DNA of 64,000 nucleotides from Mesohalobacter salilacus (GTDB lineage Bacteria; Bacteroidota; Bacteroidia; Flavobacteriales; Flavobacteriaceae), in assembly GCA_003931895.1 (NCBI GenBank), contig RRZV01000017.1, positions 1-64,000 of the forward strand, written 5' to 3'. Of the stretch, positions 1 through 64,000 are shown in pieces. Both the position numbers and the translations under genes were made by a program. Position 1 is the stretch's first letter, and every line of letters begins with the position of its first letter. The notes under the pieces were generated by a model, which ran no database searches, was not told the DNA's origin, and saw only the letters and a program-made list of their open reading frames with translations.

Positions 1-40
1 GGTTTTGCAGACCTCTGCCTAGCCACTCGGCCACGACACC
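1..40 (-). tRNA. tRNA-Cys (GCA), 5' part only, cut by window edge
   Basis: Read on the minus strand, the bases form a tRNA 5' half: acceptor strand GGTGTCG, a D-arm with GAGTGGCTAGGC, and an anticodon loop CTGCAAA whose anticodon is GCA (Cys). The 3' half lies outside the window. The identification rests on the anticodon and the fit to a tRNA 5' half. Confidence 0.85.
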
Positions 41-85
41 ATTATTTTGGATTGCAAATTTAAGAATATTTAAGCAAATTAAAGC

Positions 86-448
86 TTAATCTCTAAGTTT
101 TGTCATTTTAACACTAACAGACTCAACGTCACCCATTATCGGAGGATTGAGTTTTGCAATTTGGGTTTCAACACTTTTAACTGACTCTAATTCTTCAATA
201 ACAGCATCGTTAATTCTTTTAACGACATGTTCAAGGAGTTTAGAAGCTTTTGCCATTTCACGCTTAACAATTGCATTTAAATGGACATAATCTACCGTGT
301 CTTTTAAATCATCTGTTGTTGCTGATAGATTCAGGTCAGCTTCAACTTTTAAGTCAACCCTATAGTCGCTACCTATTTTGGTTTCTTCTGAAAGACAACC
401 ATGATAGGCATAAACACGGATATTATTTAGAACAATTTGGTCACTCAT
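86..448 (-). CDS. folB: dihydroneopterin aldolase FolB
   Basis: FolB cleaves 7,8-dihydroneopterin to 6-hydroxymethyl-dihydropterin and glycolaldehyde in cytoplasmic folate synthesis. The 120-residue protein has the normal family length. It shows the N-terminal YAYHGCLSEE segment (residues 13-22, with the pterin-binding glutamate), TVDYVHL at 51-57, LLEHV at 71-75 (E73 is the expected pterin-anchoring glutamate) and the C-terminal KLNPP region holding the catalytic lysine (K99). The gene lies alone between tRNA-Cys and tRNA-Phe, all on the minus strand, so it is probably read from its own promoter after the tRNA-Phe terminator. No other folate gene is nearby. Confidence 0.93.
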   Translation of the reverse strand: MSDQIVLNNIRVYAYHGCLSEETKIGSDYRVDLKVEADLNLSATTDDLKDTVDYVHLNAIVKREMAKASKLLEHVVKRINDAVIEELESVKSVETQIAKLNPPIMGDVESVSVKMTKLRD

Positions 449-466
449 ATTTATAATTTAAACCAA

Positions 467-493
467 AAAACCGCCCAGTTAAGAGGCGGTTTT
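467..493 (-). terminator. intrinsic terminator after tRNA-Phe
   Basis: A perfect 9 bp stem AAAACCGCC / GGCGGTTTT encloses a 9-base loop. On the minus strand it is followed by a T-run, so it ends the tRNA-Phe transcript just before folB. Confidence 0.8.
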
Positions 494-500
494 ATAAACG

Positions 501-573
501 TGGTGCCTCCAGGAATCGAACCAGGGACACAAGGATTTTCAGTCCTTTGCTCTACCAACTGAGCTAAGGCACC
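501..573 (-). tRNA. tRNA-Phe (GAA)
   Basis: A 73-base cloverleaf on the minus strand: acceptor GGTGCCT pairs with AGGCACC, the discriminator is A, the D-loop is intact, the anticodon loop CTGAAAA gives GAA (Phe), and the T-arm contains GGTTCGATTCC. CCA is not encoded. A partial second copy of its 5' half lies directly upstream (614-668), and the only consensus promoter lies upstream of that copy. Confidence 0.96.
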
Positions 574-613
574 AGTTTTAATTTCCCAATTATGGCTTTT
601 ACTTTATTTTTTA

Positions 614-668
614 ATTTTCAGTCCTTTGCTCTACTCCCGATACTTCGGGAAGCTAAGGCACCAGTTTT
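614..668 (-). pseudogene. duplicated 5' half of tRNA-Phe with palindrome in the D-arm
   Basis: Compared with the intact gene, 21 bases from the anticodon loop to the D-stem (614-634) and 18 bases from the D-stem through the acceptor 5' strand plus six upstream bases (651-668) are identical. The six D-loop bases between them are replaced by a 16-base palindrome (635-650, TCCCGA...TCGGGA). The T-arm and acceptor 3' strand are absent, so it cannot be a functional tRNA. It lies in the same orientation, about 35 bp upstream of the intact gene. Confidence 0.9.
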
Positions 669-675
669 GGGACTG

Positions 676-707
676 CAAATATATATGCAATTATTGTATT
701 GCCAAAA
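676..707 (-). promoter_or_regulatory. promoter for the tRNA-Phe unit
   Basis: On the minus strand TTTTG is followed after 19 bases by TATATTTG, an exact match to the Bacteroidota housekeeping promoter TTTG-N17-19-TAnnTTTG. The predicted start, near 669, coincides with the first duplicated base of the tRNA half copy. The transcript should run through the half copy into tRNA-Phe. Confidence 0.75.
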
Positions 708-745
708 CAATTATTCAAAAAAATCATTTATTACATTTGCGGTCT

Positions 746-1480
746 ATGAACACAGTTATAGATATCGGGAATACCCTAGTTAAAGGGGCTATATTTAAAA
801 AAGATAATATAATTTGGCACGAAAAGGCCAAACCTAAAACCTTTTTAAATCTAATTCAATCTCAGCTTTCTAAATATCAAGGCACATCTAATTTGCTTTT
901 TTCTGCAACTGGTCATATTAACCAAGAATGGATAGATTTTTTTAATTCAAATTTTAAAGTTTATGAATTTAACCATAATACGCCTCTACCATTTAAAAAT
1001 CATTATAAAACTCCAAACACTCTAGGTCTTGACAGAATAGCCTTAGTGGCTGCAGCACAATATTTGTATTCAAACAAAAATGTTTTAATTATTGATGCTG
1101 GAACTTGTATAACCTATGATTTTAAATCTTCTGAAAATGACTATCTGGGCGGAAATATTTCTCCCGGATTAGATATGCGTTTTAAAGCTTTGAATCGGTT
1201 TACAGCAAATTTACCACGACTAAAACTTGAAAAGCCATCGACATTTCCTCTTGGCAAAACAACAAAAGATGCTATACTAAACGGTGTTATTCAAGGTGTT
1301 GTTGATGAAATAGATCAAAATATTAAACGTTATAAGTCTGAGTATAAAGATTTAACAGTTATTTTAACAGGTGGAGACCAACAATATTTGTCTGCACAAT
1401 TAAAAAATAGCATATTTGCCAACTCAACTTTTCAGCTAGTTGGATTAAATGCTATACTCGAATATCTTTTGAATGATTAA
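746..1480 (+). CDS. coaX: type III pantothenate kinase CoaX
   Basis: CoaX phosphorylates pantothenate, the first step of coenzyme A synthesis. The product is 244 residues and belongs to the ASKHA fold: phosphate-binding DIGNT at residues 6-10, a GLDRIAL motif that contacts pantothenate, DAGTC in the second nucleotide-binding motif, and a GGD near the C terminus. I chose the ATG at 746 because the motif that opens every CoaX starts there; the reading frame extends upstream to 626 through the tRNA-half repeat, which is not protein-like. A TACATTTG -7 element at 732-739 would put the transcript start almost at the ATG, giving a very short or leaderless mRNA, though no good -33 element is visible. 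The next gene overlaps it by 8 bases. Confidence 0.93.
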   Translation: MNTVIDIGNTLVKGAIFKKDNIIWHEKAKPKTFLNLIQSQLSKYQGTSNLLFSATGHINQEWIDFFNSNFKVYEFNHNTPLPFKNHYKTPNTLGLDRIALVAAAQYLYSNKNVLIIDAGTCITYDFKSSENDYLGGNISPGLDMRFKALNRFTANLPRLKLEKPSTFPLGKTTKDAILNGVIQGVVDEIDQNIKRYKSEYKDLTVILTGGDQQYLSAQLKNSIFANSTFQLVGLNAILEYLLND

Positions 1481-2714
1481 AAAAACATTTGTCTTATTTC
1501 TATTAATTACTACAAGTCTTTCTGCGCAAGAAGGAACATTTTCGCCTTATTCTTTTTTTGGAGTAGGTAATGATACCTTTAGGGGTACTGCTGAAAACAG
1601 ATCAATGGGTGGCATAAGTGTGTTTTCTGATAGTATCCACCTCAACTTACAAAACCCGGCATCTTACTCTAAGCTCAAACTCACGACTTTTAGTATTGCT
1701 GCAACAGGAAATAGCTTAGAACTTGAAGAAAACGATAGCACCGATGATGTTAATTTTTCCACTATAGATTATATTGGTATAGGTATACCTCTCAATAAAT
1801 TCGGTATAGGCTTTGGCTTAAAACCCTTATCATCTGTAGGCTACAATATTCAAAATGTTGGTGAAAACATAGCAAAATCTCTTGAAGGAAGAGGCGGTAT
1901 AAACTCTGCCTATTTATCTGGAGGTATGGAAGTCATTGATAATTTAAGTCTAGGATTAACAATGAACTATAATTTTGGTGATATTGAAAACAAAAATATT
2001 ATTGTTCAAAATGGAATTGAACGCTCTTCAAGAGAAATCAATAACTCTAACGTGAGAGGATTTACTTTTGATTTTGGACTTCAGCATGAATTTAAATTCA
2101 AAGATAAATACACGATAAGAAGCTCCTTTTCTTTTTCACCAGAAACCTCTTTAGATATTGATAACGACAGACAATTAGCCACAATAGTTTTTGGCAATGA
2201 CGGAAGTGAAGTTGTGATTGACAGCAATGATGCTATTACAACATCTTCTGAAGTTGATTTTGGTTCAAAAATTAATGCAGGTTTTGGTATAGGGCAAGAA
2301 AGAAAGTGGTTTGCAGGGATAGAATACGGATACCAAAGTGAAAGTGATTTTTTAGCTATTAATTTTAATAACAATATAGATGTAGATTTTATTTCTGCTA
2401 GTAAAATTAAACTTGGCGGCTTTTTTATACCAAGATTTAACGCCCCTCGAGGTTACTTTAATAGAGTGGTTTATAGGGCTGGATTGCGGTATGAACAAAC
2501 AGGTTTAGAATTTAAAGGAGAGTCAATAGACGAGATTGGCATATCTTTTGGTGTAGGTTTACCAGCAGGTCGATTTTTTACTAATATAAATCTTGGTGCA
2601 GAATTTTGGCAGCGGGGGACAACATCAAATGATTTGATCCAAGAAAACTATTTCAGTTTTTTTGTAAGTTTGTCCTTTAATGATTTATGGTTTCAAAAAC
2701 CTAAGTATAATTAA
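1473..2714 (+). CDS. outer-membrane beta-barrel protein, function unknown
   Basis: A 413-residue exported protein with a Sec signal peptide (about residues 1-19, ending SLSAQ). Mature features include SPYSFFGVGN, RSMGGISV and alternating hydrophobic/polar strands with glycine-rich turns, typical of Bacteroidota outer-membrane barrels related to the FadL/PorV-like transport families. It ends with FFVSLSFNDLWF followed by QKPKYN, so the aromatic strand is not quite terminal. It overlaps coaX by 8 bases and is followed after 14 bp by a TPR protein and then lptC. This order suggests an envelope-biogenesis operon, and from my knowledge of flavobacterial genomes the order is conserved. The substrate is unknown. 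Confidence 0.8.
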   Translation: MIKKTFVLFLLITTSLSAQEGTFSPYSFFGVGNDTFRGTAENRSMGGISVFSDSIHLNLQNPASYSKLKLTTFSIAATGNSLELEENDSTDDVNFSTIDYIGIGIPLNKFGIGFGLKPLSSVGYNIQNVGENIAKSLEGRGGINSAYLSGGMEVIDNLSLGLTMNYNFGDIENKNIIVQNGIERSSREINNSNVRGFTFDFGLQHEFKFKDKYTIRSSFSFSPETSLDIDNDRQLATIVFGNDGSEVVIDSNDAITTSSEVDFGSKINAGFGIGQERKWFAGIEYGYQSESDFLAINFNNNIDVDFISASKIKLGGFFIPRFNAPRGYFNRVVYRAGLRYEQTGLEFKGESIDEIGISFGVGLPAGRFFTNINLGAEFWQRGTTSNDLIQENYFSFFVSLSFNDLWFQKPKYN

Positions 2715-2728
2715 ACAATAAAAACACT

Positions 2729-4096
2729 ATGAAAACTAAATTAATTGTATTATCAATTGCCCTATTTATGGGATTTTCCAAGAGTTTTGCGCAAGAGTGC
2801 AATAAAAATTTAAGCTTGTTTAATGACAGCGCTAAAGCTGGTATTTATCAAGACGCTCTACCTAAATATGAAAAACTCATAAAAGAATGCCCTACAATTA
2901 ATATTGCACTTTATCAAAGAGCTGATAAGATGTTTGAAGAAATGATTGAAGCTACCAAAGATGAAGCTAAGCAAAAAGAGTTGGCTAAAAAACAAATCGA
3001 AAACTTTAAACTAAGACTAAAACATTTTCCCCAAGAATCTCCAAAAGGTCAGATTTTTGTTGAAATTGGAAAAGTGATGTACAGCAATAAAATAGGTAGT
3101 GTTGAAGAACAATTTAAATATTTCGACGATGCCTGGAGTCAAGACCCTGATAACTTTAGGTCGCCAATGGGGCTTTACATCTATTTTATTTTATTTGATA
3201 AACTTGAAGATGCTGGTAAAAAGGATATCAACCAGTTATTTGTAAAATATGACGAGGTTATTAATCAGATAGAGCGCATGGAAAATGAACAAGCTTTAGT
3301 GGCTAAACCTATTATGGTTAAAAAAGAAAATCAAGAAACGCTATCTCCAAATGAAAAAAGAAAGCTTAAAAATTCTGGAATTTATTTGAGAAACTATTCT
3401 AAAATTAAAAAAGGAATTAATAATGTACTTGGCCAAAAAGCAGATTGTGACAACTTAATTCCTATGTACACTAAAGATTTTGAAGAGAAGAAAACCAATA
3501 AAGAATGGTTGCAGATTGCAGCTTCTAAAATGAATGGAAAAGACTGTACAGATGATCCTTTATTTTTTAAATTAGTTGAAGCTTTGCACGATCTTGAACC
3601 TTCTGCAAAAACAGCTTTTTATTTAGGTCGATTAGCTAAAGCTAATGGTGATACAAATAAAGCTATGGAGTATTACAAAAATGCTGCTGAATTAGAAGAA
3701 GAACCTCTTGACAAAGCAAAAGCTTATTTCAGTATTGCAGAAGTTTATAAGAAAAGAGGAGCATTTTCGTCAGCCAGAAAATACTATAATTTAGCTTTAG
3801 ATAATAAGCCATCTATGGGTATTGCTTACCTCCGTATTGCTAGTATGATAGCTGGTAGCGCCAATAACTGTGGAGATAACACCTTTAATAAAAGAGCCAT
3901 TTATTGGAAAGCTGCAGAATACGCAAGACGTGCTGCTAGTGTTGATGCGAATTTAGCTAGTAATGCAACTGAAACAGCTAACAGTTACCAACAACGCGCG
4001 CCTTCAAAGACTGATATCTTTCAAGAAGAGATGCAGGGCAAAACGGTTACATTTTCTTGTTGGGTTGGTGGCAGCGTAAAAGTGCCGAACCTTTAA
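2729..4096 (+). CDS. exported tetratricopeptide-repeat protein
   Basis: A 455-residue protein with a clear signal peptide (cleavage near SFAQE, residue 22). The region around 285-375 holds recognisable TPR helices (for example AFYLGRLAKANGDTNKAMEYY and AYFSIAEVYKKRGAFSSARKYY, cited in part). The N-terminal half is helical and lysine-rich. TPR proteins scaffold other proteins, so in this position, one base before lptC and 14 bp after an outer-membrane barrel gene, it is plausibly a periplasmic adaptor for outer-membrane assembly. No catalytic motif is visible. Confidence 0.82.
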   Translation: MKTKLIVLSIALFMGFSKSFAQECNKNLSLFNDSAKAGIYQDALPKYEKLIKECPTINIALYQRADKMFEEMIEATKDEAKQKELAKKQIENFKLRLKHFPQESPKGQIFVEIGKVMYSNKIGSVEEQFKYFDDAWSQDPDNFRSPMGLYIYFILFDKLEDAGKKDINQLFVKYDEVINQIERMENEQALVAKPIMVKKENQETLSPNEKRKLKNSGIYLRNYSKIKKGINNVLGQKADCDNLIPMYTKDFEEKKTNKEWLQIAASKMNGKDCTDDPLFFKLVEALHDLEPSAKTAFYLGRLAKANGDTNKAMEYYKNAAELEEEPLDKAKAYFSIAEVYKKRGAFSSARKYYNLALDNKPSMGIAYLRIASMIAGSANNCGDNTFNKRAIYWKAAEYARRAASVDANLASNATETANSYQQRAPSKTDIFQEEMQGKTVTFSCWVGGSVKVPNL

Positions 4097-4097
4097 A

Positions 4098-4661
4098 ATG
4101 AAACTTAAAAATACAATTTTCAAAAGCATTGCAGTGATAATTTTCATTGCAATGCTTTTTGCTTGTGATAATAATCTCAATGAGGTCAATAAATTTAATT
4201 TAGAAGTTGATAATCCTCAAGGAGTCGCCAAAAAAATCAATCTTTTTTATACAGATAGTGGTGCCGTAAAAGCTAACTTGAGAAGCCCAAAAATGCTGGA
4301 TTATTCAAACGAAAAATACCCTTACAGAATATTTCCAATTGGCGTTGAGGTAGATTTTTTTAATAGCGATTCCACTAAAAACACCATCATTGCAGACTCG
4401 GCAATTGTCCACGCCAATTCTGACCTTATAGATATGAGGCATAACGTAAAAATAATCACAGCAGACAGTTTGATTTTAACCACTTCACAACTCTATTGGG
4501 ACACCTCAAAACAATGGGTATTTACAGACAGAGACTATAAAATTCGCCTTGCTAATGGCACAGAGAATCAAGGCACGGGTTTTGATGCCGACCAAGAGTT
4601 TACAGTTTTTAATTCACGTTCTAATACAGGTGTTCAAATTATTGAAGATAAAGATTTATAA
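4098..4661 (+). CDS. lptC: LPS export periplasmic protein LptC
   Basis: LptC is the membrane-anchored periplasmic link that takes lipopolysaccharide from the LptBFG transporter towards LptA. This 187-residue protein has a lipoprotein-type start (lipobox ending at C23 in AMLFACDNN), as Bacteroidota LptC usually does, followed by a beta-jellyroll with the LptC/OstA pattern of repeated strands (FFNSDSTKNTIIADSAIVH, LIDMRHNVKIITADSLILTT). Its ATG lies one base after the stop of the TPR gene, so they are co-transcribed. The signature is structural rather than catalytic, but family and position agree. Confidence 0.85.
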   Translation: MKLKNTIFKSIAVIIFIAMLFACDNNLNEVNKFNLEVDNPQGVAKKINLFYTDSGAVKANLRSPKMLDYSNEKYPYRIFPIGVEVDFFNSDSTKNTIIADSAIVHANSDLIDMRHNVKIITADSLILTTSQLYWDTSKQWVFTDRDYKIRLANGTENQGTGFDADQEFTVFNSRSNTGVQIIEDKDL

Positions 4662-4745
4662 GCAAAAGCATATTTTTACAAGTATTTCTCAAGTAAGTCC
4701 TAATCCACGTTTTTTGCTTAAATTTGTTCATTCAAAACATCAATA

Positions 4746-4931
4746 GTGAAATTTTTTAAATACTTTCAATACGCCTATCTTGTATTTGCCGTTTTATTTT
4801 TAGTTGAAGCTTTCATGGTATGGCAAGACTCTTATCAACGAGGCTTACTTTTTATTTTCTTAGCCCTGGTCGCCATTTTTATGTTCTTTTTTAAAAGATA
4901 TTTTAAAAATAAATACAAAGACAAATCTTAA
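4746..4931 (+). CDS. small two-helix membrane protein
   Basis: A 61-residue protein with two hydrophobic helices (about residues 8-24 and 32-50) and a very basic C terminus. I do not recognise a named family. Its stop codon shares a base with the ATG of the following CNNM gene (TAATG), which supports translation coupling and a real gene. The 84 bp upstream, after lptC, contain no feature I can name. Confidence 0.7.
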   Translation: MKFFKYFQYAYLVFAVLFLVEAFMVWQDSYQRGLLFIFLALVAIFMFFFKRYFKNKYKDKS

Positions 4932-6220
4932 TGCAAATAGAATGGTTAATCATCATCATTTCCCTTTTGTTATCTGCTTTTTTTTCAGGTATGGAAATCG
5001 CCTATGTTTCTTCTAACAAGTTGCATATTGAAATTGAAAAAAAACAAAACAGCTTTATAGCCAAAGCCCTTAAAAAACTTACCGAAAAACCCTCCAAGTT
5101 TATTGCTACTATGCTTTTAGGCAATAATGTGGCTTTAGTTATTTATGGCTTGTTTATGGGTGATGTTTTAACAGATTGGCTAGCGCATTTTAACACGGAC
5201 AATTCAATTTTGCTTTACTTCACTCAAGAAGCTAAATTGTTTACCCAAACTTTGATTTCTACAGCACTTATTTTAGTTACAGCAGAGTTTTTGCCCAAGG
5301 TTTTTTTTCAAATTTATGCCAATCAAATTATTCGAATTTTAGCCTTACCCGCTATTATATTTTATTATATCTTTTGGCTTATTACAGATTTTATAATTGC
5401 ATTTACGGATATCATACTTAAAAAAGTATTTAAAGTAAAAGGCGACACGGTTCAACTTAATTTTACAAAAGTTGAACTAGGCCATTACATTAGTGAGCAC
5501 ATGGAATCTGCTGAAATAGATCAGGATGTTGACTCAGAAATTCAAATTTTTCAAAATGCCCTTGAATTTTCAAATGTCAAAGCACGTGAAGTGATGATTC
5601 CAAGAAATGAAATAATAGCAGTTGAAATTGATGAAAACCCTAATAAATTAATTGACTTATTTACCAAAACAGGACTTTCAAAAATTTTAGTTTACAAAGA
5701 AACTAACGACGACATAATTGGCTATGTGCATTCTTTTGAATTGTTTAAACATCCTGAACACATTTCTGACATTTTACGACCTGTAATCTTTGTTCCTGAA
5801 ACAGTTCATGTCAAAGAAATACTAAACAATCTGATTAAAAAGCAAAAAAGTATAGCCGTTGTTATTGATGAGTATGGCGGGACTAGCGGGATGATGACTG
5901 TAGAAGATATTGTAGAAGAACTCTTTGGTGAAATTGAAGATGAACACGACCCTGTAGTTCTCATAGAAGAACAAATTGACGAAAACACGTATAAACTTTC
6001 TGCCAGACACGAAGTCGATTATCTTAACGAAAAATACAAAATTAGTATCCCTAAAAGTGAATCATACGAAACTTTAGGAGGCTATGTCATGAATCATGCT
6101 GAAGAAATACCTGAACCTCGGTCAAGTTTTGTAATTGATCACTTTAAAATTAAAATCCTTGAAGCCTCCACAAAAAAAATTGAACTTATCCAACTTTCTG
6201 TCAATGAAGAAGTAGATTAG
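4931..6220 (+). CDS. CNNM/CorC-type transmembrane protein with CBS domains
   Basis: A 429-residue inner-membrane protein often annotated as hemolysin C-like. Residues 1-190 form a DUF21/CNNM domain with several membrane helices. A tandem CBS pair follows at about 215-330 (with VMIPRNEIIAVE and VVIDEYGGTSGMMTVEDIVEE as its halves), and a CorC/HlyC C-terminal domain at about 345-425. The family is linked to magnesium or cobalt efflux, with the CBS pair binding adenine nucleotides. The hemolysin label is historical, and nothing here indicates a toxin. It is translationally coupled to the small membrane protein upstream. Confidence 0.9.
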   Translation: MQIEWLIIIISLLLSAFFSGMEIAYVSSNKLHIEIEKKQNSFIAKALKKLTEKPSKFIATMLLGNNVALVIYGLFMGDVLTDWLAHFNTDNSILLYFTQEAKLFTQTLISTALILVTAEFLPKVFFQIYANQIIRILALPAIIFYYIFWLITDFIIAFTDIILKKVFKVKGDTVQLNFTKVELGHYISEHMESAEIDQDVDSEIQIFQNALEFSNVKAREVMIPRNEIIAVEIDENPNKLIDLFTKTGLSKILVYKETNDDIIGYVHSFELFKHPEHISDILRPVIFVPETVHVKEILNNLIKKQKSIAVVIDEYGGTSGMMTVEDIVEELFGEIEDEHDPVVLIEEQIDENTYKLSARHEVDYLNEKYKISIPKSESYETLGGYVMNHAEEIPEPRSSFVIDHFKIKILEASTKKIELIQLSVNEEVD

Positions 6221-6323
6221 TAAAACATCAAATATACCCAATCATAAATATTGAGCTGATATACTCCTTATTTTCAACAAAAACCTTATTTTCGCAGACT
6301 ATATTTTTATAAAAAAATAACAA

Positions 6324-8387
6324 ATGGCAATATTAAATTCAATACGTAAGAAAACAGCAGTTCTTATAATCATTATAGCAATGGCGCTTTTTGCCTTTGT
6401 ACTGTCAGATTTATTTAATTTCAGTGGCTCTCCATCCACCAAAACAGTCGATGCCATAGGCGTTGTCGGAGATGAAAAAATAGATCGTACAGAATTTGCT
6501 CAAAGCGTTGAAAATTATATTCAACAAACTCAAGGCCGTGCAACAACTATGCAAGCCGTTAAACAAGTTTGGGATGCAAAAGTTCAAGAATTAGTTTTAG
6601 AGGAAGAGTTTGAAGAACTTGGCATTGAAGTTGGTCGTGACCAAATAATTGCTAAGCTTTCCGAAACCTTGGCAGGTAATCCTAATTTTTCTAACAGCGA
6701 AGGATTTTTTGACGAAGCCGTGATGACAGAATACTTGGCTAATTTAAAAGAAACACAACCTCAACAGTTTCAACAATGGCAAAACTATGAGAACAGTGTT
6801 GCTAATCAAGTGAGAAGAGAAATCTATTTCAATCTCATAAAAGCTGGTGTTGGTGCCACTTTACTTGAAGCTAAAGAAAATTATAAGTTACAATCAGACA
6901 ACGTCAGTTTTCAAGTTGTACGTATTCCATTTGATAAAGCTGAAGATGTTGAAGTCTCAACTTCTGAGATAAATACTTATATCAAAAACAACCCAAAGCA
7001 ATTTCAACAAGAAGCTCAAAGAGATATTCAATATGTTTTATTTGAAGACAAACCTTCAGATAAAGATATTAATCAAGCTAAATCTAATCTTGAAAACCTC
7101 CTTGAAGAATTTAAGACTACAGAAGATGCTAAAGCTTATATCAACTTAAACTCTGATGAGCCTTACAACGCCAATTTTAAATTTGAAAACCAATTACCAT
7201 CTGATAAAAAACAGGAATTTTTAGCCTTAGACTTAGGTGAAGTTTATGGCCCCTACAAAACCTCTGAAGCCTGGAAAGCGACTAAATTAGTTGAAACCCA
7301 GAAAATGCCAGACTCGGCTAAAGCAGGCCATATTTTAATTTCAACTCAAGATCCTAACATACAGCGTACACCCGAAGAAGCCAAAAATCTAGCTGATAGC
7401 TTGCTTGGTGTGATTAAATCAAATCCCTCTAAAATGGATGAGCTTGCTAAAGAATTTTCTGCCGATACAGGCAGTGCCGAAAAAGGTGGTGATTTGGGTT
7501 GGAATGGCTACGGTAGATTTGTTCCTGCGTTCAATCAAGCTGTTTTTAATAATGATCCTGGCTTTAAAACCGTTGTAGAAACCCGGTTTGGTTATCACGT
7601 TATTCATGTTAAAGAACACTCTGAAGAAAGCACCATGTATAAGTTTGCTGATTTGGTTATCAACATCAAACCTTCTGAAGAAACTTTAAATGAAGTGTAT
7701 AGAAACGCCGGTAACTTTTTATTAGATGCTGAAAGCGGTGAGTTTACCGAAGTGGCTAAAGAAAATAATTATGAGGTTAAACCTGTTATTGGTGTGAAAG
7801 CCTTAGATGAACAAATTCCAGGTCTTGGCCCACAACGACAAATCATAAATTGGGCATTCAATGAAGAAACTGCTGCAGGCAGTATCAAACAATTTGATAT
7901 TGACAAAGGTTATGCTGTGGTTCAACTTAATAAAATTAAAAAAGAAGGCTTACAGTCTGCACAACAAGCTTCGGCAAAAGTGACTCCAATTTTAGAAAAA
8001 CAGAAAAAAGCGAAAGCTATTATTTCTCAAATTAACTCAACAGATTTGAGCGAAATAGCTAGCCAATTCAGCGTTCAAGTTCAAAACGCAAGTGCTGTTA
8101 ATATGGAAAGCCCTTTAATTCCTGGCGCTGGTAAAGAGCCCAAAGTTGTAGGTGCTGCTTTTGCTCTTAGCAAAGACGAAACCAGCCAACCTATTGAAGG
8201 TCAAAAGGGAGTTTATGTTATTAAACTAACCCAAAAAACTGAAGCGCCTGCTCTAGCTTCTTATAAAAATGAAGCGCTTAAAGAAACTCAAAAACGTATG
8301 CAAAAGCTTCAAAACCCTAAAAACGATGTTGTTGAAGCCCTTAAAGAAGCTAAAGAGATTGAAGATAATAGAGCTCAGGTTTATTAG
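6324..8387 (+). CDS. PpiD/SurA-like peptidylprolyl isomerase
   Basis: A 687-residue periplasmic folding factor anchored by one N-terminal transmembrane helix (residues 12-33). A SurA-N-like helical chaperone region follows, and a parvulin (PpiC) domain begins near residue 333 (KAGHILIST) and ends with FGYHVIHV. A second, degenerate parvulin-like stretch lies in the C-terminal third. The architecture matches PpiD, which assists newly exported proteins leaving the Sec translocon. It stands 103 bp after the CNNM gene and is followed by a strong terminator, so it ends the envelope cluster. Confidence 0.9.
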   Translation: MAILNSIRKKTAVLIIIIAMALFAFVLSDLFNFSGSPSTKTVDAIGVVGDEKIDRTEFAQSVENYIQQTQGRATTMQAVKQVWDAKVQELVLEEEFEELGIEVGRDQIIAKLSETLAGNPNFSNSEGFFDEAVMTEYLANLKETQPQQFQQWQNYENSVANQVRREIYFNLIKAGVGATLLEAKENYKLQSDNVSFQVVRIPFDKAEDVEVSTSEINTYIKNNPKQFQQEAQRDIQYVLFEDKPSDKDINQAKSNLENLLEEFKTTEDAKAYINLNSDEPYNANFKFENQLPSDKKQEFLALDLGEVYGPYKTSEAWKATKLVETQKMPDSAKAGHILISTQDPNIQRTPEEAKNLADSLLGVIKSNPSKMDELAKEFSADTGSAEKGGDLGWNGYGRFVPAFNQAVFNNDPGFKTVVETRFGYHVIHVKEHSEESTMYKFADLVINIKPSEETLNEVYRNAGNFLLDAESGEFTEVAKENNYEVKPVIGVKALDEQIPGLGPQRQIINWAFNEETAAGSIKQFDIDKGYAVVQLNKIKKEGLQSAQQASAKVTPILEKQKKAKAIISQINSTDLSEIASQFSVQVQNASAVNMESPLIPGAGKEPKVVGAAFALSKDETSQPIEGQKGVYVIKLTQKTEAPALASYKNEALKETQKRMQKLQNPKNDVVEALKEAKEIEDNRAQVY

Positions 8388-8417
8388 ATTTATTTTTTTC
8401 TAAGACATTATCATAAT

Positions 8418-8450
8418 AAAGCTATCCTACAATAGATAGCTTTTTTTCTT
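8418..8450 (+). terminator. intrinsic terminator after the PpiD-like gene
   Basis: Stem AAAGCTATC / GATAGCTTT (9 bp) with an 8-base loop, followed by a run of eight T residues. It ends the rightward cluster that began at coaX. Confidence 0.85.
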
Positions 8451-8468
8451 ATGTAACTTTTGTTACAT
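8451..8468. repeat. perfect inverted repeat upstream of DUF2892 gene
   Basis: ATGTAAC-TTTT-GTTACAT is a perfect 7 bp dyad 44 bp before the DUF2892 start and directly after a terminator. It could be an operator, since it lies in the promoter position. No regulator gene is adjacent, so the role is inference only. Confidence 0.4.
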
Positions 8469-8511
8469 GGTTATAAATAAGCTCAAACTATATTAGCTTA
8501 AAATTTTAATA

Positions 8512-8709
8512 ATGTTAAAAAATGTTGGAACACTCGATAAGCGTATAAGAATTATAGTAGCATTAGTCATAGCTATATTGTATTTTACAGGGTTGATTAG
8601 TGGTACACTGGCGTATGTTTTAATTGCGGTTGGCGCAATACTCCTTATTACAAGCTTAGTCAACTTTTGTCCGCTCTATGCTCTTTTAAGGTTAAATTCT
8701 AAAAAATAA
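8512..8709 (+). CDS. DUF2892 small inner-membrane protein
   Basis: A 65-residue protein starting MLKNVGTLDKRIRI, with two transmembrane helices and the C-terminal NFCPLYALLRLN motif that marks DUF2892 (the family related to the membrane part of YgaP). The biochemical role of stand-alone DUF2892 proteins is not established; some are linked to sulfur trafficking. It has its own upstream region after a terminator and faces the convergent hemD gene 13 bp away. Confidence 0.85.
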   Translation: MLKNVGTLDKRIRIIVALVIAILYFTGLISGTLAYVLIAVGAILLITSLVNFCPLYALLRLNSKK

Positions 8710-8722
8710 AACTAAAGTTTGT

Positions 8723-9367
8723 TCAGTTAAAAGTTTTGATGGCTTTTATTACAACACTGTCAATGCTTGTTTTTGAAGCAACATAGACGGCCTTAGTATA
8801 TAATTCAGCAGCCTTAGCCGTTGTTTTGCCTATACAAATTGCCATAGGTTTCTTATCGTGAATTGTGTAATAACTTTTTACCCCAAGCGGGCTAAAACAC
8901 AAGACAGCATCAAACCTATTAGTAAACGTTTTAAAACTACAGACAGAATCATAAAGGTGATATTCTTTTAACGACACCTGATGTTTTGAAAGGGCGAAAG
9001 GTAAATCGTCTCGTCGTTGTGCAGAACAAAAAAAATCAAAATGCTCATAGGGATATTTTTTAATGATTTGCAGCGCTAAGTCTCTGGCATAATATGCTTT
9101 AAGCTGAATATTAAGGCCAAAACTTTCAATGTATTTTGCAGTTTTGTCACCTACACAAAATACCTTATCAATTTTTATGTCTTTTGCCATTGCAAGTCTT
9201 ACAGCATTTTGACTGGTAAAAATTACATTTTTAAAAGTATGTGTCGGTAGGTCAGGATATAAAGGTTTTATCTCAACAGCATTGTATTCTACCAACCCAA
9301 TGTTAGCCGCAAACAAATGTCGTTTTTGTCTCGAATTTAAAATTTTGGTAGATAAAACAGTTGGCAT
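8723..9367 (-). CDS. hemD: uroporphyrinogen-III synthase HemD
   Basis: HemD closes and inverts ring D of hydroxymethylbilane to make uroporphyrinogen III for heme and siroheme. The 214-residue product is slightly shorter than the usual 240 but has the two-domain alternation of the family (FTSQNAVRLA near residue 50, FCVGDKTAKY near 70, SPLGVKSYY and ICIGKTTAKAA in the second half). Sequence conservation in this family is always low, so position immediately downstream of hemC (5 bp) is important support. Confidence 0.88.
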   Translation of the reverse strand: MPTVLSTKILNSRQKRHLFAANIGLVEYNAVEIKPLYPDLPTHTFKNVIFTSQNAVRLAMAKDIKIDKVFCVGDKTAKYIESFGLNIQLKAYYARDLALQIIKKYPYEHFDFFCSAQRRDDLPFALSKHQVSLKEYHLYDSVCSFKTFTNRFDAVLCFSPLGVKSYYTIHDKKPMAICIGKTTAKAAELYTKAVYVASKTSIDSVVIKAIKTFN

Positions 9368-9372
9368 AAATT

Positions 9373-10278
9373 TTATAAAATTTGTCTTAATTCATTCATC
9401 AGTTTATCACCGCCTTGATTCAATATATCTTGAGCACAAGCTTCACCAAACCCTTTGTAGTCTGAAAATTTACATTTCTTTTTAATATAAAACCGTTGTG
9501 TACCATCAAGACTCAAAAGCACCCCTTCAAAATGAACCTCATTGCCTTTAACTTGAGCCAAAGCTCCGATAGGTGCTGTGCATCCACCCTCCAAAGTTCT
9601 CAAAAATGAACGTTCAATACTCACACAAATATTTGTTTCTTGATGATTGAGAGGTTTAGCTGCTTTTAAAACCTTAGGTTGATTTTCTTTACAAACTACA
9701 AGCATTGCGCCTTGAGCAGGCGCTGGGATCATCCAGTCTATAATTTGGTTATTTTTAGGTGTCAACTGAATTCGTTCTAGTCCTGCTGCAGCAAAAATAG
9801 CCGCATTCCACTGATGTTCGTTTAATTTTTGAAGTCTTGTATTGACATTGCCTCTTAGGTTACTCACCTGGTGATTGGGGTAGCGGTGAAGCCACTGGGC
9901 TTTTCGTCTTAAGCTTCCTGTAGCGATATGACCTTTTTTCTTTAAAAAATCTAAGCCCTTGTGAATCAAAATATCATATGGATTGGCGCGTTTTAAAACA
10001 GCAGCCTCAACCACGGTTTTAGGCAATTTAGTAGGCACGTCTTTCATTGAATGAACCGCCAAATCAATTTCGCCTTTGATAAGTGCAACATCTAAACTTT
10101 TGGTAAAAATACCTGTGATACCCATTTCGTAAAGTGGCACATCCAAATTAAGATCACCACTGGACTTTACGGGATGCAAAACGCTTTCAATGCCATTATG
10201 TTTTAATTTGTCTTGAACCGTTTTAGCTTGCCATAATGCCAATTCGCTATCTCGCGTTCCTATGATAAGTGGTTTCAT
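9373..10278 (-). CDS. hemC: hydroxymethylbilane synthase HemC
   Basis: HemC polymerises four porphobilinogens into hydroxymethylbilane. The 301-residue protein shows GTRDSELALWQ at 7-17, HSMKDVPT at 76-83, GSLRRKAQ at 121-128, PAPAQGAM at 185-192 and the cofactor-binding cysteine in GGCTAPIGA (C233), to which dipyrromethane is attached. It is transcribed with hemD. The glutamyl-tRNA reductase gene hemA, often next to hemC in this group, is absent; instead 230 bp of non-coding DNA separates hemC from a divergent aminotransferase gene. Confidence 0.95.
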   Translation of the reverse strand: MKPLIIGTRDSELALWQAKTVQDKLKHNGIESVLHPVKSSGDLNLDVPLYEMGITGIFTKSLDVALIKGEIDLAVHSMKDVPTKLPKTVVEAAVLKRANPYDILIHKGLDFLKKKGHIATGSLRRKAQWLHRYPNHQVSNLRGNVNTRLQKLNEHQWNAAIFAAAGLERIQLTPKNNQIIDWMIPAPAQGAMLVVCKENQPKVLKAAKPLNHQETNICVSIERSFLRTLEGGCTAPIGALAQVKGNEVHFEGVLLSLDGTQRFYIKKKCKFSDYKGFGEACAQDILNQGGDKLMNELRQIL

Positions 10279-10508
10279 TAAATGCTTTTAGATTTATTTC
10301 AAAAATAGAAATTTTAGTGTTCAGATTCATTTATAGCTGATGATATTATTTTTCAGCCACGCTTTTTTACTCTTAAAATGCTTTAAGAATTGAGATACTT
10401 TAAGTTGTCGTGAGAGATAAAACCCTCAATAACTAAAATATTTAAAAGTGTAATAGTAAAAACTATCAGCTAATTCCTATTTTTACATTTTTAATTAAAC
10501 TCCTTTAT

Positions 10509-11660
10509 ATGTCTCAACCTTCAAAGATATGGCTATCCTCACCACATATGGGAGGCAATGAACTAGACTTTATAAATGAAGCTTTTGACAATAATTGGAT
10601 AGCCCCATTAGGGCCAAATGTAAATGGTTTTGAAAGTGACCTTAAAACTTATTTAAAAACAGATAAACAAGTTGCGGCATTAAGCAGTGGAACAGCAGCT
10701 ATACATTTAGCTTTAGTTCAGTTAGGTGTGACACATGGAGACGAAGTCATTTGTCAAAGTTTTACCTTTTGTGGGTCTATAAACCCGATTTTTTATCAGG
10801 GTGCAAAACCGATTTTGGTTGATAGCGAACCCCAAACCTGGAATATTTGCCCTAATGCTCTTGAAGAGGCTATAACAAGCAGAATTAAAAAAGGGCACAA
10901 ACCCAAAGCTATTATTGCAGTTCACTTGTATGGCATGCCCTATCAGGTTGACGAAGTACATGCCATTGCAAAACAATACGATATCCCGATAGTTGAAGAT
11001 GCCGCGGAAGCTTTAGGCTCAACTTATAAAAAACAAAACTGTGGAACTTTTGGTGAGTTTGCAGCTTTATCATTTAATGGTAATAAAATTATAACGACCA
11101 GCGGTGGCGGCGCTTTAGTTTCTAAAAATCAAGCTACTAAAGATAAAACCGTTTATTTCGCCACACAAGCCAGAGACAGTGCAGCGCATTATGAGCATAC
11201 CGAAATAGGCTACAATTACAGAATGAGTAATATTGTAGCTGGCATCGGACGAGGTCAAATGCAAGTTTTAGACAAACACGTATCATTAAGACGTAAAATG
11301 CACCAATTCTATAAAGATATTTTTAAAAAAATAGAAGTCATAAACCTTTTAGAAGAACAAAATGATGAAGTGTTTTCAAATCACTGGTTGTCTGCAATTA
11401 CAATCCATAAAAAAGCCCATTTTACCCGAGAAGATTTACGATTATTTCTTTTAGAAGATAATATTGAAAGCCGTCCACTTTGGAAACCTATGCATTTGCA
11501 GCCAGTTTTTAAAAAGTGTCCTTATTATGGTGGAACTGTAGCAGAAGATTTATTTAATCGTGGTTTGTGTTTGCCTTCTGGCTCAAATTTATCAGATGAT
11601 GAAAAATCAAGAATAGAAACAAAATTAAAATCTTTTTTAAAACAACATGGACATATTTGA
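10509..11660 (+). CDS. DegT/DnrJ/EryC1/StrS-family PLP aminotransferase
   Basis: A 383-residue PLP enzyme of the sugar aminotransferase family, similar in style to PglE/EpsN enzymes that transaminate nucleotide-linked keto sugars. Visible motifs are SSGTAAIHLAL (59-69, cofactor phosphate), VEDAAEALGS (162-171, D164 contacts the PLP ring nitrogen) and SFNGNKIITTSGGG (188-201, with K193 as the Schiff-base lysine). Such genes normally lie in polysaccharide or glycan clusters; here it stands apart from any glycosyltransferase, so its substrate is unclear. The next gene overlaps it by 14 bases. Confidence 0.88.
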   Translation: MSQPSKIWLSSPHMGGNELDFINEAFDNNWIAPLGPNVNGFESDLKTYLKTDKQVAALSSGTAAIHLALVQLGVTHGDEVICQSFTFCGSINPIFYQGAKPILVDSEPQTWNICPNALEEAITSRIKKGHKPKAIIAVHLYGMPYQVDEVHAIAKQYDIPIVEDAAEALGSTYKKQNCGTFGEFAALSFNGNKIITTSGGGALVSKNQATKDKTVYFATQARDSAAHYEHTEIGYNYRMSNIVAGIGRGQMQVLDKHVSLRRKMHQFYKDIFKKIEVINLLEEQNDEVFSNHWLSAITIHKKAHFTREDLRLFLLEDNIESRPLWKPMHLQPVFKKCPYYGGTVAEDLFNRGLCLPSGSNLSDDEKSRIETKLKSFLKQHGHI

Positions 11661-12207
11661 ATGTATCAAACATAGACGCTCAGTTTACCCACACCAATTT
11701 AATGATGAAGCTATACCTGATGAAGATATTCAAAAGCTTTTAAAATTGGCTAACTGGGCTCCAACGCATCGCAAAACTGAGCCATGGCGTTTTAAAATTT
11801 TTAGTGGTGATTTTAAAGACAAAGCGGGTCAATTTTTCAAAGAAACTTATCTCAAAACAACACACAAACCAAAGAGTTTTAAAGCCAAAAAGATTGTCCA
11901 AAAATTTGAACAATCCAGTCATGTTATCGCTATTTGTATGCAGCGAGACCCTAAAGAAAGCCTTCCAGAATGGGAAGAAATTGCTGCAGCTGCCATGGCG
12001 GTACAAAATATGTGGCTAGCCGCTTCTACTTTAAATATTGGTATGTATTGGAGTACGCCAGCCTATAAAAATGAGCTTAACAAACTTGTTCAATTAAAAG
12101 ATAGAGAGCAGTGTTTCGGATTTTTATACCTCGGAAAATTCAACCGAAAAATGCCTTTGCTCGAAAGGCAGTCAAGTATAGAGGATAAAACTGAGTGGTT
12201 TAAATAA
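11647..12207 (+). CDS. nitroreductase-family flavoprotein
   Basis: A 186-residue FMN-dependent oxidoreductase of the nitroreductase fold. It begins with the family signature RRSVYPHQF (residues 10-18), followed by NWAPTHRKTEPWRF (35-48), and has a helix rich in small residues with NMWLAA (120s) before the C-terminal FGFLYLGKF. The physiological substrate cannot be read from sequence. It overlaps the aminotransferase gene by 14 bases, implying co-expression, though I see no obvious shared pathway. Confidence 0.88.
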   Translation: MDIFECIKHRRSVYPHQFNDEAIPDEDIQKLLKLANWAPTHRKTEPWRFKIFSGDFKDKAGQFFKETYLKTTHKPKSFKAKKIVQKFEQSSHVIAICMQRDPKESLPEWEEIAAAAMAVQNMWLAASTLNIGMYWSTPAYKNELNKLVQLKDREQCFGFLYLGKFNRKMPLLERQSSIEDKTEWFK

Positions 12208-12242
12208 TTGACTTGGCTAAAGTGATAAAAGTTTAATTTATT

Positions 12243-13067
12243 TTACCCCACAATATTATAACCGCCATCCACATGTCTTATTTCACCAGTTATCCGAGAT
12301 TTGGGTCTAAGTAAGTGAGCGACTTCATAAGCTAAGTCTTGGGGTTGAGCATTACCAAGTGGGCTTTTTTGACCTGCAAATTCTACATCAGAGGTGTTAA
12401 GTGTTGCTGTGCCTGCTTTACTACCAAGGTATGGTGAAAAACGAACGCAATTGACTCGTGTACCATTCTGGCGGCCAAGTTCATCTGCCAATTCAATCGT
12501 AATACGCTCTAAAGCGGCTTTTGCAATACTAATGTTTCTATAAGGATGGAAGGTAACTTTTTGAGCGGCAATATAGCTCAATGAACAAATTGATGAACCA
12601 GGGTTTAGTAAATCGTGAGCTTTGAGTTTTGCCGTAAGGCTAACTAGAGAAAAAGCTGAAACTTGCATGGTGTCACAAAACTCGTCAAAATTGACTTCTA
12701 ATAAAGGTTTTACTTTTTTGTTTCTAATGGTTTTGTCCATGGCTATGGCATGAAGTAAACCATCAACCGTTTGATTTTTGTCCCTAAGTTTTTGACAAAA
12801 ATCATTAATGCTTTCTGGTAGTGTAACGTCAAGAATATGGGTTTCAACCTCTTTCCCTAATTCAGTTTCTACACTTTCTTTAAAATGCTGATGACTTTGG
12901 TTTAAAAATTCTTTAGCACGGTCTGATAAATTGTCGTGGAAAGCGCTGACACCAAGACCAGTGCAAATCACTTTACCGTTGTTTTTGATGATTTCTTTCG
13001 CCACATACATGGCTAAAGAGTGTTTATCGGCTATGCCGGTTATAATATAAGTTTTTCCTTCAAACAT
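12243..13067 (-). CDS. divergent FabI-like short-chain dehydrogenase (enoyl-ACP reductase family)
   Basis: A 274-residue SDR protein closest in layout to NADH-dependent enoyl-ACP reductases. It has a FabI-type nucleotide motif TGIADKHSLA (residues 10-19), a catalytic pair Y176-x6-K183, an additional SY at 164-165 and a C-terminal TGEIRHVDGGYNIVG. It departs from canonical FabI: the usual SIAF-like stretch reads LLHAIAMDKT, and the substrate-loop region reads FSPYLGSKAG instead of the usual IRTLAA-like sequence. It lies 15 bp downstream of a fabH-type gene and is presumably co-transcribed. It may serve a specialised acyl chain rather than bulk fatty acid synthesis; that is inference. Confidence 0.75.
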   Translation of the reverse strand: MFEGKTYIITGIADKHSLAMYVAKEIIKNNGKVICTGLGVSAFHDNLSDRAKEFLNQSHQHFKESVETELGKEVETHILDVTLPESINDFCQKLRDKNQTVDGLLHAIAMDKTIRNKKVKPLLEVNFDEFCDTMQVSAFSLVSLTAKLKAHDLLNPGSSICSLSYIAAQKVTFHPYRNISIAKAALERITIELADELGRQNGTRVNCVRFSPYLGSKAGTATLNTSDVEFAGQKSPLGNAQPQDLAYEVAHLLRPKSRITGEIRHVDGGYNIVG

Positions 13068-13082
13068 TGTTTTAATTTAATT

Positions 13083-14057
13083 TTACCATTTATAAAGTGC
13101 AGTTCCCCAAGTCCAGCCTGCCCCAACTGCAGCAAAGATGAGATAATCTCCTTTACTAAATTTTCCAGCTTTGTGGGTTTCATCTAAGACCAAAGGAATA
13201 GTTGCTCCAGAAGTGTTGGCGTATTTATCCATATTTGTTGTAACGCGGTCAAAGGGTAAACCCACAGATTTGGCGATGCTTTTTAGAATACCTATACTGG
13301 GTTGATGTGGTATCATATACTTGATTTGACCAATACTGATTCTGTTGCGTTGAAGAATATTTTCAATAGATTTTGGAACGACTTTGGTAGCTGTGTCATA
13401 AACTTCTCTGCCATTCATTTGAAAATAATGCTGCTTATTTTTAAGGCTATCTGATGATGCGGGTTGTTCTGCACCACCACCTGGAATGGTAAAATGCTCT
13501 TTACCACGACCATCAGAATGCATATCAAAATCTATGAAACCTTTATCTTCTTCCGTTTGACTAAGGACGAGTGCACCTGCGCCATCACCAAAAAATACTG
13601 AGTCTCGCCGTTCCCAATCTGTAATGGTAGAAAAGGTATCGGCACCAATCACTAAAACGTTATTGTAGCGCCCCGTTTTTATGAATTCATGAGCTACAGC
13701 AATGGTAAATAAAGCACCGGAGCAGACTGCAGCTACATCAAAAGCTACAGCTTGATAAGCTTTAATTTTGTCTTGAACAAAACACGCACAAGATGGTGCC
13801 TGTCTATCAGGCGTGGTCGTTGCCACTACAATCATGTCGATATCTTTTACTTGTAGGCCTGCGTTTTCAATGGCTTTTAAACCCGCTTTTGCCGCCAAGT
13901 CAGATGTTGTTTCATTTTCGACTACCCGCCTTTCTTTAATCCCGAGATTTTTATAAATCCACTCATCGTTAGAGCCGACTTTTTCAAAAAATGAGTTTGG
14001 AATAACTTTTTCTGGTGTGTATGACCCTGTTCCGCTGATGAAAACGTTTACGCTCAT
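13083..14057 (-). CDS. fabH: 3-oxoacyl-ACP synthase III (FabH-type ketosynthase)
   Basis: KAS III enzymes start acyl chains by condensing acyl-CoA with malonyl-ACP. The 324-residue protein has the complete catalytic triad: C112 in AAVCSGALF, H251 in MIPHQPSIG and N281 in YANTSGATIP. A GDGAGALVL loop lies at 157-165. It is read leftward with the FabI-like gene 15 bp downstream. A TAGCTTTG -7 element lies at 14084-14091 on the minus strand. Because most Flavobacteriaceae carry more than one fabH, whether this is the housekeeping copy cannot be decided here. Confidence 0.87.
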   Translation of the reverse strand: MSVNVFISGTGSYTPEKVIPNSFFEKVGSNDEWIYKNLGIKERRVVENETTSDLAAKAGLKAIENAGLQVKDIDMIVVATTTPDRQAPSCACFVQDKIKAYQAVAFDVAAVCSGALFTIAVAHEFIKTGRYNNVLVIGADTFSTITDWERRDSVFFGDGAGALVLSQTEEDKGFIDFDMHSDGRGKEHFTIPGGGAEQPASSDSLKNKQHYFQMNGREVYDTATKVVPKSIENILQRNRISIGQIKYMIPHQPSIGILKSIAKSVGLPFDRVTTNMDKYANTSGATIPLVLDETHKAGKFSKGDYLIFAAVGAGWTWGTALYKW

Positions 14058-14165
14058 TAGAAGTTATTTAATATTTTAACCAACAAAGCTATAAAAAAAT
14101 TACTTTGTGAACTTCAAATTGAGGTTATTTATGTTTTCTGCACTTAAAATTATCAAATTATGAAT

Positions 14166-14183
14166 AATGTAAGCGTTTACATT
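14166..14183. promoter_or_regulatory. LacI/cre-like operator upstream of symporter-trehalase operon
   Basis: AATGTAAGCGTTTACATT is an 18 bp palindrome with one mismatched pair and a central CG, the hallmark of LacI-family operators and close to the cre consensus. It lies 90 bp before the symporter start and just ahead of a TTTG at 14189-14192, so a bound repressor could cover the -33 region. No LacI-family gene is in the window. Confidence 0.65.
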
Positions 14184-14272
14184 AATTCTTTGAGGATTGT
14201 ATTAAAAATTTTTACATATATTCACATTCATATTAATAAACTTTCTAAAATTATTTCTTAAAAACTATCAAT

Positions 14273-15991
14273 ATGAATGATTTATCTATCATCGACATTA
14301 GTGTAATTGTGATCTATTTGGTTGGTATTATTATTTATGGTATCAGTAAATCTAAACGCAGCGGCTCGGAAGATTATTTTCTGGGTGGTCGAACCATGAC
14401 GTGGCCTATTGTGGGAATTGCTTTGTTTTCTGCTAATATTTCTAGTTCGACTTTGGTAGGTTTAGCTTCAGACGCTTATCAAACCAATGTTCATGTGTAT
14501 AACTACGAATGGATGGCGGTTATTGTATTGATTTTCTTCTCTATATTTTTTCTACCTTTTTATTTGCGTTCTAAGGTTTATACCATGCCAGAGTTTTTAG
14601 AACGCCGTTATGATAGACGTTCGCGGTATTATTTTTCTATGATTACGGTTATTGGTAATATTTTAGTCGATACTGCTGCTGGACTTTATGTGGGTAAAAT
14701 TGTGTTATCGCTTTTATTTCCAGAAATCAGTTCTACGGTTATTCTTGTCATTTTAGCCGTTGCCGCGGCAGCTTATACCATTCCTGGTGGTTTGAATTCA
14801 GTTATACAAACTGAAGTGATTCAGGCTATTTTATTAATTATAGGGTCTTGTTTAATCACCTATTTTGCTTTTGATCAACTCGGTGGTGGCTGGGATGCTA
14901 TGATGACTGCTGTAGATGGCTTATTACAATCTGGAGAAGTAGATTTTTCTGAACGCATAGAAGCTGGCAAATACATACCAGCAAATTCTGACGAAGTTTT
15001 CAGTTTAGTTAGACCTTCTAATGACGAATTTATGCCGTGGTGGGGTTTATTGACTGGCGTGCCTTTACTTGGATTTTACTTTTGGGCTAATAATCAATTT
15101 ATGGTACAACGTGTTTTGGGCGCAAAAGATTTGAATCATGGACGATGGGGTGCTTTGTTTGCTGGACTTTTAAAATTGCCTGTGATTTTAATTATGGTCG
15201 TGCCTGGCGTTTTGGCTTTGATTTTATTCCATAATCTCGATATTTCAGAATTGAATTATGTCTTAACCGACGGAAGTATTTGTAATGATTTGGCTAATTG
15301 TCCAAACTTAACTTATCCTGTGTTATTGTTTAAATTATTACCAACTGGTGTTTTAGGCTTGGTGGTTGCAGGCTTAATGGCCGCCATGATGTCATCAGTA
15401 TCGGCGACTTTTAATTCAGCATCTACTCTGGTCACGATGGATTTTATAAGAAATATAAAACCTGATTTTACCAGTAAGCAATTGGTAACAGCAGGGCAAA
15501 TCACTACAGTCATTTTAGTAGTTTTAGCCATTGCTTGGGTGCCATTTATCGAACGTGTGAGTGATTCGTTGTGGACTTATTTACAACTCGTAATTGCCTA
15601 CACCAGTCCACCTGCTGTGGCAACATTTATCCTTGGTTTATTTTGGAAACGGGCTAATGCCAATGGGTCTATTGTGAGTTTAATTGCCGGATTTTTCTTA
15701 GCTTTATTTGCTATTTTCTCTCAAGTTTTTGATTGGGTGCCGTTTATTAATGACTTGCATTTCTTGGCAATTGCCACATGGTTATTTATTATTTCTGTGG
15801 TTATTCACACAGTGGTTAGCTTGGCTACTTCTGCTCCACCTCAGCAACAAGTCGATGAATATACTTATAAGCGTTCAATCTATAAAACCGAGACTGAAGA
15901 ACTTAAAGGCGTTAAATGGTATCACAACTTTAGAATTTTAGCTATCATTTTATTGATAGTTACAGCTATAGTCGTGATAAGTTTTTGGTAA
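14273..15991 (+). CDS. sodium/solute symporter (SSS family), probably sugar
   Basis: A 572-residue integral membrane protein with about 14 predicted helices. Hallmarks of the SSS (SLC5) family are SEDYFLGGRTMTWP near residue 33, FSANISSSTLVGLA near 58, the AAAYTIPGGLNSVIQTE stretch near 165-180 and SSVSATFNSASTLVTMDF near 378. The GGLNSVI and YFLGGR forms resemble the SGLT-type sugar branch. The trehalase gene starts 14 bp downstream, so import of glucose or trehalose driven by sodium is the best guess. The cre/LacI-like palindrome upstream fits sugar control. Confidence 0.88.
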   Translation: MNDLSIIDISVIVIYLVGIIIYGISKSKRSGSEDYFLGGRTMTWPIVGIALFSANISSSTLVGLASDAYQTNVHVYNYEWMAVIVLIFFSIFFLPFYLRSKVYTMPEFLERRYDRRSRYYFSMITVIGNILVDTAAGLYVGKIVLSLLFPEISSTVILVILAVAAAAYTIPGGLNSVIQTEVIQAILLIIGSCLITYFAFDQLGGGWDAMMTAVDGLLQSGEVDFSERIEAGKYIPANSDEVFSLVRPSNDEFMPWWGLLTGVPLLGFYFWANNQFMVQRVLGAKDLNHGRWGALFAGLLKLPVILIMVVPGVLALILFHNLDISELNYVLTDGSICNDLANCPNLTYPVLLFKLLPTGVLGLVVAGLMAAMMSSVSATFNSASTLVTMDFIRNIKPDFTSKQLVTAGQITTVILVVLAIAWVPFIERVSDSLWTYLQLVIAYTSPPAVATFILGLFWKRANANGSIVSLIAGFFLALFAIFSQVFDWVPFINDLHFLAIATWLFIISVVIHTVVSLATSAPPQQQVDEYTYKRSIYKTETEELKGVKWYHNFRILAIILLIVTAIVVISFW

Positions 15992-16004
15992 AATATAAAA
16001 TACT

Positions 16005-17960
16005 ATGCAAATTAGATTTCAATTTTTAATTCTTATTTTGATATCAATATCTTGTCAAAACAAAGAAACACCAAGTGTTTTAAAGGTAGATGTTGAGCAA
16101 ACATTATCCGCATTAGAACAAGATGAAGATAGCGATAAGGACAAAAAAATCACCAAAGAAGACACGGCAGATAAATCTTTTGTGGTCAAAACGACTGATG
16201 ATCATGAGGTTTTAATTGAAAGCACTTATTATTTGTCAAATCTTCTGCAAGAATTAGCGATGGCTAAAAATGACAGACTAGAAGTCGTAGAAATCCCCAT
16301 GAGTCGCATCAAAGAAAAACCCGCTGAACGTTTATCGCGTTTGATTAAAACCAGGTATTGGGATAATTTAACCAGACGTGTTGATCAATCTGGTCTTGAA
16401 CGCATATTAACCGACACTAAAGCTTCAGATAGCTTAATGCGTAGACTGTATGTACCCGCTACTGATTCTATAGGAATAGCCTATTTCAAAAGTATTAAAA
16501 ATGACTTTGATCGTTTTGAAGTTGTTGTATTACCAAAAGATATTACGCCTGAATATGTCAAATCTATCAATGACCAACCTGGCATTTTAAGCCTTAAAAT
16601 TAAAGACAATCAAGGTGTGCCTTTTGTTGTTCCTGGTGGTCGTTTTAATGAAATGTATGGTTGGGATTCTTACTTTGAAGGTGTTGGACTCAACATAGAT
16701 GGACGCCAAGATTTATCAAAAGCTATGGTTGAAAACTTTGCCTATCAAATTCAGCATTACGGCAAAATTTTAAACGCCAATCGCAGCTATTACCTCACCC
16801 GAAGTCAACCGCCGTTTATGACTTCTTTTATTAGAGAAACCTACGAAAGTGCAGATGAAAAAGACAGCTTATGGTTAAAAACAATGACCCAAGCTGCGAT
16901 GCAAGAATATTTTGAAGTTTGGATGGAAGACGGTAAAAAACGAACTCCCAATGGACTAAACCGCTACTATGCTGAAGGGATTGGCATACCGCCAGAAACT
17001 GAACCAGGACATTTTGACGAGCAACTTCAGATTTATGCTGAAAAATACAATATGCCTCTAAACGACTTTGTTGAAGCCTACCAAAGTGGTAATCTGCCTA
17101 ACGAGAACAATGCTAAAAGTGATTTAGAACTCCCCAGCTTAGATGATTATTTTTTGCATGATAGAAGTTTAAGAGAAAGTGGTCATGACACCACCTGGCG
17201 ACTCGATGGTGTTTGTGCCGATTTAAACACTGTGGCTTTAAACAGTTTGCTCTATAAATACGAAACAGACTTTGCTTATATTATTAAAACTTATTTTAAT
17301 AATTCGCTATCTTATAACCATCAAACTTTTGATGCTAAGTATTGGTTAGACAAAGCTGAGACCAGAAAACAGCTTGTTAATCAATTGCTTTGGAGTGACA
17401 AGGATAAAGTGTTTTACGATTACAATTTTGAAACCCAAGAGCCTTTAGTTTACGAATCAGCAACTAATTATTACCCACTTTGGGCCAAATTAGCTTCCAA
17501 AGCACAAGCCGAAGATTTAAAAAATAGTTTGCTAAAAAACCTGAAAGCCAAAGGTGGTATTTTGGCCTCGTCTAAAGCTTCAGTTGAAAAATATGCGACT
17601 AGTGATGTCGCGAGACAATGGGATTACCCCAATGGCTGGGCGCCTCACCAAATGATGATGTGGCGAGGTTTAATGAATTATGGTTATAACGAAGAAGCTC
17701 AAGAGCTAATTTACCGTTGGCTGTGGATGATTACCAAAAATGCAGCAGATTACAACGGCACTATTCCTGAAAAATACGATGTGGTCAATTGCACCCATAA
17801 GGTTTACGCCGAATACGGTAATGTCGGGACAGAATTTGACTACATCACGCCCTCAGGTTTTGGATGGATGAATGCTTCTTATCAATATGGTTTACATGTA
17901 TTGAATAAAGATTTAAGAAAAAAACTCAATGATTTGGTTGAGCCCGAAGAGTTGTTTTGA
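16005..17960 (+). CDS. lipoprotein alpha,alpha-trehalase (GH37)
   Basis: Trehalase hydrolyses trehalose to two glucoses. The 651-residue protein has a lipobox ending at C17 (ISISCQNK), so it is anchored in the periplasm or on the outer membrane. GH37 signature 1 is intact near residues 210-224 (PGGRFNEMYGWDSY), signature 2 at 538-547 (QWDYPNGWAP), and the probable acid catalyst is D395 in ESGHDTTWR. It is about 100 residues longer than E. coli trehalases, mostly an N-terminal stretch (20-150) I do not recognise. Coupling to the symporter 14 bp upstream suggests extracytoplasmic cleavage followed by glucose import. Confidence 0.93.
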   Translation: MQIRFQFLILILISISCQNKETPSVLKVDVEQTLSALEQDEDSDKDKKITKEDTADKSFVVKTTDDHEVLIESTYYLSNLLQELAMAKNDRLEVVEIPMSRIKEKPAERLSRLIKTRYWDNLTRRVDQSGLERILTDTKASDSLMRRLYVPATDSIGIAYFKSIKNDFDRFEVVVLPKDITPEYVKSINDQPGILSLKIKDNQGVPFVVPGGRFNEMYGWDSYFEGVGLNIDGRQDLSKAMVENFAYQIQHYGKILNANRSYYLTRSQPPFMTSFIRETYESADEKDSLWLKTMTQAAMQEYFEVWMEDGKKRTPNGLNRYYAEGIGIPPETEPGHFDEQLQIYAEKYNMPLNDFVEAYQSGNLPNENNAKSDLELPSLDDYFLHDRSLRESGHDTTWRLDGVCADLNTVALNSLLYKYETDFAYIIKTYFNNSLSYNHQTFDAKYWLDKAETRKQLVNQLLWSDKDKVFYDYNFETQEPLVYESATNYYPLWAKLASKAQAEDLKNSLLKNLKAKGGILASSKASVEKYATSDVARQWDYPNGWAPHQMMMWRGLMNYGYNEEAQELIYRWLWMITKNAADYNGTIPEKYDVVNCTHKVYAEYGNVGTEFDYITPSGFGWMNASYQYGLHVLNKDLRKKLNDLVEPEELF

Positions 17961-18088
17961 TTATTAAAACAAAATCGTATTTTAAAAAAAGGTTTATACT
18001 GCATTTTTAGAAAATCAATGGTCTCAATCGACCTTGCTCATAACGATATAAAAATCATTTTTTAGACTAAATAAATTGAACTCAGGTT

Positions 18089-18119
18089 AAAGTTGTAAGT
18101 TGATTTTTTCTACAACTTT
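18089..18119. terminator. bidirectional terminator between trehalase and WG-repeat genes
   Basis: AAAGTTGTA / TACAACTTT, a perfect 9 bp stem with a 13-base loop containing a T-run, lies between two convergent genes. The rest of the 158 bp gap shows nothing else. Confidence 0.65.
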
Positions 18120-19150
18120 TATCTTCCATTTAACCAAAGCTCTTGCAATTCGTCAAGAGTTTTGGCTTTGCCATCAACCATCAAACTGCCGTCAAAGGCA
18201 TTGAAGAGTTGCCAAAACCCATCTTTTTGGAGGGCGCAACCGCGAGTGTAATCTAAGTGCATGAAATGAAAATCTTCGTAGATTGGGTTTTTAATGAGTT
18301 CAAATTGTGAGTTGTAATAACCTACTTTACCATCTTTATGAACTTCAAAAGTTTCAGGATTTCTGTGGTGAATAATGTCATCATACTGCATTGGAATTTC
18401 ATTAAAAGCTTGTCCTTCCCCAACTACTAATCCCCAGCGCTGACTTCTCTTATTTCTGATTTTTAAGTAATATCCAAAGTCATCGACAGCTTTGATTAAA
18501 TCTGCGTTGTAGTCTTTCCTAACTTGCTCTATCATTTGAAGTTGGTAAATGGGAAATTCTCTTGGATTAGGGACTTCTTCGGGCGAGTTGTATAAAAAAT
18601 TTCGACTTAAATAAAACGCCTCATCACTCTCATAAGAAGGTTCAATTAAGCCCCATTTTTGTTCTTTTCTCACTGCGATTTTATCTATCTCTTCTACTTT
18701 CTCTTGTGTAAATCGGTCTATCTCAGTTTTCGTAGTCAATTTTACTTCATCAAAACTCATTTTAGTTTCTACTTTTTCGTGATATAAATCTACCCAGTAG
18801 ATTTTGTTTTTTTGAGTAGCCCAGGTAAAACGGTTTTCCTCTTGGTGTTTGGTAGGAAATTGAAAACTGTATTGTCTTGCTGACTTAGGTATAATTAATC
18901 GGTTTTCAATATTAAAAAGTGCCCAATTCCCTTTTTTGGTTTTGATACGCAATGGGTAGTTGGAATCAGGGTTAGGATTAAATTCTATGGCTTTGGCTTT
19001 GTGGGCTTTTAAAAAGGCTTTGATATACTTTCGTTTGGTCTCTTTTGTTATTGAAACCTCTTGGGCATCGTTGATATAAAAAGAAACTTGAGCATGTATT
19101 TGGAAAACAAATATTAATGTGAAAAATAATAGACTACATCTAATTTTCAT
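18119..19150 (-). CDS. exported WG-repeat-like protein
   Basis: A 343-residue protein with a signal peptide (cleavage near HAQVS, residue 21). The body contains degenerate WG beta-repeats: NWALFNIENRLIIP, KWGLIEPSY, RWGLVVGEG, KVGYYNSQFELI and FWQLFNAFDGSLM. WG repeats build beta-propeller-like surfaces, but their role in exported Bacteroidota proteins is not known. The gene is alone between a bidirectional terminator and a 168 bp intergenic region. Confidence 0.7.
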   Translation of the reverse strand: MKIRCSLLFFTLIFVFQIHAQVSFYINDAQEVSITKETKRKYIKAFLKAHKAKAIEFNPNPDSNYPLRIKTKKGNWALFNIENRLIIPKSARQYSFQFPTKHQEENRFTWATQKNKIYWVDLYHEKVETKMSFDEVKLTTKTEIDRFTQEKVEEIDKIAVRKEQKWGLIEPSYESDEAFYLSRNFLYNSPEEVPNPREFPIYQLQMIEQVRKDYNADLIKAVDDFGYYLKIRNKRSQRWGLVVGEGQAFNEIPMQYDDIIHHRNPETFEVHKDGKVGYYNSQFELIKNPIYEDFHFMHLDYTRGCALQKDGFWQLFNAFDGSLMVDGKAKTLDELQELWLNGR

Positions 19151-19318
19151 AGTTGATTTATTGGGTGATTTTGATTAAATAATCACCGGCACCAATTAGT
19201 TTTGAGCTATAATTTACTTTGGTTGCTAGTTTTGTAAATAAATGTTTTTGGTTTTGTGATATTCTATTAAAACATTCCTTTTATTTTTTTAGCTAACTAG
19301 TTTTTGGTTTATTTATTG

Positions 19319-20551
19319 CTATTGATCTGGTTGAGCATCACATAATACTATCAAATCATAATAACATATAAAAGGTATATTAGAAATTGAAATATCAAAG
19401 TTTTTTGAATCTCCTGTAAAATCGTCTGTAACTACACCACTAATGTTTAACTCATTAATGACTTTAGCACCATTTTCAAAACCTGTTAAATCGACACTAC
19501 CATCAGAAATCGTTCCCGTATTGTCATCAAAAGTACTATATGAACCGAAGCTTACATAAAAGGTGTTTGGGTCTGTTGGGTCAAAATCTCCTACTTGTTT
19601 CATATTGAAAGTCTGAACTGGTTTGAAATTACCTAAATGAATAACGGGTGAGGGAATATTACTTCCACTACAATTTACATCGTTTATACCATAAGACACC
19701 CATTGCCCCATGTCCATTCGACTACTATAATATGGAGGAAGTATTGGTAAGTCAGGGTTATTATCTAAAAAATTAATTTCACAAGTTTCACCGCCAAATG
19801 TTATGGTTCCTGATGCAGCTAAAATGGGTAAATCAATGCTTTTTTCAACACTATCAGAGTTACCTTCATTATCTGTAACTGTAAGTTCAAAGGTTAATGT
19901 ATTTTCTATAAAACTCATGTTCAACGGAAAGGTTTCTGTTGGATTTTCTTCGCTAGATCCAAATGACCATTCATACTCCGCAATATTACCACTAGATAAA
20001 TTTTCAAACTCAATCTCTACTTCATCTAAATATCTTTCTGTTATTGTCGTTGGTGGACAACATAAAGGTAAGATATTAAAATCTGCTACCAATTCATCTG
20101 AAGGGTTTATACCGAACTCATCAACTACATTTGAATTTTTAAAATGCATTCTATTTTGAAAACCATCAAATAAAACCAAGTCGTTATCATTCAATGTCTC
20201 TACTATAAATTCCTGAAAACCAGTGGCGAAATTAATAGTCATCATTTGGTCTCCATCTTGATAAAGATATGTCCCTTCAAACTCTGCATCTATGTTGCCA
20301 TTACAGTTATCGTCTTCAAATGATAAAAAAGTTCCTAAGTTATCTTCGTTTCGGTCGTTAATAAATTGAAATTGCATAGCCGAAGAACAATCTTCAAAAA
20401 CCTCTTCTTCATTTGATACTGTTTTTATTAAAACCCATGTGCCAATTATACCATTCTCCGATGTGCTAACAATGTCATCGGATGATTCACTATCCGAACA
20501 CGATAAAGTAAAAAGCAAAGCGATTAAAATTAAGGAAATGAATTTTTTCAT
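19319..20551 (-). CDS. PKD-domain lipoprotein with lipocalin-like N terminus
   Basis: A 410-residue lipoprotein (lipobox ending at C18, LFTLSCSDSE). Residues 35-140 resemble the lipocalin-like domain common in Bacteroidota lipoproteins (starts IIGTWVLIKT). Residues about 155-235 form a PKD-type Ig domain with YEWSFGSSEENPTETFP and LTVTDNEGNSDSV. The C-terminal part is a beta-rich region I do not recognise. PKD domains mediate surface contacts or binding. The gene begins 53 bp after the last gene of the five-gene export operon and may be read through from it, or have its own promoter in that AT-rich gap. Confidence 0.75.
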   Translation of the reverse strand: MKKFISLILIALLFTLSCSDSESSDDIVSTSENGIIGTWVLIKTVSNEEEVFEDCSSAMQFQFINDRNEDNLGTFLSFEDDNCNGNIDAEFEGTYLYQDGDQMMTINFATGFQEFIVETLNDNDLVLFDGFQNRMHFKNSNVVDEFGINPSDELVADFNILPLCCPPTTITERYLDEVEIEFENLSSGNIAEYEWSFGSSEENPTETFPLNMSFIENTLTFELTVTDNEGNSDSVEKSIDLPILAASGTITFGGETCEINFLDNNPDLPILPPYYSSRMDMGQWVSYGINDVNCSGSNIPSPVIHLGNFKPVQTFNMKQVGDFDPTDPNTFYVSFGSYSTFDDNTGTISDGSVDLTGFENGAKVINELNISGVVTDDFTGDSKNFDISISNIPFICYYDLIVLCDAQPDQ

Positions 20552-20604
20552 AATATTTCGAGTTTATTATTTTAATTAATGTATGTATAAATTTTTTATT
20601 TATT

Positions 20605-21576
20605 TTACCACCAACCCTTAATATTATATACGGTTTCAGGTTGATTGTTGGCGTAAGCTAATGCTATTTCTTTAGAGGTTTGAAGTCTATTTTTTTCAAC
20701 CTCGGCATTGTATTTTTGTTGGTTTTCTATAAAATTCCATTCTCTATCTGTATTTTTCTTAACGCCTTTTTGAATATCGTTAGCTAAACTTTTTACTTTA
20801 GAATAGCACTTAGAATCTGGTTCAATTTGGTTGAGATAAAAACCTGCTTTATCAGCTGCTTCAAAATTTTGACCGCTATTCCAGGCATTATTTGCCATAT
20901 TAAGCAGAATATCACAGTCTCTATTTATTTTTTGCTTATACACTACTGCCACCATATCTTGAGCTTTGTTAAAACAATCTTTAGACACCACTGGTACAGA
21001 AGTTAAAGAAAATAAAGCTTCATCAAATTTATTTTGCTTGGTTAGGCTTTCCGCTTCTTTGATGATGAAGTCGCAACCATCATTATAATAGGCCAAAATT
21101 CTTTCTTTGGCTTTATTGATTAAATTTTTAATTTCTGCATTACTCGATCGAATGTTTTTAAATGCGGATAAATAGGCTTTATTTTCATTACGACCTACAC
21201 CTTTTACATTGATAGCAGTGCTACCAAATTTAGTTCCACTTACACCGTCACCTACATAAAAAGCAACTTCGAGAACCAAGGCAACTTTTGGCGGTGCTCC
21301 GGCTACAACATCTTTTGAAAGCACAGAAACATTTGGTGTGATAATAAAGCGTGAATTGTAATTTGTAGATCCTGCAATACCATTGGCTGTGAGGATTTGC
21401 GCCATTTTGCTTTGCAAATTGTTTTTAGCTGATAATGGTATATTTTCAACTTGATTTGCGACATATGGCACAATAGCAATGCGTCCCATATCATCAACCT
21501 TTTCTTGACTGTTTTGAGCTTTAGTCGCACTAAAACTTAAAACACAAATGATTATCGTTATAAGTGTTTTTTTCAT
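20605..21576 (-). CDS. exported protein of five-gene operon (last gene), LPP20/FlgT-like N terminus
   Basis: A 323-residue exported protein with a signal peptide (cleavage near TKAQNS, residue 20). Residues 30-150 carry a motif pattern (RIAIVPYV, LQSKMAQIL, then VKGVGRNENKAYLSAFKNI) that resembles the alpha/beta folds of FlgT/TolB-N/LpoB-type envelope proteins; this is a weak resemblance. The C-terminal half is helical with TPR-like spacing and regular cysteines (DGCDF, SKDCFN, NRDCDIL, DSKCYSK). It is the fifth gene of a leftward operon, 7 bp after the preceding one. Its function is not known to me. Confidence 0.65.
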   Translation of the reverse strand: MKKTLITIIICVLSFSATKAQNSQEKVDDMGRIAIVPYVANQVENIPLSAKNNLQSKMAQILTANGIAGSTNYNSRFIITPNVSVLSKDVVAGAPPKVALVLEVAFYVGDGVSGTKFGSTAINVKGVGRNENKAYLSAFKNIRSSNAEIKNLINKAKERILAYYNDGCDFIIKEAESLTKQNKFDEALFSLTSVPVVSKDCFNKAQDMVAVVYKQKINRDCDILLNMANNAWNSGQNFEAADKAGFYLNQIEPDSKCYSKVKSLANDIQKGVKKNTDREWNFIENQQKYNAEVEKNRLQTSKEIALAYANNQPETVYNIKGWW

Positions 21577-21583
21577 CTTTTAT

Positions 21584-22540
21584 TTATTTACTTCCTAGAT
21601 ATATAGTAGCTTCGCCTAAACCTCTAGTGGTGATTTTATTTTCTATATTAAATGGAGAATCTCTTAAAAAACGGCTTAAGAGTGAGGCAAATCGTCTTGT
21701 ATCCATAGCGCGTTGACGGCCTCTTCTTTCAAAATATAAGGGAATTCTAACTTGGTCAAATACAATCATATTTTCTGTTGCATCTTTGGTATTGAATCTG
21801 CCATTTACTGAGTTTTCTGCCATCCAATCTTCTATGAGAAACCCGAGTTCTTCTTGATCTGGACCGTAGTAGCTTTCTAAGTCGCCATCCCAGTCATCCC
21901 AACGTTTTACTGTAATGCTAACTTCGCGGCCATTCTCAAATAAATCATCAAAATGGGTTTGCAATCGGCTTGTAAATGGTCCCATATGAGAAACCACAGC
22001 TTCTTCTAATAAAACGGGAAGTTCTACAGAAAACGACGGTGCACCAGTTCCTGCGGCAGTCGCAATTTGTTTATTAGAATACGCATCTATTCCCTGTAGG
22101 TTGAAAGTTATTGAGCGATTAGGACCAGATTTATTCACAGACCAGGTCATTTGAATAATGATATCTGCCTTAGCTTGGTTGAGCAATTGGTCAACTGGGC
22201 TTTCGGCGACTTCACTTCCCGTTGATTTTGAGCTTCTCATCGCATCAAGTGCACTAACTTGTGATATACTTTTGATTTCAGATTCCATATTTTTTAGCGG
22301 AAAACCTCTATCTGCCATCATACCGTTAATTTTACTTACAACCAACAGCAAATCTGAACTTTCTTGAAATGCTCTTTTATAATCAGGTATCACTTCTTTG
22401 ATTCCTTGGTTGTCAAATTCTAGCGTATAACCATTTGTGATACACCAATTATCACTCGGCACAACCATTAAAGTCGGTTTCTTAGCTTGAGAAAAAATTA
22501 GCCAAGGAAACATTAATAGTATTAAACAAATTTTATTCAT
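21584..22540 (-). CDS. exported protein of five-gene operon (fourth gene), DUF6175-like
   Basis: A 318-residue exported protein with a signal peptide (cleavage near IFSQAKK, residue 18). The mature protein starts KPTLMVVPSDNWC, contains ADIIIQMTWSVNKSGPNR (about 147-164) and ends with a helical LLSRFLRDSPFNIENK and GLGEATIYLG. I associate this pattern with an uncharacterised Bacteroidota family, probably the one named DUF6175, but the number is from memory. It lies 9 bp after the third gene. The alternation of strands around IIIQM is like envelope assembly factors that bind or sense outer-membrane components; that is inference. Confidence 0.65.
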   Translation of the reverse strand: MNKICLILLMFPWLIFSQAKKPTLMVVPSDNWCITNGYTLEFDNQGIKEVIPDYKRAFQESSDLLLVVSKINGMMADRGFPLKNMESEIKSISQVSALDAMRSSKSTGSEVAESPVDQLLNQAKADIIIQMTWSVNKSGPNRSITFNLQGIDAYSNKQIATAAGTGAPSFSVELPVLLEEAVVSHMGPFTSRLQTHFDDLFENGREVSITVKRWDDWDGDLESYYGPDQEELGFLIEDWMAENSVNGRFNTKDATENMIVFDQVRIPLYFERRGRQRAMDTRRFASLLSRFLRDSPFNIENKITTRGLGEATIYLGSK

Positions 22541-22549
22541 ATCTTAAGT

Positions 22550-23044
22550 TTATTGAATTAGATTATCTCTTTTCATTTGACCTCTAAGGCCCATGACATC
22601 GACTTCTATAATAATTTCATAAGCCAATTTCCCATCATTTTTTTTATTGATTTTGAGTTTTCTTCTTAACCAATTTTCATCAGGCAGTCCTGCGAATTGT
22701 TCAAATAAGCCTTTTGGCTCAAAAAATCGGTTAAAATAATTCATATTATCTCTTCTTTTGTTTGGGTTTGAGATAATAGGTCTCATGTCACATGAAGAAT
22801 TTCCACCACGAATGCCTTGAAATAAAATATCATCTACGGCGCGTCGTCTGGCATTGAGTATGGCTTCTTTTTCATTCATTCCAATGCCCCAAGCCTTTAC
22901 GGTTTGAAATCCATTTCGATCAACAGAAACGCATTCGGTTTCGTAATCATAATAACCTGATACGGTTTCAATTTTAGATTTACAAGCCGTAGATATGACT
23001 GCAATAACTAAAATGTTTAAAAAAACTATTTTTCTCATATTCAA
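22550..23044 (-). CDS. lipoprotein of five-gene operon (third gene), paralogue of the second
   Basis: A 164-residue lipoprotein (lipobox ending at C21, VISTACKSK). The mature part matches the product of the next gene upstream (23050-23580) position by position: Y-x-YE-x2-C, VK, an A-rich helix ending RRAVDDILFQGI, a conserved Cys, NYFNRFFEPKG, a terminal EVDVMGLRGQM. The helix plus GI pattern resembles LPP20/FlgT-N domains. It lies 5 bp after its paralogue. One copy is lipidated and the other is not, which suggests a pair acting at different sides of a complex. Confidence 0.7.
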   Translation of the reverse strand: MNMRKIVFLNILVIAVISTACKSKIETVSGYYDYETECVSVDRNGFQTVKAWGIGMNEKEAILNARRRAVDDILFQGIRGGNSSCDMRPIISNPNKRRDNMNYFNRFFEPKGLFEQFAGLPDENWLRRKLKINKKNDGKLAYEIIIEVDVMGLRGQMKRDNLIQ

Positions 23045-23049
23045 AATAT

Positions 23050-23580
23050 TTAAAATCCAGAGGACAAACTTTTTATAATTCCTGCGGCTTCTAGCTCTTT
23101 TCTTAAACCAGCAATATCTACCGAAACAATCAAACCAATTTTGTATTCACGTTTACCAACCTTGAGTCTATCTCCAGGTGCAATAGCGCCGTCTGTGGTG
23201 AGTGTTACAAATTTTTTATAATCTCCATTTTCAGAGAAAAAATCGTCGAAAAAATCTCGGTTTTTTTCTTGCAGATTAGGATGCCTTGCCAAAGCGGGTT
23301 GTCTCACGCAGCCGACTTCATTTTGTGGAATGCCTCTAAAAATGACGGCATGAACTGCATTTTTTTTAGATTGCTCTACAGCGACATTTTTCTTTTTGGA
23401 ATACGAAAATATTTTGACAATATACGAGCCCTCAGAGGCTACATTAAGACATTGTATTTCATATCTCCAATTTTTAGTGTCTTCATCAGCTTTTTTCTTA
23501 GCTCGTCTTTGGCCATAGACGTCAGCTGACAAAAGAATTATTAATGTTAATAATGAAAATTTTAATAAAGTGTTTTTCAT
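23050..23580 (-). CDS. exported protein of five-gene operon (second gene), paralogue of the third
   Basis: A 176-residue protein with a Sec signal peptide (cleavage near DVYGQRR, residue 23) and no lipobox. It shares with its neighbour YEIQCLNV, the helix ending KNAVHAVIFRGI, a Cys in GCVRQP, DFFDDFFSENG and the C-terminal VSVDIAGLRKEL. I read the two as tandem duplicates that have diverged strongly. It starts 6 bp after the 923-residue first gene. No catalytic motif is visible; the fold looks like a small alpha/beta domain. Confidence 0.7.
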   Translation of the reverse strand: MKNTLLKFSLLTLIILLSADVYGQRRAKKKADEDTKNWRYEIQCLNVASEGSYIVKIFSYSKKKNVAVEQSKKNAVHAVIFRGIPQNEVGCVRQPALARHPNLQEKNRDFFDDFFSENGDYKKFVTLTTDGAIAPGDRLKVGKREYKIGLIVSVDIAGLRKELEAAGIIKSLSSGF

Positions 23581-23586
23581 AATATA

Positions 23587-26358
23587 TTATTTAAGTTGTC
23601 TTATAAGCATACCTGGAGCGACTTTATTGCTGTTTCCTTTAAATACGGTATAAGGTTGACTTGTTTCTGCTCCAGCTTCTTCAGCTAGGTAAGTATTATC
23701 CCAGATATTATTTTTATCAACCTTAATTGTTGTAACTCGTTCATAAGAAGTTGTGCCATCTTCATTTAAAACTTGTTCTAAAACTTCAAATTTATCGCCT
23801 TTTTCAACACCTTCTTTTAAGCCTATTTTAGCTGCGATTGGCTCTGCAGAAAGTAAAGGTGTTTTGACCCTAAACTGTTCATACCCCCGTTGAAGTTTAC
23901 CTATATTTTTATCAACTGCTTTTATTGTGGCAATTTCTATAAGTTGTTGATCTGACTTTGAAGAGAAAATCGTAGATTGTAAGTTGTTTCTTGAAACTTC
24001 ACTTCCCACATATTCTAACTTAAATAAATTAGTATTGTCAAAAGCCTCTTTTTTGCTTTTGTCATCACTATTTTCGTCTATCCACAAATTGTTGTAAAAT
24101 TCTTCAGCTATTTCGTCGTTCCATACTAAACGATAGAGGTAGCTTGTTGTTCTTACAAAATATCCTTTTCCTACCACATCTGATGCTACAGTTGCTGCTG
24201 AAGCAATAGTTGCAACATCTTCACCGCCAGGAACAATTGAGGCTACTGTTGTTACTGCATTGAGAAAACCTTTACGCTTTTTAGCTTGTTTTGCTTTATT
24301 GGTGTATTTATAATCATATACAATTACAAACGTATTGCTAATGAGTTCTTTTCCAGCGTCAGCAAGCAAAGCTTTACCTCTCATTGAGGACTGGGCAACT
24401 TTAAAATCAATTTCAGAAGCATTGTATTGTCCACGCTCGGCGATTAGATCCATATTAAAATGACCATTTTCATCTCTATTAAACCAGCGAGCGACAAGGT
24501 CTCGGGCAACACCATCATAGTTGAGGTAATCTTCTATTAATTCAGTTTGGTCATTTTCTCCACTCATACCGTGAGCTGGTATTAGATACGGTCCGATATT
24601 GTGGTCATTAAATTTTTCGGATAATTCTGTATTTCCAAAAGCATCTTTGATTATACTGTAATGTTCTCTGGTATTATCATCAACCATCATAGTGTAAAGC
24701 GAACTTCTTCGGTATTTCAATTTTCCAGCATTGGCAGCATCCATTTTACTAATTCGCTCTCTTTCTCCACTAGACTCAACTGTTGGGGCAGTATTTGTTG
24801 AAAACCCTGAAGTTGAAGAAGAACCGGCTTCTTTTTGTTTGACCAACATAAGTTGATAAGCCTGTTCGCGTTTATTTAATCTATTAAAAACATCTGAGTT
24901 TATTAAATCTTCTTCGGTCTCTGCAACTATTTCTGGAGAAGTAGAAGTAGATGTAGAACCTGATTGTCCAAATTGATTCTCGTCAAAGCTCACGTTATCC
25001 GTTGGAATAGCAGCTAGGCTTGAAGCAGTACTTTCTAAAGGTTGGTCTGCATATTTTTCAAAGGGTTCATTAAATTTATAATCAACTTTTGATTTAGAAT
25101 TGATTTTAGTATTAATATTTGAACCTGAGCTTGATATTTTTGATAAAATTGTGCTTGGACATTTTATGCCATCAAATTCTATGTAATCTTTATAAATCAT
25201 TTCAGTGACTGTAGTCATACCATTCATTATGGTTTGATTTTTGGATATGACTTTCTCGTAGGTTTGGGTGTCGTAATAGTCTTCCATAGTTGAGTCTTGA
25301 CCATTTTGCTTTACTGTATATTTAACATTATAATATTGCTTTCCTTCAAATTCTTCTAATGTTACTGTTGCGTTTTCAGGTGTTTTTTGTTCTCTTAAGA
25401 ACGTACTATTATTTTGCTTGAAGACTTCTATTGTTTGTGGAGGGAGATTTGTTTTGTAGCCATTATTGAGTTCTGTGTATCCACTTTGGCCGTCAAAAAC
25501 AGTTTTGGAATTCATGTTGGTCATTTTCATGATGCCAACAACTTTGCCATCAATTGTTCTAAGATTAAAATTGACATAATTATTTTTCATTTCTGTCCCA
25601 CTAACAAAAGTAGTAGATGCTGTGGATTCAATTTTTGTCAAACTTTTTAAACTAGATATTTTGTTATTAGGGTCTATATAGGCCAGATGTTTTTCATAAA
25701 TTTCAGAAACACTGATGCTGTCAATAGTTTTAGAATTATTTACTGCAATTTCAGTGGTTTTGTCTTCCTGCTCTAGTTTTGTTTCAGATTGTGATATTGC
25801 ATCTTCTATTTTTTCTTTTTTATTATTAAGCAAAGCTTTTAGGTTATCGTTATGAGCTACAATTTGATTTAAAATTTCATCATCTGATAACGCAAGGTCT
25901 TCTTCATATACTTTTGATAATCTTTTTCTGTATTTAGATAGTTGCTCTTTTTTTTCTTCTAAACTTACGACCAATAATTCTTCGGTATTAACCCTTTCTA
26001 TAACTTTACTTTTTAGCTTTTCATTATTATTTACATTTTCAAGACCATAAGTTTTAGAAAGATTTACATTGATATAACTAGGATTGTTAGGGTTTAATTT
26101 TATATCAATTGATCGTTTTGTGCCTAAGTTTGACATCAATCCTATCTTTAAATCTTCTTTAGTTGTCTTATATTCTATGTAATTTTTATTTTTTAATTTA
26201 CCTAGGTAATCATAATCTGCAAATATATGGGCAGGAGCCCCTGAGCCAGCAAAGCCATTATTCCTTGCGATAAAAACTGTGGCAACTTCTTGAGAAATAC
26301 CATGTGCAGTTAAAAATATTAGAAAAAATAAAATGGATTTTTTAATTAATGTCTTCAC
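23587..26358 (-). CDS. large exported multidomain protein, first gene of five-gene operon
   Basis: A 923-residue exported protein (signal peptide ending near HGISQE, residue 22). In order: residues 23-75 resemble the DUF2846-like beta domain (ATVFIARNN...); 125-205 is a charged coiled coil; about 215-430 is a beta-rich segment like the LolA/outer-membrane lipoprotein-sorting fold (repeated NxYDTQTYEKV- and YIEFDGIKCPSTI-like strands); 445-545 is a Ser/Thr-rich linker; 560-923 is a well-ordered region with ELISNTFVIVYDY, YLYRLVWND and a final beta domain (GDKFEVLEQV...MLIRQLK) reminiscent of FlgT-C. All domain links are by eye. It leads the operon behind a LytTR-type motif. Function unknown. 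Confidence 0.7.
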   Translation of the reverse strand: MKTLIKKSILFFLIFLTAHGISQEVATVFIARNNGFAGSGAPAHIFADYDYLGKLKNKNYIEYKTTKEDLKIGLMSNLGTKRSIDIKLNPNNPSYINVNLSKTYGLENVNNNEKLKSKVIERVNTEELLVVSLEEKKEQLSKYRKRLSKVYEEDLALSDDEILNQIVAHNDNLKALLNNKKEKIEDAISQSETKLEQEDKTTEIAVNNSKTIDSISVSEIYEKHLAYIDPNNKISSLKSLTKIESTASTTFVSGTEMKNNYVNFNLRTIDGKVVGIMKMTNMNSKTVFDGQSGYTELNNGYKTNLPPQTIEVFKQNNSTFLREQKTPENATVTLEEFEGKQYYNVKYTVKQNGQDSTMEDYYDTQTYEKVISKNQTIMNGMTTVTEMIYKDYIEFDGIKCPSTILSKISSSGSNINTKINSKSKVDYKFNEPFEKYADQPLESTASSLAAIPTDNVSFDENQFGQSGSTSTSTSPEIVAETEEDLINSDVFNRLNKREQAYQLMLVKQKEAGSSSTSGFSTNTAPTVESSGERERISKMDAANAGKLKYRRSSLYTMMVDDNTREHYSIIKDAFGNTELSEKFNDHNIGPYLIPAHGMSGENDQTELIEDYLNYDGVARDLVARWFNRDENGHFNMDLIAERGQYNASEIDFKVAQSSMRGKALLADAGKELISNTFVIVYDYKYTNKAKQAKKRKGFLNAVTTVASIVPGGEDVATIASAATVASDVVGKGYFVRTTSYLYRLVWNDEIAEEFYNNLWIDENSDDKSKKEAFDNTNLFKLEYVGSEVSRNNLQSTIFSSKSDQQLIEIATIKAVDKNIGKLQRGYEQFRVKTPLLSAEPIAAKIGLKEGVEKGDKFEVLEQVLNEDGTTSYERVTTIKVDKNNIWDNTYLAEEAGAETSQPYTVFKGNSNKVAPGMLIRQLK

Positions 26359-26440
26359 GATAAATAGTTTTTAAAAATAGTTTTGGTTTTAGATTTCAAA
26401 TTAAATGTTAAAGAATTTAATAAACGCATATCACATAGGG

Positions 26441-26478
26441 TTTTGTCACGAATGACATAAAAAACGTCATTAGTGACA
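26441..26478 (-). promoter_or_regulatory. candidate LytTR-regulator site A, upstream of the five-gene operon
   Basis: A 13 bp inverted repeat (TGTCACGAATGAC against GTCATTAGTGACA, one mismatch, 9 bp spacer) whose GTCA elements also recur directly at 21 bp, two helical turns, the spacing typical of LytTR direct repeats. Preceded by TTTTGTCAC. It lies about 85 bp before the first gene of the operon and shares 24 of 30 positions with site B. Confidence 0.65.
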
Positions 26479-26530
26479 TGTTGCGTCTATTTGTTTTTAG
26501 AATGGTATAAAAAGACTGAGTTAATAGTGA

Positions 26531-27202
26531 TTAATCTATACGATCTGCGCTATTGTTTTCATCACCTAAAAGTCTACCTGTATTGTTGGGAAGAAGGTTT
26601 TCGTTTGGATTGCCATTATTATCTAACATGAATCCAGCACTTTGATATTCTAATATTCGAATAGGATTTCCAGAAGAATCTAACAACATATCTCCTGAAA
26701 TTGCCGTTAGAACAGTATAATTATGACCACTTCCATCTACTTGGTCTAATTTTGCAAATACAGAAAATTTTGAAGTTCCACCAACTGAGGCCTCTCCAGT
26801 TATTAAGGCTCCTGTGCCTTCTCCAATGGTATTTGTACCTTCCTCAAACCTTTCTATAAAAATGCTTGAACCTGTTTGGTTACTAAATGTAGTAGTTACA
26901 TCTAAAAACGTATCCCCTGGAGATTGAGGGTCGTCTGGAACGGTCGTGGATAATAATATATGTTCTGCATAATAAGTGCCCTCGATAGTTGGCGGATTAT
27001 CACCAGGATTAATGTTAAAACCAATATTTTCTAAAGCTTGAACTGTCTCCGGTGTTAAGAATTGTTCGATTTCTTGTAAATCAGCGTTTGTTGGGTTATC
27101 ACCTTCACTTTCACAGGAAAGCATAATAGCTACCCCAAAGATAAAAATCCCCATTTTTAATAGTAATTGAATTTTTGATTGTACTGTACTTTTAGTATTC
27201 AT
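26531..27202 (-). CDS. exported lipoprotein, function unknown
   Basis: A 223-residue lipoprotein with an extended N terminus and a lipobox ending at C30 (AIMLSCESEG). After an acidic linker and a short helix (LQEIEQFLTPETVQALENIG) the protein is beta-rich, with GTYYAEHILLSTT and a domain that looks like a compact sandwich. I do not recognise a family. It sits between the LytTR regulator gene and the five-gene operon and has the second copy of the shared motif 58 bp upstream, so it is likely a co-regulated partner of the operon. Confidence 0.7.
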   Translation of the reverse strand: MNTKSTVQSKIQLLLKMGIFIFGVAIMLSCESEGDNPTNADLQEIEQFLTPETVQALENIGFNINPGDNPPTIEGTYYAEHILLSTTVPDDPQSPGDTFLDVTTTFSNQTGSSIFIERFEEGTNTIGEGTGALITGEASVGGTSKFSVFAKLDQVDGSGHNYTVLTAISGDMLLDSSGNPIRILEYQSAGFMLDNNGNPNENLLPNNTGRLLGDENNSADRID

Positions 27203-27260
27203 TGTTAAGTAATTTTAGATTATCAAACAATACTAAAAATAATAGGGTAACTCTTGAATA

Positions 27261-27290
27261 TTTTGTCACAAACAACAAAAGAAACATCAT
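27261..27290 (-). promoter_or_regulatory. candidate LytTR-regulator site B, upstream of the lipoprotein gene
   Basis: TTTTGTCACAAACAAC followed by ATCAT at the 21 bp position; 24 of 30 bases equal site A at 26441. The second half is degenerate, so the dyad is weaker than in site A. It lies 58 bp before the lipoprotein start and about 80 bp past the end of the LytTR regulator gene. Confidence 0.6.
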
Positions 27291-27369
27291 GAATATCAGT
27301 AGGTGTAATTAATTCATCTAGATTTGCTTGAATTTTAGATGTTCTAGGTTTTGTTTATTAAAATAATAT

Positions 27370-29079
27370 TTAGCTTAGAATTGGGTGGCCCTGATTTTTT
27401 AATTTATTCCTGTAGGTTCTTGAAAATGGAACTTCTCGCTTTTGCTTTAGAACAATATTATCATAATTTACGGCTTTTATTTTTTGAGTATTGATAATAT
27501 AAGATCGGTGAATCCTTAAAAAGCCACAATCGTTTAATTGATGTAAGATTTCACTCAACTTTTCTCTAATTACGATAGGTATTTTTCTGTCTTCTACATA
27601 AAAGTTTAAATAATGCCCATCACTCTTTACATATAACAAATCGCTACAATTAATAATTTGGTTGTTTTTAAGCTTTATTTTCTTATCAACATTTTGAGAT
27701 TTGAGTTGCTTTTGAAGTTTTTCAAGTTTAGAAGTATTGGCTTTAACAAGTTTTTCTGCAACTTTATGTTTTGATTTTGTGACTTTATACCGCCAGTAAA
27801 AAACAATGGCTCCTAAAAGTAATATTATAGATATAAATCCTATCATAAAAAGATTACTTTTTAGACGTTTTTCACTTTCAATAAAAGTTTTCATCTCTTT
27901 TTCTCTACTCTCGAGTTCGTATTTGGCAATACTTTCTTGTATGACCTGGATTTCTTGAACATTTTGAAGGCTGTCTCTAAGTGCTGTATAACGCTCGTAG
28001 CACTTTGTAGCAGGTAGAAACTGTTTAAGTGTTTTATGAATTTCTGCTTTACGTAAATATAATGGATATAAGCGGTTTGGAAGTTTAAATTGCTTAGCTA
28101 ATAGAATTGCAGAATCAATTTGTACTAAACTTTTATCATATTGTTTTAAAGCATTTTCTAGCTTTGAAGCTACACTGTAAATTTGAATTTTTCTTTCAAT
28201 ATTAGTTCCGTTAATAATCAAGGGTTTTACCAAGTCAAGGTATTTTCTGGCTTTATCAAATTCTTCATTATAGACCGAGAGTTCTGATAAGCTTTGGTAG
28301 AGTAGAGTTTTGTAAAATCTATTAAGCTGATCTTCTTTAATGAGCAGTTGATTGTAGTAAACTTCACTTGAATCGTATTGTTTTAGTGTTTTAAAGTGAT
28401 TAGCTAGATTGTTTGTTGCTCTAATTTCTATGCGAGGAATTTTGTAGGCTTTAGCTTCTTTATAAGTTTCTCTAAACCATTTTAGAGCAATAGTATCTTG
28501 TCCTAAAATATCATAAGCTATGGCAATATTAGTATGCGCATTGACTATTCCTGGATTTTTTATGTTTTTATAAATCCGACTTGCTTTAGTGTAGTCTTCT
28601 ATGGCGAGCTCTAGGTTGCCTTTTTCTTTATAAATTATGCCTCTCTGATTGAATGCGTGAGCTAATAAAAGGGTATCATTACTATAATTTGCTAATTCAA
28701 ACATCTGCTCTGCATAGCCTAAGGCCAAGTCATTTTTCCCACCGTTGACTGCCGTTATTAAAGACATTCTTATCGCTCTAGACTTAAGGTTTTTTTGGTC
28801 TGCAAGTTTCAACGCATTTTGAAAATTGACTAGCGCACTATCAACAATCATGTTGTTTCTAAAGGCATAGGCTTTAGCAAAATAGCCCTCATACTGCGCT
28901 GTGGAATCTTCTATTTTTAATAATAATTTGGAATAGTAAAAAAGACTATCGGCGTTATTAGAATTTTTCTGACAACGTTGTTTGTAGGTTTTAATTAATT
29001 CTACATTGGTTTGTGCATTCAGTTGAAAACCAATGAGAAATAATAGAAAGAATTTAAATAAAATAAAATATTTTAGCAC
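27370..29079 (-). CDS. membrane-bound TPR regulator with LytTR DNA-binding domain
   Basis: A 569-residue one-component regulator. Order: signal peptide (cleavage near LNAQTN, residue 22); six or more TPR units over about 40-380, predicted periplasmic; a coiled coil; a transmembrane helix near 400-422 (MIGFISIILLLGAIVFYW); a cytoplasmic coiled coil; and a LytTR domain at about 470-565 (LLYVKSDGHYLNFYV, FLRIHRSYIIN, VPFSRTYRNKL). It therefore couples an extracytoplasmic signal to DNA binding without a separate kinase. It lies directly upstream of an exported lipoprotein gene and the five-gene operon, both preceded by a shared motif with LytTR-like spacing; it is the obvious candidate regulator. 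Confidence 0.88.
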   Translation of the reverse strand: MLKYFILFKFFLLFLIGFQLNAQTNVELIKTYKQRCQKNSNNADSLFYYSKLLLKIEDSTAQYEGYFAKAYAFRNNMIVDSALVNFQNALKLADQKNLKSRAIRMSLITAVNGGKNDLALGYAEQMFELANYSNDTLLLAHAFNQRGIIYKEKGNLELAIEDYTKASRIYKNIKNPGIVNAHTNIAIAYDILGQDTIALKWFRETYKEAKAYKIPRIEIRATNNLANHFKTLKQYDSSEVYYNQLLIKEDQLNRFYKTLLYQSLSELSVYNEEFDKARKYLDLVKPLIINGTNIERKIQIYSVASKLENALKQYDKSLVQIDSAILLAKQFKLPNRLYPLYLRKAEIHKTLKQFLPATKCYERYTALRDSLQNVQEIQVIQESIAKYELESREKEMKTFIESEKRLKSNLFMIGFISIILLLGAIVFYWRYKVTKSKHKVAEKLVKANTSKLEKLQKQLKSQNVDKKIKLKNNQIINCSDLLYVKSDGHYLNFYVEDRKIPIVIREKLSEILHQLNDCGFLRIHRSYIINTQKIKAVNYDNIVLKQKREVPFSRTYRNKLKNQGHPILS

Positions 29080-29142
29080 TAAATATCAAATTTTTATAAA
29101 AATATTAATTTTTACCACATAGTGAAAAAATTATCTTAAAAA

Positions 29143-29247
29143 ATGAGTCTTTATTATGAAATGATAGTTCCAATGATAGAATTCATATTGCTATCCTTAT
29201 TTTTTTTGGGGTTTAACTTAGTATATGTTGTTAGGGTGCAGTACTGA
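29143..29247 (+). other. possible 34-residue hydrophobic peptide ORF in the 270 bp gap
   Basis: In the 270 bp between hflX and the LytTR regulator, an ATG at 29143 opens 34 codons on the plus strand. The peptide has one hydrophobic helix (FILLSLFFLGFNLVYVV) and ends in a basic tail, VVRVQY. The stop codon falls inside the hairpin at 29231-29270. No promoter of the consensus type is visible, and chance is a real explanation in AT-rich DNA. The rest of the gap shows nothing recognisable. Confidence 0.2.
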
Positions 29248-29270
29248 ATCAAGCGTTAGTACTGCCTAAC
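29231..29270. repeat. strong hairpin in the hflX / LytTR intergenic region
   Basis: GCAGTACT and AGTACTGC form a perfect 8 bp stem with a 12-base loop, extended by TTAG/CTAA across a 3-base bulge. There is no T-run on either side, so it is not a standard intrinsic terminator. Function unknown. Confidence 0.5.
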
Positions 29271-29349
29271 TTTAAATATACTTGAGCTCAGATAAAAATA
29301 TAGCGGAAAGCAGACCTGCTTGACCTTAGGCACGTATCTACTCTTAAAA

Positions 29350-30570
29350 CTAAGATTCGTTTTCTAAATCCTCAAGCTCAGGATAGAGGAAGTTGTTATA
29401 AGGAAAGCGCGTCACGTGTATACTTCTCACTTTTTTATAAACCTTTTTTCTAAAAGATTTGATGTTTTGCTTTTTGATGGCTGAAATGAAAATGGCATCA
29501 TCGCCAACTTTGTTCATCCAAGTGTTTTTCCAGTCTTTAAGACTAAAATGTTTTTCGGTTTTTTCTGTAATGAGGTCGTCTTCTTCAAGGTCTTCGGTTT
29601 GGTATTGGTCTATTTTGTTAAAGACCATAAGGCAAGGTTTGTCTTGGGCGTCAATTTCGCTAAGCGTTTGGTTGACCGACTCGATATGGTCTTGAAATTG
29701 CGGGTGTGATATATCAACAACATGTAGCAATAAATCAGCTTCGCGAACTTCATCTAATGTAGATTTGAACGATTCGACAAGTTGAGTTGGGAGCTTACGA
29801 ATAAATCCTACAGTGTCTGACAACAAAAATGGCAAATTGAGGATAACAACTTTTCTCACCGTAGTATCTAGCGTGGCAAAAAGTTTGTTCTCAGCAAAAA
29901 TATCGCTCTTACTAATGATATTCATCAAAGTAGATTTACCAACGTTGGTATAGCCGACCAGTGCCACACGGACAAGACTACCTCGATTGCCTCGCTGAAC
30001 GGCCATTTGTTTGTCTATGGTCTTAAGTTTTTTCTTGAGTAAAGATATTTTATCTCTAACGATACGGCGGTCAGTTTCGATTTCGGTTTCCCCTGGTCCG
30101 CGCATACCTATACCACCACGTTGACGTTCAAGGTGAGTCCATAGGCCTGCCAATCTGGGCATTAAATATTCGTATTGTGCCAACTCAACTTGTGTACGGG
30201 CGTAACTGGTTTGAGCCCGCTGCGCAAAAATATCAAGGATGAGGTAAGTACGGTCAACAACTTTGCATTTGAGTATTTTCTCAATGTTTTTTTGTTGAGC
30301 GGGCGAGAGTTCGTCGTCAAAAATGGCGGTTCCGACATCGTTAGCGACAACAAACTGACGAACTTCTTCCATTTTTCCAGAGCCAATAAAGGTCTTGGGA
30401 TTAGGTTTGTCAAGCTTTTGCTGAAAACGTTTAAGTACTTCGCCTCCAGCAGTATAGGTCAAGAATTCGAGTTCGTCAAGGTATTCGTCTGATTTGTCTT
30501 CGTCTTGGTATTGATTGATAATACCAATGAGGACAGCTGTTTCGTATTCAGTTTTTTTGGGTTCAAGCAT
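29350..30570 (-). CDS. hflX: ribosome-associated GTPase HflX
   Basis: HflX is a stress-linked GTPase that splits stalled ribosomes. The 406-residue protein has the N-terminal HflX domain (GGEVLKRFQQKLDKPNP around 50-66, VVDRTYLILDIFA near 105), the Gly-rich linker with RGGIGMRGPGETEIE (about 150-165), and the G domain: Walker A GYTNVGKST near 205-213, DTVGFIRKLP (G3), FNKID (G4) and SAIKKQ (G5). The C-terminal tail after residue 380 is short and basic. The gene is transcribed separately from the DUF2721 gene, 91 bp upstream of its start. Confidence 0.95.
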   Translation of the reverse strand: MLEPKKTEYETAVLIGIINQYQDEDKSDEYLDELEFLTYTAGGEVLKRFQQKLDKPNPKTFIGSGKMEEVRQFVVANDVGTAIFDDELSPAQQKNIEKILKCKVVDRTYLILDIFAQRAQTSYARTQVELAQYEYLMPRLAGLWTHLERQRGGIGMRGPGETEIETDRRIVRDKISLLKKKLKTIDKQMAVQRGNRGSLVRVALVGYTNVGKSTLMNIISKSDIFAENKLFATLDTTVRKVVILNLPFLLSDTVGFIRKLPTQLVESFKSTLDEVREADLLLHVVDISHPQFQDHIESVNQTLSEIDAQDKPCLMVFNKIDQYQTEDLEEDDLITEKTEKHFSLKDWKNTWMNKVGDDAIFISAIKKQNIKSFRKKVYKKVRSIHVTRFPYNNFLYPELEDLENES

Positions 30571-30661
30571 AGATTATAATCTGTTGCAAAGGTAAGGAAT
30601 ATAATAAATTGTTTTTAGAAAGATGAGCTACTCTAAATTTTCTTCTATATGGCGTTAAAGT

Positions 30662-31057
30662 TTATTTCTCCATATCCGAAAGTTGGATGTTAAGGGCTTT
30701 GACACTGATTTGAATTTCAATAATGGACAATACGAGTGAAATCATCAATAAAACTAGTGAAATGCCAAAGATTAAGCTTCCATAAAATTGTAATTCTTCG
30801 TAAATTAAAAACATACTTAATACACATAAAAACAAGGATAAAATGCCAAAAACTTGCATATTCCTGATGAGATTGACGCGTTTTCTAAGATTAGAAATTT
30901 GCGCTTTAATGCTTTTGCTTGGGCTTTCTTTGTAAACTTTATAAAGGTTTCTAATGAGTCCTGCAATGGTTAAAAATCGATTAGTGTAGGCGAGTAACAA
31001 TAGTGAGATAGCAGGAAACAGTAAAGCCGGTGTGGTTAGAGAAACATTCATGGGCAT
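30662..31057 (-). CDS. DUF2721 membrane protein
   Basis: A 131-residue protein with three predicted helices: one N-terminal (residues 9-30), then a cytoplasmic basic stretch with ISNLRKRVNLIRN, then two adjacent helices at about 70-112, ending ALNIQLSDMEK. The layout LTTPALLFPAISLLLLAYTNRF at the start is characteristic of DUF2721. No function is established for this family. It is divergent from the phosphate transporter, 145 bp away. Confidence 0.8.
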   Translation of the reverse strand: MPMNVSLTTPALLFPAISLLLLAYTNRFLTIAGLIRNLYKVYKESPSKSIKAQISNLRKRVNLIRNMQVFGILSLFLCVLSMFLIYEELQFYGSLIFGISLVLLMISLVLSIIEIQISVKALNIQLSDMEK

Positions 31058-31202
31058 AATTTTTGATAAAGTTAAGGCTTAAAATTATAGTCTATGTCAA
31101 TTGAATAATTTTAATACAACTCTTAACGATTTGATAATAAGTTTTTGTAAGTTATCAACATTCAATACTTCATTTTTGCAAATTATTTTCGTTTAGTCAA
31201 TT

Positions 31203-33464
31203 ATGGAAACGTTTTATATCATTATTATCATCTTGCTTTTTGTGTTGGCTATCGCTGACCTCATCGTCGGTGTAAGTAATGATGCCGTAAATTTTTTAAA
31301 TTCTGCCATAGGGTCTAAAGCCATACCTATGCGAACGATTTTGGCGGTTGCTGGCGCTGGTGTATTGGTAGGGGCAGTGTTTTCTAGTGGACTTATGGAA
31401 GTGGCCAGAAAAGGGATTTTTATGCCTGAACTGTTTTTCTTTGATGAAATCATTATCATTTTTCTGGCGGTATTAATCACTGATATTTTATTGCTTGATG
31501 TGTTTAACTCTTTTGGAATACCTACATCAACAACTGTTTCGGTTGTTTTTGAATTACTTGGCGCTTCTGTATGTATTGCGGCTTTAAAAATATATTATGA
31601 TCCTACAAGTCAAATGACTTTAAGCCAATATATTAATGTTGATAAAGCTACAGATATTACCCTTGGCATATTGTTGTCTGTCCTTATTGCTTTTGTCGTT
31701 GGGGCTGTTGTGCAGTTTATAAGTCGTTTGGTTTTTACTTTTGAGTATCTAAAAAAACCGACCTGGTTAAAGGCTTTGTTTGGTGGTGTTTCTCTCTCTG
31801 CTATTACCTATTTTATACTGATTAAAGGTATTAATAGTATTCAATTTATAGGTGAAAATTTTATAGATTTAGTAAAGTCAAATACGTTAATAATTATCGT
31901 TTTGAGTTTACTGTCATGGACTATTATTTCATGGTTGGTTCAAGTTTTGCGTTTCAATTTGTTTAAGTTTATTATTGTTCTCGGCACCTTTGCTTTAGCA
32001 CTTGCATTTGCAGGTAACGATTTGGTCAATTTTATTGGGGTAAGTATTGCCGCTTGGCAATCTTTTGAGTTGTGGTTGGTTGCTTTTCAAACTCAAGGTA
32101 TTTTGCCTTCAGAATTTAGTATGACAGCTTTGTCTGGAGAAGTAGAAACACCCGAATATATGTTGATTATTGCCGGATTTATAATGGTTTTGACCTTATG
32201 GTTTTCAAGTAAAGCTCAATATGTCGTGCAAACCGGTGTCAATTTAAGTCGACAAGGTGAAGGTGATGAACGATTTAACGCTAATTTGTTATCTAGAAAA
32301 ATCGTAAGATTATCATATTATGTCGGATTAGGAGTTAAAACGGTACTTCCACATACTGTTCAATCTTTTGCAAATTCTCGTTTTAGCAGAGGAAGCGAAA
32401 AGGCCATAAAACACGGGATTACTAAACCCGCTTTTGATTTGCTTAGAGCCTCAATTAACCTAGTGTTAGCAAGTATTCTAATTTCTATTGCTACCAATTT
32501 TACGTTGCCCTTGTCAACTACTTACATTACTTTTATGGTAGCCATGGGGACTTCATTTGGGGACAAAGCCTGGGGCAGAGAAAGCGCAGTTTATAGAGTT
32601 GCGGGTGTGCTCAACGTTATTGGATCTTGGCTTTTAACCGCCGTGATAGCTTTTAGTTTGGCAGCACTTGTAGCGCTTATTATTTATTTTGGTGATATAT
32701 ACGCCATTGTTGCTTTAGTAGCTTTTGTTGTGTTTTCTCTAATTAGGAGTGGATTAAAGCATACTAAACGCGTTAAGTCTCAAAAACAAAAAAAGCGTTT
32801 TAATCGAAGTGACATAATTACAATTAACGATATTACAGCTGAATCGTCTCACAATATAACCTCAGTCATTCAAGGGATTGATATCAGATATACTGATTTG
32901 GTGAATAACATAGGATATCACGATCTAGCCAAGTTGAAAAAAACCCTTAAAGAATTACCCGAGCTTGAAAATGAAATAGACGATCTTAAAGACAACATCT
33001 TTTATTATATCAAGTCTTTAGAAGATGATACTGTTGAAGCTAGTAAATTTTATATTTTGACTTTAGACTATCTTCAAGATATGGTGCAGTCTATGGCTTA
33101 TATGATAAGGACAAGCCATAAATATGTCAATAATAATCATAGGAATTTAAAGTTTAATCAGATTCGCGAACTCAAAAGCATTAGCAGAGACTTATCTGCA
33201 ATTTTTGCACACTTAAAGATTGTGTTTCAAAAAAATGAGTTTGATGATATTGAATTTTTAATCCAACAAAAAAAAGAACTTCAAGATTTAGTTTCAGCAT
33301 TGATTCAAAAGCAAATCGAACGCATCCGAACAACAGATATGGGCCAGCAAAACACCAAATTGTACTTTGGTTTGCTTTTAGAAACCAAAGATATGATTAC
33401 AGCAGGTATCAACATGTTAAACTTGTTTTACGACTACTATACTGAAGCTAAAGAGGAATTTTAA
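31203..33464 (+). CDS. PiT-family inorganic phosphate transporter fused to a PhoU-like domain
   Basis: A 753-residue protein. The first about 530 residues form two PHO4 halves with the signature GVSNDAVNFLNSAIGSKA (residues 23-40) and its repeat FAGNDLVNFIG (about 270-280), with ten or more helices and SLPLSTTYITF-like segment near 435. After a basic linker (about 515-540) the last 200 residues are helical and charged, matching the PhoU-like/DUF47 Pit-accessory fold. In many bacteria the accessory protein is a separate gene; the fusion is common in Bacteroidota. It imports phosphate with protons or sodium. Confidence 0.9.
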   Translation: METFYIIIIILLFVLAIADLIVGVSNDAVNFLNSAIGSKAIPMRTILAVAGAGVLVGAVFSSGLMEVARKGIFMPELFFFDEIIIIFLAVLITDILLLDVFNSFGIPTSTTVSVVFELLGASVCIAALKIYYDPTSQMTLSQYINVDKATDITLGILLSVLIAFVVGAVVQFISRLVFTFEYLKKPTWLKALFGGVSLSAITYFILIKGINSIQFIGENFIDLVKSNTLIIIVLSLLSWTIISWLVQVLRFNLFKFIIVLGTFALALAFAGNDLVNFIGVSIAAWQSFELWLVAFQTQGILPSEFSMTALSGEVETPEYMLIIAGFIMVLTLWFSSKAQYVVQTGVNLSRQGEGDERFNANLLSRKIVRLSYYVGLGVKTVLPHTVQSFANSRFSRGSEKAIKHGITKPAFDLLRASINLVLASILISIATNFTLPLSTTYITFMVAMGTSFGDKAWGRESAVYRVAGVLNVIGSWLLTAVIAFSLAALVALIIYFGDIYAIVALVAFVVFSLIRSGLKHTKRVKSQKQKKRFNRSDIITINDITAESSHNITSVIQGIDIRYTDLVNNIGYHDLAKLKKTLKELPELENEIDDLKDNIFYYIKSLEDDTVEASKFYILTLDYLQDMVQSMAYMIRTSHKYVNNNHRNLKFNQIRELKSISRDLSAIFAHLKIVFQKNEFDDIEFLIQQKKELQDLVSALIQKQIERIRTTDMGQQNTKLYFGLLLETKDMITAGINMLNLFYDYYTEAKEEF

Positions 33465-33485
33465 AATTAATCTCGAAATAAAGTT

Positions 33486-33514
33486 TTTGAGAATTTAAAA
33501 TTAGTTTATATTTG
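33486..33514 (+). promoter_or_regulatory. promoter of the tRNA-Val pair
   Basis: TTTG is followed after 17 bases by TATATTTG, a perfect Bacteroidota promoter. The predicted start near 33520 is about 8 bp before the first tRNA-Val. Confidence 0.8.
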
Positions 33515-33527
33515 CATCCGCATTTTA

Positions 33528-33602
33528 GGGTGCGTAGCTCAGTTGGTTTAGAGCATCTGGTTTACACCCAGAAGGTCAGGGGTTCGAATCCCTTCGCACC
33601 CA
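33528..33602 (+). tRNA. tRNA-Val (UAC)
   Basis: Acceptor GGGTGCG pairs with CGCACCC, discriminator A; anticodon loop TTTACAC gives UAC (Val); T-arm GGTTCGAATCC. 75 bases, CCA not encoded. Confidence 0.97.
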
Positions 33603-33603
33603 C

Positions 33604-33631
33604 AAAACCCGAACAGATGTTTGGGTTTTTT
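33604..33631 (+). terminator. hairpin with T-run between the two tRNA-Val genes
   Basis: AAAACCC / GGGTTTT with further AAC/GTT pairing inside, followed by T residues. It may terminate some transcripts after the first tRNA or act as a processing spacer, because no promoter of its own is visible for the second tRNA. Confidence 0.7.
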
Positions 33632-33637
33632 TATCTC

Positions 33638-33712
33638 GGGTCATTAACTCAGTTGGTTTAGAGTGTTACCTTGACAGGGTAGAAGTCACTGGTTCGAATC
33701 CAGTATGACCCA
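33638..33712 (+). tRNA. tRNA-Val (GAC)
   Basis: Acceptor GGGTCAT pairs with ATGACCC, discriminator A; anticodon stem TTACC/GGTAG encloses TTGACAG, anticodon GAC (Val, not Asp, whose anticodon is GUC). A 14-base copy of its 3' end recurs exactly 400 bp downstream (34097-34110). Confidence 0.95.
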
Positions 33713-33722
33713 CATCAAGCAG

Positions 33723-33756
33723 AATCCCAATACCGTCAGATATTGGGATTTTTATT
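33723..33756 (+). terminator. intrinsic terminator after the tRNA-Val pair
   Basis: AATCCCAATA / TATTGGGATT is a perfect 10 bp stem with an 8-base loop, followed by TTTATTT. Confidence 0.85.
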
Positions 33757-33820
33757 TAGGAGTGCTCTAAAGCTCTGCTTTAAAAGGAGGGATAAATAAA
33801 AAAACCATAAAACTGCAATA

Positions 33821-33880
33821 GCAGTTTTGGGATTCTATTTGCAGGAGTGAGTTTCATTTCTGGATCAACGCCAGTTAATC
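33821..33880 (+). repeat. 60 bp repeat, copy 1 of 3
   Basis: First of three related segments in the gene-free stretch 33713-34348. Shared core: CAGTTTTGG, then TATTTGCAGGAG, then TTCTGGATCA. Copies start 107 and 114 bp apart, and the DNA between them is unrelated. The core is not coding in any frame I checked. Confidence 0.75.
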
Positions 33881-33927
33881 TGCTATAATGCTATGTCAAG
33901 GGTAGGACACCAAAATAATCACAATAA

Positions 33928-33985
33928 CAGTTTTGGAATTATATTTGCAGGAGTGGTTCAATTCTGGATCAACGGCTGTTAATCC
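33928..33985 (+). repeat. 60 bp repeat, copy 2 of 3
   Basis: Second copy, the most diverged in its first third (GGAATTATATTTGCAGGAG). It ends CTGGATCAACGGCTGTTAATCC, here split as CTGGAT plus a loop plus AATCC, resembling a T-arm with a replaced loop. Confidence 0.7.
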
Positions 33986-34041
33986 AAATAGATATTCATA
34001 AGATTCCAAAACAAGTTCAGAATGACATTTCAATAAGTGTT

Positions 34042-34110
34042 TGCAGTTTTGGATTTCTATTTGCAGGAGCGGTCTTCATTTCTGGATCATGAAAATAATC
34101 CAGTATGACC
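34042..34110 (+). repeat. 60 bp repeat, copy 3 of 3, ending in a tRNA-Val 3' end fragment
   Basis: Third copy, running directly into AATCCAGTATGACC (34097-34110), identical to 14 bases of the T-arm and acceptor 3' strand of tRNA-Val(GAC). The CTGGAT...ATCCAG stem of a T-arm is kept, but the loop is replaced by about 10 AT-rich bases. This links the repeat family to tRNA-Val, as an att-like or degenerate tRNA sequence. Confidence 0.7.
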
Positions 34111-34116
34111 GACAGC

Positions 34117-34146
34117 AAAACAGGCTTAATGGCCTGTTTTAATTTT
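34117..34146 (+). terminator. intrinsic terminator closing the repeat region
   Basis: AAAACAGGC / GCCTGTTTT, a 9 bp stem with a 6-base loop, followed by AATTTTT. It implies that the repeat region, or something once present there, is transcribed rightward. Confidence 0.75.
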
Positions 34147-34313
34147 TCAGGATTTAAGGTGTGCCCTTGACATGTACCGTCCTGAATCGATTACCCAATT
34201 AAAATAGACAATCGCTTTAGGGTATTTTAAAACCAATCATAAATGTTTTGGCTTACTTACCAAAATAAATTCGTCGCAGGCATGGCCTCTTAAAACCCAA
34301 ATTTCTTCATAAA
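34146..34313. other. gene-free stretch with two further hairpins
   Basis: No ORF of note. TTCAGGA (34146-34152) pairs with TCCTGAA (34180-34186) around a loop that itself contains AAGG/CCTT, and TTTTGG (34246-34251) pairs with CCAAAA (34260-34265). With the three repeats and two terminators this makes 33713-34348 a 635 bp non-coding, structure-rich region. I cannot match it to a known ncRNA. Confidence 0.4.
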
Positions 34314-34340
34314 AAAAGCCCCTCAGATATGAGAGGCTTT
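34314..34340 (-). terminator. intrinsic terminator after tRNA-Leu
   Basis: AAAGCC-CTC / GAG-GGCTTT with one bulge on each side of the stem; on the minus strand it is followed by seven T residues, eight bases after the tRNA 3' end. Confidence 0.85.
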
Positions 34341-34348
34341 CAAAAAAG

Positions 34349-34430
34349 TACGGGCGGAGAGACTCGAACTCTCACACCTCTCGGCACTAGATCCTAAGTC
34401 TAGCGTGTCTACCAATTCCACCACGCCCGC
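34349..34430 (-). tRNA. tRNA-Leu (UAG)
   Basis: An 82-base class II tRNA on the minus strand: acceptor GCGGGCG, D-arm GGAATTGGTAGACACGC, anticodon loop CTTAGGA (UAG, Leu), a variable arm (TGCCGAGAGGTG region) and T-arm GTTCGAGTC. A copy of its 5' half lies upstream at 34476-34552, and the only consensus promoter is upstream of that copy. Confidence 0.95.
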
Positions 34431-34475
34431 ATTTATAAAATATTAAAAAAAGAACAATTTACGGCATATTAGCTT

Positions 34476-34552
34476 CTAAGTCTAGCGTGCCTGCCTGTCG
34501 CCTGCCTGTCGGCAGACAGGGCAGACAGGTCTACCAATTCCAACACGCCCGC
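34476..34552 (-). pseudogene. duplicated 5' half of tRNA-Leu interrupted by a 40 bp palindrome
   Basis: Bases 34530-34552 equal the acceptor/D-arm 5' part of tRNA-Leu with one mismatch, and 34476-34489 equal its anticodon-stem part exactly. Between them sits a 40 bp insert built from CCTGCCTGTC and its complement (34490-34529). The 3' half is missing. Same orientation as the intact gene, 45 bp upstream of it: the same arrangement as at tRNA-Phe. Confidence 0.9.
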
Positions 34553-34563
34553 AAAAAGGATTG

Positions 34564-34593
34564 CAAATATAAATAAAGTCCCTGATTTACAAA
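34564..34593 (-). promoter_or_regulatory. promoter for the tRNA-Leu unit
   Basis: On the minus strand TTTG-N18-TATATTTG, a perfect consensus. The start is expected near 34557, just before the half-tRNA copy. The 45 bp between half copy and intact tRNA-Leu has no comparable promoter, so tRNA-Leu is probably expressed by reading through the half copy. Confidence 0.8.
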
Positions 34594-34625
34594 TTAAAGT
34601 CGCATTAATTTTTAAATCAAAATAC

Positions 34626-35063
34626 TTAGTTAAATACGCGAACACTATCGCCATTAGCATTCAGCTGATAGTTCAACAGACCAAAAGGCAAGCCGTCTTC
34701 AAGGGGTTGACCTGTTATTAAGCTATAAGAATTTGAAGGTTGACACGTCGATGCAGCTGTAAACCCATCAATTTGAAGTCTCGTGCAATTGCTAGGAACT
34801 TCATTCGGGTCAGACGCGTCCCAAGCCACAAATCCACTTCCCGTATTCACCACAATAATACCATCGTTTCCAATGCCTTGTCCGCCCACGTATATCGCAT
34901 TTCCAGCAAAATTAAGTGGACTAAATTGCGGTAAATTTAAATTTAAAACAATTTCAAACTGAATATTGAGTAAATTCGGATTGTTTTGACGAACATCATC
35001 ATCACTACAACTCTGAAGTCCAATACAAATGATAAAAATTGACAGTATTGCTTTAAGATTCAT
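34626..35063 (-). CDS. Rieske-like lipoprotein lacking cluster ligands
   Basis: A 145-residue lipoprotein (lipobox ending at C19, GLQSCSDDD). The stretch GIIVVNTGSGFVAWDASDPNEVPSNC, cited in part, through YSLITGQPLEDGLPFGLLNYQL and a final VRVF resembles the small Rieske fold (iron-sulfur subunit style: a FVAxDxxCPN strand, then a basin ending in IRVxN). The two Rieske boxes would be C93-x-R95 and C107-x-x-S110: both histidine positions are replaced, so no 2Fe-2S cluster should bind. Family assignment is by pattern recall and moderately certain. Divergent from greA. Confidence 0.6.
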   Translation of the reverse strand: MNLKAILSIFIICIGLQSCSDDDVRQNNPNLLNIQFEIVLNLNLPQFSPLNFAGNAIYVGGQGIGNDGIIVVNTGSGFVAWDASDPNEVPSNCTRLQIDGFTAASTCQPSNSYSLITGQPLEDGLPFGLLNYQLNANGDSVRVFN

Positions 35064-35102
35064 AAAATTTAAGGTTTATTTTTTTAATATTCGCAAATTT
35101 AG

Positions 35103-35146
35103 TACTTTTGTAAGTTCAATCCCGTCATTGCGGGATTTTTGTTTTT
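35103..35146 (+). promoter_or_regulatory. greA promoter (-7) followed by terminator-like leader hairpin
   Basis: TACTTTTG at 35103-35110 fits the -7 consensus and predicts a start near 35117. The leader then opens with AATCCCG-TCATTG-CGGGATT (35118-35137) and TTTGTTTTT: a 7 bp stem and T-run, the shape of an intrinsic terminator, 20 bp before the greA ATG. The -33 element is weak. Confidence 0.55.
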
Positions 35147-35164
35147 CATATAAAGATAACGCTT

Positions 35165-35641
35165 ATGAGTAAGATTTCGTATTACACTGAAGAAGGATTG
35201 AAAAAACTGAAGAAAGAGCTAGACCAACTCCGAGATGTTGAGCGCCCAAAAGCCTCACAAGCCATTGCTGACGCCAGAGATAAAGGCGACTTAAGTGAAA
35301 ACGCAGAATACGACGCCGCCAAAGAAGCCCAAGGCATGCTAGAAATGCAAATTGCTAAATTAGAAGAAGTCGTTGCAAGTGCCCGTGTCATTGACGAGTC
35401 TCAACTCGATACTTCCAAAGTGTTGATTCACAGTAATGTAAAAATAAAAAATAAAGCCAACAACCAGACCATAACCTACAAACTCGTTGCCCAAAGCGAA
35501 GCCGATTTAAAATCAGGTAAAATCTCAGTGGACTCCCCTATCGGCAAAGGTCTACTCGGCAAAAAAGCTGGTGACACCGCAAAAGTTACCGTACCCAATG
35601 GCGAAATAGAATTTGAAGTCCTAGAAGTCAGTCGGGATTAA
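35165..35641 (+). CDS. greA: transcription elongation factor GreA
   Basis: GreA stimulates RNA polymerase to cleave backtracked transcripts. The 158-residue protein has normal length: an N-terminal coiled coil with the acidic tip signature ARDKGDLSENAEYDAAKEAQG (residues 38-58, cited as the D-x-SENAEY motif) and a C-terminal FKBP-like domain (about 80-158) with SPIGKGLLGKKAGD and VTVPNGEIEFEVLEV. The ATG at 35165 is the only sensible start. A terminator-like hairpin precedes it in the leader, and a complex structured element follows the stop. Confidence 0.96.
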   Translation: MSKISYYTEEGLKKLKKELDQLRDVERPKASQAIADARDKGDLSENAEYDAAKEAQGMLEMQIAKLEEVVASARVIDESQLDTSKVLIHSNVKIKNKANNQTITYKLVAQSEADLKSGKISVDSPIGKGLLGKKAGDTAKVTVPNGEIEFEVLEVSRD

Positions 35642-35659
35642 TTGTTTAAGAAGCAGAAA

Positions 35660-35784
35660 CCCGCTATCCGTTTCAATCTGTTTATGCCTTTACACAATAC
35701 CTGCTATTTTGCGGGCTTCTAAAGTCGCCCTTAAAATGCTGTATTGTAGCAAAGCCAAAGCACAGGATTTTCACTCCTATCGGG
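35660..35784 (+). ncRNA. structured intergenic element after greA (dispersed repeat or ncRNA candidate)
   Basis: The 275 bp gap between greA and the helicase gene is non-coding. Within it, nested complementary pairs line up symmetrically: CCCG (660-663) with CGGG (781-784), TA with TA, AATC (675-678) with GATT (766-769), ACAATAC (694-700) with GTATTGT (741-747), ATTTT (706-710) with AAAAT (733-737), GGGC (713-716) with GCCC (727-730), all offset by 35000. The result is one 125-base hairpin with internal loops. I recall similar CCCGCTATCCG...TATCGGGGCTA elements recurring between genes in flavobacterial genomes, which suggests a dispersed structured repeat. Not a known Rfam class that I can name. 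Confidence 0.55.
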
Positions 35785-35916
35785 GCTAGAATAGGAATTT
35801 TGTTTTTTTATTGAGCTACAAAATGCTAATTAAGATTTAATTGAATTTTAGATAAAGTAAAATATTTAAAGATTTGTTGAAGCAAGCCTTTAGTTTTTTC
35901 GTTTTACTTTAGCAAA

Positions 35917-38346
35917 ATGCCATTAGATTATACTTCTTTTTCAAATTGGTTTACCTCAAAAAATTGGCAAGTTTTCGATTTTCAAAAACAAACTTGGCAT
36001 GCCTATTCAAAAGGTAAAAGTGGACTTCTAAACGCGCCAACAGGTAGTGGAAAAACCTATGCGTTGTGGGTGCCTATTCTCGCAGAAATCTCTCAGCAAA
36101 CCGAAAGTCAAAAAGGATTAAAAGCTATTTGGATTACACCTTTACGGGCTTTGGCAATCGATATCAAATCATCTGCCGAAAAACTCATTGAAGATTTAAA
36201 TTTAAACATTAGCGTTGGCATAAGAAACGGCGATACATCTCCAAAAGAACGTCAAAGCCAAAAACGACAAATGCCTAACTTGCTCATCACTACACCTGAG
36301 AGCTTACATTTGCTCTTGGCCACAAAAAACTATCCCAAAATTTTCAACGGCTGTATAGCAATTGTAGCTGATGAATGGCACGAATTATTGGGCACTAAGC
36401 GCGGCGTTTTGGTGGAGCTGGCTTTGTCTCGACTTAAAAGTATTGCAGCACCAAAAATTTGGGGAATTTCTGCAACAATAGGTAATCTAAACCAAGCTAT
36501 GGATGTTCTTTTAGGTGAAGATTCACATGTTTTTGAGACTGCAATGATTAAGGCTAATGTTAAAAAGGATATTGAAGTCAAAAGTATTTTGCCAAAAACT
36601 ATGGATAAGTTTCCTTGGCGTGGACATTTAGGTTTACAGCTTCTGGAAGAAATCATTCCTATTATCAAAACATCTAAAAGCACTTTAATTTTCACCAACA
36701 CACGGGCGCAATGTGAAATTTGGTTTCAAAAACTATTAGAAAAGCACCCAGAATTTGCTGGCGACTTGGCTATGCACCACGGCAGTATTGATAAACAAAC
36801 CCGACTTTGGGTAGAAAATGCTTTGCGAGAACATCAACTCAAAGCAGTGGTTTGCACATCGAGTTTAGATTTAGGGGTTGATTTTGCCCCTGTCGAAACC
36901 ATCATTCAAATCGGTGGGCCAAAAGGTGTGGCCAGGTTTATGCAGCGCGCAGGCAGAAGTGGTCATCGCCCAGGCGATAAAAGCCTAATTTACTTTTTAC
37001 CAACACATGCCATTGAACTGATTGAAGCCCTAGCTCTTCAAAATGCTGTAAAAAACAAAACGGTAGAAGAGCGTTTACCTCATCTTAATTCTTACGATGT
37101 ATTAGTGCAGTATTTAACCACTTTAGCCATTTCAGAAGGCTTCGATTCTGAACAAATTTATAAAGAAGTTAAGTCTACATTTTGTTTTCAAGACCTCGAT
37201 GAGAATATTTGGCAGTGGGCTTTAGATTTTATTACCACTGGAGGAAGTTCTTTAGAAAATTATACAGATTTTCACAAAGTAGTTTTAGATGATGATGGCT
37301 TGTATAAAGTCAAAAACAAAGGCGTAGCCATGAGGCACCGATTACAAATTGGCAGTATTGTGAGTGATGCGATTTTAAAAGTGAAATACCTCTCGGGAAA
37401 ATTTGTTGGCAGTATAGAAGAATGGTTTATTTCTAAGCTCAACCCTGGTGATGCGTTTACGTTTGCGGGGAAAACTTTAGAGCTAATTCGCATTAAACAT
37501 ATGGAAGTTTATGTGCGAAAATCAAAAGCTAAAAATGCTAAAGTGCCAAGCTGGATGGGTGGTCGGTTAAGTCTGTCTTCTCAAATGAGTGAAGGTTTAC
37601 GCCAAGAGCTTTACCAGTTAAAAAACAAAACCCATTCACCAGAATATCAAAGCTTAAAACCCATTTTAGAGCAGCAACAAGTAGAATCTATTATCCCCGA
37701 TGCAAATGAGTTTCTCACCGAAATTTTTGAAACCCGTGATGGGATTCATCATGTATTTTATCCTTTTGAAGGCCGTTTTGTTCATGAAGCCATGGCGAGT
37801 TTAGTGGCCTATCGCATTAGTTTACAGCAACCTATAAGTTTTTCGTTGGCGTTTAATGACTATGGTTTTGAACTCTTAACCGACAAAACCATCGACTTAA
37901 AAGTCATACAAAATCGATGCGTTTGGCAAGTCCAAAACGTCAACACTGACTTATATAAAAGTCTAAATGCTACCGAAATGGCAAGACGAAAGTTTAGAGA
38001 TATAGCCGTTATTTCAGGCTTAGTGTTTTCGGGTTATCCTGGTAAAGTGATTAAATCTAAGCACTTACAGTCGGGTTCGCAATTGATTTTTGAAGTGTTT
38101 AGAGATTACGAACCAGACAACCCTTTATTTCTACAAGCCTATCGGGAAACCTTTGAATACAGCCTGGAAGAAGGGCGACTGCTCAAAGCTTTAGAACGTA
38201 TAAACCAACAAAATTTTGTGGTAAGAAGTTGTCAACAACCTACGCCACTATCTTTCCCCATCATCACCGATAGACTACGTGAAAAGTTATCTTCAGAAAA
38301 ACTAGAAGACAGAATACAACGGATGATTAAACAAATGCGGAAATGA
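35917..38346 (+). CDS. ligase-associated Lhr-like DEXH-box helicase
   Basis: An 809-residue superfamily 2 helicase of the Lhr type. Walker A is APTGSGKT (residues 40-47); motif II is DEWH (VADEWHELLG near 150); helicase C motifs include TSSLDLGVDFAPVE and QRAGRSGHRPGD (near 340-355). The long C-terminal region matches the Lhr winged-helix/beta-barrel part. Such helicases usually lie next to an ATP-dependent DNA ligase and a PdeM-type metallophosphoesterase in a DNA-repair cluster. Neither partner is adjacent here: greA is upstream and an unrelated nuclease lies convergent downstream. Confidence 0.9.
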   Translation: MPLDYTSFSNWFTSKNWQVFDFQKQTWHAYSKGKSGLLNAPTGSGKTYALWVPILAEISQQTESQKGLKAIWITPLRALAIDIKSSAEKLIEDLNLNISVGIRNGDTSPKERQSQKRQMPNLLITTPESLHLLLATKNYPKIFNGCIAIVADEWHELLGTKRGVLVELALSRLKSIAAPKIWGISATIGNLNQAMDVLLGEDSHVFETAMIKANVKKDIEVKSILPKTMDKFPWRGHLGLQLLEEIIPIIKTSKSTLIFTNTRAQCEIWFQKLLEKHPEFAGDLAMHHGSIDKQTRLWVENALREHQLKAVVCTSSLDLGVDFAPVETIIQIGGPKGVARFMQRAGRSGHRPGDKSLIYFLPTHAIELIEALALQNAVKNKTVEERLPHLNSYDVLVQYLTTLAISEGFDSEQIYKEVKSTFCFQDLDENIWQWALDFITTGGSSLENYTDFHKVVLDDDGLYKVKNKGVAMRHRLQIGSIVSDAILKVKYLSGKFVGSIEEWFISKLNPGDAFTFAGKTLELIRIKHMEVYVRKSKAKNAKVPSWMGGRLSLSSQMSEGLRQELYQLKNKTHSPEYQSLKPILEQQQVESIIPDANEFLTEIFETRDGIHHVFYPFEGRFVHEAMASLVAYRISLQQPISFSLAFNDYGFELLTDKTIDLKVIQNRCVWQVQNVNTDLYKSLNATEMARRKFRDIAVISGLVFSGYPGKVIKSKHLQSGSQLIFEVFRDYEPDNPLFLQAYRETFEYSLEEGRLLKALERINQQNFVVRSCQQPTPLSFPIITDRLREKLSSEKLEDRIQRMIKQMRK

Positions 38347-38356
38347 TAAAAATTTA

Positions 38357-38388
38357 TTTACAGTTTACAGTAAACTGTAAACTGTAAA
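38357..38388. terminator. 32 bp near-perfect palindrome between convergent genes
   Basis: Arms TTTACAGTTTACAG and CTGTAAACTGTAAA (14 bp, perfect) around a 4-base loop, between the convergent helicase and nuclease genes. It most likely works as a bidirectional terminator, though T-runs are short; the internal CAGTTTA repetition also resembles small dispersed palindromes. Confidence 0.6.
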
Positions 38389-38421
38389 CCAATACTTAAT
38401 TAAGTGGTAAATTGAGATTAA

Positions 38422-39492
38422 CTATTTCTCTACCTCAATTTCTCTAATCAAATACACAAAAACAGGGAAATGGTCGCTATAGCCACCAGAAAATCCACCG
38501 CCAGAAAAACTTCTGTAAGGATAACCTTTCCAACGACCTCTTGGGTTTTGCAAAAACGTAGGTGCATATATACCAGACTTAAAATATCTAAATTCTGAAT
38601 AATCTTTATCATTAATAAGCGGATCTGTAAAGAAAATTTGATCAAAAATATCCCAACTGCCACGATAAGCAATAGTCCCGCCACCTTTTTTTCGGATTTC
38701 TTCATAAGGATTATAAAGCTCTTTCAAACCAACTTCCTCCTTATCAAATTTAGCGCCTACCACTTCAGAAATACTTTTATTATAAGGCCCGTCATTAAAA
38801 TCACCCATGACCATAATTTTTGCGTATGGGTCAATTACTTGAAGGGAGTCAATCGCATTTTTAGCCACTTTTGCGGCAGCAACACGTCCAGGCTCAGAAC
38901 GCTTTTGACCACCGCTTCGAGATGGCCAGTGGTTGACAATAAAATGAAAATCTTCGCCTCTTAATTTGCCAGAGACTACAAGTACGTCTCTAGTTTCATT
39001 ACGGTCAGATTTGTCGTTGTTTTTATAAATTAAAACTTCGTGGGCTACAGAGTTTGTAGGAATGAACATTCCTTTTTGATAGAGTAATCCCGTGTCAATA
39101 CTTCTTTCATCTGGCGATTCGTGATGGACCACGCCATAGTTATAAGGCCTTAACCGCGAGTGGTTGACCAAATCGAGAAGTACATCTTCATTTTCAACCT
39201 CACAAACACCAACAACAGCTGGAGGCATTCCTGTAAAATCAGTACCAATTTTAGAAATCACTTTAGCCATATTGGCAATTTTCTTTTTATAAACATCTGG
39301 GCGCACCGCTGAGTCCATTTCCATAATTGGAGAGCGCTCGTCAAATTTATTAGGGTCGTTTTCAACATCAAATAAGTTTTCTAAATTATAAAATGCTACA
39401 GTTGCAACCCTATACTTTTGGTCTTGAGACCAAGAGCTAAAACTGGACAAAAAAAGAAGTAGTACTACAAAGGAAATTGTGTTTCTAAACAT
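38422..39492 (-). CDS. secreted endonuclease/exonuclease/phosphatase-family nuclease
   Basis: A 356-residue protein with a signal peptide (cleavage near SSWSQDQ, residue 22). The DNase I-like catalytic set is complete: FYNLENLFD (about 33-41), VCEVENED (metal-binding Glu near 97), NHWPSRSGG (His near 188), VMGDFND (near 228) and SDHFPV near the C terminus. Such exported nucleases degrade extracellular DNA to release nucleotides or phosphate. The gene is divergent from a TonB receptor and DUF5689 lipoprotein, a grouping consistent with nucleic acid scavenging. Confidence 0.9.
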   Translation of the reverse strand: MFRNTISFVVLLLFLSSFSSWSQDQKYRVATVAFYNLENLFDVENDPNKFDERSPIMEMDSAVRPDVYKKKIANMAKVISKIGTDFTGMPPAVVGVCEVENEDVLLDLVNHSRLRPYNYGVVHHESPDERSIDTGLLYQKGMFIPTNSVAHEVLIYKNNDKSDRNETRDVLVVSGKLRGEDFHFIVNHWPSRSGGQKRSEPGRVAAAKVAKNAIDSLQVIDPYAKIMVMGDFNDGPYNKSISEVVGAKFDKEEVGLKELYNPYEEIRKKGGGTIAYRGSWDIFDQIFFTDPLINDKDYSEFRYFKSGIYAPTFLQNPRGRWKGYPYRSFSGGGFSGGYSDHFPVFVYLIREIEVEK

Positions 39493-39613
39493 AAAATATT
39501 ATTTAATCGTAAATTTTCGGGTTCAAAAATAGTCAATAAATAAATATTAAATACATTTGCACCAAAATCATAATAATTTCTTAAAGAGATTGGTCTCATA
39601 TAACATATCTACA

Positions 39614-42466
39614 ATGAATAAATCAATTTTTCTTTCTTTATTTCTACTTTTTTCGGGCCTAGTATTTAGTCAACAGACTGTGGTAACTGGTGTTATTGTC
39701 CAAGACGCAGACGAACAACCCATTCCCGATGTAGATTTAAGCATAGAAGGTGCAGTCCTCAAAACATCAACTAACAATAAAGGGGTTTTTAAATTTGACA
39801 ACCCAGAATTGCCTCTTGGTGAGCAGGTCTTGTTGGTCGATAAAGAAGGCTATGTGTCTAAACGCTACCCAATTATTATCAATGAAGGGGAAACCTTAGA
39901 TTTAGGAACTTTATACTTAAAAGTTGATATTAGCGAAGAAACTGAACAAATCGGTGTTATTAGTTTATCAGATAATGAACTAGCAGGAGATGACAATGTG
40001 CTTTTTAATGTCTCTGGTTTGTTACAATCTACTAGAGACGTCTTTTTAAGAGCAGCTGCTTTTGACTTTAGTGCTACGTTTTTCAATCCACGGGGTTACG
40101 ACAATGCTCGTGGTAAAGTCTTGATTAATGGGATGGAAATGAACAAATTTTCTACAGGACGACCACAATGGACTCAATGGGGTGGTTTAAATGATATTCA
40201 GCGAAACAGAACTTTGAGTATGAATACGCACGCCAATGAATTTCAATTTGGAGATTTAGCTGGTACAACCAATATTGATATGAGAGCTTCTGGCCAACGT
40301 AAAGGTGGTCGTGTGTCTTATGCGTCATCAAATCGTTCATATCAAGGTAGAGTGATGGGAAGTTATAACTCTGGTATTTTGTCTGGAGGTTGGTCTTATT
40401 CTGTATTGATGTCAAGACGTTTTGGAGATGAAGGTTTTCAAGACGCAACTTTATATGATGCTAACTCCTTTTCCGCTTCAGTTGAAAAACAATTTAACGA
40501 CAAGCACAGCTTAAACTTTACAGGGTTTTACACACCAAACCGAAGAGGCTTGTCTAACGCTATAACCCGAGAAGTTGAAGACTTAAAAGGTCGCCGATAC
40601 AACCCAGAATGGGGTTACCAAAATGGTGAAAAACGAAACGTAAGAATCAGAACCATTGAACAACCTGTGTTTATGTTAAATCATTATTGGGATATCAATG
40701 AAAATATTTCTTTAAACACTAACGCAGGCTACCAATTTGGAACGCTCGGAACAACCCGTGTTGATAACGGTGGAACGCGAAGAGTTCAAGGCCCAAACGG
40801 TGAGGACACTTTCATCGGTGGGGCTCGAAATCCTTCTCCAGTATATTGGCAGAGTTTACCGAGTTTCTTTTTACAAGATCCAAACCCAACAACCACAGAC
40901 TTAGCTAATGCTTTTACAGCTCAACAAGCCTTTTTAGAAGATGGACAGTTTGATTGGGATGCCGTTTACGAAGCTAATTTAAACAACGCTGTTAATGGTG
41001 GCAATTCAACTTACATCCTTAAAGAGGATTTGGTTGATGATGATATGTTTCAGTTTAATTCCATTTTAAATGCCAAGCTTAATGAAAAAATTACTTTAAA
41101 CGCTAGTGTGGATTACCGTTCTTTAAACAGCGAAAACTATGCAGAAGTTGCTGATTTACTTGGTGGTCAACAGTTTTTAGACGTCGACTTCTTTGCAGAT
41201 GAAAGCACCCAAGCCATTGGTGATGCTGTTGACGTAGCTCAATCTGACTTAAGAAACCCTAACCGTTTAGTTGTTGAAGGTGATCGTTACGAATATAATT
41301 ATGAAGTAGATGTGGAGGAATACAACGCTTTTGCTCAAGCACAGTTTCAATATGACTGGGTTGATTTTTATGTGGCAGGTAAATTTGGACAAACCACATA
41401 CCAAAGAACAGGTTTGTTTGAAAATGGGTATTATCCTGGTGAACAATCCTTTGGTGAAGGCGAAGAACTTGAATTTGATAACCTCGCAGCAAAACTTGGT
41501 GGCGTATTTAAAATTAAAGGCGGTCATTACATTGATGTCAATGCAGCATACATAGAAAAAGCCCCAACTTTAAGAAATTCTTACAGCAACCCCAGACAAA
41601 ACCACATGATTGTTGAAGACCTTAAAGAAGTGTTGTCAACCTCAGCCGATTTAAGTTATATCTACCGATCGCCTATTATTCAAGCGAGATTAACTGGTTA
41701 TTATGCCAAAATAGAAGATGAAACTAATGTTGGCTTTTACTTTACAGAAGACCTTACAGGTTTTAATTCAGACAATGCCAGTGCATTTGTTCAAGAAGTG
41801 ATGTCTGGCATAGACCGTCAACATCTTGGTGCTGAACTTGGAATTGAAGCCCAAGTCACGCCAACCATAAAACTTAAAGCTGCTGGGGCTTGGGGTCAAC
41901 ATACCTATGATAGCAACCCTAATTTATACTTGACCAGCCAAGATTTTGGTACTCAAAAAATCCGTTTTGGCGACGGTAAAACAGCACTAAAGGATTTAAA
42001 AGTCCCAGGCGGACCACAACAAGCCTACCAACTTGGTTTTGAATACCGAGACCCTAATTTTTGGAATATCGGAATTACGTCAAACTACTACTCTAACGCT
42101 TATGTGAGCCCAAGTGGTTTAGTACGTTCAGATAACTTTAGATTAGATTTAGACGGTCAGGAGTTTGCAAACTTTGACCCAGACATTGCTAGACAAACTT
42201 TAAAACAAGAAGAATTTGAAGACTACTTCTTGTTTAATGCCATAGGTGGTAAATCCTGGAAAGTTGGTGACTATTTTGTTGGATTCTTTGCTGTGATTAA
42301 CAATATATTTGGCGAAGATTACATCACAGGTGGCTTTGAACAATCACGACGAGCCAATTTCCAAAACCGAACTGAAGACCTTAATCGCGATACACCATTA
42401 TTTGGTAACCGCTACTTCTTTGGCCGAGGTACGACCTATTACTTAAATTTTTATGTTAGATTTTAA
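39614..42466 (+). CDS. TonB-dependent outer-membrane receptor with carboxypeptidase-like domain
   Basis: A 950-residue receptor. I chose the ATG at 39614 because a signal peptide (MNKSIFLSLFLLFSGLVFSQ) starts there; the frame extends 19 codons upstream without signal-like sequence. Residues 20-105 are a carboxypeptidase-regulatory-like Ig domain (VVTGVIVQDADEQPIPDVDLS in part). A plug domain follows (NVSGLLQSTRDVFLRAAAF near 125), then a 22-stranded barrel rich in aromatic strands, ending YYLNFYVRF. The N-terminal DUF and size match SusC-like transporters without a SusD partner; the next gene is a DUF5689 lipoprotein. A TACATTTG -7 element lies at 39552-39559. Confidence 0.92.
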   Translation: MNKSIFLSLFLLFSGLVFSQQTVVTGVIVQDADEQPIPDVDLSIEGAVLKTSTNNKGVFKFDNPELPLGEQVLLVDKEGYVSKRYPIIINEGETLDLGTLYLKVDISEETEQIGVISLSDNELAGDDNVLFNVSGLLQSTRDVFLRAAAFDFSATFFNPRGYDNARGKVLINGMEMNKFSTGRPQWTQWGGLNDIQRNRTLSMNTHANEFQFGDLAGTTNIDMRASGQRKGGRVSYASSNRSYQGRVMGSYNSGILSGGWSYSVLMSRRFGDEGFQDATLYDANSFSASVEKQFNDKHSLNFTGFYTPNRRGLSNAITREVEDLKGRRYNPEWGYQNGEKRNVRIRTIEQPVFMLNHYWDINENISLNTNAGYQFGTLGTTRVDNGGTRRVQGPNGEDTFIGGARNPSPVYWQSLPSFFLQDPNPTTTDLANAFTAQQAFLEDGQFDWDAVYEANLNNAVNGGNSTYILKEDLVDDDMFQFNSILNAKLNEKITLNASVDYRSLNSENYAEVADLLGGQQFLDVDFFADESTQAIGDAVDVAQSDLRNPNRLVVEGDRYEYNYEVDVEEYNAFAQAQFQYDWVDFYVAGKFGQTTYQRTGLFENGYYPGEQSFGEGEELEFDNLAAKLGGVFKIKGGHYIDVNAAYIEKAPTLRNSYSNPRQNHMIVEDLKEVLSTSADLSYIYRSPIIQARLTGYYAKIEDETNVGFYFTEDLTGFNSDNASAFVQEVMSGIDRQHLGAELGIEAQVTPTIKLKAAGAWGQHTYDSNPNLYLTSQDFGTQKIRFGDGKTALKDLKVPGGPQQAYQLGFEYRDPNFWNIGITSNYYSNAYVSPSGLVRSDNFRLDLDGQEFANFDPDIARQTLKQEEFEDYFLFNAIGGKSWKVGDYFVGFFAVINNIFGEDYITGGFEQSRRANFQNRTEDLNRDTPLFGNRYFFGRGTTYYLNFYVRF

Positions 42467-42504
42467 ACTTAACTTTATACTTAGAACAAATTAATAATAC
42501 AACA

Positions 42505-43884
42505 ATGAAAACAATTTCTTTTAAACTTACATTTTTATTAATCTTAGCTCTTGGGTTAATAACAACCTCGTGTGTTGAAGATGATGATTTTGCTATACCA
42601 GATGTGACTGTAACAGATCCTGAAATAGATGGTGAATTGGTTAGTATAAGTTCTATTCTTGGGACTATTGAGCAAAACCAAGGCGAAAACTTTACCATAG
42701 AAAGTAATATATACGTAGAAGGCTACGTGATTTCTTCTGATGAAGGGGGCAACTTTTTTGAAGAACTCATCATCCAAGATAAACCTGAAAACCCAACTGC
42801 TGGAATAAGAATTTCTGTTAACGTCAATCCTTTGTTTACAAAATACAACTTTGGACGCAAAGTCTTTGTTAAATTAGAAGGGCTTACAGTAGGTATTACA
42901 AACGGTGTTGGTGCCATAGGAACTGTAGATGGTAACCGAATTGGCCAAATTCAAGAAAGTCAAGCTGAAGATGTGATTTTAAGAACGTCTGAAACTGCTG
43001 AAATTGTGCCTTTACCAGTATCGATCTCTGATTTTTCTAATGACTTAGAAAATTTATATGTTGAATTGAGCAACGTACAATTCCCTAGAAGCAGTGTTCT
43101 AGTTGATGAACCACTAACGTTCGCAGCTGAACCTGAAGATGAATTTGATGGCGAGCGTGTTCTAGAGAGTTGCGACTCAGGAAATACTACTATTGTGAGC
43201 ACCAGTACGTTTTCAGATTTTAGGTTTTTAACTTTGCCGTCTCAAGCAGGAAGTATGGCAGGCGTATTATCTAGAGACTTTTTTGATGATTTTTACATAT
43301 TTGCATTAAACACTACAGAAACTATCAATTTTGATCAAGAACGTTGTGATCCAGACTTGCTATTCTGTGATGGTCCAAGTGGAGGTAGTACTACAATTTT
43401 TGAAGAAGATTTTGAAGTTAGCAGTATTAGCAACTTAACTGGCTGGACTAATGTGAATGTTTCTGGAGGCAACTTAGATTACATTATTGGTTCATTTAGT
43501 GGAGATTCTTATGCACAAATTTCAGGCTTTAACTCTGGCGAAACGGATTCAGAGGCTTGGTTAGTGACACCACAAATTGACTTGTCTACTACAGTTGAAG
43601 AAGATTTAAGTATGGAAATCCAAACCAACTTTGATAATGGTAATATCTTAGCTATTTTTATTACTGATAATTTTACTGGAGATCCAACTACCACGGAGTG
43701 GACACAACTTGATCTCGAAATCCCAAGTGGTCCTGGAAGTGGATTTGGTAGTTTTGAACCAGTTGGTCCAACTAATATCAGTTGTGCTGGTGAAAATGTT
43801 TGGATTGGTTTCCGTTACATCAGTACAGACCCTGATGCCACAACGCGTTATCACATTGACGACTTAACTATTACAGGAAACTAA
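42505..43884 (+). CDS. DUF5689 lipoprotein with C-terminal choice-of-anchor J domain
   Basis: A 459-residue lipoprotein (lipobox ending at C23, ITTSCVEDD). Residues about 45-260 match DUF5689 (VEGYVISSDEGGNFFEELIIQD, RISVNVNPLFTKYNFGRKVFV in part). Residues about 300-455 are a beta-sandwich of the choice-of-anchor J type (FEEDFEVSSISNLTGW, ...DSEAWLVTPQIDLS). This family pairs with TonB receptors and is thought to act as the surface ligand-binding partner, in place of SusD. It starts 38 bp after the receptor gene and is followed by a strong terminator. Confidence 0.88.
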   Translation: MKTISFKLTFLLILALGLITTSCVEDDDFAIPDVTVTDPEIDGELVSISSILGTIEQNQGENFTIESNIYVEGYVISSDEGGNFFEELIIQDKPENPTAGIRISVNVNPLFTKYNFGRKVFVKLEGLTVGITNGVGAIGTVDGNRIGQIQESQAEDVILRTSETAEIVPLPVSISDFSNDLENLYVELSNVQFPRSSVLVDEPLTFAAEPEDEFDGERVLESCDSGNTTIVSTSTFSDFRFLTLPSQAGSMAGVLSRDFFDDFYIFALNTTETINFDQERCDPDLLFCDGPSGGSTTIFEEDFEVSSISNLTGWTNVNVSGGNLDYIIGSFSGDSYAQISGFNSGETDSEAWLVTPQIDLSTTVEEDLSMEIQTNFDNGNILAIFITDNFTGDPTTTEWTQLDLEIPSGPGSGFGSFEPVGPTNISCAGENVWIGFRYISTDPDATTRYHIDDLTITGN

Positions 43885-43910
43885 GAAAAAATTAGATTTT
43901 TAAAATTTTC

Positions 43911-43946
43911 AAACCTGTCAGTTTTCTAAAACTGACAGGTTTTTTG
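43911..43946 (+). terminator. intrinsic terminator after the TonB/DUF5689 operon
   Basis: AAACCTGTCAGTTTT pairs with AAACTGACAGGTTT (about 14 bp, 3-base loop) and is followed by a T-run. Confidence 0.9.
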
Positions 43947-43972
43947 TGTATATATTTTTGTAATTTTAAAGA

Positions 43973-44836
43973 ATGAAACAAAATTTTTCTAGAATCATTC
44001 AAGGTTGTATGACTTGGGGTATTTGGGGCAAAAACTTCAATACTTCAGAGATGACAAAACGTATTTCAGAAAATGTAGATATAGGGGTTACCACCTTTGA
44101 CCATGCTGATATTTATGGCAACTATACTACAGAAGAAGCTTTTGGTCAAGCTTTTCAACAAAGTCAAATCAGTAGAGAAAAAATTCAACTCATTAGCAAA
44201 TGTGGTATTCAACTGATTAATGAGAAACGAAACACTTACGTCAAACATTATAATTTTGATTCTTCCTATATCATAAAACAAGCCGAACAATCGCTTAAAA
44301 ATTTAAAAACAGATTATCTTGATTTGTTTTTGCTTCATAGACCTAGTCCATTGATGCAAAATGATGAAATCTTAGAAGCGATGACTCAACTCAAAAGCCA
44401 AGGTAAAATCAAAGCCTTTGGTGTGTCCAATTTTACACCACAACAAATCGACTATTTAAGTCAACACATAGAAGTTTCAGCTAATCAAATTGAATGTTCG
44501 TTAACGCATACAAAGCCTATTGATGATGAGACATTGCTTTATCATCAACAAAACGACATCACAACAATGGCGTGGTCACCATTAGGAGAAAGTTTAAAAC
44601 TTGGAGAGAATTCTGTGTTAAAGCAAAACCTCAACAAACTTTCAAAACAATATGATTGCTCGGTTTCTCAATTGGTTTTGACTTGGCTACTCCATCATCC
44701 TGCTCAAATATATCCTGTTATTGGTACAACAAACCCAGAACGGGTCAAAGCGGCTTTAGGCAGTCTCGATATTAAATTAAAGTATCAAGATTGGTTTGTG
44801 TTATATGAAGCTTCACGAGGTCATGAAGTCGATTAA
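43973..44836 (+). CDS. aldo/keto reductase, YdhF-like
   Basis: A 287-residue NADPH-dependent oxidoreductase with the AKR catalytic tetrad: D43 and Y48 in TFDHADIYGN, K76 in LISKCGI and H122 in LFLLHRPSP. The substrate-side ISVGSNFT-like strand reads AFGVSNFTP near 155, and the cofactor region includes PVIGTTNPERVKAAL near 255. The substrate is unknown; the family reduces many carbonyls. The gene starts 27 bp after the upstream terminator and ends with no clear terminator before the next gene. Confidence 0.9.
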   Translation: MKQNFSRIIQGCMTWGIWGKNFNTSEMTKRISENVDIGVTTFDHADIYGNYTTEEAFGQAFQQSQISREKIQLISKCGIQLINEKRNTYVKHYNFDSSYIIKQAEQSLKNLKTDYLDLFLLHRPSPLMQNDEILEAMTQLKSQGKIKAFGVSNFTPQQIDYLSQHIEVSANQIECSLTHTKPIDDETLLYHQQNDITTMAWSPLGESLKLGENSVLKQNLNKLSKQYDCSVSQLVLTWLLHHPAQIYPVIGTTNPERVKAALGSLDIKLKYQDWFVLYEASRGHEVD

Positions 44837-44878
44837 TTTTTTTTATAAGCACGTTGAAAGAATTTAAAAACTTATTAA

Positions 44879-45334
44879 ATGGAACTGGAATCATTGCAAA
44901 AAAGATCAAAAATTGAGGAACCTAAGGCTTTAAAGCAGTTTCAAAAGTTTGAAAAGCTATTAGATAGCTTATCTCAAAAAAATATTCCTACATCTGTTTT
45001 AGATAATATAAACCAACAAGTTGACAACCTAAATCTTATTCAAGTAGACCCTAAAGCCTATCATAAAGATCTTAGAAAAACCTACAATGATATTTTAAAA
45101 TTATTAAAGAAAGAATTAAAAATAGTGCCTAAACACTATTATCGTAATATGTGGCTAGCTGTTGGGATGTCTAGTTTTGGTATACCAATAGGCGTAGCCT
45201 TTGGTCTGGCTCTGGATAATATGGGTTTTATAGGCATAGGTTTACCAATCGGTATGAGTATAGGTATAGCTATTGGTGCCGGAATGGATAACAAAGCCAA
45301 AGAAGAAGGAAAGCAGCTGGATATTGATTTATAG
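44879..45334 (+). CDS. small protein with coiled coil and glycine-rich membrane helices
   Basis: A 151-residue protein. Residues 1-85 are charged and helical (coiled coil likely). From about residue 90 two short glycine-rich hydrophobic stretches follow (MWLAVGMSSFGIPIGVAFGLAL, cited in part, and GIGLPIGMSIGIAIGAGMD), spaced like a glycine-zipper membrane hairpin, then a short basic-acidic tail. No named family is recognised. It lies convergent to pbpC, 42 bp after the aldo/keto reductase. Confidence 0.7.
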   Translation: MELESLQKRSKIEEPKALKQFQKFEKLLDSLSQKNIPTSVLDNINQQVDNLNLIQVDPKAYHKDLRKTYNDILKLLKKELKIVPKHYYRNMWLAVGMSSFGIPIGVAFGLALDNMGFIGIGLPIGMSIGIAIGAGMDNKAKEEGKQLDIDL

Positions 45335-45374
45335 TTTTCCTGTCTCACAAGATCAAGACCCTAACATTATGCTA

Positions 45375-47735
45375 CTAATGTGTTTCTGTATAACTCAACC
45401 TAAAACGCCTCTGCAACTGCTGCCCATCTTCATTGACAAGCGTTAAAATATGTTCGCCAGCTTCGGGCTGGAATTGCATGTCATGAAAATATTGAGTTGT
45501 TCCCATAAACTCATCATCTATATGCCAATACAAAGTTTTATTTTCGTCATAAGCAGCTTTGAAAATAACTTCAGAAACAGTTTCGTCAAAAGTTTTGGGT
45601 AAAATGATATCTTGATTGGCTTTAGGATAAATCAACGCAAATTGAGATGCATTTGAACTTTGACATTTGGGATGTAAAGGCGGCAAATCTTGATATTCCG
45701 GATGGTTTTTTTTATAGTAATATGCCATAATCGGTGGCAGTACAAACCAACTGCTTGTAATTTTATTTGGTAAATCTTGACATGAAGAACGCACCTGATA
45801 GGTTTTATCTGCATTGAGATTTACGATTTTATGAAACGGGCAAGGTTTTAGTTTCAATTGGGTTTTTGGGATATCAATGCTTTTAGCAATAGGGCAATTC
45901 AAAGATTTGATATATCCCGTTTGAGCACAAACTTCAAGCGTTTTCATATCAGCCATAGGTTTAGCAAACCAAGTCTTTGTTGATGGCATATTTTCAAAAA
46001 CAGAAAACATCAAAGGCGCTGCCGCATTGACGCCTAGAAGATTTGGTCTGCCGTTTCCATCGGCATTGCCCACCCAAACGCCAACCAAATAATCTTGATT
46101 CATACCGATAGACCAAGCGTCTTTAAACCCATAACTCGTGCCTGTTTTCCAAGCGATTTTTCGGCTGTTGGCAAAGGCTTTCCAACCCGCATCGAGACCT
46201 GGCCGCTCTAGGCCAGACATGGCTTCAAAACTTAGATAAATAGACGCAGGACTTAGAATATTTGTCAAATTGTTTTCGTCAGTTTTTTGAGGATTTTGAG
46301 ATGCGATGAGTTTTAGATTTTCAAATGGGGTGGTGTTTTGATTGTGTTCGGCGTTTTTCAAAGTTTTAGCCAAATGGGTATACATGCTTGTCAATTCCCA
46401 TAAGCTGGATTCGGCTCCACCTAAAATTAAAGGTAATCCATAGTGATCAGCTGATTTATCAATATGATTTAAACCGAGTTTTTGAAGTTTATTTATAAAC
46501 CGATCGATACCATAGGATTTCAAAAGTCTTACGGCAGGCACGTTAAGAGATTTTTGGATAAACACATCCGCATGGACTGCACCTTGAAAATCTTTGGTGA
46601 AATTTTGAGGCACATAATTGTCAAATCTTGCTGGTGTGTCTTTAACCAATTGCTCTGGTAGAAGTTCGCCATCATCAAGCATGCTGGCATATAAAATCGG
46701 TTTGAGCAAACTCCCTGTGCTTCGTGGACTTTTAATCATATCCACATAATAAAACGGACTTTCACTTGATGTTGAATTGCCCGTATAAGCCAAAACCTGA
46801 CCTGTCTTGATATCTGCAATAATAACAGCTGCATTATAAACTTGATTGCTTTTCCACAATGTCAAGTGCTGCTCGACCAAAGTGTTTACCTGTTGCTGAA
46901 GTTTGAAATCTATGTTTGTTTTCACTTGAGATTCCTGATGATTTTGCCTTAACCATTCCGTGAGATGTGGTGTGATATTGGGCAAATCATAAGCCTTTCC
47001 AGGAAGGTCTTCAAGTAAAGCTAATTGGTATGTGTTTGTATCAATGACTTTATTTTCAACAAGTTTTTTTAATAATCGGTTGCGTTTGGCTTTCAGGATA
47101 TTTTCATTTTTTCCAGGAAATACAAGTGATGGAGCATTGGGCAGAACAGCCAAAGCCGCAGATTGTGACCAACTCAAATCTTTTGCAGGTCTATTGAAAT
47201 ATCGCCAAGCCGCAGTTTCCAGACCAACGACATTTCCGCCAAAAGGAGCGTAACTGGCGTAAAAGTTTAAAATGTCGTCTTTAGAAAATTCAACTTCTAT
47301 GCGTGTGGCAAGAAACAATTCAATGAGTTTTTCGGTGTAAGTTCTGGATTGGTTTTGCCGAGATAATCTGATGACTTGTTGAGTCAAAGTGCTGCCACCA
47401 CGTTTAGAATCATGATTGAGGTTATGCCAAAAGGCTTTGACCATGGATATCGGATTAAACCCGGGGTGGTATTTAAAATATTCATCTTCAAAATACAGGA
47501 TGGATTGTTTAAATTTCTCTGGAACACGATTTGAAGCCGGAAACCGCCACTGCCCGTCTTGAGCCACTCTGGCACCGAGTAGTTTGTTCTCTTTACTCCA
47601 CACCACGGTTGATAGTGGTGCTTTAAAAAGCGGTTGAGGCAAGGCTAGATACCAGAGGGAAAGTAGAACAACTATTAAACCTATAAAGACGTAAACACGA
47701 ATAGAAATTGACAATAAAGGCTTATTTATCTTCAT
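45375..47735 (-). CDS. pbpC: penicillin-binding protein 1C PbpC
   Basis: A bifunctional peptidoglycan glycosyltransferase/transpeptidase of 786 residues anchored by an N-terminal helix (about 10-30). The glycosyltransferase carries EDEYFKYHPGFNP near 78 and RGGSTLTQQ near 113; the transpeptidase has SxxK in STGSLLKP near 340, and KTGTSYGFKDAW near 527. The last about 90 residues are the PBP1C C-terminal domain. It lies 20 bp after the alpha-2-macroglobulin gene, the pairing known from E. coli pbpC-yfhM, which supports a cell-wall repair and protease-trap partnership. Confidence 0.95.
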   Translation of the reverse strand: MKINKPLLSISIRVYVFIGLIVVLLSLWYLALPQPLFKAPLSTVVWSKENKLLGARVAQDGQWRFPASNRVPEKFKQSILYFEDEYFKYHPGFNPISMVKAFWHNLNHDSKRGGSTLTQQVIRLSRQNQSRTYTEKLIELFLATRIEVEFSKDDILNFYASYAPFGGNVVGLETAAWRYFNRPAKDLSWSQSAALAVLPNAPSLVFPGKNENILKAKRNRLLKKLVENKVIDTNTYQLALLEDLPGKAYDLPNITPHLTEWLRQNHQESQVKTNIDFKLQQQVNTLVEQHLTLWKSNQVYNAAVIIADIKTGQVLAYTGNSTSSESPFYYVDMIKSPRSTGSLLKPILYASMLDDGELLPEQLVKDTPARFDNYVPQNFTKDFQGAVHADVFIQKSLNVPAVRLLKSYGIDRFINKLQKLGLNHIDKSADHYGLPLILGGAESSLWELTSMYTHLAKTLKNAEHNQNTTPFENLKLIASQNPQKTDENNLTNILSPASIYLSFEAMSGLERPGLDAGWKAFANSRKIAWKTGTSYGFKDAWSIGMNQDYLVGVWVGNADGNGRPNLLGVNAAAPLMFSVFENMPSTKTWFAKPMADMKTLEVCAQTGYIKSLNCPIAKSIDIPKTQLKLKPCPFHKIVNLNADKTYQVRSSCQDLPNKITSSWFVLPPIMAYYYKKNHPEYQDLPPLHPKCQSSNASQFALIYPKANQDIILPKTFDETVSEVIFKAAYDENKTLYWHIDDEFMGTTQYFHDMQFQPEAGEHILTLVNEDGQQLQRRFRLSYTETH

Positions 47736-47755
47736 AAATTTTCATTGAAACAAGT

Positions 47756-50700
47756 TCACTCCACAACCAAAACCTTTTCACCTTTAGTCCTCGCAAAATA
47801 ATCATCGCTATACATGGTTTCGGCTTGGTTGCCGGGTAGGAAGTATTCGCCGAGATAGGAGGCGTTCACTTTGAGTTTGAAGCTTTTGGTTTGCTGGGCG
47901 TTAAGGTCTAAATAAAATCGAACTTCATTATCTCTGATGTCAACATAATTGGCTTCTGGATAAACAGCGTTTTGGTAATTGGTAAATGAAGTGTCAACAA
48001 TTTCCCAACCGCTGGGCAAGTGATATTGCAAAGCCACATTGTCTAATTGGGTTTGACTCAAATTTCCAATATTGATGATGGCATTGACTTCTGAGCCTTG
48101 TCTTAGCGTCTTTATATCAATGCTTTCGCCGTTTGCATCGACATAATCTATGTTTAAACTCAAATTATTTTGCTCAGCAAAAGATTCGCCAAGTGGTGGT
48201 TTTCCATTCTGGATTAAACGCACATAGATTTTGGTGTTTTTGTTGTTTTTCAATTTGAGTTGGGTTTCGCCTTTTGTGTTCAATTCAAGTTCTCTTTTAA
48301 AAATGGGTTTTGAAGTTTTGATGGACTCTTCATTAAAATTGATATCCATAGCTTTTCCACCATTTTTAACCAACAATTTTGATAAGCTCACGACGGCATA
48401 AGCCATTTCTTGGGTGCTCAACCAATCGTCTGAAGACAATTTTAAGGCTATACTTTTTGCCGTTTGTTGCATGCGGTTATCGTCCAGATATACCAAACTT
48501 TCTAGCAACATGGCTTCATTTCTAAACGTAGAACCATAAGTGTAATATTGATTGGCGTTTTTCAACTCATAAATCGATGCATTGGCAACGAGCTGTTGAG
48601 CCACATCTTTTTGACCGATAATTGCATAAGCTTGTGCCAACCTCCATTTTGAAGCATTGGCAAGTTGTGCATTCCTCAATCGGTTCATCGACGCCAAATC
48701 TGGGTCGCCGTATAATGCTAAAGTGTATAAACGATAAGCTTGCAAATAATCTGATTGGCGGGAATAGGTGTTTTCACTCCATCGTCGGGCTTGGTCTTTT
48801 TGATAGCTTTTCCAATTGTTCAAAAACATCAGAGGAATATCATAGCCTTTTTGCTGGGCTTCAATCATAAAATGTCCTACATAATTTGTACACCATGCAT
48901 CTGCATTGCCCCCTGGCCAATAACTCACACCGCCATTGGTAAGCTGAAAATCGTCTAATTTCTCAATAGCTTTTTCAACATTATTCTTGATGTCTTGTTT
49001 TTGCCCAAAACTCAATTCTGCGATGCCTTCGAGATAAATTTGTGGAAATACTTTTGATGTGGTCTGCTCTACACAACCATGCGGATAAGCAATCAGCCTT
49101 TCCAATCTTTTGGTCAAATCCATAGGTGGTAATGCTGAAATTTCTACAAAAGCAGAATTGCTCCCATCAGTGCCAAAAGTTTCGATGTCTATATTTAAAT
49201 TATCCTTGGCTTTCAACTCAAAATTTTTGGTTTTTTGAGCCATCGGGTTAGGGTTGTAGGTATCTATTTCTAAAGCATATTTTGCAGTTTCTCCTCCAGA
49301 TGTGGCTGTAAATTTGATGTCTTCAACTTTTGAAGAAGACATGACTTCAAATTCAAAATTGATGATTTGGTCCCCGATGTCTTTAAAAGTAATACTTTTT
49401 TCAGTTGAACCTAATGCTTTTAATCCTTGTCCAGTTTCTGCTTTGAGTTGAACTGTTTTGATGTGGTCTTCCATGGCAAAAACCGTAAGTGGAATACTGA
49501 GTTTTTCGCCTGGAGACAATTTTCGTGGCACCGAAGCCAAAAGCATCAGCGGTTTTTTGACGGGCATGATTTTTTCAACACTACCATAGCGTTCGTTGGA
49601 AACATCAGCAGCCACGAGCATTACTTTTACAGAACCGATATAATTTGGCATGTCTAGAGCATGTTTTTTGGTTTGACCCGCTTTAAGCTCAAAGGGACCG
49701 ATGAATGTCACCACAGGCTTAAATCGGTTGGCTTTTCGGTTTTTGGCACCTGCTAAATTTCCGCCGCCACCAATGCTAAATATATTTTCTACACTTCCCG
49801 CATAAGCACCAATCACATCGTCATAAATATCATAGGTTTGCACACCGAGTGCTTCTTTTCTATTGAAAAAACCATGAATATCTGGAACGCTAAAATTGGT
49901 TAAATCCAATAAACCCTCATCCACCACAGCCAAAGTATAAGTCATTGGCAAGTCGTTTTCTTCTGAAACTTTGATGTCATAGGAACTTTCCGGTCTTACT
50001 TTTTCAGGAATATCGAGTTGTGGGTTTAACTTGTTATCAGGATTTTCAACATTCAGTGGCACAACGCCAAATAGTCTTATCGGTCTGTCGTTTTGGGTTT
50101 GTTGGTGGGGTTGAATGAGTGAAATACTTACATAAGCATTGGGAGCATGAGCTTTGATGATATCAATATCAACAATGCTGCTTCCTTTTTTGGTGTCAAT
50201 CCATTCCTGGGATAGAACTTCCGAGCCGTTTTCTATACTGAGTAAAGCTTTAGCATTGGCACTTGATGGAAAAGTAACTTTAGCTTTGTCGCCAACTTTA
50301 TACTTGTCTTTATCTAAACTAAAAACCAACATATTCGATAAACTGCCGTCGGTATTGCTCCACCAATTTTTGTAATAATACACCAATTGACTTGTCGCAT
50401 GTTGCCCATTGACATCAATGACTCGCACTAGAAATCGCCCGCGGTCTTCTTGAGGAATGTTGAGTTTAAAATTGGCTTTCCCTTGATTATCCGTTGTTAA
50501 ATTGATGCTTTTATAGGCTTGTAAACCTGAATTATTTTGGTATTTAGACAAATTATCTCGACCCCTATTCCACCACCAACGCCAATTGAGTTTATAGATA
50601 TAAGCGGTGAGTTTTTTATTGGCCACTGGGTTTTCGTTTTTATCCAGACTGATGACTTGGTACAAAGTTTCTTCATCGGTATCATAAGTTCGTCCTTTGA

Positions 50701-53242
50701 TTTTTGGTGCTCTCAAGCCGACAAAATGTTCGTAAGGAGCGTAAGATTTTTGCTGAACATCAATAGAAAAGTCACCGCCATTTTCGTGCACTTTAGTCAA
50801 AAAACTCAAGTCTAGCATACTCGGCACACTTTGAGTCAGTTCTATTTTTTGGCTGATGTCAACAACGCCTTCATTGTTGAGTTGACCTTCAAAAAAAGCG
50901 ATTTCTTGTGAATTGAAAGAACGGGTAATGTCATAGAAATTGTAAGCTTTGTATTTCGGAAATGGATTGACTTTTACGCCCACGTTCATTTCTATTTCAG
51001 CTTTGAGATTTCTCGCTTTGGCGCCACTTAACCAATTTGAAGTCAAGGTTGCGGAAATGGATTGATTTGCCGATAAAACGTCCTCATCAAAATCTAAATT
51101 AATTTTAAGTCGGTTGGGTTTTACGGAAGCTACTTTTATATGTTTACTGAAACTGATTGCACCAATTAATATTTCAGCGTTCCAGTTACCTGTTGGTGCT
51201 GTGGCTTTGGTGGGAATACTAAAGGCATACATTTGGTTTGTGCCTTGGTTATGGGTTTCATCATGAACCAGTTTTCCTCTGGCATCTGTAAGTTGAAGTT
51301 TTATTGGATAATTTTTCGGTAATGGATTGGCGAGGTCGTTGAGCACAAAAGTGGCGTGAATGCTATCACCAGGTCTATAAACGCCTCTTTCCGTATAAAT
51401 ATAAGCTTTTAGACCGTTTTGAACTTCACTGCCACCAACCTCAAAATTACTCAAACTTAGTGCCTTGTTATTGTCAAGTTTTAGATAGGCATATTGGTTT
51501 TCTTTTTCAGCAACGACGAAAGCGATTTCTTGATTACTGCTCAGTTTTGCCATGCCTTTGGCATCGGTTTTTGCACTGCTGATGACTTGCATTTGGTAAT
51601 TGTAAGTCGAGATGTTGACTTTCGATTCTGGTTCTGCTGTCAACAAATTTGAAGTGATAAAATGATAAATATCGTTTTTGTTTTTCTTTACAATCAGACC
51701 CAAATCTGAAGCCAAAAGATTGGACTGCAAAAAGCGTTCTTCTGTATAATAAGCTTCGTGACAAGGGTTGTCTCGCTCTTGCCAATTGTAAACCCGATTT
51801 CGCCAGTTGTAGCTTTGGTTATCCCAGTAGCGCTCTTCTTGATTTATGCCTTGCTCATCATTTTCAATACTTGTAAATGAAAAATCTGCTTCAGTATTGT
51901 CGCCACAATTATACAAACTGAGCTCAGGCCTAAAGCTGATATCAACTTGATAAATTGCTCCGGGTTCTGCATTAAAAAAAGTGTTGAGGTCTAAGGCATA
52001 AGCTTTCCACTGGCCGTCGTTATTTAAAGCAGTTTGCACCAAAGGAATGGTTTGTCGAGCAACGACGCGACCAACATTTCTGAGTCGGTAAGCATTGGTT
52101 TGGTCAAGATTGGCGTCTTGTAAATATTGTAAAACATTGTCTTCATACACTTGAATTACCCTAATATCTGTGGCTTTTAAACCCACAGCTTCAAAATAAA
52201 ACGGATTTTTTGAAGAATGAGGTAAAATCACGCCTTTAGAGACTTTTCGCAGAGCCGGTTTTGGTTGATGAAAAACGATATTGTCTCTGAAATCTGCTGA
52301 TAAAGTTTTGCCCTTCGCACTTTTGATGTTTTTAAAAAGACGCAATTCCACTTGACCTGAATACTGTTTTTTAGGATAGATGATCAAGTTATTAGCTTCA
52401 ATATCAAAGTTTAAATCTCGATCTTTTTCAATTTGAACCAATCCATCTAAAACTTGATTTGGTTCTAAAGTTTGTGAAAAATTAACCGTAATCCTTGCGC
52501 TGTTGTTTCCTGTAGTGTTGATATCTAAAACTTTAAACACATCTTTTTGAGGAACGCTAAACGTGTTTTTTCCTTTATTTTTTGCTTGAATAGCTTCACC
52601 ATTCCATGACATTTCTACTGTTGATGATTTGTCGAAACGTTTGATGCTATCAATTTTAAACTTAAAATATGTTGAAGTTTCTGCGTTTTCAGACCAATCT
52701 AGAGGTAAAGTATTTTGATTTTGCTGAGCTGAAACCACTTTTTTAATGTTTTCTAATGGCGTAACATCTGAAGTTTCTAAAATAGCATATCGAAATCCCC
52801 AATCTTTGTCGTAAAATTCTAAAGCTTCAAGTTTGATTTTGAAATCGGGTAGAATGGTTGACAATTGAAACTGGTATTCTTTTAAATCGCTGTCCACATC
52901 ATCGTAAAGTTTATCGAGATGTAAAGTGATTTCGTAAGGCGTTCCGGGTAGAAGGTTTTCGTCGGGTTTAAACATCAAATTTCTATCGGTTGATAGCCAA
53001 AGTTTGCCCTCAATTTTCGGTTTGATATCAAATATTTCCGTGTTTAGGTTTTGATTGACATCAAATTTTTCTACGGGTTTTACCAGTCGAAAAACGATAG
53101 GGTCTGTGATGGAAATATCACTTTTGGTATGGGTGTAGATGTAGTCTTTAAAATGGGCTAAATCACTTTTTTGGTCTGAAGAATCACATTGAAATAAGAT
53201 TGGAGTCAAGCAAAATAACAGGAGAAGTTTTGTAAAACGCAT
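47756..53242 (-). CDS. bacterial alpha-2-macroglobulin (YfhM-like) lipoprotein
   Basis: An 1828-residue lipoprotein (lipobox ending at C19, PILFQCDSS). Beta-rich macroglobulin domains fill residues 30-1000 (GVYRPGDSIHATFVL in part near 620, EDRGRFLVRVIDV near 935). The thioester motif is intact: C1390-V-E-Q in YPHGCVEQTTS, so the protein should trap attacking proteases covalently. The complement-like helical thioester domain follows to about 1700, then a final beta domain. It lies in one operon with pbpC and the isoaspartyl peptidase gene (15 bp). This length is usual for the family. Confidence 0.95.
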   Translation of the reverse strand: MRFTKLLLLFCLTPILFQCDSSDQKSDLAHFKDYIYTHTKSDISITDPIVFRLVKPVEKFDVNQNLNTEIFDIKPKIEGKLWLSTDRNLMFKPDENLLPGTPYEITLHLDKLYDDVDSDLKEYQFQLSTILPDFKIKLEALEFYDKDWGFRYAILETSDVTPLENIKKVVSAQQNQNTLPLDWSENAETSTYFKFKIDSIKRFDKSSTVEMSWNGEAIQAKNKGKNTFSVPQKDVFKVLDINTTGNNSARITVNFSQTLEPNQVLDGLVQIEKDRDLNFDIEANNLIIYPKKQYSGQVELRLFKNIKSAKGKTLSADFRDNIVFHQPKPALRKVSKGVILPHSSKNPFYFEAVGLKATDIRVIQVYEDNVLQYLQDANLDQTNAYRLRNVGRVVARQTIPLVQTALNNDGQWKAYALDLNTFFNAEPGAIYQVDISFRPELSLYNCGDNTEADFSFTSIENDEQGINQEERYWDNQSYNWRNRVYNWQERDNPCHEAYYTEERFLQSNLLASDLGLIVKKNKNDIYHFITSNLLTAEPESKVNISTYNYQMQVISSAKTDAKGMAKLSSNQEIAFVVAEKENQYAYLKLDNNKALSLSNFEVGGSEVQNGLKAYIYTERGVYRPGDSIHATFVLNDLANPLPKNYPIKLQLTDARGKLVHDETHNQGTNQMYAFSIPTKATAPTGNWNAEILIGAISFSKHIKVASVKPNRLKINLDFDEDVLSANQSISATLTSNWLSGAKARNLKAEIEMNVGVKVNPFPKYKAYNFYDITRSFNSQEIAFFEGQLNNEGVVDISQKIELTQSVPSMLDLSFLTKVHENGGDFSIDVQQKSYAPYEHFVGLRAPKIKGRTYDTDEETLYQVISLDKNENPVANKKLTAYIYKLNWRWWWNRGRDNLSKYQNNSGLQAYKSINLTTDNQGKANFKLNIPQEDRGRFLVRVIDVNGQHATSQLVYYYKNWWSNTDGSLSNMLVFSLDKDKYKVGDKAKVTFPSSANAKALLSIENGSEVLSQEWIDTKKGSSIVDIDIIKAHAPNAYVSISLIQPHQQTQNDRPIRLFGVVPLNVENPDNKLNPQLDIPEKVRPESSYDIKVSEENDLPMTYTLAVVDEGLLDLTNFSVPDIHGFFNRKEALGVQTYDIYDDVIGAYAGSVENIFSIGGGGNLAGAKNRKANRFKPVVTFIGPFELKAGQTKKHALDMPNYIGSVKVMLVAADVSNERYGSVEKIMPVKKPLMLLASVPRKLSPGEKLSIPLTVFAMEDHIKTVQLKAETGQGLKALGSTEKSITFKDIGDQIINFEFEVMSSSKVEDIKFTATSGGETAKYALEIDTYNPNPMAQKTKNFELKAKDNLNIDIETFGTDGSNSAFVEISALPPMDLTKRLERLIAYPHGCVEQTTSKVFPQIYLEGIAELSFGQKQDIKNNVEKAIEKLDDFQLTNGGVSYWPGGNADAWCTNYVGHFMIEAQQKGYDIPLMFLNNWKSYQKDQARRWSENTYSRQSDYLQAYRLYTLALYGDPDLASMNRLRNAQLANASKWRLAQAYAIIGQKDVAQQLVANASIYELKNANQYYTYGSTFRNEAMLLESLVYLDDNRMQQTAKSIALKLSSDDWLSTQEMAYAVVSLSKLLVKNGGKAMDINFNEESIKTSKPIFKRELELNTKGETQLKLKNNKNTKIYVRLIQNGKPPLGESFAEQNNLSLNIDYVDANGESIDIKTLRQGSEVNAIINIGNLSQTQLDNVALQYHLPSGWEIVDTSFTNYQNAVYPEANYVDIRDNEVRFYLDLNAQQTKSFKLKVNASYLGEYFLPGNQAETMYSDDYFARTKGEKVLVVE

Positions 53243-53257
53243 GTTGTAAAAAAGAGT

Positions 53258-54286
53258 TTATTTAAAAATTTTGATTTGTTTTTGACCATTTTTATCAATA
53301 GATGCTCTAAACATACCCGAAGTATTGAAAACCATAGAAATATTGCCGTCTTTATCTAAAGCAATAATTCCGCCATCACCGCCGAGTGCTTTTAGTTTAT
53401 TTAAAACCATATCTTCTGCAGCCTCTTGGAGACTGACATTTTTATACTGCATTTGCGCAGAGATGTCGTGAGCTACAGCCAATCTGATAAAATACTCGCC
53501 ATGTCCAGTTGAAGATACGCCGCATGTGGCATTATTAGCATAAGTTCCAGCGCCGATAATGGGCGAGTCTCCTATTCTATTCCAACGTTTGTTGGTCATC
53601 CCGCCTGTTGAGGTGCCAGCAGCGATATTACCATCTTTATCTAGTGCTACGCAACCTACTGTGCCAAATTTTTCGTCTTCCCAGTTGAGCAAAGCGGTTT
53701 TATTTTGAGCACGTTTTAAAGCTTCCAAACGATCAGGCACTGCAAAATATGCCGAATCGACAAGCCTAATACCTCGTTCTTTAGCAAAAACTTGAGCACC
53801 AGCTCCTGAAAGCATGACATGCTTGGAGTTTTTCATCACTTCATAAGCGAGGTTGATAGGGTTTTTAACATTAGTGACACCGGCGACAGCTCCAGCATTT
53901 AGAGTTTTACCATCCATGATAGACGCATCGAGTTCATTGTAGCCTTCGTGGTTAAACACCGCGCCTTTACCTGAATTAAACAAGGGTGAATCTTCTAATA
54001 TATTGATGGTTCGCTGCACGGCTTCTATGGCTGTTCCACCGTTTTTTAAAATGTCGTGACCTTTAGAAATAGCTTCGTCTAATTTAGCTTTATAAGCATT
54101 TTGCTTTTCCTCACTCATATTGCTTTGTGCCATATATCCAGCACCGCCGTGAATAACAATGGCGATGGGGTTCACTTTTTTAATCTCTTCTTGATTGTTG
54201 TTTTCAGTATTGGAGTCTTGGGTTGGGGTTTGACAAGCCCAAAATAAAAAACTGATGATAGCCGATAAAATAAATGCTTTTTTCAT
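53258..54286 (-). CDS. isoaspartyl peptidase/L-asparaginase (Ntn hydrolase), lipoprotein
   Basis: A 342-residue Ntn hydrolase of the plant-type asparaginase family, anchored by a lipobox ending at C18 (LFWACQTPT). The family motif HGGAG is at about 46-50, and the self-cleavage site is FGTVGCVALD near residue 207, where the freed threonine is the nucleophile. GTSTGGMTNK and GRIGDSPIIGAGTYANN-like loops form the substrate site. It removes isoaspartyl residues or asparagine. It starts the leftward operon with alpha-2-macroglobulin and pbpC. Confidence 0.92.
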   Translation of the reverse strand: MKKAFILSAIISFLFWACQTPTQDSNTENNNQEEIKKVNPIAIVIHGGAGYMAQSNMSEEKQNAYKAKLDEAISKGHDILKNGGTAIEAVQRTINILEDSPLFNSGKGAVFNHEGYNELDASIMDGKTLNAGAVAGVTNVKNPINLAYEVMKNSKHVMLSGAGAQVFAKERGIRLVDSAYFAVPDRLEALKRAQNKTALLNWEDEKFGTVGCVALDKDGNIAAGTSTGGMTNKRWNRIGDSPIIGAGTYANNATCGVSSTGHGEYFIRLAVAHDISAQMQYKNVSLQEAAEDMVLNKLKALGGDGGIIALDKDGNISMVFNTSGMFRASIDKNGQKQIKIFK

Positions 54287-54369
54287 AAAAAATTATTTGT
54301 GAAATTTCAGGTGATTAAACAATGGTTTAAATATAGGACAATTGTAGAAATCTTCTCTATATTTACGCC

Positions 54370-54900
54370 ATGAATCTGATAGACATCATCATCGGCGTCA
54401 TTCTTATCCTTGGCTTTTACAAAGGCTTTAAAAAAGGTTTTGTATTAGAATTAACGGCATTATTAGGCTTAATACTTGGCATTGCTGGTGCGTTTTATTT
54501 GTCTAAAACACACGGTCTATACATCGGGCAATGGATAGAATGGGATGACGAATATTTGAGAATCACCACCTTTTTGTTAAGTTTTTTAGCCATAGTTATC
54601 ATTGTCTCACTTATTGGAAAACTCATCACTAAACTTATTGATTTTGTGGCTTTGAGTTTTATCAATAAACTGCTTGGCGGTCTATTTGGTTTACTAAAAT
54701 TTGGTTTGCTTTTAAGCATTTTGCTTTTACTCTTTAATGTGATAAATGAACAAGTTGAAATGCTGTCTGAAGAGACTTTAAATGAATCAGTAAGCTATCC
54801 CATACTCAATCAATTTACGGATATCATTTGGCCTAAACTAGTCGGGATGAGCCAGAACCAAGATAAAATTATAGAGCAGTTACCGGATTTAGGGGAATAA
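54370..54900 (+). CDS. CvpA-family membrane protein
   Basis: A 176-residue protein with four membrane helices and the CvpA start NLIDIIIGVILILGFYKGFKKGF (residues 2-24, cited in part), then ELTALLGLILGIAGAF. The C-terminal tail is short and acidic. The founding protein is needed for colicin V release; other members are linked to envelope homeostasis and bile or charge stress. It is convergent with the response regulator gene, two bases apart, with no terminator visible. Confidence 0.88.
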   Translation: MNLIDIIIGVILILGFYKGFKKGFVLELTALLGLILGIAGAFYLSKTHGLYIGQWIEWDDEYLRITTFLLSFLAIVIIVSLIGKLITKLIDFVALSFINKLLGGLFGLLKFGLLLSILLLLFNVINEQVEMLSEETLNESVSYPILNQFTDIIWPKLVGMSQNQDKIIEQLPDLGE

Positions 54901-54902
54901 TC

Positions 54903-55532
54903 TCACAACTCATCATCATAAGATTTCCTAATCAACTCTGCTTTTGAATTGATTTCAAGAGTCTTATAAATATTTTTGATATGACTTCTCACGGTGTCTA
55001 TAGAGATATACAAATCATCAGCAATCATTTTGTAGCTTTGCCCACTGACAATACCATCTACGATCTCGAGTTGACGTTTGGTGAGTTGGCTCTTAGGTTT
55101 TGGCTTATAAAAATTGGCAATTTTTCTTGCAATGGCCGGCGACATATATGAACCACCATTAGCAACGATTTCTATAGCTTCCTGAATTTTTTTTAGTGAA
55201 GTGCGTTTTGAGACATAAGAACAAGCGCCGGCACTTAAGGCTTTAAAGATCATATCCGTTTCTTCAAAAGTGGTTAAGATGATGACGTCTAAGTCAGGTG
55301 TGTTTTTCTTGATGAAAGGTAAAGACTCCACTCCACTTTTGCCTGGAAGTTGAATGTCTAAAAGTAAAATAAAGCCCGCGTCGTCATTACTTTTTTGCCA
55401 GTTTAAAAAGTCTTCAGCATTGCCAAATGTATTTAAAACACTAATGCCTTTAGTTTGCTCAAAAAAAGACACTAAACTTTCTAAAACAACCCTGTCGTCT
55501 TCTACAATTACGATATGTGTTTGGTTTTTCAA
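54903..55532 (-). CDS. NarL/LuxR-type response regulator
   Basis: Receiver domain at residues 1-120 with EDDR (acidic pocket near 10), the phosphorylated Asp in LLLDIQLPGKSG, and the switch Thr/Lys in ILTTFEETD and YVSKRTS. A LuxR-type HTH follows (about 145-205, LTKRQLEIVDGIVSG, DTVRSHIKNIYKTL). I place the start at the TTG at 55530-55532: the frame stays open upstream to an ATG at 55578-55580, but that adds 16 residues not found in this family, and the predicted promoter element (-7 at 55554-55561) lies inside that extension. The 209-residue form is the normal size. The cognate kinase is immediately upstream. Confidence 0.87.
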   Translation of the reverse strand: MKNQTHIVIVEDDRVVLESLVSFFEQTKGISVLNTFGNAEDFLNWQKSNDDAGFILLLDIQLPGKSGVESLPFIKKNTPDLDVIILTTFEETDMIFKALSAGACSYVSKRTSLKKIQEAIEIVANGGSYMSPAIARKIANFYKPKPKSQLTKRQLEIVDGIVSGQSYKMIADDLYISIDTVRSHIKNIYKTLEINSKAELIRKSYDDEL

Positions 55533-55553
55533 AACAAATAAAATGTTAAGCGA

Positions 55554-55604
55554 TGAATTTAAGCTAAAAATCAATAGCAAAAGTTCACATTATCATGTGG
55601 TTTT
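55554..55604 (-). promoter_or_regulatory. CACAT-N4-ATGTG operator and -7 element before the response regulator gene
   Basis: On the minus strand AAAACCACATGATAATGTG is followed after 24 bases by TAAATTCA (55554-55561 on the plus strand). Operator core: 55586-55599. The same 24 bp spacing occurs at the two other copies (58658-58708 and 59284-59333). Confidence 0.75.
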
Positions 55605-55609
55605 AAACT

Positions 55610-58600
55610 TTATAAATGTTGTGGTAATAACAACTCAATGCCAAAACCATCGGAAGTGTAAAAACTAAGTTTAGCATTGATGTGTTCAGCGCGCATTTTC
55701 ATGTTAGCTAAACCTTGACCAGTTGATGTTTTAAAGGCCTTTAAGTTTCCATTATCTTTAATCTTAAAACGACAGCATTTTTTTTCATTATAAATACTTA
55801 TCCCAACCTGTGTGGCATTTGAGTGTTTTAAAATATTGGTAATGGCTTCTTTGTAGATTAAAAAAAGATTTCTACGACAATTCAAGTCTAGTTTTTTGGA
55901 GACTGGCGTTCCTTTTATTTGGATATCATAAGTAATTCCAGCCGGCAGCAGATATTCTTCTGCATACTCACGCATCCTATCTACTAAATCTTCAACGCGG
56001 TCTTTTCGGCTGTCTATACTCCAGACAAAATCTCTCATTTGTGAAATGGTATTTCTACTCAAGGTGGTCAGGCGTTTTAATTTATGTTTGTCTATTTTGG
56101 TTTTAGCCTGCATCTCAAGCATTTCTGTTTGCATAGCCAATCCGGTGAGCATAGAGCCTACGTCGTCGTGTAAGTCGCTTGAGATTTTGGTGCGTAAGCG
56201 TTCTATAGCTAAGGCCTGATTAAGTTTATAGCGATAAAAAGCATAAAATAAACTCATAATAAAAATTACCAAAAGACTGATAAACCACCAGGTTTTATAA
56301 AAAATTTGGCTAACCATGATTGGAATTTCTATGCCTGCTTTGCTTTTATTCCCGTTGATATCTACCCCCTTTATTTTGATAGTGTATTCTCCAGCGGGCA
56401 ATTGATTATATCGAATAGTGCTATTATTACCTTGATAAAACCATTTATTTTCAAAGCCTTCAAGCATAGTATAATAAGTGTAATTTTCTTTATTGAAATA
56501 GTCTGGAATAGACCAAGATACCTTTAAATTTATGTCGTATGGCGATAGCTCAACTGGTGATTCTGTCAAATGATTAAATTGAAATAAAGTATCTTTTGAT
56601 TGATTATAAAACTCAAGCTGAGTAAAATTTAAAGCAGGAAGTTCTTTTTTCGTGGACAGGCTTTCCATAGAAAATTTAGTAATACCATTTAATCCACCAA
56701 AATAAAATTGCCCGTCTTCAGATTTGTATGCCGATGTATAATTAAATTCGTTATCAGCTATGCCATCTTTTTCAAAGTAATTTTGAATGTCTAGTGTCTC
56801 TAAATTTATTTTGCTTAAACCATTATACGTCGCTGCTATAACATTTTTATTGTCCACAGCTAAGATTGAAACAACGTTATTATCAGAGAGCCCAACTTGT
56901 TTATCTATAATTTTAAGGCTGTTTTGGTTTAGATTCAATCGGTTTATACCGCCACCAAAAGTTCCTATTAAAAGTTGGTCATTGATTTCTAAAAGTGATA
57001 AAATAGAGCTTTTACTTAATGAAGGTTTTGAGTTGATATGATAATGTGCCTGTATATTTCCGTTAAGATTAACTTTAAAAAGCCCATTGCTTTCTGTACC
57101 GACCCAAAGTACACTGTGATCCTGCTCACTTTGAATTAAAGTTTTGATAATAAAATCTTCATCAGGCTTCGTTTTAAATATAGGCCTGAATGATTTTGTT
57201 TTTGAATCTACTTGAATTAGCCTGAAAAGTGAATAACCTGTGATAAGAGAACCATCTTTTAACCGGATAATGGGGTTGGGTTTTGTTTCATTTAGGTAGG
57301 GGCTAAATTCACTGTAAAGCTTAAGTTTGTTCTTATTAAAATTTATTTCAATCAAATCATTGGTCACTGTATATGCAATATCATTTTCAATATCAGCGGT
57401 GAAATACCTTGCATCTTTTAATTTTTCGGAAGTATTCTGCAAGTAAACTGGCTGTTGAGAGCTATTTTTATATATTCTGTAAAGCTGATTTTCAGTTTCG
57501 CACATAGCTATTATATCGCCATTTTTCAAGGCAAAAAGACCTCTAAAACTCAGACCCCAATCCTTATTTTTTTGGTAAAGAATTTTGTTAAAATATTTAG
57601 GTTGCAGTTTGACTTTTAGAATACCATTATCCGTGCCTAACCAAAGTAGATTAGACTGGTCAACATAGGCACAAGTGATATTAGAAGACTTTAAGCTTTC
57701 TTTGATTTGATGAGTGTAATCAATTAATTGTCCGTTAGACTTTAAATAAAACAACTTTTTTTTGCTGGCAAACCAAATGTTATTGTTTTTATCTTCAACC
57801 GCAAAGTGAATAATAGCATTTTTATCTACTATTCTTTGACTAAATTCTAAATTTACATGACTATCTACACCTCCTTTACTTTCCGAAAAATAATAGTGCT
57901 GATTGCTGGAGTCAAAAAATGAACCTGCATAGTGAATGGTATGCCCGTAATAATCATAAGTATCTATGATTTTTTGGTTGATAACTTGTCCGTTTTGATT
58001 AAATATTGTGAGACCGTGATTAACGGTTGCCCAACAAATTTCATTATTTTGAGTAATATCCAGCGAGGTTAATCCAGCGCTTTTTCGCTCTAAAGACTTG
58101 ATTAAATGAAAGGTTTTGCCATCGTATTTTATAAGATGTTGTGTTTTTGTGCCATCGGGTTTGGGGTCATCATTTACAATCCATAAATTATCATCATGGT
58201 CTAAAGCTATATCTAACACTTCACCCTTAATTGCAGTTTTAAGACCTTTTATAGGGACTAACTTTTCTGTATTCAGGTCCATAACAAATAGCTTATGATT
58301 GGCAATATACCAAAGCTGGTTTGAAGTACTTTGGTATGCAAACTTCATGATATCTTCATAAGGAATATTATGAGGATTGTTTTTGTTATTATTAAAAACT
58401 TTAAATAGGTTTCCGTCATATTTCGTAATCCCTTGACGTGTGCCCAGCCACATAAACCCGTTTTTGTCCTGAACAATAGCATCTACATGCCTAAAGTTAA
58501 GACCGTCTGCTGTGGTTAGGCTTTTGATTTGTAGCTCATCTTGAGCTGGACTAAGTGTTGAAAATAATACAACACCCAAAAACGCACACCTATGTAAAAA

Positions 58601-58612
58601 ATTGATTATCAA
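55610..58612 (-). CDS. two-component sensor kinase with Reg_prop propeller and Y_Y_Y domain
   Basis: A 1000-residue membrane kinase. Order: signal peptide (about 1-23), Reg_prop beta-propeller repeats to about residue 680 (GFMWLGTRQGITKYDG, LLWLGTDNGILKV, VLWVGTESNGLFKV), a triple-Y domain (about 690-765), one transmembrane helix near 770-790 (TWWFISLLVIFIMSLFY in part), then HisKA_3 with the phosphorylated His in DLHDDVGSML near 814, and HATPase_c (GQGLANMKMRAE near 970). It senses an extracytoplasmic signal, typically a glycan or envelope cue in this family. The cognate NarL-type regulator lies immediately downstream, and CACAT-N4-ATGTG operators lie before the regulator and upstream of this gene. 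Confidence 0.92.
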   Translation of the reverse strand: MIINFLHRCAFLGVVLFSTLSPAQDELQIKSLTTADGLNFRHVDAIVQDKNGFMWLGTRQGITKYDGNLFKVFNNNKNNPHNIPYEDIMKFAYQSTSNQLWYIANHKLFVMDLNTEKLVPIKGLKTAIKGEVLDIALDHDDNLWIVNDDPKPDGTKTQHLIKYDGKTFHLIKSLERKSAGLTSLDITQNNEICWATVNHGLTIFNQNGQVINQKIIDTYDYYGHTIHYAGSFFDSSNQHYYFSESKGGVDSHVNLEFSQRIVDKNAIIHFAVEDKNNNIWFASKKKLFYLKSNGQLIDYTHQIKESLKSSNITCAYVDQSNLLWLGTDNGILKVKLQPKYFNKILYQKNKDWGLSFRGLFALKNGDIIAMCETENQLYRIYKNSSQQPVYLQNTSEKLKDARYFTADIENDIAYTVTNDLIEINFNKNKLKLYSEFSPYLNETKPNPIIRLKDGSLITGYSLFRLIQVDSKTKSFRPIFKTKPDEDFIIKTLIQSEQDHSVLWVGTESNGLFKVNLNGNIQAHYHINSKPSLSKSSILSLLEINDQLLIGTFGGGINRLNLNQNSLKIIDKQVGLSDNNVVSILAVDNKNVIAATYNGLSKINLETLDIQNYFEKDGIADNEFNYTSAYKSEDGQFYFGGLNGITKFSMESLSTKKELPALNFTQLEFYNQSKDTLFQFNHLTESPVELSPYDINLKVSWSIPDYFNKENYTYYTMLEGFENKWFYQGNNSTIRYNQLPAGEYTIKIKGVDINGNKSKAGIEIPIMVSQIFYKTWWFISLLVIFIMSLFYAFYRYKLNQALAIERLRTKISSDLHDDVGSMLTGLAMQTEMLEMQAKTKIDKHKLKRLTTLSRNTISQMRDFVWSIDSRKDRVEDLVDRMREYAEEYLLPAGITYDIQIKGTPVSKKLDLNCRRNLFLIYKEAITNILKHSNATQVGISIYNEKKCCRFKIKDNGNLKAFKTSTGQGLANMKMRAEHINAKLSFYTSDGFGIELLLPQHL

Positions 58613-58634
58613 AGTTATATTAGGTTAGTTTATC

Positions 58635-58642
58635 CAAAAGTA
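58635..58642 (-). promoter_or_regulatory. -7 element of the sensor kinase promoter
   Basis: On the minus strand TACTTTTG fits TAnnTTTG and ends about 23 bp before the kinase start codon. The CACAT-N4-ATGTG dyad at 58663-58676 overlaps the expected -33 region, so this promoter and the rightward one share the operator. Confidence 0.55.
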
Positions 58643-58657
58643 ATACATTTTAAATAT

Positions 58658-58708
58658 ATAACCACATTAATATGTGATTGAAGATTGTCAAAACTACTGT
58701 TAAATTGC
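58658..58708 (+). promoter_or_regulatory. CACAT-N4-ATGTG operator with promoter of the 58746 lipoprotein gene
   Basis: CACATTAATATGTG (58663-58676) followed by ATTGA and, 24 bases after the dyad, TAAATTGC (58701-58708). 23 of 24 bases around the dyad equal the copy at 59284, and the dyad-to-TANATTGC distance is identical. It lies in the divergent region of the kinase gene. Confidence 0.8.
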
Positions 58709-58745
58709 TAAAAATTATCTGGTATTTTTTTATAAATCAAAAATT

Positions 58746-59201
58746 ATGAAAACAAAAGACACACATTCAAGCAAGGTATTATTGTTTTTAATCATAAGCT
58801 CATGCCTTTTCAGTTGTAAAAAGAATATGAATTCACTTGAATCTTTTGAAAGTTTTGAGTTTAATCCAAATTATAAAACTATCTATACCAATTCAGAGGC
58901 TTTAAACTATCGAATTGATGAAATTTCTACTGAAAGCCAATCATTATCTAATACAAATAATCAAATAGAAAGTAGTAATAAGGATGCCGTAGAAAGTCTT
59001 AAACAACATAAGCCTAACTATAGTTATAAGCTAAAAAAAAATCCTACAGCTCCAGATATTTCTGCTATTATAGAAACGGTAAATCATAAATCTAAAATCT
59101 ACGAAAAGCAATTGCCAAAAGACTTTAAATATGCAATACAAGAAGTGGTTCTTTTTGAGTCAATAATTGAAGTTGAGTTAAATTCTTACTTTTCTAAGTA
59201 A
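58746..59201 (+). CDS. lipoprotein, function unknown, likely target of the adjacent two-component system
   Basis: A 151-residue protein with a lipobox ending at C24 (SCLFSCKKN). The mature part is charged and mostly polar, with a Ser/Asn-rich middle and a C-terminal helix (YAIQEVVLFESIIEVELN in part). I recognise no family. It is divergent from the sensor kinase gene and carries the operator and an unusual -7 element at 58658-58708, so it is the first predicted target of the response regulator. A hairpin with ACGCT/AGCGT near 59232-59247 may end its transcript. Confidence 0.65.
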   Translation: MKTKDTHSSKVLLFLIISSCLFSCKKNMNSLESFESFEFNPNYKTIYTNSEALNYRIDEISTESQSLSNTNNQIESSNKDAVESLKQHKPNYSYKLKKNPTAPDISAIIETVNHKSKIYEKQLPKDFKYAIQEVVLFESIIEVELNSYFSK

Positions 59202-59283
59202 ATCTTTGTTCCCTTTAAAGCTTAGAATTTTCACGCTGAAGCGTAAAGTCAAAATATTAAAAATTGATATTCTCAAAACAAAA

Positions 59284-59333
59284 TAACCACATCAATATGT
59301 GATTGACGCCGCTTGAAATACCCCATATATTGC
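59284..59333 (+). promoter_or_regulatory. CACAT-N4-ATGTG operator with promoter of the 59365 gene
   Basis: CACATCAATATGTG (59288-59301) followed by ATTGA and, 24 bases after the dyad, TATATTGC (59326-59333). It is nearly identical to the copy at 58658 and lies 32 bp before the gene start. Confidence 0.8.
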
Positions 59334-59364
59334 AATAAAATATTAACAATTAAATCTTAAAAAA

Positions 59365-60093
59365 ATGAAAAAATTAATTTCAATCATTATGATTTTGCCT
59401 TTCATGGCATTAGCACAAGAAGAAGAGAAAGGAACGCTTATGTCGTTTACAGACTTAACGGTCAAAATGGGTCATGCAGCTCAATTTGAAGATGGAGTTA
59501 AAAAATGGAAAGAATGCTATGTTGAAGCTGGTGGTGAGAATAGCTGGAGCTTTTGGAAAAGAGTTCAAGGTGAAGGTGCTGTATATAGTTTTGTAGGTTA
59601 TATGGAAAATTGGGCAGAAATGGATGATGAAGGTGATGATACTGGTAAGGGTTGTGCTTCAATTGTGATGAGCTTTATCATGCCTCATGTCAAAAAAGTG
59701 AAATACAGCCTAGTTAGAAATATTCCTGAATGGAGCAAACAAAGCAAAGAAGATAATGTTAAAATTGTCTGGGAAACTAGTTTTAGGGTAAAAAATGGTA
59801 AACTTTTTAACGAAGTGGTTAAAAGTGTAACCGCTGTCATGAAAGATGTTGAAGGTGAGCCTAGAGGATATTGGTCATATGTTATTGGAGGTGATGAGCA
59901 TGAAGCTGACTACAATGTTGCAACGCTTTATGATAGCTATGCTGCCTTAGACAAAGATGAAGATAGTCCTTTCAAAATGTATGAAAAAGCAAAAGGCAAA
60001 AAGAAAGCCGATGAGATGAGAGATAAATGGGAAGACGCTGTAGATGACGCTTGGGGCTATATCTGGGAATACAAAAAGGAATTATCTAACTAA
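59365..60093 (+). CDS. exported protein with duplicated ABM-like domain
   Basis: A 242-residue protein with a signal peptide (cleavage near ALAQEEE, residue 17). The mature part looks like two copies of a dimeric alpha/beta-barrel (ABM-like) domain: VKMGHAAQFEDGVKKWKEC...WSFWKRVQGEGAVYSFVGYMENWAEMD and VKNGKLFNEVVKSVTAVM...YWSYVIGGDEHEADYNVATLYDSYAALD, each with the GK-x-F-x2-GVK and aromatic WxF/WxY pattern. Such domains bind or oxidise small ligands. It is preceded by the operator and ends at a strong terminator, so it is probably a one-gene transcript. Function unknown. Confidence 0.7.
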   Translation: MKKLISIIMILPFMALAQEEEKGTLMSFTDLTVKMGHAAQFEDGVKKWKECYVEAGGENSWSFWKRVQGEGAVYSFVGYMENWAEMDDEGDDTGKGCASIVMSFIMPHVKKVKYSLVRNIPEWSKQSKEDNVKIVWETSFRVKNGKLFNEVVKSVTAVMKDVEGEPRGYWSYVIGGDEHEADYNVATLYDSYAALDKDEDSPFKMYEKAKGKKKADEMRDKWEDAVDDAWGYIWEYKKELSN

Positions 60094-60118
60094 TCTTTAT
60101 GACTATTTTTAATTAGCT

Positions 60119-60157
60119 AAAGCCGGATAAAGATGAATAGTCTTGTCCGGCTTTTTT
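60119..60157 (+). terminator. intrinsic terminator after the ABM-like gene
   Basis: AAAGCCGGA / TCCGGCTTT, a perfect 9 bp stem, followed by a T-run. Confidence 0.88.
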
Positions 60158-60292
60158 TGATGTTCACTCTCTAAGAAAACCAAGCATCATTATTTACTCC
60201 GAGTTCTGCATTTAAAACTTAAATAATATTGTTAATAAGTTTCACTTCAAATAAAATTACAACACTAAAATTTAATTAAAAACAATTTCATC

Positions 60293-61144
60293 ATGAAAAA
60301 TTATCTTTTACTTCTATTATCAGTTCTGCTTTTTACAAGTTGCAACGATAAACGCTACACCCAACAATCTCCAGAAATAGACACCTACAAAAAGGTTATC
60401 AAAGCCTATGAAAATCAAAATTGGGAAAATTTTGCCACGCATTATGCCGATACCGCAAAAATAATGAACAATACTACGGAAGATAAAGCACAAACCATAG
60501 CCGAATTGATTAAAACCAATAAACAAGATGCCACGCTCTTTTCGTCATGGGATTTTGTAGATAAAGAATCTGAATACGAAATGGTCACCACCGATAAAGG
60601 CGAAACATGGGTCAACTTTAGGGGCTTATGGCAAGGAGAGATGAAATCTGACGGTAAAACTTACGATATTCCAGCGCACATCACCGCACAATTTATAGAC
60701 GGAAAAATTGTAAAAGAGTTTGGCTACTGGGATATTTCAGAACTTTTATTTAACCCAAATAATGTGGCGGTCATTGACAATTTATACAAGGCCTTTACAG
60801 CAGGTGAAATACCAAAAGTTCTCGAACTCATGGATCCCGAAATTGTTTGGAATGAAGCTGAAGGCAATGCCTATGCAGATGGCAATCCATACATCGGGCC
60901 GGAAGCGGTTTTAAATGGGGTGTTTGCAAGAGTTGGTGCAGAGCATGAGTATTTTAAAGTGACGGATGTCAAACTGCACAACATGCTTGAGAACAAAGTT
61001 TTAGCTACTCTTCGTTATGATGCAAAATACAAAAACGGGGGTGCTTATAATGTTCAGGTCGCTCATCTGTGGACTTTAGAAAATGGAAAGATCACGGCAT
61101 TTCAACAATACGTCGATACCAAAAGTATGAATGATGCGCTTTAA
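60293..61144 (+). CDS. lipoprotein with two SnoaL/NTF2-like domains
   Basis: A 283-residue lipoprotein (lipobox ending at C17, LLFTSCNDK). Two SnoaL-like cone folds follow each other: residues about 28-150 (YKKVIKAYENQNWENFATHYADTAKIMNN...VNFRGLWQGEMK) and about 155-280 (IDNLYKAFTAGEIPKVLELMDPEIVWNEAEG...VAHLWTLENGKITAFQQYVD). The second keeps the typical VWNE and LWTLENGKI signatures. The family covers isomerases, hydrolases and ligand binders; no active-site residue is certain here. It starts a short run with the TlpA-like and symporter genes. Confidence 0.8.
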   Translation: MKNYLLLLLSVLLFTSCNDKRYTQQSPEIDTYKKVIKAYENQNWENFATHYADTAKIMNNTTEDKAQTIAELIKTNKQDATLFSSWDFVDKESEYEMVTTDKGETWVNFRGLWQGEMKSDGKTYDIPAHITAQFIDGKIVKEFGYWDISELLFNPNNVAVIDNLYKAFTAGEIPKVLELMDPEIVWNEAEGNAYADGNPYIGPEAVLNGVFARVGAEHEYFKVTDVKLHNMLENKVLATLRYDAKYKNGGAYNVQVAHLWTLENGKITAFQQYVDTKSMNDAL

Positions 61145-61177
61145 TATTTCGTTTTAAATGCATAAAAAATTAATCAA

Positions 61178-62578
61178 ATGAAATCAAAACTTATATTAGG
61201 ACTTACACTATTAACGCTTTGCTGGGCTTGTCAGCAAAAGCAAGTAACTCCAGAAAAAGAAAATCAGGAATACGCCCAGTTATCTGGTACCATAAAAAAT
61301 TACAATGGTGCTGTTTTAAAGATTCAGGATTTCATGGGGCGATCAAATTGGGAAACCGAAATTGAAATAAATAACGGCACTTTTTCGACAAACTTATCTG
61401 TAGATATGCCAATGGTCACAACGTTAAGTTTTGGTAGAACGTTTAAGACTATTTTTTTACAGCAGGGAGAAAATCTGGAAATAGCTTTTGATACCAAAGC
61501 AATAGATAGCACTTTTAGTTATGCGGGAAGTTTGGCCAAAGAGAATGCCATTTTAGATTCCATCCAAACTGAGCAAAGAAAAATGGATTTCAAATATGTT
61601 TATGGTGAATCTTTGGGAGATGCCAGTCAATATCTAGATTCAGTAACAAAGGCGCATAACAGCTATCTGACGGATCTCACTAAAGATAAAACACTACAGC
61701 CAAAATTTAAAGAGTACGCCAAAGCTTCTATCGACTACAATAGCGCCATGTATAAATTATATATAGCCTCCAGAAAAGACAAACATCCAGATGATTATTT
61801 TGATTTTATTGATGATTTAGATATAGAAAACAAAAACTTCCTTGGTATCCTTGACTATCGTTTTTTTTTAAATGAATACATCACGATGACCGCTCAAAAA
61901 AGAGTTAGCCAATTGGATTCTATTCAACAAGATGATCCTGATACACTTTTGGCAGAAAGTTTAAAAGTCATTGAAGATCTTGAAAATGAAGACGTCAAAA
62001 ACTTTGCGCTATTTAATGCCATGAACATGAGGTTAAGAGAAAGGGGTATTTCGGGTTTTAGTGACTATTACGAGTATTTTAAAAAGAACAATAAAGATCC
62101 ATATTATGCAAACCAGCTTGAGCTGGTTTATGAAAAAAAGCAGAGTTTAGCACCAGGACAACCGGCTCCGGACTTTAAGCTCGAAGATATTGACGGTAAA
62201 ATGGTATCTTTAAGCGACTTTAAAGGTAAATATGTATATCTCGATTTTTGGCATACAGGCTGTCCGTATTGCATAAAAGAAACAGATGCCTATGTGGAAC
62301 TTTATGCCGACTATGCCGACAAGGACATTGCATTTGTAAGCATTTCTGCAGATCTTGATAAAAGTAAATGGAAGAATTATGTTTTGGACAACAAAAATGC
62401 GGGTGTAAGTCTCATCACTGAAAATTTTTGGGATTCAGAAGAATTTCAAAACTATCAAATTATTAGTTCGCCTACCTATGTTCTTGTTGATAAAGAAGGG
62501 AATATCATAGACTCTAAAGCCCCGTTTCCGTCATCACCTGAAATAAGAGAAACTTTTGATGAACTTTTAAAAAATTAG
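61178..62578 (+). CDS. TlpA-like thioredoxin-fold lipoprotein
   Basis: A 466-residue lipoprotein (lipobox ending at C18, LCWACQQKQ). Residues about 30-150 form a beta domain of the DUF4369 type (LSGTIKNYNGAVLKIQDFMG in part). The middle is helical. From about 325 a thioredoxin domain starts (PAPDFKLEDIDGKMVSLSDFKGKYVYLDFWHTGCPYC, cited in part) with active cysteines C362 and C365 and the cis-proline loop SSPTYVLVDKEG. It is a typical Bacteroidota periplasmic thiol-disulfide oxidoreductase. It lies 33 bp after the SnoaL gene and 28 bp before the symporter. Confidence 0.9.
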   Translation: MKSKLILGLTLLTLCWACQQKQVTPEKENQEYAQLSGTIKNYNGAVLKIQDFMGRSNWETEIEINNGTFSTNLSVDMPMVTTLSFGRTFKTIFLQQGENLEIAFDTKAIDSTFSYAGSLAKENAILDSIQTEQRKMDFKYVYGESLGDASQYLDSVTKAHNSYLTDLTKDKTLQPKFKEYAKASIDYNSAMYKLYIASRKDKHPDDYFDFIDDLDIENKNFLGILDYRFFLNEYITMTAQKRVSQLDSIQQDDPDTLLAESLKVIEDLENEDVKNFALFNAMNMRLRERGISGFSDYYEYFKKNNKDPYYANQLELVYEKKQSLAPGQPAPDFKLEDIDGKMVSLSDFKGKYVYLDFWHTGCPYCIKETDAYVELYADYADKDIAFVSISADLDKSKWKNYVLDNKNAGVSLITENFWDSEEFQNYQIISSPTYVLVDKEGNIIDSKAPFPSSPEIRETFDELLKN

Positions 62579-62606
62579 CCAAATAAAAGAATTTATAGAA
62601 TCATAA

Positions 62607-64000
62607 ATGATTAGTTTCTTTATAATCCTTTACCTGTTACTCACCCTTGGCATTGGCTATTGGGCTTCTAAAAGAATCAAAACCTCCGGCGATTTTACCT
62701 TAGCAGGAAAAAGCCTATCTACTCCTTTGGTAGCGGTAACACTCTTCGCGACATGGTTTGGTAGTGGTTCTGTCATGGGAAATCCAGCCTATTTCATAAG
62801 AGATGGGTTTTCGGCTTATACCACATTGATATTAACTACGGTGGTGGGTCTAGTTATTGTGGCTTATTTATTCTCAGATAGGTTGTATAAGTTAAATATC
62901 GTTACTGTAAATGATTTCTTTAGAATCAGGTACAACAAAACCATTGAAACGACTTCATCTGTACTTATGGTGTTTACTTATCCCCATTGGATTGCCGCCC
63001 AGTTTGTTGCCTTAGCCTATTTGTTTAATTCCAAATTAGGTGTTCCTATTAATTACGGTATTTTTCTCGGCGCCGGAATCGTTGTGTTTTACACCTATAT
63101 CGGTGGCATGTGGGCAGTTGCTTATACAGATATGATACAAAGTATCATGATACTTGTGGGTTTAGTCATCCTTTTATTAGAAATACTCAACCAAACTGAG
63201 GGTATTTCTCCAATTTTTGCTGATAAACCACCTGAATTTTTCAGTTTATATCCTGAAAATGGTAGTATAGAAGAATGGTCAAGTTATACGGCTTTACTGC
63301 TCGCTTTTACCGCTGGAGCTATACCGGTCCAAGAAATCTATCAACGGGTGTTTTCTGCAAAAAGCCAAAGAGCTGCACGCCATGGTCTACTCCTGGGTGG
63401 TCTTTTGCTCACAGTTGTTGCTACTGTTCCGCTTATTATTGGATTAGGCGGCATCTATCTAAACCCTCATATAATTACTGATGGTAATTACCAAAACGTG
63501 ATACCGACTTTAGTGAATACAATGATGGGGCTTCCTGTTCAAATCTTATTTTACGGGGCATTAATTTCAGCCCTTTTAAGTACATGTAGCGGCGCTTTGC
63601 TGGCACCTGCCTCTGTGATTGGAGAAAACCTTATCAAACCTTATGCACCCGGGATTACAGATAGCCGTTTACTCCTATTTACACGATTTAGTGTCGTTTT
63701 AGTAGCATTAATAGCCTGCTATTTTGCCTTTGGAGATGGTGACATCGTTAAACTTATAGAAGCTTCATTAGCACTTATTTTAGTTTGCCTGTTTGCCCCG
63801 TTTACCTTTGGGTTGTTTTGGAAAAAGGCCTCAGTTGGCGGTGCCTGGTCTGCAATGGTAGTCGGTGGTTTAACCTGGTTCACATGCTTGATGTTTGACA
63901 CTGTTATCGATGCTACGATATATGGGTTTGTAGCGAGTTGTATCAGTATGATTTTAGGGAGTCTTGTTTTTAAAGATAAAAAAATAAATACCCTAACCAA
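62607..64000 (+). CDS. sodium/solute symporter (SSS family), truncated by window end
   Basis: A reading frame from the ATG at 62607 runs open to the last base (464 codons). The start is MISFFIILYLLLTLGIGYWA, then TSGDFTLAGKSLSTPLVAVT, FGSGSVMGNPAYFIRDGF, GSYTPVI-like loops, QEIYQRVFSAKSQRAAR and STCSGALLAPASV, all SSS hallmarks, with about 12 helices visible. It is the proline/betaine-like rather than sugar-like branch (QRVFSAKS motif), though the substrate is not decidable. It follows the TlpA-like gene by 28 bp and belongs to the same unit. Confidence 0.88.
   Translation, partial: MISFFIILYLLLTLGIGYWASKRIKTSGDFTLAGKSLSTPLVAVTLFATWFGSGSVMGNPAYFIRDGFSAYTTLILTTVVGLVIVAYLFSDRLYKLNIVTVNDFFRIRYNKTIETTSSVLMVFTYPHWIAAQFVALAYLFNSKLGVPINYGIFLGAGIVVFYTYIGGMWAVAYTDMIQSIMILVGLVILLLEILNQTEGISPIFADKPPEFFSLYPENGSIEEWSSYTALLLAFTAGAIPVQEIYQRVFSAKSQRAARHGLLLGGLLLTVVATVPLIIGLGGIYLNPHIITDGNYQNVIPTLVNTMMGLPVQILFYGALISALLSTCSGALLAPASVIGENLIKPYAPGITDSRLLLFTRFSVVLVALIACYFAFGDGDIVKLIEASLALILVCLFAPFTFGLFWKKASVGGAWSAMVVGGLTWFTCLMFDTVIDATIYGFVASCISMILGSLVFKDKKINTLT

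Follow-up and report, generated by a model that had tools for sequence, protein, structure and literature searches.

An inverted repeat at fixed spacing links a NarL-type response regulator to a predicted small regulon in Mesohalobacter salilacus

Results

We analyzed a 64-kb stretch of M. salilacus DNA (hereafter, the window) in which the inverted repeat CACAT-N4-ATGTG occurs three times, and conclude that the three dyads are very probably sites where the adjacent response regulator (RR) controls its own gene and those of two exported proteins. In the best explanation, to which we assign a probability of about 0.85, the dyads would be the operators of the RR, a NarL-type regulator that would activate its own gene and the rest of its regulon from about -44. 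The original prediction had proposed a small two-component regulon, a proposal supported by the co-occurrence of the motif with the RR and by the one exact spacing preferred in several genera; in addition, the motif co-varies with the recognition helix, and the same promoter stands before unlinked target genes. From these sequence patterns we infer that the RR binds the dyads, depends on phosphorylation, activates the targets, represses the kinase, and answers to a signal.

The gene roles originally assigned at this locus, i.e. a response regulator, a lipoprotein-like gene divergent from the kinase, and an exported ABM-like protein, all hold. The RR (54903 to 55532, minus strand, TTG start) is of the NarL/FixJ type, with a receiver followed by a GerE helix-turn-helix domain, both over cut-off (PF00072, E = 2.1e-20; PF00196, E = 2.6e-14), and with SYKMIADDLYISIDTVRSHIKNIY as its recognition helix. 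No second receiver-GerE protein was found in this genome, and the one other GerE domain lies in a Y_Y_Y-like membrane protein that lacks a receiver and has a different helix. The adjoining sensor kinase (55610 to 58612, minus strand) combines a Reg_prop propeller, Y_Y_Y, and HisKA_3; the latter scored over its cut-off, and HATPase_c slightly below its own (24 versus 26.4 bits). Sensors of this kind are common, since 136 of 149 family genomes encode proteins that match the kinase. The lipoprotein-like gene (58746 to 59201, plus strand) encodes an orphan of 151 amino acids with SCLFSC near the N terminus, which we judged by eye to be a lipobox, and no relative of it was found in the related loci compared. 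The second, exported-looking protein (59365 to 60093, plus strand), a recurring target in relatives, matched no curated model in Pfam (up to E = 10) or NCBIfam (up to 0.1). Its AlphaFold model (mean pLDDT 86.9, pTM 0.80) predicts a tandem ABM fold, a dimeric α+β barrel of two ferredoxin-like domains, and the top PDB matches were 2pgc, 3mcs (a putative monooxygenase), and 5f9p (TM-score by query 0.48-0.54, identity 7-15%). A probable terminator follows this gene (60119 to 60158, plus strand), in which a 12-nt stem (AAAGCCGGATAA/TTGTCCGGCTTT) closes a loop of 12 and a T run extends to 60158; a terminator scanner whose loop limit is 8 reported none there. Because of this stem-loop and T run, we think it unlikely that the SnoaL and TlpA genes share an operon with the ABM gene.

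A pattern search of the window placed the exact dyads where they had been predicted: dyad 1 (CACATGATAATGTG, 55586 to 55599, minus strand) lies in the kinase-RR gap and reads toward the RR; dyad 2 (CACATTAATATGTG, 58663 to 58676, plus strand) lies in the divergent gap between the kinase and the lipoprotein gene; and dyad 3 (CACATCAATATGTG, 59288 to 59301, plus strand) lies upstream of the ABM-like gene. The expected number in the window is 0.06, and none of 100 shuffles reached three. Each dyad is followed, after exactly 24 bp as claimed, by a putative -7 box: TAAATTCA for the RR promoter (55554 to 55561, minus strand), TAAATTGC for the lipoprotein promoter (58701 to 58708, plus strand), and TATATTGC for the ABM promoter (59326 to 59333, plus strand). 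In the intergenic DNA of this region, 2.1% of positions have TANNTT, so that the chance of finding it at +24 in three of three cases is ~1e-5 for a fixed orientation and ~8e-5 for either orientation. The copies at 58663 and 59288 do agree at 23 of 24 bases (ATAACCACAT[T/C]AATATGTGATTGA). Both are directly followed by ATTGA (58677 to 58681 and 59302 to 59306, plus strand), the TTG of which falls at -35 to -33 and would serve as the -33 element, with the -7 box of the lipoprotein promoter 20 bp further on. This TTG, which the original prediction had not described, is conserved in relatives but is missing after dyad 1.

The genome-wide search that had been suggested for the dyad, the 24-bp spacing, and the box found eight exact dyads in 2.84 Mb, of which the three at this locus fit and the other five have no TANNTT at +24. 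In the window, no further dyad with up to one mismatch has TANNTT at +24; four with two mismatches and five with three do, at scattered places. Scanning the genome with an extended consensus and up to three mismatches returned dyads 2 and 3 and eight three-mismatch places (reversed control, two), but missed dyad 1, which is too far from that consensus.

A further overlap, absent from the original prediction, was seen where dyad 2 faces the kinase. Here, 20 bp from the dyad, lies TACTTTTG (58635 to 58642, minus strand), the -7 box of the kinase promoter, which follows the housekeeping (σA) consensus TAnnTTTG, and dyad 2 thus covers the -33 region of this promoter. Of the 18 dyads examined in the kinase (HK) direction, 13 have TAnnTTTG, at offsets of 17-23.

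We then compared the motif across the genus and family, bearing in mind that the species are related and that the p values therefore overstate independence. Within the genus, the RR is present in 8 of 27 genomes and the ABM gene in the same eight (Fisher, p = 4.5e-7); the motif occurs in these eight and in one more (G312), where the match has no box at +24. Within the family, 22 of 299 genomes have the motif, with a total of 37 matches versus 7 for the reversed control; these are 12 of the 13 genomes whose RR reaches E ≤ 1e-60 and 10 of the 286 others (p about 1e-14). A scan of 246 genomes from the order's other families gave six matches versus three in the control and none of the six had TANNTT at +24, which places the motif near background in those families. 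Among 65 contexts bearing RTTG, the box is at +24 in 35 (next best offset, 4); the 30 without it there include reverse orientations, RR sites at +23, and apparently coding DNA. In the 35 aligned sites, the dyad is preceded by C in 25 and followed by A/G in all 35, the A/G being a requirement of the search pattern, and TANNTT is followed by G at 17 sites and by A at 11. The conserved promoter in Flavobacteriaceae reads AAC-CACAT-N4-ATGTG-ATTGAC-N18-TAnnTT(GC/AG).

Target promoters fit this consensus better than RR promoters. All 10 exact dyads located no more than 330 bp from the start of an ABM gene have the box at +24, all 10 have RTTG, and eight have TAnnTTGC and none TAnnTTTG. In the RR direction, 10 of 18 dyads have the box at +24 and 5 at +23, with RTTG in 11; in three genomes (G304, G088, and G063), the 400 bp preceding the RR contain no exact dyad, although G088 and G063 have one-mismatch sites, and the RR locus of G195 has no dyad. 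In two genomes (G301 and G322), the ABM gene is remote from the RR, on a different contig or at a distance of about 0.78 Mb, and keeps the dyad, TTG, 24-bp spacing, and TANNTT. We note that 8 of 11 ABM homologues (L011 and L013-L019) have no dyad, including those of L011 and L017 (a Balneolaceae MAG), the genomes of which contain a regulator of this helix type. The L011 genome has another ABM copy with the dyad, provided that G600 and G042 are the same genome, as their equal coordinates suggest.

The motif also follows the recognition helix. When dyads were counted if exact, or if a single mismatch was accompanied by a spaced box, they were present in the locus of 18 of 19 regulators with the helix SYKxIA...DTVRxHI and in 0 of 15 with other helices. 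The 18 include the regulator of a Balneolaceae MAG, found by protein similarity, which has an RR that is 45% identical and a dyad with the 24-bp spacing before a lipoprotein-like gene. As far as sequence comparison goes, then, the motif tracks both the presence of the RR and its recognition helix.

As predicted, the three -7 boxes in the window all differ from the housekeeping form TAnnTTTG. Our placement of TTG at -35 to -33 uses a published -7 register (PMC6847099); the TTTG-like -33 element is found at two of the three sites, where TTG is preceded by A and not T, and in Flavobacterium johnsoniae the -33 motif is described as much less evident than others (PMC6847099). In Flavobacterium psychrophilum, the SM5 class, with TAnnTTGY at -12 to -5, is set apart from σA variants, and its authors consider an alternative σ factor most likely (PMC9723704). 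The SM5 box is found at 58701 and 59326 and not at 55561. The non-consensus boxes fit the activator-dependent promoters of the original prediction, but because two of them match a class that most likely belongs to an alternative σ factor, activator dependence is one of two readings.

Discussion

The mechanism we propose would work as follows. A phosphorylated RR dimer would bind the 6-4-6 inverted repeat CCACAT-N4-ATGTGR, centered near -43.5 from the predicted start, and would lie against the -33 TTG, where, at a single fixed distance, it would help RNA polymerase to initiate at a weak -7 box (TAnnTTGC or TAnnTTCA). The RR gene itself would thereby be switched on, together with the genes for the lipoprotein and the exported protein with tandem ABM domains, while at dyad 2 the dimer would cover the -33 region of the consensus kinase promoter and most likely limit kinase expression.

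Against activation by the RR, the alternative with the strongest claim, although we consider it unlikely, is that an alternative σ factor preferring TAnnTTGY reads the target promoters, with the RR either an added activator or not needed. The attribution of SM5 in F. psychrophilum (PMC9723704) speaks for it, as do the boxes of the ABM promoters; however, RR promoters with the same dyad mostly have other boxes (TAAATTCA, TAACTTTA, TAATTTCA, and others) and, with G in 17 and A in 11 of the 35 aligned sites, this indicates one operator with several -7 variants. Less probable still is that the RR acts mainly as a repressor that blocks polymerase at the dyads. Such a role would suit a dyad that abuts or overlaps the -33 region, and covers it in the kinase direction, but an operator for repression could tolerate slippage, as the kinase side does, whereas the target spacing is exact to a single base and is paired with a non-consensus box, a better fit to activator contact.

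It is very improbable that the dyad is recognized by another DNA-binding protein, encoded elsewhere, and that linkage to the RR is incidental. The 10 family genomes with a match and no close RR would accord with such a protein, but two of them (G129 and G212) carry this helix in a distant RR, the motif is present in nearly every genome with the RR and co-varies with its recognition helix, and the unlinked ABM sites occur in genomes that have the RR. We give almost no weight to chance repeats or the recent duplication of one promoter. Chance is ruled out by the counts in the window and family, the preferred spacing, the ABM sites, and the ~1e-5 estimate. Because copies 2 and 3 are nearly identical, the lipoprotein promoter may have arisen by duplication of the ABM promoter; however, the two have different spacers from -33 to -7, and the dyad-box unit is kept in several genera.

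Returning to activation by the RR, we tentatively suggest, as a possibility that we would not yet favor, that the -7 box decides between two outcomes of one operator. TAnnTTGY would then mark not, or not only, alternative-σ promoters but activator-dependent σA promoters, the same dimer would shut off the kinase with its consensus box, and the helix would be a code. If so, a TAnnTTGY box one base short of consensus would depend on an activator docked at -44, the helix SYKxIA...DTVRxHIKxIY would be a readable code for CACAT-N4-ATGTG in Bacteroidota and beyond, and the regulons of many Reg_prop/Y_Y_Y kinases would be predictable from sequence. More generally, a cis element with one preferred geometry, together with a helix signature, offers a way to predict targets, and raises the question of whether TAnnTTGY boxes need a special σ factor or an activator. 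CACATNNNNATGTG was not found in the literature searched, and none of the titles and abstract openings surveyed assigns a DNA site to a Reg_prop/Y_Y_Y-HisKA_3 kinase that has a NarL-type partner.

Comparison with known systems begins with NarL/NarP of Escherichia coli, which share the receiver and GerE architecture. The original prediction that the dyad fits NarL/LuxR-type binding is right about the regulator family, but the 6-4-6 geometry is ComA-like rather than the 7-2-7 of NarL. The NarL heptamer consensus is TACYYMT; no such 7-2-7 site was found in the window and no plus-strand heptamer at 58601-58760. Orthology to the nitrate regulator NarL was also rejected (NCBIfam NarL score 80.4 versus a cut-off of 250), as was a CRP-type site, which has its arms in the opposite order. 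The solved structures closest to the RR by sequence are the VraR chains 7ve6 and 4gvp (E about 5e-24). VraR/LiaR-type systems are autoregulated and respond to envelope signals, but their binding site differs from the dyad and they use a short VraS-type kinase, whereas here the sensor is a large Reg_prop/Y_Y_Y protein. The SM5 class of F. psychrophilum has the same box at the same place; the section on it (section 15) describes no upstream operator (PMC9723704), whereas here the box is tied at fixed spacing to a dyad and a -33 TTG. The closest parallel is ComA of Bacillus subtilis, a GerE/NarL/LuxR-family response regulator for which the optimal site has two inverted hexamers separated by 4 nt (n = 4) and for which class II sites exist (PMC4797271). 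ComA belongs to another phylum and another promoter type, its hexamer is TTGCGG and not ATGTGR, and its promoters mix inverted and direct repeats, those inverted repeats that occupy a class II position being weak (PMC4797271), whereas here a single inverted repeat at about -44 seems to be enough. By analogy, the geometry of the dyad appears to work like that of ComA, as a likeness and not as membership.

Spaced dyads in the window and genome

As shown by an exact search, the dyad CACAT-N4-ATGTG occurs in the window where the original prediction had placed it, i.e. at 55586 (dyad 1, beside the response regulator (RR) gene, 54903..55532, minus strand), at 58663 (dyad 2, between the kinase gene, 55610..58612, minus strand, and a lipoprotein-like gene, 58746..59201, plus strand), and at 59288 (dyad 3, before the ABM-like gene, 59365..60093, plus strand), against an expectation of 0.06 in the window and with none of 100 shuffles giving three. 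The predicted 24-base spacing to the -7 box also holds at all three, with TAAATTCA, TAAATTGC, or TATATTGC exactly 24 bases past each dyad, gene-ward. The whole genome contains eight exact dyads, and TANNTT at +24 was found after the three in the window and after none of the other five. A genome scan with the extended consensus (three or fewer mismatches) returned dyads 2 and 3 plus eight places with three mismatches (two for the reversed motif). We conclude that, judged by exact dyads, the regulon in the M. salilacus genome is a single locus of ~5 kb.

Promoter anatomy on the target and kinase sides

Spacing was counted in the loci collected, which gave 148 distinct oriented contexts of the dyad. 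[AG]TTG (RTTG) directly follows the dyad in 65 of the 148, in part because the search pattern selects for it; the pattern does not select for the +24 offset. TANNTT starts at exactly +24 in 35/65 RTTG contexts (the runner-up offset has 4) and in 6/83 contexts without RTTG. The alignment of the 35 sites reads approximately A-NN-AC-CACAT-(S)AAN-ATGTG-ATTGAC-N18-TAnnTT, then mostly GC or AG. Among exact dyads lying no more than 330 bp upstream of an ABM start, all counted irrespective of the bases after them, TANNTT at +24 and RTTG were each present in 10/10; the ABM gene of genome G069 (dyad ~490 bp away) and eight ABM homologues without a dyad fall outside this count. If the -7 box is set at -12 to -5, the register of PMC6847099, TTG lies at -35 to -33 and the dyad at -50 to -37, its center at ~-43.5, a class II-like place. 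The TTG is a putative -33 element only, because, according to the same paper, the -33 motif of F. johnsoniae is much less evident than the other elements.

The kinase side of the dyad differs. None of 18 kinase-direction dyads has TANNTT at +24, whereas the full housekeeping box TAnnTTTG is present at offsets 17 to 23 in 13/18 (in the window, TACTTTTG at 58642-58635, minus strand, on the kinase side of dyad 2). At the kinase promoter, the dyad then lies over the -33 region with a phase that varies, and this fits occlusion better than activation by contact. Toward the targets, the phase is constant and the -7 box degenerate. RR promoters are intermediate (10/18 at +24, 5/18 at +23, RTTG in 11/18).

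Co-occurrence with the regulator and its recognition helix

The RR combines a receiver with a GerE domain, and the kinase carries Reg_prop, Y_Y_Y, and HisKA_3 domains. Two GerE domains turned up in a genome search; the one outside the RR (L156, G000:C59:23319-23477) is in a membrane Y_Y_Y-like protein, judged by eye to lack a receiver, which adjoins a gene resembling, by eye, a glycoside hydrolase. Among 27 genomes of the genus, an RR ortholog (E<=1e-40) is present in eight, the ABM gene in those same eight, and the motif in those eight and G312; the Fisher value for RR and ABM is 4.5e-7, overstated because the species are related. In genomes G301 and G322, ABM and RR are unlinked, yet ABM keeps a complete promoter. 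Across the family, the motif is present in 22/299 genomes (37 matches versus 7 for the reversed control) and the RR in 16 at E<=1e-45, 13 of them at E<=1e-60. Twelve of these 13 have the motif, compared with 10/286 others (Fisher ~1e-14, likewise overstated); the thirteenth, G076, has a dyad with the +24 box but without RTTG.

For the recognition helix of the GerE domain, regulators were gathered by protein similarity, not by motif (16, 8 further, and 10 further with a readable helix), and a dyad was scored within the regulator's locus if exact or, with a spaced box, one mismatch away. By this rule, 18 of 19 regulators with SYKxIA…DTVRxHI helices have a dyad, and only G195 lacks one, with a site ~9 kb off; of the 15 with other helices (e.g. 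TNTIKAH, STVRKH, and RTIETH), none has one. Overall identity does not explain this match, because the dyad is present with regulators of 33-35% identity (L025 and L027) and absent with those of 39-42% (L029-L032 and L048). The count leaves out L173, which comes from the genome of G042; L181, whose helix is unreadable; L098, which was retrieved via the motif; and L019, which at 28.9% identity has another helix and lacks a dyad. Four of the eight regulators of the genus are likewise left out; in the 400 bp upstream of RR, an exact dyad is present in G300, G311, and G322 and absent in G304. A Balneolaceae MAG encodes a 45% RR of the SYKxIA…DTVRxHI type and, after the HK-RR pair (L177:2221-2310), a dyad followed at 24 bases by TAAATT, without RTTG, ahead of a gene whose product is lipoprotein-like and has stretches rich in Tyr and in Asn/Arg/Ser. 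No dyad accompanies the ABM homologue of the MAG (L017). The MAG itself may be contaminated.

Overall, we conclude that the dyad-promoter unit is real and conserved, and it is best read as the operator-promoter of the adjacent RR; from sequence, we infer binding by the RR, activation, and a sensed signal.

Genes behind spaced sites

The ABM-like protein of the window has two ABM-like domains in a predicted model (mean pLDDT 86.9; closest structures 2pgc, 3mcs, and 5f9p) and no sequence match in PDB, Pfam, or NCBIfam. The orphan 151-aa lipoprotein-like gene between kinase and ABM (58746-59201) has its own promoter copy, and no relative was found in the loci compared; the kinase-ABM gap holds two dyads in L009 and L106 as well. 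The ABM frame of an uncultured Psychroflexus (L009:8001-8717, L102:1501-2217) has one in-frame stop, and its promoter looks intact. Loci L011 and L022/L091 are probably one genome (G600 and G042 coordinates are shared) with two ABM paralogues, one adjoining the kinase with the dyad promoter and the other without it.

Elsewhere, the genes behind spaced sites include those for a DinB-like protein, an acyltransferase, an esterase, a DUF4440-like protein (below cut-off), a RidA-family protein, a short-chain dehydrogenase, an epimerase, a prolyl oligopeptidase N-terminal part, an alpha/beta hydrolase, and three very large proteins with HYR, lectin, fn3, or beta-helix matches; 2 of 14 target genes scanned gave no domain match. 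Many target proteins have an export-like N terminus, by eye, and several resemble small-molecule-modifying enzymes. At its N terminus, the product of L123:1599-2567, behind a spaced site, resembles the DUF4440-like protein of L085; an alpha/beta hydrolase domain follows. G069 has two further spaced sites ~1 kb apart (L080:4954-7118), ~45 kb from its kinase. The genes that follow them encode a DinB-like protein whose start resembles a twin-arginine signal and a 348-aa protein with no Pfam match.

Comparison with known systems

The TAnnTTGC boxes found here fit the SM5 motif (TAnnTTGY) of F. psychrophilum. The authors of PMC9723704 attribute SM5 most probably to an alternative sigma factor, and their promoter mutagenesis confirmed a contribution of the SM4 and SM5 elements to remFG-sprCDBF transcription. 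ComA binds an inverted repeat of two hexamers with an optimum spacer of 4 nt (PMC4797271); it belongs to the same HTH family as the RR, and its geometry is that of the window dyads. The 7-2-7 arrangement of NarL sites is absent from the window. Systems of this kind are known; the regulon is new, and it stands out by an unusually clean geometry and by the match of helix to site.
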